Positions 1-39,231 of a stretch of 39,231 nt of DNA are shown here, piece by piece. The DNA lies in contig CAMDDL010000022.1 in NCBI GenBank assembly GCA_945891505.1, positions 1 through 39,231 on the forward strand, read 5' to 3'. Source of the DNA: Maricaulis salignorans (GTDB taxonomy: Bacteria > Pseudomonadota > Alphaproteobacteria > Caulobacterales > Aquidulcibacteraceae). Both the position numbers and the translations under genes were made by a program. Every line of letters starts with the position of its first letter. Within the stretch, counting starts at the first letter, position 1. The notes under the pieces are model-generated. The model did no database searches and was not told the DNA's origin. It saw only the letters and a list, made by a program, of their open reading frames with translations.

Positions 1-916
1 TTTCTGCCCGATCTTTCTGGCTGGCTAGCAGCATTTTCGCGTTGCGCGCATCTTGGATCGGATCTTTGTGACGCGAGGCGGTCCCTTTTATGGGTCGTGT
101 CTCCAAAAGGCCGGAAGCTGTTCGGGATATGAAACGCTCAGGCGAGTGCGAGGCGATAATTTTGTCCCCCAAACTCAAATAGGCAGCAAACGGCGAAGGG
201 TGACGGCACATTAGGCGGCTAAACAAGGCAAAGGGCGTATCGCCGTGCTCCAGCTGACCTGAAAATCGTGCGGAGATGTTAGCCTGAAAGATGTCTCCTG
301 CCTGAATATAGTCGATGGCTCGCGCGATTTGACTTTCCACCTGCGCCCGCGGTCGGCTTGGGTGCAACGCCAATTCCGTCGGGGGCTCAACCGCCCGGGC
401 GCGCAAGGGTTTTGCCGCTTCAATCTGATCTGAAAGGCTTGAAGCGCGCCTCTCAGCAAGTGTTTGGTCTAATTGCCCGCTGTCTGTGATGCCCCAAGAT
501 AATACCCACGCCTGCTGGGTTTCCGCATCAAAGACCGCTAGTGTATCGTACAGCCCCAGCCACACGTCCGGCCAATCATCGGGCCAAACAGAATGACCCG
601 TTTCAGGCAAGCGCTCAAAGGCATGGCCAAGCTCATAGCCCAATAGGCCCGCCCATCCCCCCTGAAATGGACCCAAGTCCGGATGCAGCGTCAGTGCCGA
701 CACCGTCAAAGCTTCTTGCAGACCGGCAAATGGGTCACTCTTTGAGCTGCGGTGCCAGATATGGGCGCGGAGAGGCTTTGCCATGACATAGGACCAGCGG
801 GATAAGGCATGTGCGCCCCCTCCGATAAAGCCAAGACAGCCCTCTTCTTGGCCGAAACAGGCCAGCGCCTGCAGGGGAGGTTGCCAAGAAAGGGGGCGAA
901 CAAAGGGATGCGTCAC
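1..916 (-). CDS. pabB: Aminodeoxychorismate synthase component I, C-terminus cut by window edge
   Basis: Makes 4-amino-4-deoxychorismate from chorismate for folate synthesis, with a PabA-type glutaminase supplying ammonia. The reading frame is open from a GTG at 914-916 to the left edge (about 305 residues), after an in-frame TGA 15 bases upstream; no other start lies between. Visible chorismate-binding motifs are the IDYIQAGDIFQAN segment, SHSPERF and RPIKGT. The lysine of PIKGT (about residue 277) corresponds to the active-site lysine of PabB; anthranilate synthases carry alanine there, which is why I call pabB and not trpE. The N-terminal region (GGWAGLLGYELG) is also family-typical. No clear ribosome binding site precedes the GTG. 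It lies 63 bases downstream of the MFS gene on the same strand and may be co-transcribed. The missing C-terminus, possibly fused to a lyase domain, cannot be judged. Confidence 0.9.
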   Translation of the reverse strand, partial: MTHPFVRPLSWQPPLQALACFGQEEGCLGFIGGGAHALSRWSYVMAKPLRAHIWHRSSKSDPFAGLQEALTVSALTLHPDLGPFQGGWAGLLGYELGHAFERLPETGHSVWPDDWPDVWLGLYDTLAVFDAETQQAWVLSWGITDSGQLDQTLAERRASSLSDQIEAAKPLRARAVEPPTELALHPSRPRAQVESQIARAIDYIQAGDIFQANISARFSGQLEHGDTPFALFSRLMCRHPSPFAAYLSLGDKIIASHSPERFISRTASGLLETRPIKGTASRHKDPIQDARNAKMLLASQKDRAE

Positions 917-979
917 GCAGGCGTCTTTAACTCAAATAAGGTTGGCTGTCTGAAACCTAGCCCGAAATCTAGCCGCAAC

Positions 980-2410
980 TTAGTATGTACCGCTTTCAAG
1001 GCGAGGTGGTTGTTTCACAAAAAACATCAAAACCAGCCCGCCAACGAGCAAAAATCCGGTTGACGCCAAGCCAATCTGTTGGCTTTGAAATGCTTTCGTG
1101 AAAACGCCGACCAGAAGTGGGCCCATCCAGACAGTTGCAGACCCGGCTAAAGAATAAAGGCCAAAGAATTCTCCCTCCATGCCCTTCGGAGCAAGGCGGG
1201 CCATCAAAGTGCGCGACGAAGCGTAAGCAGCCGTGATTGAAATGGCGATGATAATGGCCCCAGACAGGAAAACCACTTCAGGAAGGGTGGTAAACATGGG
1301 TGCGTTCCAGATCGGCGTGTCGGGAACGACATTAAGACCAAACACATGGGTTTTGGATTGAGCAGTCAGAATCAACAGGCAGATCAAAGTTACGCCGATT
1401 TCTAGGATGATCGACCATTTGGCACCAATGCGTGTATCGAGCCGGCCAGCAAACAAGCCACCAAACACTGCGAAGATCGACAAGATCACGCCATAGGCCG
1501 ACATCTCTAACAAGTCCCAACCAAAAACACCTGCCGCCGTCACCCCGGCGACAATCAGGATCGCGGTTTTGCCATCGACATAGAGCATACGTGCAATCAA
1601 ATAGAGGCCTGCATTCCGGTCGACCCGGAACAGTCTGCCAATAGCCTTAAACATGCCGACCACCCCGTCGATCGCTGCTTTCGAGGGCTTAATGCCAGAG
1701 GGTTGTTTGTCGCGCGAAAAGAAAAACAAAGGCAGGGCGGCGATGGCAAACCAAACCGCTGTCATGGGGGCCACGATCCGGCTTGTCTCATGGGTTTCAG
1801 GGTTCAAGCCGAATAAGGGTTGGCTTGGCACAAAGCTCCAATCAACCCGCCCCGGAAACGCCAAGCCCCAGAGTACAAAAATCAGAAAAACAACCGACGC
1901 CAAATTACCCAGCGCCAGCCCAAGACCTGAGGCATGGGGCAAAGTGGCAGGAGTAGAGGCGGTTGGCAGCATCGCATTGTGAAGGACTTCGCTATAGGCA
2001 AACAGGACCCCCAACGCCGTGGTAAGTGCGCCGATCATGACAATCGACAGCCCGCCTTGGCCTGCTGGCAGTGCCCACCACAAGCTAAAAATGGCTAGCA
2101 CCATAGCAAATGTCACGGCGCCTAAAATCGGCTTGCGATTACCAAAACGGTCAGCAATGGCTCCGAGGAAAGGCCCTGTTAGTGCGACCATGATGCCGGC
2201 TAATGTGTGCCAACTGGCAATCGTCGCCTGGCCCACCACGGGATCAGAAAACACGGTCGTCGCAATATAGGGCGCTAAAATATAGATCGTGCACAAAATC
2301 ACATAGGGGTTCCGTCCAGCCTCGAACCAAGCCCAAGACAGGCTGGACCGGTCGAGCTTTTCGGCGGGTTGCGGGGCAGAAGTGGTTAAGGGGCTGGTTG
2401 TCTCAGTCAC
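980..2410 (-). CDS. MFS transporter, UMF1 (Atg22-like) family
   Basis: 476-residue integral membrane protein with about 12 hydrophobic segments. The N-terminus (SWAWFEAGRNPYVILCTIY, then FSDPVVGQ and GPFLGAIADRFGNRKP) matches the UMF1/vacuole-effluxer-like branch of the major facilitator superfamily; the GAIADRFGNRKP segment is the loop 2-3 signature. The late motif GEFFGLYSLAGSATVWMGPLL is also typical of this family. Substrate is not predictable; eukaryotic Atg22 relatives export amino acids, but bacterial members are mostly uncharacterised. The start is a GTG at 2408-2410 with a GGA-containing stretch about 10 bases upstream. It is divergent from the ArsC-like gene, with a 199-base shared upstream region. 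Confident on family, not on substrate. Confidence 0.85.
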   Translation of the reverse strand: MTETTSPLTTSAPQPAEKLDRSSLSWAWFEAGRNPYVILCTIYILAPYIATTVFSDPVVGQATIASWHTLAGIMVALTGPFLGAIADRFGNRKPILGAVTFAMVLAIFSLWWALPAGQGGLSIVMIGALTTALGVLFAYSEVLHNAMLPTASTPATLPHASGLGLALGNLASVVFLIFVLWGLAFPGRVDWSFVPSQPLFGLNPETHETSRIVAPMTAVWFAIAALPLFFFSRDKQPSGIKPSKAAIDGVVGMFKAIGRLFRVDRNAGLYLIARMLYVDGKTAILIVAGVTAAGVFGWDLLEMSAYGVILSIFAVFGGLFAGRLDTRIGAKWSIILEIGVTLICLLILTAQSKTHVFGLNVVPDTPIWNAPMFTTLPEVVFLSGAIIIAISITAAYASSRTLMARLAPKGMEGEFFGLYSLAGSATVWMGPLLVGVFTKAFQSQQIGLASTGFLLVGGLVLMFFVKQPPRLESGTY

Positions 2411-2609
2411 AGGAGAATCCTTTAGCGCCCTACTGGCGACCCGCCTTATCCATTGGCGTCGCGTATCATGTCCTGCTTAAGCCACACGGTAAAGGGGAGC
2501 CTCTTACATGGATAATGGCACCCATCTCTTTCTTTTGCCGCCCTTTACTTTGGCCGGCCCCCCCGCCATTTTGCCGGCACTATCCACAATCGTTTCGGGG
2601 GCTACAGCG

Positions 2610-2957
2610 ATGAGCTATGTGTTAATTCATAATCCGGGCTGCGGCTCATCGAAAAAGGGCTTAGAAGTTCTGGAGGCTGCTGGCGTTCAACCGGAAATTC
2701 GGCGCTATATGCTGGTTGCAGAACGCTTGAGCGTGGATGAACTCAAGGAGATTGCCCGCAAGATGGGCGATGTATCCCCGCGTGCTTTCATGCGCGATAA
2801 GGATGCTGCGGATGCAGGTCTTGCAGCTGACGCCAGTGACGCAGACGTTTTTGCTGCCATGGCGAAGAACCCCAAGCTAATCCAACGTCCGATTGGCATT
2901 AATGGCGAAAAGGCTGTTTTGGGCCGTCCGAACGCCGCGCTCCTGACCATTGTTTAA
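2610..2957 (+). CDS. ArsC/Spx-family arsenate reductase-like protein
   Basis: 115 residues, the usual length of the ArsC family. Motifs: IHNPGCGSSKKG near the N-terminus with the nucleophilic cysteine at residue 11, RPIGI with arginine 93 and a further arginine at 106, matching the arginines that bind the oxyanion in E. coli-type ArsC. The start ATG at 2610 puts the Cys motif where the family has it; an in-frame ATG at 2508 would add 34 residues without similarity, so I reject it. A run of Gs (2597-2601) lies upstream. There is no ars operon around it, so a housekeeping thiol-reductase role (YffB-like) is as likely as arsenate reduction. The next gene, tsaB, starts 30 bases downstream and may be co-transcribed. 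Confidence 0.8.
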   Translation: MSYVLIHNPGCGSSKKGLEVLEAAGVQPEIRRYMLVAERLSVDELKEIARKMGDVSPRAFMRDKDAADAGLAADASDADVFAAMAKNPKLIQRPIGINGEKAVLGRPNAALLTIV

Positions 2958-2987
2958 GGCCTTTATCGGCCGCAGCGCGGAGTTGGG

Positions 2988-3641
2988 GTGTCGATGCTCA
3001 TACTGGCAGTAGATACAGCGCTTAACGCCTGTTCTGTGGCAATCCTGCAGTCGGGCGAGTTATTGCTATCCCGCGTCGAACCCATGGCGAAAGGACAGGC
3101 TGAGCGGCTGGCCCCCATGGCGCAGGAGGTACTGGCGGAAGCAGGGATAGCGCCATCGGCACTTGATCGGATTGCCGTAACGCGCGGGCCCGGCGCGTTC
3201 ACCGGCCTTCGGATCGGCCTCGCCTTTGCCCGTGGCCTTGCAGTAGCCTTGGATCGCCCATGTGTTGGGATTTCAACATTGGAGGTGCTGGCACATGCCG
3301 CCAGTGCCCAGCGGGCTTTGGCGGCGATTGAAGTGGCAGGCAGCTTGTTCGTCGGAGCTTGGGAAGGGCGCGTCTGCGTACTTGAGCCCAGCCGGCTTAG
3401 TGCTGAGGATGCGCTTGGGAAACTGAGTGGAGATTGGACCTTGACTGGGCCGGGTGCGCAAGCACTCGCGCGGCTTCGCCCAGATTGGCCCTTAGTCTTA
3501 CATGAACTGCCAGACCCTGTCGTCTTGGCGCAATTGGCACAGCACCTTGACCCTGCCCTAAATCCCCCGACCCCGCTTTATTTGCGAGGTCACGAAGCAA
3601 AACTGCCGGGCGGGCTATCTTTGGAAGTTGATCTCCAATGA
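2988..3641 (+). CDS. tsaB: tRNA threonylcarbamoyladenosine biosynthesis protein TsaB
   Basis: 217 residues of the ASKHA-fold TsaB family, the partner of TsaD and TsaE in forming t6A at position 37 of ANN-decoding tRNAs in the cytoplasm. Family motifs visible are ILAVDTALNACSVAI at the N-terminus, the SALDRIAVTRGPGAFTGLRIG block and GLAVALDRPCVGISTLE. I take the GTG at 2988; an ATG two codons later (2994) is equally possible. Its stop overlaps the rimI start (ATGA at 3638), so the two are translationally coupled, the usual tsaB-rimI arrangement. Confidence 0.93.
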   Translation: MSMLILAVDTALNACSVAILQSGELLLSRVEPMAKGQAERLAPMAQEVLAEAGIAPSALDRIAVTRGPGAFTGLRIGLAFARGLAVALDRPCVGISTLEVLAHAASAQRALAAIEVAGSLFVGAWEGRVCVLEPSRLSAEDALGKLSGDWTLTGPGAQALARLRPDWPLVLHELPDPVVLAQLAQHLDPALNPPTPLYLRGHEAKLPGGLSLEVDLQ

Positions 3642-4081
3642 CTTTGCGGCGGGGGGAGGTGGGGGATGTGTCTGCCCTTGCAAGGATCCATCGGGCCGCT
3701 TTTGATCATCCTTGGACAGAGTCTGATTTTTCCGCCTATTTGGCGTCCGACCTTGTGTGGGTGAGCGGCGAGCCACTTGCAGGTTTTCTTCTAATCCGCG
3801 CCGTGGGTGATGAGGCAGAGATTTTGACGCTCGCCGTAGAGCTAGCGCATCGGCGTGCTGGCCATGCTGCGGCGCTTGTGGACGCGGCAAAACAAGACCT
3901 AGCAAAGACCGGCGTCTCACGTCTCTTCTTGGAAGTTGCCGCCGATAATTTACCTGCTTTAGCGCTTTACGAACGGCAGGGCTTTCTACCGATTGGCGTG
4001 CGGAAAGGCTATTATCGTCGCGATGCGGGTCCAAATATGGACGCTAAGCTCTTTTCTTGTGCGTTGCCTGCTGCACTTTGA
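3638..4081 (+). CDS. rimI: Ribosomal-protein-alanine N-acetyltransferase RimI (GNAT)
   Basis: 147-residue single-domain GNAT acetyltransferase. The N-terminus (LARIHRAAFDHPWTESDF) is typical of RimI, which acetylates the N-terminal alanine of ribosomal protein S18 using acetyl-CoA. The acetyl-CoA loop is the degenerate HRRAGHAAAL segment, weaker than the usual R/QxxGxG/A, followed by NLPALALYERQGF with the conserved tyrosine and the late GYYRR segment. It overlaps tsaB by four bases. Family is certain; the S18 substrate is inferred from gene order. Confidence 0.88.
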   Translation: MTLRRGEVGDVSALARIHRAAFDHPWTESDFSAYLASDLVWVSGEPLAGFLLIRAVGDEAEILTLAVELAHRRAGHAAALVDAAKQDLAKTGVSRLFLEVAADNLPALALYERQGFLPIGVRKGYYRRDAGPNMDAKLFSCALPAAL

Positions 4082-4127
4082 TGTCAAAGCGCTAGACGAA
4101 ACAGCGCAAACCTCGCATATCTTCAAG

Positions 4128-4559
4128 ATGACGGACGGAACCAACATGCCTGATCGCATTGAAGCCCTTTGCGTGCAAAAAGGACTGCGAATGACAGAGC
4201 AGCGCCGGATTATTGCGCGCACTTTGTCAGAAGCAAAAGACCACCCCGACGTGGAGGAATTGCACCGCCGCGCCGCCGCGGTCGATAAGGGCATTTCCAT
4301 CGCCACCGTATACCGTACCGTTCGCTTGTTTGAAGAAAGCGGCATCTTAGAGCGTCACGATTTCCGCGATGGTCGCTCTCGTTATGAAGAGGCAGGTGCG
4401 GATCACCATGATCATCTCATCGATATGAAGACGGGCCGGGTGCTGGAATTTGTCGACCCCGAGATCGAACGTCTGCAACAAGAAATTGCCCGCCGTTTGG
4501 GCTATCGTTTGGTAGATCACCGGCTAGAGCTTTATGGTATCCCGCTTGAGGATTCATGA
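4128..4559 (+). CDS. fur: Fur family transcriptional regulator (Fur/Mur type)
   Basis: About 143 residues from ATG 4128, or 137 from ATG 4146, which has GGA seven bases upstream; the true start is one of these two. The N-terminal winged helix includes GLRMTEQRRIIARTL and ISIATVYRTVRLFEESGI, the recognition region of Fur. The dimerisation domain carries the HHDHLID metal-binding motif followed by a glutamate-rich stretch. There are no CxxC pairs, so no structural zinc-cysteine site, as in the alphaproteobacterial Fur/Mur regulators that respond to manganese or iron. It lies 46 bases after rimI and 68 bases before the FKBP gene. Whether it senses iron or manganese cannot be told from sequence alone. 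Confidence 0.9.
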   Translation: MTDGTNMPDRIEALCVQKGLRMTEQRRIIARTLSEAKDHPDVEELHRRAAAVDKGISIATVYRTVRLFEESGILERHDFRDGRSRYEEAGADHHDHLIDMKTGRVLEFVDPEIERLQQEIARRLGYRLVDHRLELYGIPLEDS

Positions 4560-4627
4560 TAGATTGGCCCCAAAGAAATAGTGGTGCTTACTGCGTTCTT
4601 CATCCCCTAAAAACAAAGGCTGACCCC

Positions 4628-5203
4628 ATGTTCAAAAAGCGACTGATGTCACTGATGCTGATTTCCTGCGCCGCCCTCATGGCGTGCCAACCTGCGGGCG
4701 CTAACCAAGACAAGTCTTTGATGGATGGCGTCGATGGGAAGGCCGCAGAAGCGCCTCTGGATGCCAATGGGCAAGCTGCCAAGGAATTTCTTGAAAAGAA
4801 TAAGAGCGCCCCTGGCGTTGTGACTACCGCTTCGGGTCTACAATATGCCGTCATTTCGAAAGGCCCTGAGACCGGTCCAAAGCCTGCCGTCGATTCCATG
4901 GTGCAGGTGAATTATGAGGGCAAGCTTCTCAATGGCGAGGTCTTTGATAGCTCGTTCGCCCGGGGCGAAGCGGCAGAGTTTGAGGTCGGCCGCTTGATCC
5001 CGGCTTGGGTAGAAGCGTTGCAAATGATGCGCCCTGGCGATGAATGGACGATTTGGGTCCCACCCGCCATTGGCTATGGAGCTGAGGGCGGTGGTCCCAT
5101 CCCGCCAAATTCCCTCTTGATCTTCCGGATGAAGCTGGAAAAAATCGTCGGCGGTCCGGAGTCTGATGCCGGTATTAAAGCTGAGAAGGGTGCGACGCGC
5201 TGA
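4628..5203 (+). CDS. FKBP-type peptidyl-prolyl cis-trans isomerase, lipoprotein
   Basis: 191 residues from ATG 4628, chosen because it gives a clean lipoprotein signal: KKR, a hydrophobic stretch, then the lipobox L-M-A-C with the lipidated cysteine at residue 20. An acidic/alanine-rich linker follows and then an FKBP domain (TTASGLQYAVISKG, VQVNYEGKLLNGEVFDSSFARGE, IPAWVEALQMMRPGDEW, PAIGYGAEGGGPIPPNSLLIF). The order matches FkpA/Mip-like isomerases that assist folding in the periplasm. The residue after Cys20 is Gln, not Asp, so outer-membrane sorting would be expected. Transcription ends at the terminator at 5321-5349. Confidence 0.9.
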   Translation: MFKKRLMSLMLISCAALMACQPAGANQDKSLMDGVDGKAAEAPLDANGQAAKEFLEKNKSAPGVVTTASGLQYAVISKGPETGPKPAVDSMVQVNYEGKLLNGEVFDSSFARGEAAEFEVGRLIPAWVEALQMMRPGDEWTIWVPPAIGYGAEGGGPIPPNSLLIFRMKLEKIVGGPESDAGIKAEKGATR

Positions 5204-5320
5204 TTTTTGAGGGCGCATTGTTGCATCGCTGAGCAAGCCTGCGCCAAAGCTGGTGACAAGACAGCTTCCTCAGCCTATAAGGGGTCAACAGATCGACTTT
5301 GATCGCTTGAGGCGGTCAAA

Positions 5321-5349
5321 GCGGCTCCGGGTCACCGGGGCCGCTTTTT
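5321..5349 (+). terminator. Intrinsic terminator after the FKBP gene
   Basis: A 10-bp stem (5321-5330 with 5335-5344, one G-T wobble) closes a GTCA loop and is followed directly by five Ts and a T-rich stretch. It separates the tsaB-to-FKBP group from the rimP-nusA operon, whose promoter must therefore lie between 5350 and 5407. Confidence 0.88.
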
Positions 5350-5407
5350 GTTTGTTCTGAAACCTGCCGACCTTGCTTTGAGGCTGGCGCAATAGATCGA
5401 GATACAC

Positions 5408-6013
5408 GTGCGCACAACGTCGCCTCATGAAGACAAACTCTTGGCCTTGATTGAGCCTGCTGCCCGGGATCTGGGCTATGAGATTGTGCGCGTGCGGTTG
5501 ATGGGGTCGCGCCGCAAAACCTTTCAAATCATGGCAGAGCGCCCAGACGGCCGCATGTCGTCAGGCGATTGTGAAAAACTGTCGCGGGGCTTGAGCCCGC
5601 TTTTGGAAGCCGAAGACCCGATTGAGACGGAATATGCGCTGGAAGTCTCGTCGCCCGGTATTGATCGTCCTTTGACCCGCTTTGTCGACTTTGACCGTTG
5701 GATCGGTTGGGAAGCCAAGCTGGAGCTTGATCGGGGCATCGAAGGCCGTAAGCGTTTTTCGGGCGAACTGGCGGGCACCGAAGACACCAATATCTGCATC
5801 AATCTCGAAGGTGAAGAAGACACAGCCCTCATCCCCTTTGAATGGATCGCCAGCGCGCGTTTAGTGCTGACGGACGATCTGATCCGTGAATCCCTGCGCC
5901 GTCGCGGGGCGGACGAAGACGAACTCGAACAACTGGAGAAAGCTCTGGATGATGATCAGGTGGAATTTGTCACCGATGATGTCCTGCCAGATGCAGACCC
6001 AGACCTAACCTAA
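5408..6013 (+). CDS. rimP: Ribosome maturation factor RimP
   Basis: 201 residues. RimP binds the 30S subunit and is needed for late small-subunit assembly. The N-terminal domain has LIEPAARDLGYEIVRVRL and GRMSSGDCEKLSRGLSPLLE; the central block YALEVSSPGIDRPLT is the family signature. The SH3-like C-terminal domain is followed by an acidic tail (DEDELEQLEKALDDDQ), longer than in E. coli but common in alphaproteobacteria. The start is the GTG at 5408. nusA follows after 32 bases, the standard order of this operon. Confidence 0.93.
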   Translation: MRTTSPHEDKLLALIEPAARDLGYEIVRVRLMGSRRKTFQIMAERPDGRMSSGDCEKLSRGLSPLLEAEDPIETEYALEVSSPGIDRPLTRFVDFDRWIGWEAKLELDRGIEGRKRFSGELAGTEDTNICINLEGEEDTALIPFEWIASARLVLTDDLIRESLRRRGADEDELEQLEKALDDDQVEFVTDDVLPDADPDLT

Positions 6014-6045
6014 TCAGCCCATTCCGTTTCAGAAGGAAGATATCT

Positions 6046-7656
6046 ATGGCCATTTCCGCCAATCGGCTTGAACTTTTGTCCATCGCCCGCTCGGTCGCCT
6101 ATGAAAAGAATATCGACGAGTCGATCGTGGTCGAAGCGATTGAAGAGGCGATCAGCAAGGCTGCCCGGGCCCGCTATGGTGCGGATCACCAGATCGATGC
6201 CCGCATCAATCCAAAGTCCGGCGAGCTGACTTTGAAGCGCAAGCAGACCGTGGTTGCCACGCAAGACGAAGTCGAAAACCCCAGCCAGCAAATCCCGCTG
6301 TCGGTTGCCAAGCGCATCGACCCCAGCGCGGAAGTCGGCCATGTCTTTGAAGAAGACCTACCTTTGTTCGACTTTGGCCGCGTCATGTCCTTGACCGGTA
6401 AACAAGTGATCACGCAACGTGTTCGCGAAGCCGAGCGCGACAAGCAGTTTGAAGAATACAAAGACCGCGTGGCCGATATCATCAATGGTATCGTCAAGCG
6501 TGTTGAATATGGCAATGTGATCGTCGATCTGGGCCGTGGTGAAGGCGTGATCCGCCGTGACCAAACTTTGCCCCGCGAAAATTTGAACATGGGCGACCGC
6601 GTCCGTTGCTATATCTACGATGTGCGCCGCGAACCAAAAGGCCCGCAAATCTTCCTGTCGCGCGCCCATCCTGGCTTTATGGCCAAATTGTTTGAAGCCG
6701 AAGTGCCTGAAGTTTACGATGGCGTGATTGAAATCAAGGCCGTAGCACGCGATCCATCCTCGCGCGCAAAGATTGCCGTGTTCAGCCACGACAATTCGAT
6801 TGACCCTGTGGGCGCCTGCGTCGGTATGCGTGGTTCGCGGGTTCAGGCTGTGGTTGGTGAATTAGGTGGCGAGAAGATCGACATCATTCCTTGGTCGCCC
6901 GATCCTGCAACCTTCATCGTGAACGCGCTTCAGCCTGCTGAAGTGACCAAAGTGGTTCTCGATGAAGACGAGAACCGCGTTGAAGTGGTCGTTCCTGATG
7001 AGCAATTGAGCTTGGCTATCGGCCGTCGCGGTCAAAACGTCCGCCTCGCCAGCCAATTGACGGGCTGGTCAATCGATATCCTGACCGAAGAAGAAGAGCG
7101 TTCGCGCCGCGAGAAGGAAGCCAATAGCCGCACTGAATTGTTTATGGGTGCAATTGACGTCGACGAAATGATGGCGCGTCTCTTGGTTTCTGAAGGCTTT
7201 GAAACCATCGAGGAATTGGCCTATGTTGAATTAGGCGACCTGCTTCAGATTGAAGGCTTTGACGAAGACGTCTCGGCAGAACTGCAAGCCCGCGCCCGTG
7301 ACTTTATCGAACGCGCTCAAAACGAACTCAATACCAAACGCGCAAGCTTGGGCGTGGAAGACGAAGTTCTGGGTCTGCCCGGCGTTACCTTGGAAGTCGC
7401 CATTAAATTGGGCGAAGGCGGCGTGAAGAATGTTGAAGATGTGGCTGGCCTTGTCTCTGACGATCTTCGCGGCTGGTTTGAAGTCAAAAATGGCGAAAAG
7501 ACCCGCTTCCCAGGCTTGCTCGAAGGCATGAGCATGAGCGCGGAAGATGCCGACGCTTTGATCATGGCTGCGCGGGTCGCTATGGGCTGGGTCGAAGCTC
7601 CTGTGGTTCAGGAAGCCGAAGCAGAGGCGGAAGTTGCCGCCGATGGACAAGAGTGA
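6046..7656 (+). CDS. nusA: Transcription termination/antitermination protein NusA
   Basis: 536 residues. NusA binds RNA polymerase and nascent RNA, promoting pausing, termination and antitermination. In order: the N-terminal polymerase-binding domain (about 1-125), an S1 domain (VKRVEYGNVIVDLGRGEGVI onwards), KH1 (GACVGMRGSRVQAVV) and KH2 (LAIGRRGQNVRLASQ), then two acidic C-terminal repeats (FETIEELAYV region and LGLPGVTLEVAIKLGEGGV region). An alanine/glutamate-rich tail ends the protein. The ATG at 6046 is preceded by AGAAGGA. The last 14 bases overlap the start of the YlxR/L7Ae gene. Confidence 0.96.
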   Translation: MAISANRLELLSIARSVAYEKNIDESIVVEAIEEAISKAARARYGADHQIDARINPKSGELTLKRKQTVVATQDEVENPSQQIPLSVAKRIDPSAEVGHVFEEDLPLFDFGRVMSLTGKQVITQRVREAERDKQFEEYKDRVADIINGIVKRVEYGNVIVDLGRGEGVIRRDQTLPRENLNMGDRVRCYIYDVRREPKGPQIFLSRAHPGFMAKLFEAEVPEVYDGVIEIKAVARDPSSRAKIAVFSHDNSIDPVGACVGMRGSRVQAVVGELGGEKIDIIPWSPDPATFIVNALQPAEVTKVVLDEDENRVEVVVPDEQLSLAIGRRGQNVRLASQLTGWSIDILTEEEERSRREKEANSRTELFMGAIDVDEMMARLLVSEGFETIEELAYVELGDLLQIEGFDEDVSAELQARARDFIERAQNELNTKRASLGVEDEVLGLPGVTLEVAIKLGEGGVKNVEDVAGLVSDDLRGWFEVKNGEKTRFPGLLEGMSMSAEDADALIMAARVAMGWVEAPVVQEAEAEAEVAADGQE

Positions 7657-8278
7657 GCGACGTGAGGGCGCTGGACGTGTCCGGCGCTGTGTAGCAACCG
7701 GAGAGGTCCAGCCTGAAGCTGGCCTCATCCGATTTGTGGCTGATCCCGATGGCTGGGTCTTTCCAGACCCAGCTGCACGCGCACCCGGGCGAGGCGTTTG
7801 GGTCACCGCAACGCGGGAAGCAGTTAGTCTAGCGGTTAAGAAGGGCGCGTTCTCTCGCGGCCTAAAGCGCGAGGCCAAGCCACGCGAAGATTTGATGGAC
7901 AAGATCGTCGAGGGTTTGAGACAACGCTGCTTGAGCCAGCTCTCTATCGCTCGAAAAGCGGGTGAAATTGTCCTTGGCAATGATCAGGTGGCGTCTGCTT
8001 TGCGCACGGCCAAGCCTGCTTGGCGCATTGAGGCCGTTGACGGATCGTCCGACGGCCGCGGCAAATTAGATGGACTTTCGCTGGCTTGGGGTGGGGTGCC
8101 AACTGCAGGCTGTTTCACCGGGGTGGAAATGGGCATGGCGTTAGGACGCGATGTTGTGATACATGCTATCTTAATGCCAGGGCGTTTAGCAGACAGCTGG
8201 ACGACGGACATCAGGCGCTTAGCGGGTTTTATTCCATTAGTGCCCGATGATTGGCCAAGGGACGGCACCTATATATAG
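7643..8278 (+). CDS. YlxR (DUF448)/L7Ae-like RNA-binding protein
   Basis: About 211 residues from ATG 7643; an in-frame TTG at 7634 is less likely. The N-terminal YlxR domain carries the RRCVATGE motif and PGRGVWV. The C-terminal half (QLSIARKAGEIVLGNDQVASALRTAK) is an L7Ae/Gadd45-like fold. This two-domain protein sits between nusA and infB in most alphaproteobacteria and probably binds RNA, but its cellular role is not established. It overlaps nusA by 14 bases, which suggests translational coupling. Downstream there is a 163-base gap before infB in which I see no other gene. Confidence 0.88.
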   Translation: MDKSERREGAGRVRRCVATGEVQPEAGLIRFVADPDGWVFPDPAARAPGRGVWVTATREAVSLAVKKGAFSRGLKREAKPREDLMDKIVEGLRQRCLSQLSIARKAGEIVLGNDQVASALRTAKPAWRIEAVDGSSDGRGKLDGLSLAWGGVPTAGCFTGVEMGMALGRDVVIHAILMPGRLADSWTTDIRRLAGFIPLVPDDWPRDGTYI

Positions 8279-8441
8279 GGTGCAGGACCGTTTGGAACTG
8301 GACGAAGCCGATCTTGACCGGCACAGAACGCCCGGGCGGTAATCCTGCTCGAACGGCGGCTTTTGTGCTTGCTGGACCTAATATTGGGGCCAAAGGTCGG
8401 TTGAATTTTTACGACGCGCCAATGAGTGCGCAAGGATGAGC

Positions 8442-11138
8442 ATGAGCGACGGTAACGACAACGAAAACCAATCGGGGCGCAAGCCTCTAACCCTTTCCCG
8501 CAATGTGGGCGCTGGCACGGTTCGCCAGAGCTTCTCGCATGGGCGCACCAACCAAGTTGTGGTAGAGGTCAAGAAGAAGCGGACTATCGGTCCAGGGGAA
8601 GCACCCGCAGCCGGCGCTCCCGGAACTGTCCCTAAGCCTGCGTTCTCGCCGCCGACCCGTCCTGCACCTGCGCCTGTGGCCGCAGCACCTGCGCCCAAGC
8701 CTGCTGCACCCGCACCTGTTGAAGAGTCCCGGCAAGCACCCGCGCGCATGACCAAAACACTTGGGCTGTCCGATAGTGAAATGAAGGCGCGCATGGTTGC
8801 GCTCGAGCGGGCCCGCGAACAAGAACAAGCCCGCCGCCAGCAGCAATTGGCTGAAGCTGAGTTGCGTCAACGTCGCGAAGATGCCGACCGCCGTCGCGCG
8901 GACGAAGAGCGTCAGGTTGCTGAAGCCGAAGCGCAACGCAAGCGTCAACTAGACGAAGAGCAACAGGCTGTTGAGGCCCGTCGCACTGCCGCGCAAGCCA
9001 CAGCCGACGTGCAATCCGGTGGCCCTGCGCGTGGCCGCGAAGAAACCGCTCCGGCGGCCTATGAGCCTGAGGCCCCTGTTTCTGGTGCCGCTGGTGATGA
9101 GGATGCAGGCGAAGCCCCTGCAGGTGAAGAAGGTGAAGACGGTGACTTGCTGTCTGAACTCGGCGGTCGTGTAAAACGACAAAAGGTTGCCGTCGTGCGT
9201 GCGCCACCAGTTTCTCGTGCCAAGGGCGCGCAACAGCGCCGGTCGGGCAAGCTGACCATTACTTCTGCCTTGGGTGACGATTCTGACCGTCAGCGTTCGC
9301 TTGCGTCGGTCCGCCGTGCCCGCGAAAAGGAACGCGACCGTCGTTTGCGCATGTTGAAGGGTCAAGAGCAGACCAAGCAAGTGCGCGAAGTTGTTGTGCC
9401 GGAAGTCATCACCGTGGCCGAATTGGCCAACCGGATGGCTGAGCGTCTGACCGACGTCATCAAATATTTGATGAAGCAAGGTCAGATGATGAAAGGCGCC
9501 GATAATCTCGACGCCGATACCGCCGAATTAATCGTCACGGACTTTGGTCACAGCGTGAAGCGCGTGGCAGAATCTGACGTTGAAATTGGTCTGGAAGGTG
9601 AGGCTGATACCGACGCCAACCAAGTGCCACGCCCGCCTGTCGTTACGATCATGGGTCACGTTGACCATGGTAAAACCTCGCTTCTCGATGCAATCCGCTC
9701 TGCCGATACGGTTAAAGGCGAAGCCGGTGGCATTACCCAGCACATTGGGGCCTATCAGGTTCGTTTGGGCAGCGGCGAGCGCGTAACCTTCTTGGACACG
9801 CCGGGCCACGCTGCCTTCTCCAGCATGCGCGCTCGTGGTGCCGGTATCACCGACGTGGTGGTTCTGGTGGTTGCGGCCGATGACGGTGTCATGCCTCAAA
9901 CCGTGGAAGCCATTAGCCACGCAAAAGCGGCTGGTGTGCCAATCATTGTGGCCGTCAACAAAATCGACAAGCCAGAAGCCAATCCGCAAAAGGTTTTGAA
10001 CGAACTTCTGCAATATGAAGTTCTGACCGAAGCCGTGGGCGGTGACACCTTATGGGTGCCTGTTTCGGCTAAAGAGCGCACCAATCTGGACACGTTGCTT
10101 GAAACCATCCTGCTGCAGTCAGAAGTATTGGACCTCAAAGCCAATCCGGATCGCGCCGCAGAAGGTACGGTTATCGAAGCCAAGCTCGATAAGGGTCGTG
10201 GCTCGGTCGCGACCGTTCTGGTACAGCGCGGCACACTCAAGCGTGGCGATTTGGTGGTTGCTGGAACGCAATGGGGTCGCGTGCGCGCCCTTAATGACGA
10301 GCGCGGCCAAACCGTACAGTCTGCAGGGCCTTCCCAGCCCGTTGAAATTCTGGGTCTCGATGGCACGCCAGAACCCGGCGACGTGGTTGTGGTCGTGGAA
10401 AATGAAGCCCGCGCCCGTGAAGTTACCGACTATCGGATCCGCATGAAGCGGGAAAAGGTCGTCGTACGCCAAACCGCGCGTTCGGGTCTGGAAGCCATGT
10501 TGGCCCGCATCAAGGATGCCGAAGTCAAGGAATTCCCGCTCATCGTCAAAGCCGATGTGGGCGGGTCTGCCGAAGCCATTACCGCGGCGCTTGAAAAATT
10601 GTCGACCGACGAAGTGCGCGCCAAAGTCATCCATCAGGCCGTTGGCGGGATCACCGAAAGCGACGTGCTATTGGCGAAGTCTTCCGGCGCACCCATCCTC
10701 GCGTTCAACACGCGTGCACCCAAGCAAGTGCGCGACTTGGCTGAACATGAAGGGGTTGAGATCCGTTATTATTCCATCATCTACAATCTTTTGGATGATG
10801 TGAAAGACATTCTCTCCGGCATGTTGGAGCCAGAGCGCAAAGAAACCTTCTTGGGCTATGCCCAAATCTTGCAGGTGTTCAACATCACCAAGGTTGGCAA
10901 AATTGCTGGCTGTAAGATCAATGAAGGCAATATCAAACGCGGTTGCGGTGTTCGCTTGCTGCGCGATGATGTCGTCATCCATGAAGGCAAGCTCTCCACT
11001 CTGAAGCGCTTTAAGGACGAAGTCAGCGAAGTTTTGGCTGGCCAAGAATGCGGTATGGCATTTGAAGGCTATCAAGACCTACGCGAAGGCGATCTCATTG
11101 AGTGCTTCGACGTGCAGATCATTAAGCGCTCGCTCTAA
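8442..11138 (+). CDS. infB: Translation initiation factor IF-2
   Basis: About 898 residues. GTPase that places fMet-tRNA on the 30S subunit and promotes subunit joining. I prefer ATG 8442, because AAGG at 8432-8435 is six bases upstream and the product then begins MSDGNDNEN, like other alphaproteobacterial IF-2; ATG 8436 is also in frame. The long N-terminal part is proline/alanine-rich and then highly charged (coiled coil of E, R, Q and A, about residues 110-200). IF2_N follows ([23 protein letters not shown]). The G domain shows GHVDHGKTS (about 405), [24 protein letters not shown] and SAK. Domains II, III and IV complete the protein. The 3' end is followed by a strong hairpin. Confidence 0.96.
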
Positions 11139-11160
11139 GCGACCTACCTATTAGAAAAAT

Positions 11161-11195
11161 GCGTGTGGCAAAGCGGAATATGTCTTGCCACACGC
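11161..11195 (+). promoter_or_regulatory. 11-bp perfect hairpin between infB and rbfA
   Basis: Arms GCGTGTGGCAA (11161-11171) and TTGCCACACGC (11185-11195) pair perfectly around a 13-base loop. There is no T tract after it, so it is not a classical intrinsic terminator. It sits 22 bases after the infB stop and 57 bases before rbfA. An RNA-processing or mRNA-stability element within the operon is the simplest reading. Confidence 0.7.
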
Positions 11196-11252
11196 TCTCC
11201 ATCCCTCCGCCTTGACTGGACGAAGCCAGCATGTGCGCATCAGGTGAAACTC

Positions 11253-11660
11253 ATGGCAAAACGTTTCGATAATTCATCCGGCCCGACCCAGCGGCAATTG
11301 CGGGCGGGTGAAAATATCCGTCACGTGCTGGTTGAGATTCTGCGCCGCGGCGACATTCGTGATCCGGCTTTGGTCGACAAAAGCATCACGGTCGGCGAAG
11401 TCCGCATGAGCCCAGACCTTAAGCACGCCAATATTTTTGTCGCAGCCCTCGGCCTCGAAGATGGCGAGGAGATTGCTAAGGCGCTCAATCGCGCGTCCAA
11501 GTTCCTGCGCGGCGAGTGTGGGCGCGCGCTAGAAAGCAAGTTTACCCCAGACCTGCGCTTCTTGGCTGATACGTCCTATGATGCGGCTTTGAAGATGAAT
11601 GATCTTTTCAACGATCCCAAGGTTCGCGCCGATTTGATCAAGCCGGCGGATGAGGCCTGA
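11253..11660 (+). CDS. rbfA: 30S ribosome-binding factor RbfA
   Basis: 135 residues of the KH-like RbfA fold, which binds immature 30S subunits and helps 16S rRNA 5'-end maturation. Motifs: [21 protein letters not shown] near the start, [20 protein letters not shown], and [19 protein letters not shown] at the end. ATG 11253 is chosen because AGGTG lies upstream and the family starts here; an upstream extension would run through the hairpin at 11161-11195. The stop overlaps the truB start (TGATG). Confidence 0.93.
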
Positions 11661-12622
11661 TGTCGCGCCGCAAAAAGGGCCAAGACATCCACGGCTGGAT
11701 CGTTTTAGATAAAAGCCTGCATTTAACCTCTACCGATGCAGTAACCCGCGTGCGTCGGGCGTTTGACGCCAAGAAGGCCGGTCATGCAGGCACGTTGGAC
11801 CCCTTGGCGACGGGCATTTTGCCAATCGCGCTTGGCGAAGCCACCAAAACCGTGGCTTGGCTGATGGAAGCTGAGAAATCCTATCGCTTTACAGTCGAAT
11901 GGGGTGCTTCAACCGATACCCAAGACCGCGAAGGCAAGATAATCGCCACATCCGATATACGTCCCAGCAAAGAGGCAATCGAGGCAGCTCTGGTTGGCTT
12001 TATCGGTGAAATCCAACAAGTCCCGCCCATCTATAGCGCCATTAAAGTGGCGGGCGAGCGGTCTTACGATCTGGCGCGTGATGGCGAAGTGCCTGAACTC
12101 AAAGCGCGCACGGTTTTGCTGATTGAAGCGCGTTTGGTTGATGTGCCTGATACCGATCACGCCACGATTGAATGCCGCTGTGGCAAGGGATTTTATGTCC
12201 GCGCCTTGGCTCGCGACCTCGCAACCGCCCTGGGTGCTGAGGGTCATGTGAGCGCGTTGCGTCGCACGTCGGTCGGTCCATTCCACGAGAGCGCAGCAAT
12301 AACACTGGAAAAGCTGCAGGAAGTGTGCAATAGCGACGCCGCGTCCGACAGCCTTTTGCCAGTTGAGACCGCGCTGGACGACATCCCGGCGCTGGCCGTA
12401 ACAGTGGAAGAGGCTTTCAGGTTGCGGCAAGGCCGCGGGATTGTTCTTCTCCCCCACCAGGTTGAAGAGCTGCGCTCTAAGCGCAGACCCCGTGTTGTAT
12501 CCGGCGAAGACATGAGCCGAGCAGCACTGGCAACCCTACAAGGCCAAGCCGTCGCTATAGGAGACGCACGCGCGGGACGGTTTGAACCGGTCCGTGTGTT
12601 TCAACTCAGTGCGAGCGATTGA
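11660..12622 (+). CDS. truB: tRNA pseudouridine(55) synthase TruB
   Basis: 320 residues. Converts U55 to pseudouridine in the T loop of elongator tRNAs. The N-terminus ([22 protein letters not shown]) and the catalytic motif [24 protein letters not shown] are clear; the catalytic aspartate is residue 47. [16 protein letters not shown] and [15 protein letters not shown] are further conserved blocks. The C-terminal domain is variable. The start overlaps the last base of the rbfA stop, so the two are translationally coupled. Confidence 0.95.
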
Positions 12623-12650
12623 ACCCGCCGCCAACCCAAAGGGAACCACG

Positions 12651-12920
12651 ATGTCGGTAGCACCAGAGCGTAAGCTCGAAATCATGAAAGAACATGGCCT
12701 CGCCCCAAATGATACGGGCAGCCCAGAAGTACAAATCGCGATCCTGACTGAGCGTATCGTGAACCTGACTGAGCATTTCAAAATGCACAAGAAGGACAAT
12801 CACTCCCGTCGCGGCCTGTTGGCCATGGTGTCGTTGCGTCGCCGTTTGCTGGACTATGTAAAGTCCCGCGATGTGGCCCGTTATCAAGCCATTTTGACCA
12901 AGCATGGTCTGCGTCGCTAA
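12651..12920 (+). CDS. rpsO: 30S ribosomal protein S15
   Basis: 89 residues, exactly the usual length. S15 is a primary binder of the 16S rRNA central domain. Contains [32 protein letters not shown] and RRRLLDYVK, the rRNA-binding region. AAAGGGA lies upstream of ATG 12651. The gene is 28 bases after truB and is closed by a terminator at 12943-12969, separating it from pnp. Confidence 0.97.
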
Positions 12921-12942
12921 GGCGTCGTGACAAAACCAATCA

Positions 12943-12969
12943 GGGCGGTGCGAGATGCGCCGCCCTTTT
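12943..12969 (+). terminator. Intrinsic terminator after rpsO
   Basis: GGGCGGTGC (12943-12951) pairs with GCGCCGCCC (12957-12965) with one wobble and a five-base loop, followed by TTTT. Read-through from rpsO into pnp, as known in enterobacteria, is possible because the T tract is short. Confidence 0.82.
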
Positions 12970-13055
12970 GCTATTTGCCCCTCACTCGGAATCGAGGCCA
13001 AATTCGGCAAGCGGGGTAAGATGAAAGAGGGCTCTCGCATAGGGTGAGGGCTTTC

Positions 13056-13142
13056 TCCGGCAAGGACGCCGGACCCCTTGGTTCAGGAAGGCCTGTTCCA
13101 AGTTTTGTAGGCGGCAGCATGGGGAAGGCCCCATGATCTGCC
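13056..13142 (+). promoter_or_regulatory. Two hairpins in the pnp leader
   Basis: Hairpin 1 is TCCGGC (13056-13061) with GCCGGA (13068-13073). Hairpin 2 is CATGGGG (13118-13124) with CCCCATG (13129-13135), loop AAGG, extended by GGCAG (13113-13117) with CTGCC (13138-13142) across a two-base bulge. Hairpin 2 ends immediately before the pnp ribosome binding site AGAAGGA. In E. coli, pnp is autoregulated through a leader stem cut by RNase III; a similar role here is inference from position only. Confidence 0.55.
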
Positions 13143-13155
13143 AGAAGGAATGATG

Positions 13156-15363
13156 ATGTTTGACATAAAGACTGTTTCGCTCGAATGGGGCGGACGTACG
13201 CTGACACTGGAAACTGGCCGCATGGCGCGCCAAGCCGATGGGGCCGTTCTGGCCACCTATGGCGACACACAAGTTCTCGCGACCGCTGTTGGTGCGCGTT
13301 CGGCCAAGCCGGGGATCGATTTCTTCCCGCTGACCGTGAATTATCAAGAAAAATTCTATGCAGCCGGCCGCATCCCAGGTGGCTATTTCAAGCGCGAAGG
13401 TCGTCCGACCGAGAAGGAAACCCTGGTTTCCCGCTTGATCGACCGCCCAATCCGGCCCTTGTTCGCCAAAGGCTTTAAGAACGAAACCCAAGTGGTGATC
13501 ACCACCTTGTCGCATGATCAGGAAAATGATCCCGATATCGTGGCTTTGGTGGCTTCTTCGGCTGCTTTGGTTCTGTCTGGTTTGCCATTCATGGGCCCAA
13601 TCTCGGCCGCACGCGTTGGCTATATCAACGGCGAATACGTACTGAACCCAACCGTCGATCAGCTGAAAGAAAGCGACATGGATTTGGTGGTCGCAGGGAC
13701 CGCTGACGCCGTGATGATGGTTGAATCAGAAATCTACGAATTGTCTGAAGAAGTGGTGTTGGGCGGGGTTTCCTTCGCGCACAAGCAAATGCAGCCTGTG
13801 ATCGACTTGATCATCGCGCTGGCAGAGCAAGCCGCAAAAGATCCTTGGGACTTCCAAGCCGAAGATCACAGCGCCGAAAGCAAGGCCGTGAAGGACATGA
13901 TCGGCGCAGATATCGATGCCGCGTACCGCATCGCCGACAAGGGTGCGCGTCAAGACGCTGTTGGTGCCGCGAAGAAGCGTGCTGAAGCCGCCTTGGTGGC
14001 TTCCGAAACCAACCCAGACGGGATGGACGGCTCGCTGTTCAAGACGGTCTGTAAAGAAGTCGAAAGCGACATCGTGCGCAGCGCCATCGTGAAGGAAGGC
14101 CGTCGCATCGACGGTCGTGCGGTCGACAAGGTTCGTGCGATTGTTTCTGAAGCGGGCGTTCTGCCACGTGCACACGGCTCGGCCTTGTTCACCCGTGGTG
14201 AAACCCAAGCGCTCGTGGTTGCCACTTTAGGCACGGCCGATGATGAGCAATTCATCGACAGCTTAGAAGGCACCTATAAAGAGCGCTTCATGCTGCATTA
14301 TAACTTCCCTCCATATTCGGTGGGTGAAGTTGGCCGCATGGGTGGCGCTGGTCGTCGCGAAATCGGTCACGGCAAGCTGGCTTGGCGTGCGATGCAGGCA
14401 GTTCTGCCGACCCCAGAGCAATTCCCCTACACCATCCGTTTGGTGTCAGAGATCACTGAATCCAACGGCTCGTCCTCGATGGCGTCGGTTTGCGGTGCCT
14501 CTTTGGCTCTGATGGATGCAGGCGCGCCAATCAGCTCGCCAGTTGCTGGTGTTGCGATGGGCCTCGTGCTGCAAGATGACGGAAGCTTCGAAGTTCTGAC
14601 CGACATTCTGGGTGATGAAGATCATCTGGGCGACATGGACTTTAAGGTCGCTGGTACCGAGAACGGCATCACCTCGCTTCAAATGGACATCAAGGTTGCA
14701 GGCATCACGGAGGAGATCATGAAGGTCGCCCTCACACGTGCCCACGCTGGCCGCATGCACATCTTGGGCGAAATGGCGAAGTCTTTGACCGGTGCCCGTG
14801 GCGAGTTGAACGCCTTTGCGCCAAAGATCGTGTCCTTCATGATCCCAACCGACAAGATCCGTGAAGTGATCGGCACCGGTGGTAAGGTCATCCGCGAAAT
14901 CGTGGAAAAGACTGGTGCGAAGATCTCGATCGAAGATGATGGCAGCGTGAAAGTTGCCGCAGCCGATCAAGACAAGATCGATGCCGCTGTGAAGTGGGTG
15001 AAGAGCATCACAGACGAAGCCGAAGTCGGCAAAGTCTATGAAGGCAAGGTCGTCAAAGTCATGGAATTTGGTGCCTTTGTGAACTTCTTCGGTGCCAAGG
15101 ACGGCTTGGTCCACATCTCGCAACTCGCAAACCGCAAAGTCGCGACCGTCGGTGAAATCGTCAAAGAAGGCGACACCGTGAAGGTGAAGCTGATGGGCTT
15201 TGATGATCGCGGCAAGACCCGCTTGTCGATGAAAGTCGTCGACCAAGCCACCGGCGAAGACATCGAAGAAAAGCTGAAGGCCGAACGCGCTGAGCGTGGC
15301 GAGGTTGAAGAAGTCGAACAACCCCGCGAGCGCAGCGAACGCCCCCGTCGCCGCCGCGACTAA
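13156..15363 (+). CDS. pnp: Polyribonucleotide nucleotidyltransferase (PNPase)
   Basis: About 735 residues. Phosphorolytic 3'-5' exoribonuclease. Three consecutive in-frame ATGs occur (13150, 13153, 13156); AGAAGGA ends at 13149, so only the third has proper spacing and the product begins MFDIKTV. Domains: first RNase PH core ([38 protein letters not shown]), helical linker, second RNase PH core with FPPYSVGE and [16 protein letters not shown] domain ([19 protein letters not shown]), S1 domain ([28 protein letters not shown]). The tail is short and rich in Glu and Arg. The upstream leader contains two hairpins. Confidence 0.97.
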
Positions 15364-15392
15364 GGCTTTCTCTCTTCCATTTAAATTACCAG

Positions 15393-15420
15393 CGGCGATC
15401 CCTTCGGGGGTCGCCGTTTT
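15393..15420 (+). terminator. Intrinsic terminator after pnp
   Basis: CGGCGATCCC (15393-15402) pairs with GGGGTCGCCG (15407-15416), one wobble, around a stable TTCG tetraloop, then TTTT and a T/G-rich stretch. It closes the rimP-to-pnp cluster. Confidence 0.9.
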
Positions 15421-15778
15421 GGTTTGTGGGCAGCTTTTGTGGGTGCTCAGAGTTTTTTGTCTGGAAGGCTTTGGTGCAGGCTCTGCCTACACCAAAAGCC
15501 TCAGTTAATTGTTGGTGTGCGACTTGACGCGGCAAATAGCCCGGGCATGCTATTTAAGCGGTTTGGTGGACCACAGGGATCACCAAAGCGCGTCCAGATA
15601 AAATCCCTATTCCGACGCTCTCAGCCCCGCCGGAGCGTTAGCGCAGAGCGGGGACCTCCAAAGACCTCGCGGCACAAGGTCCCGGCTCGGCTTCGCCGTG
15701 CGGGATGAGATCGCTCTTGTTGTCACGAGGCCAACCCCGCGCCTTGCCCCACACGGCCCCGCGCGCTAAAGCCAGCCG
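15421..15778. repeat. Gene-free stretch with three palindromic units (REP-like)
   Basis: No convincing gene. Three palindromes are visible. First, an imperfect 36-base hairpin at 15466-15501 (AGGCTTTGGTG against CACCAAAAGCCT, plus inner AGGC/GCCT). Second, a CCCCGC/GCGGGG pair at 15625-15653. Third, a larger imperfect palindrome at 15665-15730 with ends CCTCG/CGAGG, an inner CCCG/CGGG and a CGGC-TTC-GCCG tip. Units two and three resemble the dispersed intergenic palindromes common in alphaproteobacteria. No other copy was noticed in this window. The promoter of rimO should lie in the right part. Confidence 0.5.
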
Positions 15779-17107
15779 ATGACAGACGCACTTGAAAAAA
15801 CCATTCCTAAAGTTGGTATCGTATCGCTCGGCTGCCCGAAGGCGCTGGTGGATAGCGAGCGGATTATCACGCGCTTGCGGGCCGAGGGGTATCAGATAGC
15901 CCCAGACTATAGCGGGGCGGACCTCGTGCTCGTCAACACCTGCGGCTTTCTCGATAGTGCGCGCGAAGAAAGCTTGGATGCGATTGGTGAGGCCATTGCC
16001 GAACATGGCAAGGTCATCGTCACGGGCTGCTTGGGGGCCGAGCCGGATGTGATCCGGGAGCGCCATCCCAAAGTCTTGGCGATTACCGGGCCGCAGCAAT
16101 ATGAGAGCGTCATGTCAGCGGTTCATGCGGCTCTACCGCCCAGCCATGATCCGTTCCTGGATCTGGTGCCAGAAGGCGGCGTGAAACTGACGCCGCGCCA
16201 CTACGCCTATTTGAAAATTTCTGAGGGCTGCAACAACCGCTGCTCCTTCTGCATCATCCCGAAGCTGCGCGGCGACCTCGTCTCGCGCCCGGCGGCCCAT
16301 GTGATGGCAGAGGCGGAAAAGCTGGTCGGTGCTGGCGTGAAAGAGCTTTTGGTGATCAGCCAAGACACCTCCGCCTATGGCCTCGATATTGGCTATGCCA
16401 CAAGCACCTGGAAAGACCGCGAGTATCGCGCGAAATTCTATGATTTGTGCAAGGATTTGGGCAGTTTAGGTGCTTGGGTGCGCCTGCACTATGTTTACCC
16501 CTATCCTCATGTTGATGAGGCCATCCATCTGATGGCAGAGGGTAAAATCCTGCCCTATCTGGACATTCCTTTTCAACATGCGAGCCCGCGCGTGTTGAAG
16601 GCCATGCGCCGCCCCGCCAATCAGGACAAGCAGGCCGCCCGCATTGCAAAGTGGCGGTCAGAATGCCCTGATCTTGCGATCCGCTCGACCTTTATCGTCG
16701 GCTTCCCCGGCGAGACAGAGGAAGACTTCACCCAATTGCTGGACTTCATGCGCGAAGGCCAAATCGACCGGGTTGGCTGTTTCAAATATGAGAATGTCGT
16801 CCACGCGCCTTCCCGCGACCTCGAAGGCCATGTGCCAGAGGAAGTGAAGGAAGAGCGTTGGCACCGGTTCATGGAAGTCGCGCGCGAGGTGTCTGAACAG
16901 CGGCTTGCGACTAAGATCGGCAAGGAAGTAGACGTCATTATTGATGAGGTCGATGACGAAGGCCCGATTGGCCGCACGGTTTGGGATGCACCTGAAGTGG
17001 ATGGTGCCATCGAGCTGCACGGCTTTAAGCGGGCCAAACCCGGCGATATCGTGCGGGCACGCATTGTCGATGCTGGCGATTATGATCTGGTCGGCGAAGC
17101 GATCTAG
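15779..17107 (+). CDS. rimO: Ribosomal protein S12 methylthiotransferase RimO
   Basis: 442 residues. Radical-SAM enzyme that methylthiolates the conserved aspartate of ribosomal protein S12. The N-terminal UPF0004 domain has the three auxiliary-cluster cysteines ([27 protein letters not shown]). The radical-SAM motif is CNNRCSFC in [22 protein letters not shown], and a C-terminal TRAM domain follows. [11 protein letters not shown] and [11 protein letters not shown] distinguish RimO from MiaB. It is a stand-alone gene; its stop shares a CTAG with the stop of the convergent gene at 17104. Confidence 0.96.
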
Positions 17108-17433
17108 TTTTTGGTCGCCAGCCACCAGCCGCCAAAGCTGAGGCTGAGAAGCAGCGTCAACATCACAGCTTGCTGGCTTAGGCCATACATAGCCGCGCTG
17201 GCCAAGACGGCTGTTTCGATTTCTCGTAAGCCGCTAGGTGCTAAGAACGCGATCAAGCTGAAGAAGATGACTGCTAAGGTGATCCGCGCCGCTTCGCGCC
17301 AAATCTGCTTGCGCGCGATGTCAGCTTGAACTTCCCGCATGACGCCCGCGACAAAGGCGTCGTCAGACGCGGAGTCTTTCAGAGTTGAGCCCTCATAAAA
17401 TAGGGATTTGAGAGCAAGATCGTCTTGGTTCAT
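17104..17433 (-). CDS. Small membrane protein downstream of the ECF sigma factor
   Basis: 109 residues, family not recognised. The N-terminal 45 residues are hydrophilic and acidic ([32 protein letters not shown]), followed by two hydrophobic segments (about 47-65 and 75-105). It starts inside the stop of the sigma factor (ATGA overlap at 17430-17433), so it is translationally coupled to it. That position and topology (cytosolic head, membrane anchor) are what an anti-sigma factor would have, but no known anti-sigma domain is visible; the function is inference. Its 3' end overlaps the rimO stop by four bases. Confidence 0.75.
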
Positions 17434-18047
17434 GGCTGTTTGCTTTCTGGTAGGTCGATTTTGGCCCCAAGGGCCGCGGGGCGCAAGTCCCGCATGACTT
17501 CGATTGCGCGGTCCCGCCCGCGCTGAGCATGGCTTTTGACGGTTCCAAGCGGCATGGACAGGGCTTGGGCGGCTTCGCTATGCGACAGCCCGGCCCCAAA
17601 ACATAGGGCCACGACAAGGCGTTGATCGGGGGAAAGGGCGAGGAGCACTTTGTCGAGATCAAGTTTGGCGGCTAGACCCGTTTCTTGAGAGGCGACTTGG
17701 TCTTGATCGGCCAGCCAATCATGATCGCGCTTTTGCGCGCGGGCGTGGCTGCGACGTTGGTCATGGGCGGCGTTCACAGCGATGGAAAATAGCCAACCGC
17801 GAAAGCTGCCTCCGGCTTGGTCGGCCCCGCGCCAGCGCGACAAGTTCTTCCAAGCCTTTAGAAAAGTCTCCTGTGCCAGATCATCTGCCAAGCTGGGCTC
17901 AGAGACAATCCGGCACAGGAAGCCACGAACGGCGGCTTGATGACGGCGCACCAGCTGATCAAACGCGTTGGAGGAACCCGTGCGGGCGCGTTTGACCAAG
18001 GCTTCATCAACATCGCTGATTAGCGTTTGACTGGTGTGCACTTTCAT
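17430..18047 (-). CDS. ECF-type RNA polymerase sigma factor
   Basis: 205 residues. Region 2 is visible as AFDQLVRRHQAAVRGFLCRIV, the DDLAQETFLKAWKNL motif and FRGWLFSIAVNAAHDQRR. Region 4 is LLALSPDQRLVVALCFGAGLSHSEAAQALSMPLGTVKSHAQRGR, a clear helix-turn-helix. There is no region 1.1 or 3, so it belongs to the extracytoplasmic-function group. TGAGG precedes ATG 18047. It lies 26 bases after the DUF6249 gene and overlaps the small membrane protein gene. The shared promoter motif upstream of 18466 and 18968 suggests that it activates its own operon. Confidence 0.92.
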   Translation of the reverse strand: MKVHTSQTLISDVDEALVKRARTGSSNAFDQLVRRHQAAVRGFLCRIVSEPSLADDLAQETFLKAWKNLSRWRGADQAGGSFRGWLFSIAVNAAHDQRRSHARAQKRDHDWLADQDQVASQETGLAAKLDLDKVLLALSPDQRLVVALCFGAGLSHSEAAQALSMPLGTVKSHAQRGRDRAIEVMRDLRPAALGAKIDLPESKQP

Positions 18048-18073
18048 AACCTCAGTTCGCGTTTCACCCAGTC

Positions 18074-18466
18074 TTATTGCGGTTGGGACGGGGGAGCAGG
18101 GCGACGCAAGCGCCAGCTTAGAATTTGGCCTGTACCTGTAAAGCCTACGACTATGCCAATAAGTCCGAGGATGGTACCGAAGTGTTGGTCAAAGCCATTG
18201 AGATAGGCAAGCCCGCCCGCGGCGCAAAATCCTAATCCCATCATCAAGCTCACGAGGCCCGACCGAAGGTCCATTTCTGGCGAGTTGGGCGATTTAACCA
18301 TCAACTTCAAAGTGGTTTCATCCAGTTTCTGGCCGGAGGAAATCACTTGTCGAAGCGTCTCTTGTTGGTCCGCTCTGACTTTGGCATTCATATAGAGTGT
18401 AGCCAACACACCCGTGGTAATGCACAAGAACAAGGCAATTGGGACAAGCCCTTCCATCATATTCAT
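18074..18466 (-). CDS. DUF6249-like membrane protein
   Basis: 130 residues. One N-terminal hydrophobic segment (GLVPIALFLCITTGVLATLY), then a soluble stretch with RADQQETLRQVISSGQKLDETTLKLM, then two C-terminal hydrophobic segments (LVSLMMGLGFCAAGGLAYL and TILGLIGIVVGFTGTG). The QETLRQ-x-G-x-LDE pattern between membrane segments is typical of DUF6249 proteins, which often accompany ECF sigma factors; function unknown. ATG 18466 has AAAAGGAAAAG upstream. First gene of the sigma operon, and perhaps the sensor or a regulator of the sigma factor (inference). Confidence 0.75.
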   Translation of the reverse strand: MNMMEGLVPIALFLCITTGVLATLYMNAKVRADQQETLRQVISSGQKLDETTLKLMVKSPNSPEMDLRSGLVSLMMGLGFCAAGGLAYLNGFDQHFGTILGLIGIVVGFTGTGQILSWRLRRPAPPSQPQ

Positions 18467-18503
18467 TTTCTTTTCCTTTTCTCATGTTCGGCGATGGCAA
18501 AAA

Positions 18504-18538
18504 CTAATGACGCCGCCGCATCTGATTTTGGATGCAGC
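18504..18538 (-). promoter_or_regulatory. Putative ECF promoter of the DUF6249-sigma operon
   Basis: On the minus strand, GCTGCATCCAAAA (18538-18526), 11 bases, then GGCGTC (18514-18509). The same two blocks with the same 11-base gap occur upstream of the gene at 18558-18968. This fits the -35/-10 pair of an ECF-dependent promoter; the start codon at 18466 is about 43 bases further on. A 6-bp inverted repeat TGCAGC-CAA-GCTGCA overlaps the left block (18533-18547). Confidence 0.6.
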
Positions 18539-18557
18539 CAAGCTGCATTCTTTGTGA

Positions 18558-18968
18558 CTAACGAGCAAGACGGGGCGGGGCGGGGGGCCTTTCGGTGGCA
18601 ATAACGAGCACATCATAGGTTTCCAGCCTATCGCGTACGCTCAAGGGCAGGGACAGCCACAAGGCACGATTGGCTTTTAGCGCTTTGATCTGGAAAGCTT
18701 GGCCTTCGGTAGTTGGCTTCGCTGCAAGCTGACTCAGAATAGAGCATGTCTTGGCACTAAAGGCTTGGCGGCCTTGGGGTTGGCACAGCGTATGGCGGCT
18801 GACGAGATGGGCCAGATCTTTGGCCCAGGCCATTTGCTCTGGCTTGAGTGGGGCTAGGGCCTTTTGGGGATTGGCTTTTTGCTGCGGAATGGCCGCAAAC
18901 ACAGGGCTCGCAAGCCCTAAGCTTAAGCAAATTTGGCCGGCGGCGAGGATCAGGGGGAGGGTTTTCAT
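18558..18968 (-). CDS. Secreted hypothetical protein, likely member of the ECF regulon
   Basis: 136 residues from ATG 18968, chosen because AAGGA lies upstream and the product then begins with a signal peptide (MKTLP, hydrophobic core, SPVFAA with likely cleavage near residue 25). The mature part has two cysteines (HTLCQPQG, KTCSILSQ) and a C-terminal stretch LETYDVLVIATERP; I do not recognise a family. It is transcribed toward the sigma operon but separated from it by that operon's promoter. Its own upstream region carries the same promoter-like motif, so it is probably a target of the neighbouring sigma factor. Confidence 0.7.
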   Translation of the reverse strand: MKTLPLILAAGQICLSLGLASPVFAAIPQQKANPQKALAPLKPEQMAWAKDLAHLVSRHTLCQPQGRQAFSAKTCSILSQLAAKPTTEGQAFQIKALKANRALWLSLPLSVRDRLETYDVLVIATERPPAPPRLAR

Positions 18969-18997
18969 CTTGGTATCCTTGTTGTTGGTTGGATACA

Positions 18998-19032
18998 GAT
19001 AAGACGCCACTGCTGCGGGTTTTGGATGCAGC
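18998..19032 (-). promoter_or_regulatory. Putative ECF promoter of the secreted protein gene
   Basis: On the minus strand, GCTGCATCCAAAA (19032-19020), 11 bases, then GGCGTC (19008-19003) and TTA. Sequence and spacing match the element at 18504-18538. The distance to ATG 18968 is about 35 bases. Confidence 0.6.
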
Positions 19033-19090
19033 AGTATTCCACACCCGCTGATATTTTTCGTGTTGGCAAAACTAGGCTATAGGGTTGGCT

Positions 19091-20191
19091 ATGGCTGATG
19101 ACATTTTCCCTCCCGCGACCGCGCAATCCATTTCTTCAGATGGGCTGTTGCTGGATTGTTGGTATTTTGCCGCGACCTCGGCAGAGCTGAAGGCAGGTAA
19201 ACAATTCCGTCGCATGATTTTGGGGGAGCCGATCCTCTTGGGCCGCACCGCCAAGGGTGAGGTGTTGGCCATGCGCGACGTCTGCCCGCATCGGGCGGTT
19301 CCTTTGTCGGCAGGGCGTCAAGTTGAAACCAACGGGCAAGCCACAATCGAATGCCCCTATCACGGCTGGCGCTTTGGTGGCGATGGGGTGTGCAAGTTGA
19401 TGCCATCCTTGGTCGAGGGACAGCCCTATGACCCGGCCAAGGTAAAGGTTCGTCGTTTCCCCCATGCGGAGCGCAATGGCCTCGTCTTTATCTATATCTC
19501 ATCTGACCCCCGGTTTGACGGCACGCCCGATCTGCCGCCGCCTGACTTTGGCATCAAAGCCGATCGACCCAAATTTGTCGTCAGTCGGGTATTTGAAGCC
19601 CATATGGACAATGCGGTGGTTGGCCTGATGGACCCCGCCCATGTGCCCTTTGTCCATAATCAATGGTGGTGGCGTCCGCCGTCGGTTGGGCTAAAGCTCA
19701 AAGAGAAGCAATTTGAGCCTCGACTTTACGGCTGGGCCATTGCCCGCCATGCGCCGTCGTCTAATTCTCTGGCCTATCGCCTGTTGTTCGGTGAGGGTGT
19801 GACGACCGAGATTGTCTTCATGGTGCCGGGCTTCCGCTGGGAAGTGGTCGAGAATGACAAGAGCCAGTTCTTCACGCTGACCTGCCTGACGCCGATTGAC
19901 GGCAATTCGACCCTCATTACTCAGATCAGCTATTGGACGGCCGCGCCATTGCTGGATTTGATAAAGCCGATCCTGATCCCCGCAGCCCGCGAATTCCTAG
20001 ACCAAGATGGCCGCATGGTGGACCTTCAGAATAAAGGACTGCCTTTTACAAAAGGTATGCTTTGGATTGACGATATCGACGTGCAAGCTAAGTGGTACAC
20101 CAAACTCAAGCGGGAATGGGCGCAAAGTCGGGCCGAGGGGCGGCCTTTCTCTAATCCCATACGCCCTCAAAGCTTGAAGTGGCGAAGTTGA
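19091..20191 (+). CDS. Rieske non-heme iron oxygenase (ring-hydroxylating oxygenase alpha subunit type)
   Basis: 366 residues from ATG 19091, which has AGGG six bases upstream; the in-frame TTG at 19085 is less likely. The Rieske [2Fe-2S] ligands are C65/H67 (DVCPHRAVPL) and C88/H91 (CPYHGWRF). The catalytic domain has MDNAVVGLMDPAHVPFVHNQWWW, with the aspartate and the two histidines of HVPFVH as probable mononuclear-iron ligands. This arrangement resembles the single-component VanA/pheophorbide-oxygenase-like group acting on aromatic or steroid-like compounds. No reductase or ferredoxin gene is adjacent, so electrons must come from elsewhere. Substrate unknown. Confidence 0.85.
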   Translation: MADDIFPPATAQSISSDGLLLDCWYFAATSAELKAGKQFRRMILGEPILLGRTAKGEVLAMRDVCPHRAVPLSAGRQVETNGQATIECPYHGWRFGGDGVCKLMPSLVEGQPYDPAKVKVRRFPHAERNGLVFIYISSDPRFDGTPDLPPPDFGIKADRPKFVVSRVFEAHMDNAVVGLMDPAHVPFVHNQWWWRPPSVGLKLKEKQFEPRLYGWAIARHAPSSNSLAYRLLFGEGVTTEIVFMVPGFRWEVVENDKSQFFTLTCLTPIDGNSTLITQISYWTAAPLLDLIKPILIPAAREFLDQDGRMVDLQNKGLPFTKGMLWIDDIDVQAKWYTKLKREWAQSRAEGRPFSNPIRPQSLKWRS

Positions 20192-20287
20192 ATTCAAGCA
20201 CGGGCGTTGAATGGGCTTGCGTCAGAGCGGTAGGTCAGCCATCGTGCTAACCAACCATAAGCAGGGGCTCAGGGGAGATTAAGCTTC

Positions 20288-21424
20288 ATGCGAATAGCAA
20301 TACTGAAGGAAACGCGCGACGGGGAAACCCGGGTGGCGGCCTCGCCAGAAACGATTAAAAAACTCACGGCGGCGGGCCATCAAATAATTATCGAAACCGG
20401 TGCCGGTGATCACGCATCCTCGCCTGACCGCCTGTTCGTTGAGGCAGGCGCTGAAATCGCGGCAGATGCCAAGACAACGCTGAAAGGCGCGGACCTTCTA
20501 TTGAAAGTCCGCCGTCCCAGTGCCGCCGAGTTGAAGCTGGTCCCAAAGGGCGCTGGCGTGGTAGCCTTCTGGAGCCCGCATAGCGACAAGGCGCTGATTG
20601 ATGCTGCCGCTAAAGCTGGCGTGGTCGCTTTGTCGATGGAATTCACCCCCCGCATTACCCGCGCCCAAGCGATGGATGCTTTGTCATCCCAAGCTAACTT
20701 GGCAGGTTATCGCGCTGTGATCGAAGGTGCGGCGCTGTATGGCCGTGGCTTCCCGATGATGATGACGGCGGCTGGAACTGTCGCTGCAGCTAAGTGCTTT
20801 GTCATGGGTGCTGGCGTGGCCGGCCTGCAGGCGATTGCAACCGCGCGTCGCCTTGGTGCCATCGTGACCTCGACCGATGTTCGGCCTGCCGCGAAAGAAC
20901 AAGTCGCCTCACTCGGTGCCAAGTTTATTGCCGTCGAGGACGAAGAGTTCAAAGCTGCAGAAACCGCGGCTGGCTATGCAAAGCCCATGAGTGCGGAATA
21001 TCAGGCCAAGCAGGCAATTCTTGTCGGCGAACATATTGCCAAGCAAGATGTGGTCATCACCACGGCTCTAATCCCCGGCCGTCCGGCCCCGGTTTTGGTG
21101 ACGCCAGAAATGGTTGCCGCCATGAAGCCTGGTAGCGTGATTGTCGATTTGGCGGTGGAGCAAGGCGGTAATTGCCCGCTGTCCAAAGCGGATGAATTGG
21201 TGATTACTGAAAATGGCGTGACCATTGCCGGCTTTGCCAATCTGCCCGGTCGCTTGGCGGCGGATTCTAGCGCGCTTTATGCGAAGAATTTGCTCAACCT
21301 TCTGCCCTTGTTGACCGATGCGGAAACCAAGGCCTTCGCCCCCCATTTTGACGACGATATCATTCAGGGCATGCTGCTCACCCGCGATGGCGCGGTCGTG
21401 CACCCTTCCCTGACAGCAGCATGA
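20288..21424 (+). CDS. pntAA: NAD(P) transhydrogenase, alpha subunit part 1 (NAD-binding)
   Basis: 378 residues. Soluble NAD(H)-binding domain I of the proton-translocating transhydrogenase, which makes NADPH from NADH using the proton gradient. Starts MRIAILKETRDGETRVAASPETIKKL; contains RAQAMDALSSQANLAGYRAVI, the Rossmann stretch FVMGAGVAGLQAIATARRLGA and TALIPGRPAPVLVTPEMVAAMKPGSVIVDLA. The alpha subunit is split in two genes, as in Rhodospirillum and other alphaproteobacteria. First gene of pntAA-pntAB-pntB; a promoter should lie in the 96-base gap upstream. Confidence 0.95.
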   Translation: MRIAILKETRDGETRVAASPETIKKLTAAGHQIIIETGAGDHASSPDRLFVEAGAEIAADAKTTLKGADLLLKVRRPSAAELKLVPKGAGVVAFWSPHSDKALIDAAAKAGVVALSMEFTPRITRAQAMDALSSQANLAGYRAVIEGAALYGRGFPMMMTAAGTVAAAKCFVMGAGVAGLQAIATARRLGAIVTSTDVRPAAKEQVASLGAKFIAVEDEEFKAAETAAGYAKPMSAEYQAKQAILVGEHIAKQDVVITTALIPGRPAPVLVTPEMVAAMKPGSVIVDLAVEQGGNCPLSKADELVITENGVTIAGFANLPGRLAADSSALYAKNLLNLLPLLTDAETKAFAPHFDDDIIQGMLLTRDGAVVHPSLTAA

Positions 21425-21433
21425 GGATTGAAC

Positions 21434-21775
21434 ATGGAAGCCGTTGATCCCACCGTTTTCCGCCTCGCCATTTTCGTGTTGGCGATTTTTGTTGGTTATT
21501 ATGTGGTGTGGAGCGTGACTCCCGCCCTGCACACGCCTTTGATGGCCGTTACCAACGCCATTTCCTCGGTCGTTGTTGTCGGCGCTTTGATCGCAGCTGC
21601 AGCGACGCTGCCAGATGGCGGGGCTGATGGCGCAACTTGGGTGTCGCGTGGCATGGGTGCGCTCGCCGTGGCCTTGGCCGCCGTTAACATCTTTGGTGGG
21701 TTCCTCGTGACCCAGCGGATGTTGGCTATGTATAAGAAGAAGGAGCGTTCTGCTCCTGGAAAGGGCGGCCACTAA
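21434..21775 (+). CDS. pntAB: NAD(P) transhydrogenase, alpha subunit part 2 (membrane)
   Basis: 113 residues. Membrane domain with three or four hydrophobic segments; VTPALHTPLMAVTNAISSVVVVGAL is the conserved block, and LAAVNIFGGFLVTQRMLAMYKKK ends the domain. ATG 21434 is preceded by GAGGA; an in-frame TTG at 21428 is less likely. Nine bases separate it from pntAA and one base from pntB. Confidence 0.94.
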   Translation: MEAVDPTVFRLAIFVLAIFVGYYVVWSVTPALHTPLMAVTNAISSVVVVGALIAAAATLPDGGADGATWVSRGMGALAVALAAVNIFGGFLVTQRMLAMYKKKERSAPGKGGH

Positions 21776-21776
21776 G

Positions 21777-23183
21777 ATGACCCCATCGATTGCAGCCCTT
21801 CTTTATCTTGTCTCGGGCGTCTTGTTCATTCTGGCCCTGCGCGGTCTCTCCAGCCCTGAAACCAGCCGTCAAGGCAATACTTATGGTATGGTCGGCATGG
21901 CAATTTCGGTAGTTACGACCCTGCTCGCCGTCAAACTCGATGTTACGACCATTGGCCTAATCCTCGCAGCAACCGCCATCGGTGGCGGTGTGGGGGCGGT
22001 GCTTGCGCGCAAGATCGCTATGACCAGCATGCCCCAATTGGTAGCAGCCTTCCACTCGCTCGTCGGTCTGGCCGCCGTGTTGATTGCTGGCGCAGCCATG
22101 TATAGCCCGGAGGCTTTCCATATTGCCGCTGAAGGCGGCGGCATCAAAACCGCTTCCTTGATCGAAATGGGCCTCGGCATTGCGATTGGCTCGATCACCT
22201 TTACGGGGTCACTGATCGCATTTGCGAAACTTAACGGCAATATGAGCGGCGCACCCATCATTCTGCCAGCCCGCCACCTTCTGAATATCCTGATTCTGGT
22301 CGGCATTATCGCCCTGATCGGGGTATTGATTGCAACCCAAGGCGCAGCGCTGTGGGCCTTCTGGGCGCTGGTTGCTCTGTCCTTCCTGTTGGGCGTGACT
22401 TTGATTATCCCCATCGGCGGCGCGGATATGCCGGTCGTGGTCTCCATGCTCAACTCTTATTCCGGTTGGGCAGCAGCGGCATTGGGCTTCACGCTAGAGA
22501 ATAATGCCCTGATCATCACGGGGGCTTTGGTGGGCTCGTCAGGGGCGATCCTGTCCTACATCATGTGTAAGGGCATGAACCGCAGCTTCATCTCGGTGAT
22601 CTTGGGCGGCTTTGGCGCAGCCGATGGTGCTGCGGCTGGTGGCGGTAAGGTCGAAACGCGTCCCATTAAACAGGGTAGCGCGGAGGATGCGGCCTTCATT
22701 ATGAAGAATGCCGAGCGTGTGATCATCGTGCCAGGCTATGGCATGGCGGTCGCGCAAGCCCAGCACGCTTTGAAAGAAATGGCCGATAAATTGAAAGCTG
22801 AAGGGGTGGAAGTTAAATATGCTATCCATCCAGTCGCAGGCCGCATGCCGGGCCATATGAACGTGCTATTGGCAGAAGCCCAAGTGCCTTATGATGAAGT
22901 CTTTGAACTCGAAGACATCAATTCGGAATTCGGTCAGGCCGATGTTGCTTATGTCATCGGTGCCAATGATGTCACCAATCCGTCCGCCAAGACCGACCCT
23001 CAAAGCCCTATCTTTGGGATGCCGATCTTGGACGTCGAAAGGGCGAAGACGGTTTTGTTCATTAAGCGCGGTATGGGCTCAGGCTATGCGGGCGTTGAGA
23101 ACGAACTCTTCTTCCGCGACAACACCATGATGTTGTTCGCCGACGCCAAGAAGATGACCGAAGCGATCGTGAAGTTCTTGTGA
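21777..23183 (+). CDS. pntB: NAD(P) transhydrogenase, beta subunit
   Basis: 468 residues. About eight or nine membrane segments followed by the NADP(H)-binding domain III. Signatures: GGGVGAVLARKIAMTSMPQLVAAFHSLVG, GSITFTGSLIAFAKLNG, MLNSYSGWAAAALGFTLEN and, in domain III, VPGYGMAVAQAQHALKEM, HPVAGRMPGHMNVLLAEA and GANDVTNP. It completes the transhydrogenase with the two alpha parts. The stop codon lies inside the left arm of a palindrome. Confidence 0.96.
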   Translation: MTPSIAALLYLVSGVLFILALRGLSSPETSRQGNTYGMVGMAISVVTTLLAVKLDVTTIGLILAATAIGGGVGAVLARKIAMTSMPQLVAAFHSLVGLAAVLIAGAAMYSPEAFHIAAEGGGIKTASLIEMGLGIAIGSITFTGSLIAFAKLNGNMSGAPIILPARHLLNILILVGIIALIGVLIATQGAALWAFWALVALSFLLGVTLIIPIGGADMPVVVSMLNSYSGWAAAALGFTLENNALIITGALVGSSGAILSYIMCKGMNRSFISVILGGFGAADGAAAGGGKVETRPIKQGSAEDAAFIMKNAERVIIVPGYGMAVAQAQHALKEMADKLKAEGVEVKYAIHPVAGRMPGHMNVLLAEAQVPYDEVFELEDINSEFGQADVAYVIGANDVTNPSAKTDPQSPIFGMPILDVERAKTVLFIKRGMGSGYAGVENELFFRDNTMMLFADAKKMTEAIVKFL

Positions 23184-23207
23184 TCAGTGAATTATTAAAC
23201 TGATCAC
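23180..23207 (+). terminator. Palindrome at the end of pntB, possible weak terminator
   Basis: GTGATCAGT (23180-23188) and ACTGATCAC (23199-23207) pair perfectly around an A/T-rich 10-base loop, followed by TTT. The stem is AT-rich and the T tract is short, so it is a weak terminator at best; an operator for the following gene is the alternative. Confidence 0.45.
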
Positions 23208-23254
23208 TTTACTAACGGGGTTTCTAGGCTCGTTTGAGCGCATTTGAGACCCCG

Positions 23255-24814
23255 ATGGCGCGACAGAAGATTTCAGATTACCTCGCCAAGCCAATTGTTC
23301 TTGGGGGATGCCTTGCGCTGGTTTGGCTTGGTAGTTTGGCTTTTGCGGTGGCCCTGGAACCCACAACCGATATTGCTTGGCGTTACTTTATCGCGGGCGG
23401 TATTTTGGAAGGCAAGGCGCTTTACCGAGACCTCGTTGACCTCAACCCCCCGCTTTGGTTCTGGGCGGCCATTCCCAGTGTGTGGGTTGGCGAGGCTTTG
23501 GGCGTCGGGGCCCACACAACGGCCATGACAGTCGCACATCTAAGCAGCCTGCTTGCCTTAGGGATGTTTGCAAAGGGCATTGACGGCATTCTATCCAAAT
23601 CAGAGCGTAGCGTTGCTTTGGTGGGGTTTCTGATTGCCATCTTGTGGGTGGCGGTGGCTGATGTCGGCCAACGCGAGCAATCGGCCTTGATTGCAAGTGT
23701 CTTGTGGCTGCTTTTGGCGCTCCGGCGTGATGCCCAATTACCCGTATCACTCGGTCTTGCCGTCAGCATTGCCTGCTATAGCGCCTATGGCTTTGCGCTG
23801 AAGCACTATTTCGTCCTTATTCCCCTTGCGGTCGAAGTCGCGCTTGCGCTGCGCCTTGGGAGGAAGTGGCGACCTTTGCGGCCAGAGAATCTTGTTTTGG
23901 CGGCTTTAGCACTTGGATATGCCTTACTCGTTCTCTTCTTTGCGCCCGACTTTTTGACGCAAATCGTACCAATGGCAGCGCTTTCGTATGACGCGTTCAA
24001 TGCTTGGACTGGGAAAACGACATGGTACGCCATCCTTATGATCCTCGGGCCAGCCCAATTTCTGTTGGCTCCTTTGGTCCTTGCAGTTAGACTAAAGGAT
24101 AAGAGGCCGATCATTCTGGGTCTGTTTGGGCTATGCTTCCTCTTTTTAATGATCATTGCCGGCCAGATGAAGGGCTTTTTCTACCACTACATCGCCTTAA
24201 AAGGTGTCTGTGTGCTCATCTTGACATTGTGGGTCGCGCGGGATGAGCCGATGCCTAAGCTGGACAGCCTGTTGGTTCGGCTTGGACTCGTCGGCTTCTT
24301 TTTCTCTATGGTCGTCAGTCCTCTGCAAACTGTCATTAAAGAAGGCACGACACCGGTTTCAGAGAATTTACGTCGCTTGATCCAATCCGAGCCGCCCTTA
24401 AACCGCATTTTGATCCTGTCGACCGTGCCGCAGAACAGCTTTTATGCTTTGGTACGGGAAGGGCGCAGCTTTGGCGCGCGCCATTATTCGATGTGGATGG
24501 TCCCGGGCCTTCTGGTCCAAGGACAGAACCCAAAGACTGCCAAAGCAGCCAAAGAACAACTGGCCCGCGTCCGTAGAGAGTATTTAGAAGATATTCAATG
24601 TTTCGCGCCCACGATTTTGATTTCTCAAAGCGAGCAATTCAAAGGCCAGAAGCCAATCCAGACCGAAGGTATGACATTTCTACGCGAGGACCCCACAGCT
24701 GATCGCTGGATGGCGGATCATTATCGCCTTGATTCAAGCTTGGCCGACTTCCAAGTCTGGCGTCAGTTGAAACCTATAGGCCAAGGGGCGAATTGCCGAT
24801 CAAAGAGCCGGTAA
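23255..24814 (+). CDS. Polytopic membrane protein, GT-C glycosyltransferase-like
   Basis: About 519 residues from ATG 23255; a TTG at 23234 is also in frame. Roughly ten hydrophobic segments lie in the first 370 residues, then a soluble C-terminal domain of about 150. The first extracytoplasmic loop has PTTDIAWRYFIAGGILEGKALYRDLVDLNPPLWFW, resembling the acidic first loop of GT39/ArnT-like lipid-linked glycosyltransferases, where the aspartate is catalytic. No known polysaccharide cluster is adjacent, so acceptor and donor are unknown. It overlaps the end of the convergent udk gene by 15 bases. Confidence 0.65.
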   Translation: MARQKISDYLAKPIVLGGCLALVWLGSLAFAVALEPTTDIAWRYFIAGGILEGKALYRDLVDLNPPLWFWAAIPSVWVGEALGVGAHTTAMTVAHLSSLLALGMFAKGIDGILSKSERSVALVGFLIAILWVAVADVGQREQSALIASVLWLLLALRRDAQLPVSLGLAVSIACYSAYGFALKHYFVLIPLAVEVALALRLGRKWRPLRPENLVLAALALGYALLVLFFAPDFLTQIVPMAALSYDAFNAWTGKTTWYAILMILGPAQFLLAPLVLAVRLKDKRPIILGLFGLCFLFLMIIAGQMKGFFYHYIALKGVCVLILTLWVARDEPMPKLDSLLVRLGLVGFFFSMVVSPLQTVIKEGTTPVSENLRRLIQSEPPLNRILILSTVPQNSFYALVREGRSFGARHYSMWMVPGLLVQGQNPKTAKAAKEQLARVRREYLEDIQCFAPTILISQSEQFKGQKPIQTEGMTFLREDPTADRWMADHYRLDSSLADFQVWRQLKPIGQGANCRSKSR

Positions 24815-25456
24815 ACCCATCGCCTTACGGATAGCTGCTGCAATTTGGGCGGCCGCACCAAAGGCGGTTTCAGATTGCGCGCCTTGTACCCCGGTGCCGC
24901 CTGAGACGATCAAGTCTGCATTCATGCGGCTAGGCCCTGTCCAGCGCTCATAGGCTGGACGGACAGTAGAGAGATATTGGGCGGCAACCGTTTCAGGGGT
25001 CCGCCCCCGCTCGTGAATGTCGCGTAAGAGCCGCCGCAACAAACGGATATCTGAGGGTGTATCTACGAAGACCTTCAGATCGCACAAATTATAGATGGCA
25101 CTGTCGCATAAGGCGTGCGTGCCTTCTAAGATCACCACATCGCAGGCAGGTAGTAGGTGGGTGGCGTCGCGCCGTCCGTGAATGGTGAAATCGTAAATGG
25201 GCACATCCACGGCCCCGCCTGCTCTGATCGCCTTTAAATGTTGTTCCAGCAAGACGTGATCGCGCGCATCAGGCGAGTCAAAGTCATAGGTGGCGGGATC
25301 AAATCCCGGCAAAGAGCGACTGTCTTTATAATAGTCGTCTTGCGAGACAATCTGCGCTTTCAATGGCCGCAATAGCCCGACCAATTGCGCAGCCGTTGTT
25401 GTTTTGCCTGAGCCGGAACCGCCGCTAATCGCGACCAGATAGGGGGGCGATGTCAC
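24800..25456 (-). CDS. udk: Uridine kinase
   Basis: 218 residues. P-loop kinase phosphorylating uridine or cytidine in pyrimidine salvage. Walker A is SGGSGSGKTTTA near residue 11; SQDDYYKD, the YDFDSPDA segment, PIYDFTIHGR and VVILEGTHAL are the Udk signatures. It follows ybjQ by five bases on the same strand and is likely co-transcribed with it. A related phosphoribulokinase-type activity is unlikely given the YDF and HGR motifs. Confidence 0.88.
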   Translation of the reverse strand: MTSPPYLVAISGGSGSGKTTTAAQLVGLLRPLKAQIVSQDDYYKDSRSLPGFDPATYDFDSPDARDHVLLEQHLKAIRAGGAVDVPIYDFTIHGRRDATHLLPACDVVILEGTHALCDSAIYNLCDLKVFVDTPSDIRLLRRLLRDIHERGRTPETVAAQYLSTVRPAYERWTGPSRMNADLIVSGGTGVQGAQSETAFGAAAQIAAAIRKAMGLPAL

Positions 25457-25461
25457 ATCCT

Positions 25462-25782
25462 TTATCCAAGGCGGACGGCAGTGCCGCTGGCTGCCACCAT
25501 CATCATCGTTCCTTGATGGACGCCGCCTTCAAAGTCGATCGACACCCCGACAACAGCGTCAGCGCCCAAAGCTTGCGCCTCAAGCATCAATTCATCAACC
25601 GCGACTTGGCGCGCTTCGCGTAGGGTTTTCTCGTAAGCACCACTGCGACCACCGATGACGTCGCGAATACCGGCAAACAAATCGCGAAATACATTGGCCC
25701 CAATCACGGCTTCGCCCGCGACGACGCCCAGATAATGGGTGACTTTCCGGCCTTCAACAAAATCAGTCGTGGTTACGATCAT
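25462..25782 (-). CDS. YbjQ/UPF0145 family heavy-metal-binding-domain-like protein
   Basis: 106 residues, the usual family length. Starts [54 protein letters not shown], which is the family pattern, and ends with [15 protein letters not shown]. Predicted to form a pentamer-type cytoplasmic assembly; its function has not been established. An AGGAG-like stretch precedes the ATG. Confidence 0.9.
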
Positions 25783-25829
25783 CTGACTCTCCTTCGATTA
25801 TCAATTTCGACAACACCGCTTTAGCGAAC

Positions 25830-26249
25830 CTAGTTGCTTTCAGGGTCTTTCAGGACCGCAGCTGGCATGCTGCCGACAAATTCCTGCACATTACAGCCAT
25901 AGCCGGGCTTAAGGCGCGCTTCGGCTTGGTTGAGGCCGGAAAAATTCACGATCACCCGCTCGTCCATATAAACAATTTGCGCGCCGTCGATCTGGGAGCC
26001 GATTTCGGCGCGACAGGAATTCTCATCCCGGTTTTGGACATAGAGGCAGCTGCACATCTGGCGCGCGACAAAGCCGGCACCGATCTCGCCATATTTGCGG
26101 GCTTGGTAGCCAACAGCCAACACGATGACGAATATGGCAACAAGGACGATGCCAATGATCGTGGAAAAAGAAGGCAGTTTGCGCACAGGCCATAGAACCT
26201 TATAAAGAGAGTCGTTAGAGACCAGCCTAATCCGGTCTGTCCAATTCAT
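25830..26249 (-). CDS. Membrane-anchored hypothetical protein with conserved cysteines
   Basis: 139 residues, family not recognised. A short cytoplasmic N-terminus is followed by one membrane segment (about 29-47) and an extracytoplasmic part with four cysteines (QMCSCLYVQNRDENSCRAEIG and PGYGCNVQ). The start codon lies only ten bases from that of the divergent serine hydrolase and has no clear ribosome binding site. The pair may work together at the cell envelope; that is inference from the layout. Confidence 0.65.
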   Translation of the reverse strand: MNWTDRIRLVSNDSLYKVLWPVRKLPSFSTIIGIVLVAIFVIVLAVGYQARKYGEIGAGFVARQMCSCLYVQNRDENSCRAEIGSQIDGAQIVYMDERVIVNFSGLNQAEARLKPGYGCNVQEFVGSMPAAVLKDPESN

Positions 26250-26262
26250 CTAGAGGCTTATG

Positions 26263-27504
26263 ATGCGCCGCGCCATGCGTCCCAGCAGAAATTTACCCGC
26301 GCTGTCCCGCCCCGTTTGGTTTGGCTTGGCACTTTGTGCAGCCATCGCGACAGGGGTTGGCACTTATGTGGTCGCCCAAGACACTCAGAAGGCGCAAATG
26401 GCCGCCTATGCCAAGGCCCCCTTGGTGGCTTTACCGCCCCAGCCAAAAGGCGTGCCCTTCCCAACCGAAGCTTGGCCGAAGGGGCAAGCGCCTGAAGCGG
26501 CAGCCCGTGTCATCAAGACCCAGTTCGACCAAGCGTTTGGTAACGCAAACTCCCCGATGGGTGAAACCCGGGCGGTGATTATTATCCAAGGCGGCCGCAT
26601 TGTCGCAGAACAATATGGCAAGGGCTTTGATGAGAAATCGAAGCTGGTTTCTTGGTCCATGGCCAAAAGCGTTACCTCCAGTCTTGTCGGCATCGCCATG
26701 CTGGATGGTAAGCTCAAACTCGACCAACCTTTGAATGACCCTTTGTGGGATGATGGCGATCCCCGCCGCGACATCACGATCCGTCAGGCCTTGCATATGA
26801 GTGATGGGCTGCGCTGGCGGGAAGATGGCTATGCGGATCCTGTTTCTAATGATGCGGCTAAAATGTTGTTTGGCCCGGGTCGAGAGAACATCGTGGCTTA
26901 TGTGGCCGATCGTCCGACAGAATTTAAGCCTGGCGAGAAATGGCGCTATTCCTCTGGCACCACGAATTTGATTTCAGCTGCGGTCGCCCGTGCAGTGTCA
27001 CCGCGGAACCTGAAGGATCCAACTGGGGCCGAGGGCTATCGCAACTTCATGTATGATCGCCTGTTCCGACCCATTGGCATGAACAATGTGGCCGCAGAAT
27101 TTGATTTAGCAGGCAATTTCTATGCATCCTCCTTGATGCATGCGACCGCGCAAGACTGGGCTCGCTATGGCCTGCTTCATCTGCGGGACGGGGTCTGGGA
27201 CGGCAAACGCATTTTGCCAGAGGGCTATGTCGATTTCTTGCGGACGCCAACCACCGCAGAGGGAACACCCGGCTATGGCGCGCATTGGTGGCTGAGCCTG
27301 CCCAATAAGCAGGGCACCTTGAAGAATGGCCCGTATGATTCGTTTGAGGCACATGGCTTCCAGGGTCAATGGATCGGGGTGATTCCCTCAAAGGATTTGG
27401 TGATTGTCCGCTTGGGACTGATGACCGACGAATCAGGCTGGGAAACCCTGGATGCGTGGCTGCAACCAATTGTGGATGCGTTTCCCTCCGTCACCCAGCC
27501 CTAA
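26263..27504 (+). CDS. Serine hydrolase, class C beta-lactamase-related
   Basis: 413 residues from ATG 26263 (AGAGG six bases upstream; ATG 26260 is also possible). An N-terminal membrane segment (VWFGLALCAAIATGVGTYVVA) anchors or exports it. The catalytic SxxK is SMAK (S132, K135 from this start) in LVSWSMAKSVTSSLVG; the second motif is YSSGTTN and the third HGFQGQW, in place of KTG. This set matches the esterase/6-aminohexanoate-dimer-hydrolase-like branch, not true beta-lactamases. Substrate unknown. It is divergent from the small cysteine-rich membrane protein gene. Confidence 0.85.
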   Translation: MRRAMRPSRNLPALSRPVWFGLALCAAIATGVGTYVVAQDTQKAQMAAYAKAPLVALPPQPKGVPFPTEAWPKGQAPEAAARVIKTQFDQAFGNANSPMGETRAVIIIQGGRIVAEQYGKGFDEKSKLVSWSMAKSVTSSLVGIAMLDGKLKLDQPLNDPLWDDGDPRRDITIRQALHMSDGLRWREDGYADPVSNDAAKMLFGPGRENIVAYVADRPTEFKPGEKWRYSSGTTNLISAAVARAVSPRNLKDPTGAEGYRNFMYDRLFRPIGMNNVAAEFDLAGNFYASSLMHATAQDWARYGLLHLRDGVWDGKRILPEGYVDFLRTPTTAEGTPGYGAHWWLSLPNKQGTLKNGPYDSFEAHGFQGQWIGVIPSKDLVIVRLGLMTDESGWETLDAWLQPIVDAFPSVTQP

Positions 27505-27853
27505 GGGCCGGTGACACCCCAATAAAGCGACTAGAGTCGCAAGAATCCTCTTCATCTTCATGAAGAATCCCTACCGGCTGTCCGGCTGCGTTAATCACTC
27601 TTTAACTGAAAAATACATTTTGCGTAAAATACCCCATTGACCACCGCACTAAGCCGCATCCACTATATATGGTGTCTTGCTCAGGGGGCGGGCGCAACTT
27701 CTAGGCAGAATGCCGAATCATCCCACTCTGCGCAAACATGTGGGTCGCGCGAACGAACTTGTGTGCACCGCCACATTAGGGGCTGTTCAAAGGCTGGGGA
27801 ATCGGGTGTTCTGAACGGCTGACGGGCCGCGTAACAATTTGGGAGCAGGAAGA
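27505..27853 (+). promoter_or_regulatory. Upstream region of nrdA with a NrdR-like box
   Basis: No gene seen in this 349-base stretch. Its left end holds GCGACT-AG-AGTCGC (27523-27536) and the 10-bp palindrome CTTCATGAAG, with no T tract. The sequence CCACTATATATGGTG (27660-27674) closely fits the palindromic NrdR box consensus (ACACWATATATWGTGT type). NrdR boxes usually come in pairs about 31 or 21 bp apart; I do not see a convincing partner. About 180 bases separate the box from ATG 27854, so the transcript may have a long leader. Confidence 0.6.
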
Positions 27854-29755
27854 ATGAACGGGAATGATGCAGCCACCGCTAATGCCATTGAAGCTGTCGC
27901 CAGCGCAGCACCGGCAATTGCGCGCCGTGCAGTCCATCGTGGCAAGCCCAAAGCCGTTCAGCTTCGGATCGTAGAAAGCGTTAAAGTTGACCGGTCGCGT
28001 GATGCGCTATTGACCGATTTCGGAAAAACCACCTTGGAAGATCGTTATTTGCTGCAAGGCGAAAGCTATCAGGACATGTTTGCCCGCGTCGCGACCGCCT
28101 ATGCTGACGATATCGCACACGCCCAGCGCCTTTATGATTATATCTCGCGATTGTGGTTCATGCCGGCAACACCTGTCCTGTCAAACGGCGGAGCAGAGCG
28201 TGGCTTGCCCATCTCGTGCTTCTTGAATTCGGTGGACGACAGCCTTGATGGCATCGTGCAGTCCTGGAACGAAAATGTTTGGCTGGCCTCTAATGGCGGC
28301 GGTATCGGTACCTATTGGGGCGGCGTGCGCTCCATCGGTGAAAAGATTGGGGCCAATGGCCACACCAGCGGCATTATCCCCTTCATTCGCGTGATGGATT
28401 CCTTGACCTTGGCGATCTCGCAAGGTTCGTTGCGTCGCGGCTCGGCAGCTGTTTATCTCGATGTTCACCATCCGGAGATCGAAGAATTCCTTGAAATCCG
28501 CAAGCCCTCGGGCGATTTCAACCGCAAGAGCTTGAACCTGCATCATGGCATCAACATCACCGACGACTTCATGGAAGCCGTGCGCAGCGATGGTGACTTC
28601 GACCTGATCAGCCCCAAGACTAATGATGTTGTGCGCACGGTTAAGGCACGCAAAATCTGGCAGAAAATCTTGGATCTGCGCCTGCAAACGGGCGAGCCTT
28701 ATTTGCTGTTCGTCGACACCGTCAACAAAGCCATGCCAGCCCACCAGCGCAAACTTGGCTTCAAGGTCCGTCAATCGAACCTCTGCAGCGAAATCATGCT
28801 GCACACCGGCAAAGACCATTTGGGCAAAGACCGCACAGCCGTCTGCTGTCTGTCTTCGCTGAATGCTGAGACTTATATGGAGTGGAAAGACGATCCAAAC
28901 TTCATCGAGGATATTTTCCGTTTCCTCGACAATGTTTTGGAAGACTTCATCCAGCGCGCGCCCGATGAGATGGAACGCGCAACCTATTCGGCCTTCCGCG
29001 AGCGGTCGGTCGGTTTGGGTATCATGGGCCTACACTCCTTCTTGCAAGCCCAAGGTGTTCCGTTTGAAAGCGCCATGGCGAAGAGCTGGAATATGCGGAT
29101 CTTCAAGCAAGTCCGCCAAGCAGCAGACGCGGCTTCGGTGAAATTGGCACAAGAGCGTGGGCCCTGCCCAGACGCGGCCGAACAAGGCGTGATGGCCCGC
29201 TTCACCCATAAGCTGGCGATTGCCCCGACCGCTTCAATCTCGATCATTTGCGGTGGCACCAGCGCCGGCATTGAGCCGATCCCCGCCAATATATACACCC
29301 ATAAGACCCTGTCGGGCTCGTTCTCGGTGAAGAATCCATATCTGGAAAAGCTCTTGGACACCAAAGGTTTCAATAATGACGCGACTTGGACGTCGATCCT
29401 GGAGAATGAAGGCTCGGTTCAGCATCTCGAGTGCCTGACGGAGCTGGAGAAGTCAGTCTACAAGACCGCCTTTGAACTTGATCAACGCTGGGTGATTGAA
29501 CTGGCAGCAGATCGCACGCCCTTTATCTGCCAAGGCCAAAGCCTCAACGTCTTTATTCCAGGCGATGTTGATAAGTGGGACCTGCACATGCTGCATTGGT
29601 CGGCTTGGGAAAAGGGTATCAAGAGCCTGTATTACTGCCGCTCCAAGTCCATTCAGCGCGCCCAGATTGCGGGCTCAGCCAATAAGGGCGAGGACGTTGT
29701 CGATATGGAAAGCAGCGCCCCGACCAATTATGATGAGTGTCTGGCCTGCCAATAG
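27854..29755 (+). CDS. nrdA: Ribonucleoside-diphosphate reductase alpha subunit, without ATP cone
   Basis: 633 residues from ATG 27854 (GGAGCAGGAAGA upstream). Class I catalytic subunit. Visible: LPISCFLNS with the first redox cysteine, NLCSEI with the thiyl-radical cysteine flanked by Asn and Glu, CCLSSLN with the second redox cysteine, SLYYCRSKS with the radical-transfer tyrosine pair, and a C-terminal ECLAC shuttle pair. The N-terminus passes straight from a basic stretch into the barrel; there is no ATP-cone domain, so dATP inhibition through the usual activity site is not expected. nrdB lies 1.4 kb downstream, separated by a divergent pair. Confidence 0.94.
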   Translation: MNGNDAATANAIEAVASAAPAIARRAVHRGKPKAVQLRIVESVKVDRSRDALLTDFGKTTLEDRYLLQGESYQDMFARVATAYADDIAHAQRLYDYISRLWFMPATPVLSNGGAERGLPISCFLNSVDDSLDGIVQSWNENVWLASNGGGIGTYWGGVRSIGEKIGANGHTSGIIPFIRVMDSLTLAISQGSLRRGSAAVYLDVHHPEIEEFLEIRKPSGDFNRKSLNLHHGINITDDFMEAVRSDGDFDLISPKTNDVVRTVKARKIWQKILDLRLQTGEPYLLFVDTVNKAMPAHQRKLGFKVRQSNLCSEIMLHTGKDHLGKDRTAVCCLSSLNAETYMEWKDDPNFIEDIFRFLDNVLEDFIQRAPDEMERATYSAFRERSVGLGIMGLHSFLQAQGVPFESAMAKSWNMRIFKQVRQAADAASVKLAQERGPCPDAAEQGVMARFTHKLAIAPTASISIICGGTSAGIEPIPANIYTHKTLSGSFSVKNPYLEKLLDTKGFNNDATWTSILENEGSVQHLECLTELEKSVYKTAFELDQRWVIELAADRTPFICQGQSLNVFIPGDVDKWDLHMLHWSAWEKGIKSLYYCRSKSIQRAQIAGSANKGEDVVDMESSAPTNYDECLACQ

Positions 29756-29782
29756 AAGGCTAGCCCTACAGGTCTCTAAAGC

Positions 29783-29818
29783 GGGTCTGCCTTTATCGGG
29801 CGGGCCCGTTTGCTTTTC
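29783..29818 (+). terminator. Intrinsic terminator after nrdA
   Basis: GGGTCTGCC (29783-29791) pairs with GGCGGGCCC (29799-29807) with two wobbles and a seven-base loop, followed by TTTGCTTTT. It overlaps the last bases of the convergent gene at 29793. It separates nrdA from nrdB transcription. Confidence 0.75.
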
Positions 29819-30506
29819 CAGCAATTGCGATCTTGTTGATCCGGGCAAAACGTAAGAACGCCCCCATGGGGAACTCGGTCCAGCTGCGGTGGGCGGTATC
29901 AAGGCCCAAAGCGGCGGCAACATCAAACACATAATCCTGACAGGCGAAAGTCTTGCCGTTATGCGGCCCGATCATGCTGGGCCGCAGGCGATAGCGATTC
30001 TCTGTGCGCCAGCGTCGATCTACCGCGAGTGCAGCCTGATAGCGTGCTTCATCGACGCGTACATGGACTTGCAAATGCCGCCACCAGCCATCATCGACCT
30101 TCATCAGGCCCGGCACAAAATCTTGTCCCGTCACCGTGCCCCAAGGCAGAATCAGGGCCGCCGCCATCGCCTTGATGGCTTGGATCTGGTCATTGGCATA
30201 ATAACCAGCTTCACGTGTGCCAGGCTTTGCCAACGGCGGAGTCTCCGGCCATTCTAGCCATAAGTGGCCAATAAAATCGCCCTTCGACGGGGTTGGCTTC
30301 GTGGCAATGATTGTGATGGTGCGCCCAGGTGCTGTATTGTCGGAACGAAGATCGATTGAAGTAGCCTGTGGCACAGGCTCAATCGGGGCGTAGTAAGACC
30401 GCATCCATGCCGCCACGACAAGGCCAAGGTTTAAGAGAACCCAAGTCAAGCAGGCTAGGAGTGTCAATAGAATGAGTTTGCCACGTCGCGCCGTGATTGC
30501 ACCCAC
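29793..30506 (-). CDS. Membrane-anchored hypothetical protein, possibly papain-like fold
   Basis: About 237 residues from GTG 30506. An upstream in-frame TTG at 30572 would overlap the divergent acetyltransferase gene, so I prefer the GTG. One membrane segment lies at the start (KLILLTLLACLTWVLLNLGLVVAAW). The outer domain has GDFIGHLWLEWPE and later GPHNGKTFACQDYVFDVAAALGL; a histidine followed by a late cysteine resembles permuted papain-like (NlpC/LRAT-type) enzymes, but I cannot assign a family. It is not obviously related to the nrd genes on either side. Confidence 0.6.
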   Translation of the reverse strand: MGAITARRGKLILLTLLACLTWVLLNLGLVVAAWMRSYYAPIEPVPQATSIDLRSDNTAPGRTITIIATKPTPSKGDFIGHLWLEWPETPPLAKPGTREAGYYANDQIQAIKAMAAALILPWGTVTGQDFVPGLMKVDDGWWRHLQVHVRVDEARYQAALAVDRRWRTENRYRLRPSMIGPHNGKTFACQDYVFDVAAALGLDTAHRSWTEFPMGAFLRFARINKIAIAGKANGPAR

Positions 30507-30532
30507 GGGCTTGTTTGTGGCAGTCTCTTGTA

Positions 30533-31033
30533 ATGCGCTATTCAATTCGACCTGCCACGTTAGAGGATGCAACCTCTATTCAAGCAATCTATGCTCACCA
30601 TGTCAAAACTGGCACTGGAACTTTTGAACTGGAGCCGCCGGATCTAGCTGAAATCCAAAGTCGTATGACAAAAATCTCAAAACGGGGCAGCCCTTGGCTG
30701 ATGGCCTGTAACGACGAAGGACACGCTATTGGCTACGCCTATGCCGGGGCATTCCGGGAGCGGCCAGCCTATGACTGCACGGTGGAAGACTCCATATACC
30801 TTGCACCAGCAGCAGTAGGTTACGGCGTCGGTCGAGCGCTTTTGGCCGAATTGATCGCGCGCTGTACCCAATCTGGCTATACTCAAATGCTGGCCGTCAT
30901 TGGCGACAGCGGCAATTTGGCTTCCATCGGTCTGCATCGGGCAATGGGGTTTGAGGATGTCGGCGTTCTCCGCGATGTCGGCCACAAATTTGGCCGTTAC
31001 CTCGATGTCGTGATTTTGCAGAAAAGTCTGTGA
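30533..31033 (+). CDS. GNAT acetyltransferase, phosphinothricin/amino-acid N-acetyltransferase-like
   Basis: 166 residues from ATG 30533. The N-terminus IRPATLEDATSIQAIYAHHVKTGTGTFE and GYAYAGAFRERPAYDCTVEDSIYL are typical of the PAT/MnaT group. The acetyl-CoA loop is GYGVGRALL, and the ending GFEDVGVLRDVGHKFGRYLDVV is also family-specific. Members acetylate phosphinothricin, methionine sulfoximine or related amino acids; the true substrate here is unknown. No clear ribosome binding site. An in-frame ATG at 30497 would overlap the divergent gene. Confidence 0.82.
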   Translation: MRYSIRPATLEDATSIQAIYAHHVKTGTGTFELEPPDLAEIQSRMTKISKRGSPWLMACNDEGHAIGYAYAGAFRERPAYDCTVEDSIYLAPAAVGYGVGRALLAELIARCTQSGYTQMLAVIGDSGNLASIGLHRAMGFEDVGVLRDVGHKFGRYLDVVILQKSL

Positions 31034-31108
31034 ACAAGTCGCCAGAAACGGGGAATCATTGTTTCGTGTTTGCGCGATGTTGTTAAGCTGGTTTTAACCA
31101 AGCTCCGA

Positions 31109-31155
31109 TCTAAATATAGGGGCGTACAGCACGAAACACACACAATATAGGGGCG
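31109..31155 (+). promoter_or_regulatory. Tandem NrdR-like boxes upstream of nrdB
   Basis: Two copies of AATATAGGGGCG (31113-31124 and 31144-31155) lie exactly 31 bp apart, three helical turns, the spacing typical of NrdR box pairs. The full second copy reads ACACAATATAGGGGCG and fits the left half of the NrdR consensus; the right half is degenerate. The second copy overlaps the ribosome binding region of nrdB (ATG 31160), which is unusually close. Confidence 0.5.
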
Positions 31156-31159
31156 ATCA

Positions 31160-32197
31160 ATGGCATTTGGTGATAATGGTACGGGCGTCGGGTTGGTCAC
31201 ACCATCTCATAGTTACAAGCCATTCCGTTATCCTTGGGCCTATGAGTTCTGGAAGCGCCAGCAACAAGTTCACTGGTTGCCTGAAGAAGTGCCGCTGGGC
31301 GAAGATTGCAAAGACTGGGCGACCCGTCTGAACGATAATGAGCGCAATTTGCTGACCCAGATATTCCGCTTCTTCACCCAATCGGATGTGGAAGTGAACG
31401 ACAATTATATGGAGCGTTACGCTCGCGTCTTTAAGCCGACTGAAGTCAAAATGATGCTGTCGGCCTTCTCGAATATCGAGACTGTCCATATCGCCGCTTA
31501 TGCGCTTCTGCTTGAGACGATCGGTATGCCCGATTCCGAATTCTCGGCCTTCATGGATTATGAAGCGATGCGGGACAAGCACACCTATATGCAGGACTTT
31601 GGGGTCGACACCGAAGAAGACGTCCTGCGCACCTTGGCGATGTTTGGTGGCTTCACCGAAGGCCTCCAATTATTTGCGTCTTTTGCCATGCTGATGAACT
31701 TCCCGCGCTTCAACAAGATGAAGGGCATGGGCCAGATCGTTTCGTGGTCGGTTCGCGATGAAAGCCTGCATTGCGAAGGCATGGTCAAATTGTTCCACAC
31801 CTATGCCCGCGAAACCGGCAAGCTGTCGCCTTCGGTCAAGGACGATATCGTCGATTGCTGCAAAACCGTGGTGAAGCTGGAAGACAAGTTTATCGACTTG
31901 GCCTTCGACATGGGTCCGGTTCAAGGCATGGTTCCAGAAGATATCAAAGCCTATATCCGCTACATTGCCGATTGGCGTTTATCGCAGCTCGAACTGCCAA
32001 CCGTTTATGGCGTGACGGAGCACCCATTGCCTTGGCTCAGCCCTATGTTGAATGGGGTAGAGCACGCCAACTTCTTTGAAGCCCGTGCCACCGAATACTC
32101 AAAGGGTGCAACTAAGGGCGATTGGCACGGGGAAGAGGGTGTGTGGTCGATGTTTGATCGCATGCTGCAAAAGCGCTCGTCCGAGGACGCGCTCTAA
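31160..32197 (+). CDS. nrdB: Ribonucleoside-diphosphate reductase beta subunit
   Basis: 345 residues. Ferritin-like radical-generating subunit. Metal ligands are visible in QSDVEVND, NIETVHIAAY (E107, H110) and SVRDESLHCEG; Y114, four residues after H110, is the position of the stable tyrosyl radical, so it is a tyrosyl-radical enzyme, not a tyrosine-less class Ic type. The C-terminus (RSSEDAL) lacks an obvious ATP cone, and the N-terminus has none either. AGGGG upstream is part of a repeated element. Partner of the nrdA product. Confidence 0.95.
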   Translation: MAFGDNGTGVGLVTPSHSYKPFRYPWAYEFWKRQQQVHWLPEEVPLGEDCKDWATRLNDNERNLLTQIFRFFTQSDVEVNDNYMERYARVFKPTEVKMMLSAFSNIETVHIAAYALLLETIGMPDSEFSAFMDYEAMRDKHTYMQDFGVDTEEDVLRTLAMFGGFTEGLQLFASFAMLMNFPRFNKMKGMGQIVSWSVRDESLHCEGMVKLFHTYARETGKLSPSVKDDIVDCCKTVVKLEDKFIDLAFDMGPVQGMVPEDIKAYIRYIADWRLSQLELPTVYGVTEHPLPWLSPMLNGVEHANFFEARATEYSKGATKGDWHGEEGVWSMFDRMLQKRSSEDAL

Positions 32198-32213
32198 GCC
32201 CGTATAAGTGACC

Positions 32214-32239
32214 ATTCGTGCCGCGCAAGCGGCACGAAT
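32214..32239 (+). terminator. 11-bp perfect hairpin with GCAA loop after nrdB
   Basis: ATTCGTGCCGC (32214-32224) pairs perfectly with GCGGCACGAAT (32229-32239) around GCAA, 16 bases after the nrdB stop. No T tract follows, so it may act as an mRNA 3' stabiliser or Rho-assisted end, not a classical terminator. Confidence 0.55.
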
Positions 32240-32311
32240 TGCCTACCACTTCCATAGTTTACCACCAAAATAGCCGAATTAATCAAGGATTTGGCTGGCA
32301 CGCATCTTGAA

Positions 32312-32339
32312 GTGGGACCATCGAACAGGATGGTCCCAC
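32312..32339 (+). promoter_or_regulatory. 11-bp perfect hairpin abutting the start codon of the next gene
   Basis: GTGGGACCATC (32312-32322) and GATGGTCCCAC (32329-32339) pair perfectly around the loop GAACAG. The right arm ends at 32339 and the ATG begins at 32340. The AGGA that should serve as ribosome binding site (32327-32330) lies at the loop/stem junction, so folding would hide it. It could be a translational switch or a palindromic operator. Confidence 0.6.
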
Positions 32340-32558
32340 ATGCGTCTCAATCTAATTCCCGTCGACAGTCTGACCCGTATTGCATGGGCATTGGTCGACG
32401 CCCATGGCGATGAAGCCCTCGGCGTTGCTGATCGCACAATAAGCGAGCTGGAAAGCGAAGGCTCACCCATTGTGGCTGATGCTTGGCGGGGCTTGCGCTC
32501 TGTTTTGGAGGATGTGCTGGGGGGTAGGCTTGGCCGTGATACCCCAACGATCCACTAG
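32340..32558 (+). CDS. Small protein, DUF6961-like
   Basis: 72 residues. The pattern TRIAWALVDAHGDEALGVADRTISELESEGSPIVADAWRGLRSVLEDVL (HG, a spaced alanine/helix pattern, then a W-containing helix) resembles the small DUF6961-type proteins of alphaproteobacteria; function unknown. Mostly helical, no signal peptide or membrane segment. The start is fixed by the hairpin-adjacent ATG at 32340. Its stop shares the CTAG at 32555-32558 with the stop of the convergent symporter gene. Confidence 0.6.
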   Translation: MRLNLIPVDSLTRIAWALVDAHGDEALGVADRTISELESEGSPIVADAWRGLRSVLEDVLGGRLGRDTPTIH

Positions 32559-34147
32559 CGCCAGATCCAGACCAATATTGCGGTAATTCCAATCAATATG
32601 ACCGCTTGGATGCGATAATTCTGCCAGAGCGGGCGGGTCCGCAGATGCTCGGTCTCTGCATCATAGTCGGCCTTACGCCACATCAGGGTTTCAATCCGGG
32701 CAAGCTCTGGGGCTGGGGCGAGGAGCGAGCCTAAGACCGTTGCCACCAAAGCCACCGCGAAAATCACCACGGCAGCAATCAAGAAGTGCATGTTGATGGA
32801 TTTCTCCATCGCAATGGCGATGAACAAATAGATGCCACATAGCGTGCCCAACGTCAGTCCAATCTTGGCCCCGGTTGCGTTTGCCCGTTTCCAGAACAGG
32901 CCTAAAACAAAAAGCGCAACGATCGGCGGCACCGCATAGGCCAGCACGGCTTGGATATATTGCCAGAGCGAGTCTGCGTGCTTTTCGATGACGGGGATCC
33001 AAGCAATCGCCAACACCATTAAGACTAGGGTGGTTATCCGACCGATCCGTACCAAGACTGTCTGGCTTAAGTTTGGCGCAATCTTGCGAGCGAAGTCCAT
33101 CGTGACAAGGGTTGAGGCCGAATTGAAGGTCGAGGCGATGGACGACATGATGGCGGCCAAGAAGCCTGCAATCACGATCCCAACAATCCCGACCGGCAAA
33201 AGATCAAAGATCAGGGTCGGATAGACCATATCGCCTTTGGCCAAGTTTGGATAAATCAGGATCGCCGCCGTGCCTGGCAGTACCATCAAGAAAAGGATCG
33301 GCAGCTTCAAGACGCCGGCAAACAAGCTACCCCAACGTCCATGATCAAGGGTTTTGGCGCTCATCACCCGTTGGGCCATGAATTGGTTGGTGCACCAGAA
33401 GTAAAAGCCCAGAAGCGGCACACCCGTGATTAAGCCAAACCACGGCACGCCTTGGTCGTCATTGGGGCGAATTAGGCTGAGTTTCTCCGGATCAACTTGG
33501 CTCATCACACTGTGCCAGCCGCCAGCCTTTTCAAACGAGAAATAGGCGATGAAAACAGATGCACCGAGCAACAAAATGGTTTGAACCACTTCGGTCACCA
33601 TCACGGCGCGCAGTCCCCCCAAAGCTGTGTAAAGCCCTGCGGTCACCGCCAGAATGGCCGCAATCTCCCACAATTGGAGACCTGGGAAGAGGAGTTTGAA
33701 CAGGATGGCACCACCGAACAAAGTCGCTGCGGTATCTACGACAATATTGAGGAAAATCGTCAAGCCTGAAAAATAGAGCCGGATGGAACTGGAATAACGC
33801 CGCTCGAGGAACTCCGGCATCGTGTAGACTTGGCTGCGCAGCACGGCAGGTAGCACAAACACACAATAGATTGCCAGAATGACGGTGGCCATCCACTCAT
33901 AATTGAACACTGAAATGCCAATCGTATAGGCAGCCCCTGCAAGACCAATCAGCGTTGTGGCAGAGATATTGGAACCGATGAGGGCAAGACCAATGGTTGG
34001 CCAAGTCGCAGAACGGGAGGCGAGGAAATAGTCCTTGGCGTCTGTCTGCCCACGCGAGGCGACCAAGCCTAATAGGATGATACCCACCATATAGCCGATG
34101 ACGATGATCCAGTCCAAGCTCGTCATCGATGCTTGTAGCGTGTCCAT
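32555..34147 (-). CDS. Sodium/solute symporter (SSS family, SGLT-like)
   Basis: 530 residues with about 14 hydrophobic segments. The pattern YFLASRSATWPTIGLALIGSNISATTLIGLAGAAYTIG is the SSS signature, followed by FVLPAVLRSQVYTMPEFLERRYS, TALGGLRAVMVTEVVQTILLL and FNSASTLVTMDF. This order resembles sugar/inositol transporters of the SGLT group, which couple uptake to sodium. Substrate is not certain; no catabolic genes are adjacent. Long C-terminal cytoplasmic linker before the last membrane segment. Confidence 0.9.
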   Translation of the reverse strand: MDTLQASMTSLDWIIVIGYMVGIILLGLVASRGQTDAKDYFLASRSATWPTIGLALIGSNISATTLIGLAGAAYTIGISVFNYEWMATVILAIYCVFVLPAVLRSQVYTMPEFLERRYSSSIRLYFSGLTIFLNIVVDTAATLFGGAILFKLLFPGLQLWEIAAILAVTAGLYTALGGLRAVMVTEVVQTILLLGASVFIAYFSFEKAGGWHSVMSQVDPEKLSLIRPNDDQGVPWFGLITGVPLLGFYFWCTNQFMAQRVMSAKTLDHGRWGSLFAGVLKLPILFLMVLPGTAAILIYPNLAKGDMVYPTLIFDLLPVGIVGIVIAGFLAAIMSSIASTFNSASTLVTMDFARKIAPNLSQTVLVRIGRITTLVLMVLAIAWIPVIEKHADSLWQYIQAVLAYAVPPIVALFVLGLFWKRANATGAKIGLTLGTLCGIYLFIAIAMEKSINMHFLIAAVVIFAVALVATVLGSLLAPAPELARIETLMWRKADYDAETEHLRTRPLWQNYRIQAVILIGITAILVWIWR

Positions 34148-34353
34148 GTCTCTTCCCCCAGATGTGACGGGTTATCTGCGCAACCGTCCGATCACGCTAA
34201 AGTGACCACTGTCGTTCGACAACCATTGAAGCGTGAGTTTTCACAGCGTGTACAGGCCACGGCATTTCCGCCCTCGCAAGGCTTGACCTGGTTCCAAACT
34301 TCAACGGATACTTGCCTAGGTTATCCGCCAACGCCCGTCAGAGGCTGGGGAAG

Positions 34354-35151
34354 ATGTTAGAAATGCTCGAATCCTTGATTGCAGATCAACCGCTGTGGCA
34401 ATGGTGCCTGATCTTGCTGGTCAGTCTGGTCGTTTTCGAATTCTTGGGTCGGAAGCTGCGCCAGCTTTTGCGTCGCCGCGCTGGCGCCGTCTCTGATCAC
34501 GGGCCGGAAGGGGTCGATTATCTTCTCTCCAGCGTCTTTTCCCTCTTAGGCCTTTTAATTGCTTTTACCTTCGGCATGGCCTTGGACCGTTATGAGACGC
34601 GTCGGGATCTGGTGGTCCAAGAAGCCAACGCAATCGGCACCGCGCACATCCGCACCGCCTTTGCCGCCGAGCCTGTGCGTACCCAATTGCGGGAACAGTT
34701 AGAGGCCTATGCCAAGACGCGCTTGGCTTATGGCCAAGCTGCCTTCCATGACAAGCCACCCTTGGCTGCTGAGGCTGAGCGTCAACGCACCCAGCTTGCA
34801 ACCATCGGCATCGCCGCTACCCAGAGCGTTGCTTCAGCCCCGATGGGCCCTGCTGTCATGGCCAGCGTCAACGAGGTCATCGACGTCGGCAGTGCCCGCG
34901 AAGCGATCAATCTGGCTAAAGTGCCAACCAGCGTTGAGGCGATGTTGATCGGTTATGCCTTCATTGCAGCCTTTGTTCTGGGCTATTCGCAACTGATGCC
35001 GAGCTTGGTTCAGCGCATTGGCAATGGCTTGCTGTTTCTGTTGCTTACCCTGTCGCTCGTTACCATCTTTGATCTCGACCGCCCGGCAACTGGCACCATC
35101 AAAGTCAGCCAACAGCCGCTAATCGATTTGATCCGGGGCTTTAAGAATTAG
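34354..35151 (+). CDS. DUF4239 (bestrophin-like) membrane protein
   Basis: 265 residues from ATG 34354; ATG 34363 is equally possible with GGGGAAG upstream. Two N-terminal hydrophobic segments (CLILLVSLVVFEFLG and LLSSVFSLLGLLIAFTFGMALDRYETRRDLVVQEANAIGTAHIR) carry the DUF4239 pattern, a cytoplasmic or periplasmic helical stretch follows, and two more segments (YAFIAAFVLGYS, GLLFLLLTLSLVTIFDLDRP) close it. The role of the family is not known. No operon partner. Confidence 0.82.
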   Translation: MLEMLESLIADQPLWQWCLILLVSLVVFEFLGRKLRQLLRRRAGAVSDHGPEGVDYLLSSVFSLLGLLIAFTFGMALDRYETRRDLVVQEANAIGTAHIRTAFAAEPVRTQLREQLEAYAKTRLAYGQAAFHDKPPLAAEAERQRTQLATIGIAATQSVASAPMGPAVMASVNEVIDVGSAREAINLAKVPTSVEAMLIGYAFIAAFVLGYSQLMPSLVQRIGNGLLFLLLTLSLVTIFDLDRPATGTIKVSQQPLIDLIRGFKN

Positions 35152-35413
35152 GGCGAGCCCTTCGCACCAGAAGCCAGGGCTTCAATGATTCTGCATTTAC
35201 ATAGGATCCCACCAGCGCATTGGCCTCCGTGGCTATAGGTTTCGGAATCCTCGCGATTCTACCTTTGAGACGTGTCGTCAGGCAAAGGCAACGCCCGAGC
35301 ACTAAGGCCTTCTAAAACTCGCGTGGCACGAGAATCGCTTCTCCAGTTAGGCTTGTCCCAAACAGATACAAACGCCGTTGGCTTGGTCTGGGACCCAATT
35401 TGGAGTGAAGAGA
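35152..35413. other. Intergenic stretch without a gene
   Basis: No coding region seen. A GAAGCC-AG-GGCTTC mini-palindrome (35171-35184) lies 20 bases after the DUF4239 gene without T tract. The rest presumably holds the promoter of the next gene. Confidence 0.6.
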
Positions 35414-35818
35414 ATGCGAAAACCAGTCATCGTCGCTACAGCTATCGCCGCTGCTGCTTTGGCAGCGGGTTTTGCTTTCGCAGGCGTCCAAACCACACAA
35501 GGTCAGGCCAGCACCCCAGAGCGGGACGCAACCTATCGCAGCTGCTTGCAAGCAGCCGACGCTAAGTTTGACGGCCTCAATTTCGACCTTCTAGTTGGCG
35601 AAGCGGCTGACAAGGTCGCCCTCCGCAACCGCGCTATGCGTGCTCATTGCGACACCTACCGCGCAGACCTCACCACCCGTTGGACTGGCTTTGCTGAGTC
35701 TTGCCAAGACAATGCCTCTTATTCGGGTCTCGAAGGCAGAAGCCTGAAGGCCGGTAGCGTATCTAAAATGCTTGAAGTCTGCGCCGCGATGACTGCCACC
35801 AAGTCGGCGGCGAAGTAA
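35414..35818 (+). CDS. Exported hypothetical protein
   Basis: 134 residues from ATG 35414, preceded by GGAGTGAAGAGA. An N-terminal signal peptide (MRKPVIVATAIAAAALAAGFAFAG) with cleavage probably after the AFA. The mature part has four cysteines (YRSCLQAAD, MRAHCDTYR, AESCQDN, LEVCAAM), which could form two disulfides, and an alpha-helical look. No family recognised. Stand-alone gene. Confidence 0.7.
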   Translation: MRKPVIVATAIAAAALAAGFAFAGVQTTQGQASTPERDATYRSCLQAADAKFDGLNFDLLVGEAADKVALRNRAMRAHCDTYRADLTTRWTGFAESCQDNASYSGLEGRSLKAGSVSKMLEVCAAMTATKSAAK

Positions 35819-36033
35819 GGTTTTGGGGCCTCTTCGCGCGGTGCGCTTTGCGCCTGCCCTTATTACCAAATTAGCCAGCAAAGCAAGCTCGTGCTTGGCG
35901 GGTAGCAATTAGCGCTGCGGGTTTCGGTTGTCCCTTGTTCTGCTATATACAGGAGCTGGTCTAAAAGCTGCCATTGCCCGCGCTTCGGGCCCATGGTTGG
36001 ATGTTGGCTTGTCGAGGACATTCTGGGGGAAGC

Positions 36034-36324
36034 ATGCGAGAAACGAAGCATTTCCTTTTCGTTTTGTTGACGTTGCTTGCGCTTCTAGGCGTAGGCCTCA
36101 TTGTACTTGCGAATTTTGGCGACGCGTCTGTTGTTGCAGCTATCGGAGGCGTCTATGGCGCACTGGAGTCAGCCGGCGAGCAAAACAATGTCGCTCTACG
36201 CAACGATCTCTACGCGACGGTGTTACGCCTCAGGGAGCCGTGGGCGGCAGTTAACTTGGGCGGCGTCATCGCTCTGTTACTCGCACTTGTCGCGTTGGTG
36301 ATTCTATTGCGCAAACGCGCCTAG
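36034..36324 (+). CDS. Small two-helix membrane protein
   Basis: 96 residues from ATG 36034 (GGGGGAAGC upstream). Two membrane segments, FLFVLLTLLALLGVGLIVLANFG and AVNLGGVIALLLALVALVILL, with a 40-residue loop rich in Asn, Arg and Glu. It ends RKRA, a positive-inside tail. No family recognised. It is the last chromosomal gene before the integrated element. Confidence 0.65.
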   Translation: MRETKHFLFVLLTLLALLGVGLIVLANFGDASVVAAIGGVYGALESAGEQNNVALRNDLYATVLRLREPWAAVNLGGVIALLLALVALVILLRKRA

Positions 36325-36622
36325 CATATCCGTCCGGCTGACATGCCCTAGTATTTTCAGGCCATGCTGATCGGTCGGCCGCCCAGAGCCCGTTGAGCGT
36401 GGATATGGGCCTCTCCAATGTCGCATTCGCCAGACGCTGTAAGATGAAGTGAATGCAAGCTAAAGGCGTGCAAAATGTATGTGCTCAGTTTCAGAAATTG
36501 AGGGCTTCAAGCCAAACATTGCGCCCAATTGAACTCGTGCACGGTCTAACTACGGACTAATTTTTGAGTGCACACCGTGTTTCAATGCTTGTGCCCGTTG
36601 TTTCTTTAAATGAAGAAAAAAC
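36325..36622. other. Intergenic stretch before the element junction
   Basis: No gene recognised. The left part may hold the end of the preceding transcript, but I find no clear terminator. Base composition becomes visibly richer in A and T toward 36,600. Confidence 0.5.
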
Positions 36623-36667
36623 TGGTGCCGCAAACAGGATTCGAACCTGCGACCCCATCATTACGAA
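36623..36667 (-). other. Attachment site: 3' fragment of tRNA-Thr(CGT)
   Basis: Read on the minus strand this is the 3' part of a tRNA: anticodon loop TTCGTAA (anticodon CGT, Thr), 3' anticodon stem TGATG, variable GGGTC, T arm GCAGG-TTCGAAT-CCTGT, acceptor TTGCGGC, A and CCA. Upstream of the loop the bases do not pair with TGATG and there is no D arm, so it is not a functional tRNA. It marks one end of an element integrated in the anticodon loop of a tRNA-Thr gene. The intact gene should lie at the other end, to the right of the window. Confidence 0.85.
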
Positions 36668-36903
36668 AAGTGAACCCCTCGTTTTTTCGCGTTTTCACGG
36701 CTTGTCACGATTTTTCGTAATATATTGCACAACATAGATTTTCTTGTAATATTATGGGACAGCTTGTTACTGAATTTTTCCCATTTGGTAGCAAATTGGT
36801 AGCAAAAAAAGCTGAAAATGGGTCCAAACTTCGCCATTTTTGAGATGATGGTGTCGCGTGATGGGGTCGATTGATAGCACAAAAATGGCATAGGAAGTTG
36901 ACA
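36660..36903. repeat. Repeats between attachment site and integrase
   Basis: ATTACGAAAA (36660-36669) and TTTTCGTAAT (36712-36721) form a perfect 10-bp inverted repeat that includes the anticodon-loop core. TTGGTAGCAA is repeated directly at 36785-36794 and 36796-36805 (period 11), with a weaker TTGATAGCAC at 36871-36880. TGATGGGGTCG (36859-36869) repeats the anticodon-stem stretch of the tRNA fragment in inverse orientation. These are candidate core and arm binding sites for the integrase. The integrase promoter must also lie here. Confidence 0.5.
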
Positions 36904-38193
36904 ATGTCAGACGTTTTGAAGGCAAAAATCAATAAGCGATTTGTCGATTCCGCGATGCCGCCGGAGACTGGGGACACGCGGATTTGGGATATTGAGCTAC
37001 GTGGTTTCATGCTCCGGATCTCGTCGAGCGGCCGAAAAACCTATTGCGTGAAGTATCGTGTCAACCGTCAACAACGATGGATGACGATTGGCGAACATGG
37101 TTTGCCTTGGACTCCTGAAGCAGCGCGCAACCGCGCGCGCGAAGTCATCACTGAGGCAACCAAGGGCGTCGACTTATCTGAGAGCCCGAGTGAACGGGTA
37201 AAAGCTTTGGCCGGAAAAGGTGGGCTGGTCATAGCGAAAGCCATGCGCGACGCCACCATCGGCCAATTGTTTGAGATGTATTTCCGCGATGGACCCAGTG
37301 ACAAGCCGCTTAAGCGGGAGTCGTCTTGGTCGGTCGATGCCACGTCCTATAAGCGCCATATAAAGCCCCTTCTGGATGATGTCGTTGCAAAGGACGTTCG
37401 GCCTAGTGATCTTGCCGCTTGGCAAAGAGACGTCGCTGCGGGCAAGACCTCACACGATATCAAGACTGGCCCAAGAGGGCGCTCCATTGTTAAGGGCGGG
37501 CCTAGTGCTGCCTCACGTGGCATGAGGTGTTTGTCCGCGATGTTCTCGTGGGCGATTTGGCGGGAGATCTTGGAAACCAATCCCTGCTCCAAAGTCCAGA
37601 AGCTGCGCGACAACCGGCGGGAACGATCCATCACCACGGAAGAGGCAAAGAAGCTTTGGACGGTCCTCGATGAGGCGCAAGCCGCATGGGTCATCGCGCC
37701 TCATTATGCCAACATCATTCGCCTGATTATGCTGACAGGCGCGCGCCGTAACGAAATCACCGAGCTCAACTGGTCTGAAGTTGACATAGAGCGCTCGCGT
37801 CTCGTTCTACCGCCGATCCGAACAAAGATGGGTAGTCAGAATAAATCCCGCACGATCATTCTGTCCGAGCAAGCTCGCGCAATCCTCGAATACCTGCCGC
37901 GATTGGGGCCTTATGTCTTTATGTCTCAAATCTCCGGCAAGCCGGTTTTGGGAGTCAATAAGGCGTGGCTGAAAGTACGCGAGCTCGCGGGGCTCTCAGA
38001 TGTTCGGCTCCATGACCTACGCCATAGCTTTGCAACATTCGCGGTCGAAGATGGTGCATCGCTCTATCTCGTAGGTCGTGCTTTAGGCCATGCGAACGCC
38101 TCTTCAACCGAGCGCTATGCGCACCCCGGCGATACTGCCGCACGGATTATTGCCGAGAAGGTGGCCGAGCGTTTTGCCATAGGGCGGGAGTGA
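36904..38193 (+). CDS. Tyrosine recombinase/integrase
   Basis: 429 residues from ATG 36904, with AGGAAG upstream. N-terminal arm-binding domain of the P4-type group (GFMLRISSSGRKTYCVKYRVNRQQRWMTIGEHG), core-binding domain, then the catalytic domain with R281 in TGARRNEITEL, H370 and R373 in LHDLRHSFAT, H396 in LGHANASSTERYAH and the nucleophile Y405. All essential residues are present, so it looks active. It reads away from the tRNA fragment. Its stop overlaps the start of the DUF6883 gene (TGATG), which is unusual for an integrase and ties the next two genes to it. Confidence 0.94.
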   Translation: MSDVLKAKINKRFVDSAMPPETGDTRIWDIELRGFMLRISSSGRKTYCVKYRVNRQQRWMTIGEHGLPWTPEAARNRAREVITEATKGVDLSESPSERVKALAGKGGLVIAKAMRDATIGQLFEMYFRDGPSDKPLKRESSWSVDATSYKRHIKPLLDDVVAKDVRPSDLAAWQRDVAAGKTSHDIKTGPRGRSIVKGGPSAASRGMRCLSAMFSWAIWREILETNPCSKVQKLRDNRRERSITTEEAKKLWTVLDEAQAAWVIAPHYANIIRLIMLTGARRNEITELNWSEVDIERSRLVLPPIRTKMGSQNKSRTIILSEQARAILEYLPRLGPYVFMSQISGKPVLGVNKAWLKVRELAGLSDVRLHDLRHSFATFAVEDGASLYLVGRALGHANASSTERYAHPGDTAARIIAEKVAERFAIGRE

Positions 38194-38561
38194 TGCAACC
38201 ATTTGGTGATAAAGCATCAATCTCTGAGGCCAAATTGACGGACTATGTTCTGTCTCCGACCCATCGAATTGGTGCCAACAAAGCAAGAGTGTTCAAATCG
38301 GCGTTGGGCATAGGGCTTGCGGATGTCGCTGTCTTGCGATCCGCTTTGCTTGACGCAGCCCGCACACAAACTCCCAACTTCATCCGCCAGGACAAGTTCG
38401 GCCAGCATTACGCGATTGTCTTTAAACTTACCTATGGAACGAAGTCAGCTTTTGTGCGATCATTGTGGGTGATACGGACTGGAGACGACGTCGCAAAGTT
38501 TGTTTCGGCCTTTGTTGTGACTGACAGGCGAGCCGGATCTGAGGACAAAAACCATGACTAA
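38193..38561 (+). CDS. DUF6883 domain protein
   Basis: About 122 residues from ATG 38193, with GGGAG upstream; a GTG at 38190 is in frame. The pattern AKLTDYVLSPTHRIGANKARVFKSALGI, then FGQHYAIVFKL and a final SLWVIRTGDDVAKFVSAFV matches DUF6883, which is also found as the C-terminal domain of large secreted toxins. No signal peptide. It overlaps the integrase stop by one base and the next gene by eight. Toxin or effector role is possible but unproven. Confidence 0.8.
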   Translation: MQPFGDKASISEAKLTDYVLSPTHRIGANKARVFKSALGIGLADVAVLRSALLDAARTQTPNFIRQDKFGQHYAIVFKLTYGTKSAFVRSLWVIRTGDDVAKFVSAFVVTDRRAGSEDKNHD

Positions 38562-38772
38562 AGTGCAACCCAACTTACTAGACGCCGTCGCGCTTTTAAG
38601 CGATCAAAATGAGCTGGGCCTCGTTCAGGGTCAGGTTGGAACCGTGGTGGAGTTGTTGGATGACGACTTTGCACTCGTCGAGTTCTGTGACCGAGATGGC
38701 GCGACTTTTTCAATGCCGACATTGCCAATCTCTTCGCTCCTGCGTCTGTCCTATGAGCAAGTCGCGGCTTAA
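38554..38772 (+). CDS. DUF4926 domain protein, partner of the DUF6883 gene
   Basis: 72 residues. LLDAVALLSDQNELGLVQGQVGTVVELLDDDFALVEFCDRDGATF is the DUF4926 pattern, a small SH3-like barrel. Genes of this type commonly follow a DUF6883 gene. The eight-base overlap with the preceding stop suggests coupled translation in a fixed ratio, as in toxin-antitoxin or toxin-immunity pairs; that function is inference. No DNA-binding motif is visible. Confidence 0.82.
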   Translation: MTKVQPNLLDAVALLSDQNELGLVQGQVGTVVELLDDDFALVEFCDRDGATFSMPTLPISSLLRLSYEQVAA

Positions 38773-39111
38773 GGCAGTTATTTGACGGCCTCAAATACCC
38801 AGTTTGGATTGGAAACCGACGTCATCGAATTTCATATTTTATGATGAATTCATATGATGAGTATGAATTGAGCGTCCAAAAAACAAAATATCTTTGATGA
38901 TTGGCCAAGCAAAGGCCTCGTCACTCAAGCGCCCAAATGAGGAACTGACTTGGCGAGCTGCCCCATCGGATTTGCAAAGCAATCGGAAATCTAGCCATAG
39001 CAGTCATTACCGACAAATCTAAGATTTTGCCGGTAAGGTGGTAGCCGCAATCCCACTCCTTTCCCCCCGCCCCGTGTTCGACCTGCCAGAGTCGAGGTTT
39101 AGAGGTGATGA

Positions 39112-39132
39112 CGGGACGCGCCCCGCGTCCCG
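39112..39132. repeat. 9-bp perfect hairpin
   Basis: CGGGACGCG (39112-39120) and CGCGTCCCG (39124-39132) pair perfectly around CCC. The outer AGGTG (39103-39107) and CACCT (39134-39138) extend it after an asymmetric gap. GC-rich and very stable as single-stranded DNA or RNA on either strand. Confidence 0.7.
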
Positions 39133-39146
39133 ACACCTAATGGTGC

Positions 39147-39224
39147 GCCAGAACGTAATGGGCGGGTCAAGGTGGGCAGAGCCCCCTTCAAGAAGGTTAC
39201 CTTGACGCGCCCAAACGCTCTGGC
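39147..39224. repeat. Cloverleaf-like palindromic element
   Basis: Outer arms 39147-39173 and 39199-39224 pair over about 26 positions with few mismatches (GCCAGA/TCTGGC, GGGCG/CGCCC and GTCAAGGT/ACCTTGAC blocks). Between them are two separate perfect small hairpins, GGGC-AGA-GCCC (39174-39184) and CCTTC-AA-GAAGG (39185-39196). The whole folds as a three-way junction. Candidates are a transfer or replication origin, or a structured RNA; nothing in the window decides it. Confidence 0.6.
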
Positions 39225-39231
39225 ATTTGGC

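Follow-up and report, generated by a model that had tools for sequence, protein, structure and literature searches.

ECF sigma factors paired with membrane anti-sigma factors generally contain regions 2 and 4, have the gene for the membrane protein directly downstream, and carry a promoter in front of their own operon. The locus analyzed here shares these features and departs from the general pattern in two respects: a gene for a second membrane protein, DUF6249, lies upstream, and the protein encoded downstream has only a very short cytoplasmic part. In CnrH-CnrY, a class II anti-sigma system, the anti-sigma factor is likewise a short membrane protein, and its two N-terminal helices are proposed to grip the sigma factor, according to the available part of PMC7406223. 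The sigma factor of our locus matches CnrH (4cxf) at 2.8e-11, but its downstream protein has no detectable similarity to any solved anti-sigma chain. A different likeness is to cabp-sigV of Caulobacter vibrioides, for which the accessible portion of PMC13171946 describes an ECF sigma region immediately preceded by a gene whose small product is exported, with separate promoters. That protein is an EF-hand protein and the promoter is of the GGAAA/CGTTCA type, whereas the secreted protein encoded here matched no Pfam family.

In the EcfO-Reo and Dma systems of Bacteroidota, associated with envelope stress in the available sections of PMC13114119, PMC9308784, and PMC13088901, the anti-sigma gene also lies downstream of the ECF sigma gene, and its product crosses the inner and the outer membrane and has a beta-barrel at its C terminus. 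Identity with EcfO-Reo or Dma (ECF21) was rejected because the third protein of our operon has only 109 amino acids and is helical in its structure model. The promoter of ECF29 (RpoE8) in Sinorhizobium shares GCATCCAA with the sites described below, but there, in the part of PMC6180224 available, the sequence serves as the -10 element, with GGGAAC as the -35. That reading was discarded because neither GGGAAC nor GGAAC occurs within 45 bases upstream of any of the 16 genus sites, and because a second element follows at a fixed distance. Porphyromonas PG0985-87 was set aside as well, the neighbors listed in the available part of PMC10434189 (see also PMC3646045 and PMC9862357) being a hypothetical protein and a DUF4252 protein. 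A literature search, which excluded the main (2021) ECF classification paper, returned no paper describing the three-gene module; searching for DUF6249 gave one paper, on bean kinases, and for DUF5056 none. The statement in the original prediction that no named system with this exact layout is known has to be qualified: no paper naming it was found in this search, but the three-gene layout itself proved to be widespread.

The window, a stretch of 39,231 nucleotides, comes from a freshwater bacterium related to Aquidulcibacter, with a genome of 3,073,632 bases in 88 contigs. Open reading frame coordinates agreed with the predicted positions and minus-strand orientation of all four genes (Table 1). 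The sigma factor scored 60.6 bits for Sigma70_r2 and 46 bits for Sigma70_r4_2, and so has the regions 2 and 4 that place it among the ECF (group IV) factors. The DUF6249 protein belongs to its family at 38.5 bits, compared with a curated cut-off of 33. The start of the third gene overlaps the sigma stop codon (ATGA). Its product reached only 17.4 bits against DUF5056 (PF16479), below the cut-off of 28, yet 21 of its 34 aligned relatives match that family at an E value of ≤0.1, the best at 1.1e-25, and for this reason we call it DUF5056-like.

Table 1. Features of the sigma factor locus, in window coordinates
Feature	Position	Strand	Basis or comment
Secreted-gene promoter, GCTGCATCCAAAA-N11-GGCGTC	19003-19032	-	Motif match and genus conservation
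Predicted leader hairpin, GUAUCC...GGAUAC	18973-18996	-	Spans ribosome-binding stretch of secreted gene
Gene for secreted 136-aa protein	18558-18968	-	Genus-specific, two conserved cysteines; second promoter target
Inverted repeat, ATGCAGC-TTG-GCTGCAT	18532-18548	-	Overlaps -35 of operon promoter
Promoter of DUF6249-sigma-membrane protein operon, GCTGCATCCAAAA-N11-GGCGTC	18509-18538	-	Motif match, conserved within and beyond genus
DUF6249 membrane protein, 130 aa	18074-18466	-	Pfam PF19762; proposed sensor or co-regulator
ECF sigma factor, 205 aa	17430-18047	-	Pfam Sigma70_r2 and Sigma70_r4_2
DUF5056-like two-helix membrane protein, 109 aa	17104-17433	-	Proposed anti-sigma

It had been proposed that the secreted protein gene and the operon are preceded by two identical motifs, that chance is an unlikely source of the repeat, and that the motifs lie 35 to 45 bases before the start codon. 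The sites are indeed identical in 13 plus 6 bases, and the two blocks are separated by exactly 11 bases in both. Counted from the end of GGCGTC to the ATG, the distance is 42 bases for the DUF6249 gene, inside the predicted range, and 34 for the secreted protein gene, just outside it. The exact pattern matched twice in the window, and the same two matches were the only ones in the whole genome (3.07 Mb). Allowing up to three mismatches still gave those two matches in the window, compared with a mean of 0.03 and a maximum of 1 in 100 dinucleotide shuffles; in the genome it added a single three-mismatch site on another contig, and the reversed-pattern control also gave one.

The same two sites recur in related genomes. 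Seven of nine genus genomes contain exactly two GCATCCAA-N13-GGCGTC sites each, and all 14 are located at the secreted protein gene and the operon. In an eighth genome (G002), both sites read GGCGTT, having undergone the same single base change, and the ninth (G005) lacks the sigma factor, the secreted protein gene, and any exact site. The sigma factor and the secreted protein gene are jointly present or absent in 9/9 genomes. Loss of the motif upstream of orthologous operons had been named in the original prediction as grounds for abandoning it; the motif was kept in all eight genus genomes with the sigma factor, one with the base change, and a related form was found in other families and phyla. 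A chance repeat is ruled out by the shuffles, the genome search, the genus conservation, and the loci beyond the genus, and the comparison across genomes identifies GCTGCATCCAAAA-N11-GGCGTC as a promoter. At one mismatch, the genus search returned 19 other matches, versus 5 for the controls. From these sequence comparisons, the regulon in the genus looks like two promoters, small enough for complete dissection.

Outside the genus, the fixed form GCATCC-N17-C..C was found upstream of DUF6249 on the sense strand at 27 of 56 loci and on the antisense strand at none; 20 shuffles gave a mean of 0.95 and a maximum of 3. The other 29 loci had no match to this fixed form. Some of them carry a 16-base spacing, or GAATCC or GCAACC instead, and at two (L134 and L135) no promoter site was seen on inspection. 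Overall, promoters of related form stand before this operon in Alphaproteobacteria, Verrucomicrobia, and Bacteroidota, with the two elements held 16 to 17 bases apart across phyla. In 61 genomes of another family, exact GCATCCAAA-N13-GCATCT had 20 matches, 13 of them before DUF6249, and no control matches. A regulon search with the CTGC-type promoter in 10 genomes, at up to two mismatches, gave 30 matches versus 7 for the controls; the three exact ones were operon sites. With the promoter sequence supplied, regulons can be predicted in many genomes.

Gene order is also conserved. Beyond the genus, within its family or order, 22 loci were selected by the sigma factor. All of them have DUF6249 upstream of the sigma factor, and 18 encode the third protein downstream of it, the third-protein profile having been built from sequences that include named loci later counted with it. 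Of 76 operons possessing the third gene, 33 start it on the sigma stop codon; this count comes from a 78-locus set in which some loci were picked by DUF6249 or by promoter, and for which the DUF6249 profile contained one ABC permease (L074), absent from the profile behind the 56- and 22-locus counts. By these comparisons the three-gene layout is widespread and the secreted protein gene is genus-specific. In a comparison of sigma region 2.4 with the -10 class, 6 of the 20 top columns fell at residues 86 to 96, a count that ignores kinship and in which L019 and L026 are probably represented by a second, tandem sigma factor; it carries no weight in the interpretation below.

The locus is probably an autoregulated ECF sigma unit, in which one promoter class serves the sigma factor's own operon and the secreted protein gene, the two-helix protein acts as a brake, and DUF6249 is its partner. 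Autoregulation, as originally predicted, is supported by the shared promoter before the sigma factor's own operon and its conservation in the genus and in other phyla. We infer from the comparison how the parts would act: which promoter the sigma factor reads, which membrane protein binds it, what signal is sensed, and what the secreted protein does. The sigma factor would read a promoter class with TGCATCCAAA as the -35 element, a spacer of 16 to 17 bases, and CGTC or CATC as the -10, located before its own operon and the neighboring secreted protein gene. The repeats might instead be operators bound by a different DNA-binding regulator, or promoters read by some other sigma factor of the cell, with the sigma operon only one target; at the operon, the motif overlaps an inverted repeat that could be an operator, and the dependence of the promoters on this sigma factor is a prediction. 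An inverted repeat with arms of 5 to 7 bp is present at 8/8 genus operon promoters but at 0/8 secreted-gene promoters, the element spacing is fixed across phyla before this sigma factor's operon, and the motif is gone where the sigma factor is gone. We regard regulation by another factor as quite improbable.

In the autoregulated unit, the two-helix protein, made right after the sigma factor, would tether it at the membrane of the resting cell by a short conserved cytoplasmic N terminus, with a grip that may resemble that of the short anti-sigma factor CnrY. DUF6249 would be its companion in the membrane, serving as a sensor or co-regulator. An envelope signal would then release the sigma factor, raising expression of the operon, which provides both feedback and fresh brake, and of the secreted protein. 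The gene order and the conserved N terminus of the two-helix protein fit these roles: the N-terminal part is the most conserved in its 34 relatives, with F27 invariant. Its structure model, a weak one (pLDDT 66), predicts helices at residues 3 to 18 and 23 to 67. No anti-sigma family was found among the Pfam families of the 34 relatives. A class I anti-sigma domain (ASDI), which has at least 50 residues, was rejected, there being no such Pfam family in these relatives and an estimated ~45 residues before the membrane part.

The roles could also be swapped, with DUF6249 as the anti-sigma factor and the two-helix protein as partner or sensor. DUF6249 equals the third protein in constancy within the operon, and the segment linking its membrane helices includes a conserved stretch, but it is the third gene whose start frequently coincides with the sigma stop codon, and its product concentrates its conservation in the N terminus. 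A swap appears unlikely to us, and on the best reading of the sequences the short membrane anti-sigma factor is the two-helix protein, with DUF6249 a sensor or co-regulator. Both families, of unknown function, thereby gain a specific, testable job as brake and sensor.

In other lineages, the promoter also precedes genes for S41, Rce1-like, and aspartyl proteases and for lipoproteins, which suggests that the module serves an envelope or secreted-protein response; no description of one was found in the literature searched. With confidence that falls short of even, we propose that one ECF sigma clade is restrained by a hitherto undescribed membrane brake composed of two proteins, DUF6249 and the DUF5056-like protein. 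This brake would have been conserved alongside its promoter (-35 ATCC or AACC, 16 to 17 bases, C..C) in Alphaproteobacteria, Verrucomicrobia, and Bacteroidota alike. It would be used to induce proteases, both secreted and membrane-bound, or, in Aquidulcibacter, a single secreted protein dedicated to the system.

The secreted protein was modeled at a pLDDT of 61, with a best PDB fold match at an E value of 0.52. It is best read, from the promoter comparison, as the only other output found for the sigma unit in the genus. As the only second target found, and one co-present and co-absent with the sigma factor, it might alternatively belong to the signal loop and act from the periplasm on the membrane proteins as feedback; for Caulobacter, the available part of PMC13171946 proposes such a loop, linking an ECF sigma factor to a small periplasmic protein encoded next to it. 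We take this possibility seriously while doubting it, since the operon occurs outside the genus without the secreted protein (which was found in eight genomes of the genus, with a single weak match besides among 60 family genomes) and the targets in other lineages are hydrolases. Upstream of the secreted protein gene, a predicted leader hairpin, which may or may not matter, has an RNA fold of -5.9 kcal/mol (z, -2.39), with an equally good fold in 6 of 200 shuffles.

Gene calling on the window bore out the gene layout drawn in the original prediction, which had proposed an autoregulated ECF sigma unit, and a motif search recovered the two identical copies of its promoter motif, GCTGCATCCAAAA-N11-GGCGTC, one at the operon and one at the secreted gene. 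In a Pfam scan, the DUF6249 protein scored 38.5 bits (cut-off 33) and the sigma factor matched regions 2 and 4; the secreted protein matched no family, and the two-helix protein gave a weak DUF5056 match below threshold (17.4 bits, cut-off 28). These were the only matches in the window at up to three mismatches, and 100 shuffles of the window gave a mean of 0.03 matches and at most 1. The same stringency yielded one extra site in the genome, with three mismatches, and the reversed control likewise yielded 1. The closest named loci are those of Aquidulcibacter sp., A. paucihalophilus TH1-2, Hyphomonadaceae UKL13-1, and Ca. Phycosocius bacilliformis; the host is a relative of Aquidulcibacter.

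Features of the sigma unit and its surroundings in the window
Feature	Positions	Strand	Remarks
Third gene	17104-17433	-	DUF5056-like two-helix membrane protein, 109 aa
ECF sigma gene	17430-18047	-	
DUF6249 gene	18074-18466	-	
Operon promoter motif	18509-18538	-	
Inverted repeat	18532-18548		over the -35 of the operon promoter
Secreted gene	18558-18968	-	136 aa
Predicted leader hairpin of secreted gene	18973-18996		over the ribosome-binding stretch; -5.9 kcal/mol, z -2.39
Secreted-gene promoter motif	19003-19032	-	
Divergent Rieske-type oxygenase gene	19085-20191	+	best curated neighbour 4beta-methylsterol monooxygenase, 65.5 vs cut-off of 600 bits

Sigma and the secreted gene were each found in eight of the nine genomes of the genus, and a single genome, G005, lacks both. 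With up to one mismatch, GCATCCAA-N13-GGCGTC gave 35 matches in the nine genomes versus 5 for the reversed control. Of these, 14 were exact: seven genomes had two apiece, one at the secreted gene and one at the operon; in Ca. Phycosocius (G002) both sites carry the identical change, GGCGTT, as expected if a single sigma reads both. The remaining 19 have one mismatch each, and of the 14 examined, 8 fall inside a frame of more than 150 codons, and a frame begins no more than 120 bases downstream of 2, one of which also counts among the 8. To judge from these counts and positions, two promoters appear to make up the genus regulon at this stringency. The secreted gene of G001 lies on a different contig from the operon and retains its site; the DNA adjoining that operon looks, by eye, like an insertion element. 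The secreted gene of G004 (L007/L054) has an internal stop, its promoter site being intact.

Two cysteines of the secreted protein are conserved, and its dN/dS values, 0.14 to 0.19 (four comparisons) and 0.29 (with Ca. Phycosocius), show purifying selection. Its structure model had a low pLDDT of 61, and the best PDB fold match an E-value of 0.52. A search of 60 genomes of the family found a sole further match, which was weak (1.7e-4, 31% identity, in an 804-codon frame of G025). The inverted repeat, with arms of 5 to 7 bp, is present at 8 of 8 operon promoters in the genus and at 0 of 8 secreted-gene promoters, so tuning may differ between the two. The repeat may be an operator or else a hairpin closing the secreted-gene transcript at its 3' end. 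The outer pairs of the leader hairpin are, by eye, missing in some genus members.

The operon of DUF6249, sigma, and two-helix protein recurs outside the genus. Among loci selected by sigma within the same family and order, the 22 best all have DUF6249 directly upstream of sigma, and under a strict threshold 18 of them have the third protein downstream; at a looser one, both are present in 30 of 30 loci (L006 to L035). Of the named sigma loci from outside the genus, 73 in all, 22 have DUF6249 upstream (8 alphaproteobacterial, of which one is titled only Proteobacteria; 6 Verrucomicrobia; and 8 Bacteroidota), and all 22 have the third protein; at the threshold used, DUF6249 was absent from that position in the other 51. 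The module therefore goes with one part of this sigma family. A Pfam scan confirmed DUF6249 in 10 of 10 relatives scanned. The domain is rare in a class-wide sample (13 of 385 genomes) and, among 14 control genomes, was present in Caulobacter vibrioides and Bacteroides ihuae. Five loci (L015, L016, L017, L018, and L020) have a 26- to 27-codon frame with a single hydrophobic helix directly before DUF6249, and in L016 to L018 and L020 the promoter is upstream of this frame. In G024, G028, G031, G033, G035, and G036 (seen in L021 to L024, L028, and L031), another sigma gene, related to the first, follows directly downstream; in L029 and L031, this additional sigma gene is itself preceded by a second DUF6249-like gene, the module thus being duplicated in tandem.

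ECF sigma units in general are well known. In the open-access literature searched, we found no description of this composition, promoter, or cross-phylum conservation and no link of DUF6249 or DUF5056 to sigma factors; a wider search gave nothing relevant, and the 2021 ECF re-classification, outside that search, may list the context under a group number. As judged from sequence comparison, this is a real, uncharacterised regulatory module.

Of the 76 operons with the third gene, 33 have its start codon overlapping the stop codon of sigma (ATGA, TTGA, or GTGA). In an alignment of 34 relatives, M1 and F27 are the sole invariant residues, and columns common to at least 70% lie nearly all ahead of the membrane part. 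A low-confidence AlphaFold model has helices at 3-18, 23-67, 69-83, and 87-108. The short two-helix start recalls in its build CnrY, a class II anti-sigma that uses two helices to bind domains 4 and 2 of sigma (PMC7406223), but a sequence search with the third protein matched no solved anti-sigma chain. From the stop-codon start, N-terminal conservation, and CnrY-like build, we propose that the third protein would act as the brake (anti-sigma) on sigma, with DUF6249 as putative sensor or co-regulator. Reversed roles, with DUF6249 as the brake and the third protein as sensor or co-regulator, are a possible alternative.

Upstream of the operons, the first element reads GCATCC(AAA) in Alphaproteobacteria, GAATCCAAAA in Verrucomicrobia, and TTGCAACC in Bacteroidota, followed after 16 to 17 bases by CGTC, CATC, CTGC, CTAC, CGAC, or CCAC; by reading, no site was apparent in some loci, for example, L134 and L135. 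Among 56 loci outside the genus, in which two genomes are represented twice, GCATCC-N17-C..C occurred in 27 in sense and 0 in antisense (20 shuffles: mean, 0.95; largest, 3). Over the other spacings from 11 to 23, there were 16 at 14, 8 at 20, and at most 6 at the rest, the counts at 14 and 20 probably arising because the G+C-rich spacer itself contains C..C. The pattern [GA][CA]A[TA]CC plus C[AG]TC gave 26 at spacing 17, 8 at 16, and at most 1 elsewhere. A looser scan, genus included, gave 42 of 53 at 17, 29 at 14, and 7 to 23 at remaining spacings.

Exact GCATCCAAA-N13-GCATCT had 20 matches in 15 of the 61 genomes of G041's family (control, 0). Thirteen stand before DUF6249 and seven before other genes, one each encoding an Rce1-like protease, an alpha/beta hydrolase, an aspartyl protease, and a lipoprotein-like protein with no Pfam match. 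The other three of the seven are a DUF5694 lipoprotein (L258), a look-alike of it (L259), and a putative secreted protein 136 bases from its site (L247). A further set of 12 chosen genomes gave 42 matches to GCATCCAA-N14-GCATCT with at most one mismatch, versus 1 in the control; the predicted targets there include S41 peptidases (L200 and L211; L202 scored below cut-off) and another two Rce1-like proteases (L192 and L212); several one-mismatch sites within coding frames are likely chance. In six Verrucomicrobia genomes, a pattern from their own operons gave 11 matches versus 0 in controls, namely, 6 operon sites and 5 others, 3 of these exact. Most targets are, by eye, predicted exported or membrane proteins, which points to the envelope or outside of the cell as what this promoter class would serve. 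On contig C165 of G296, two exact sites (L202 and L211) lie back to back at a distance of 23 bases, ahead of divergent genes, one for an S41 peptidase and the other for a weak S41 match.
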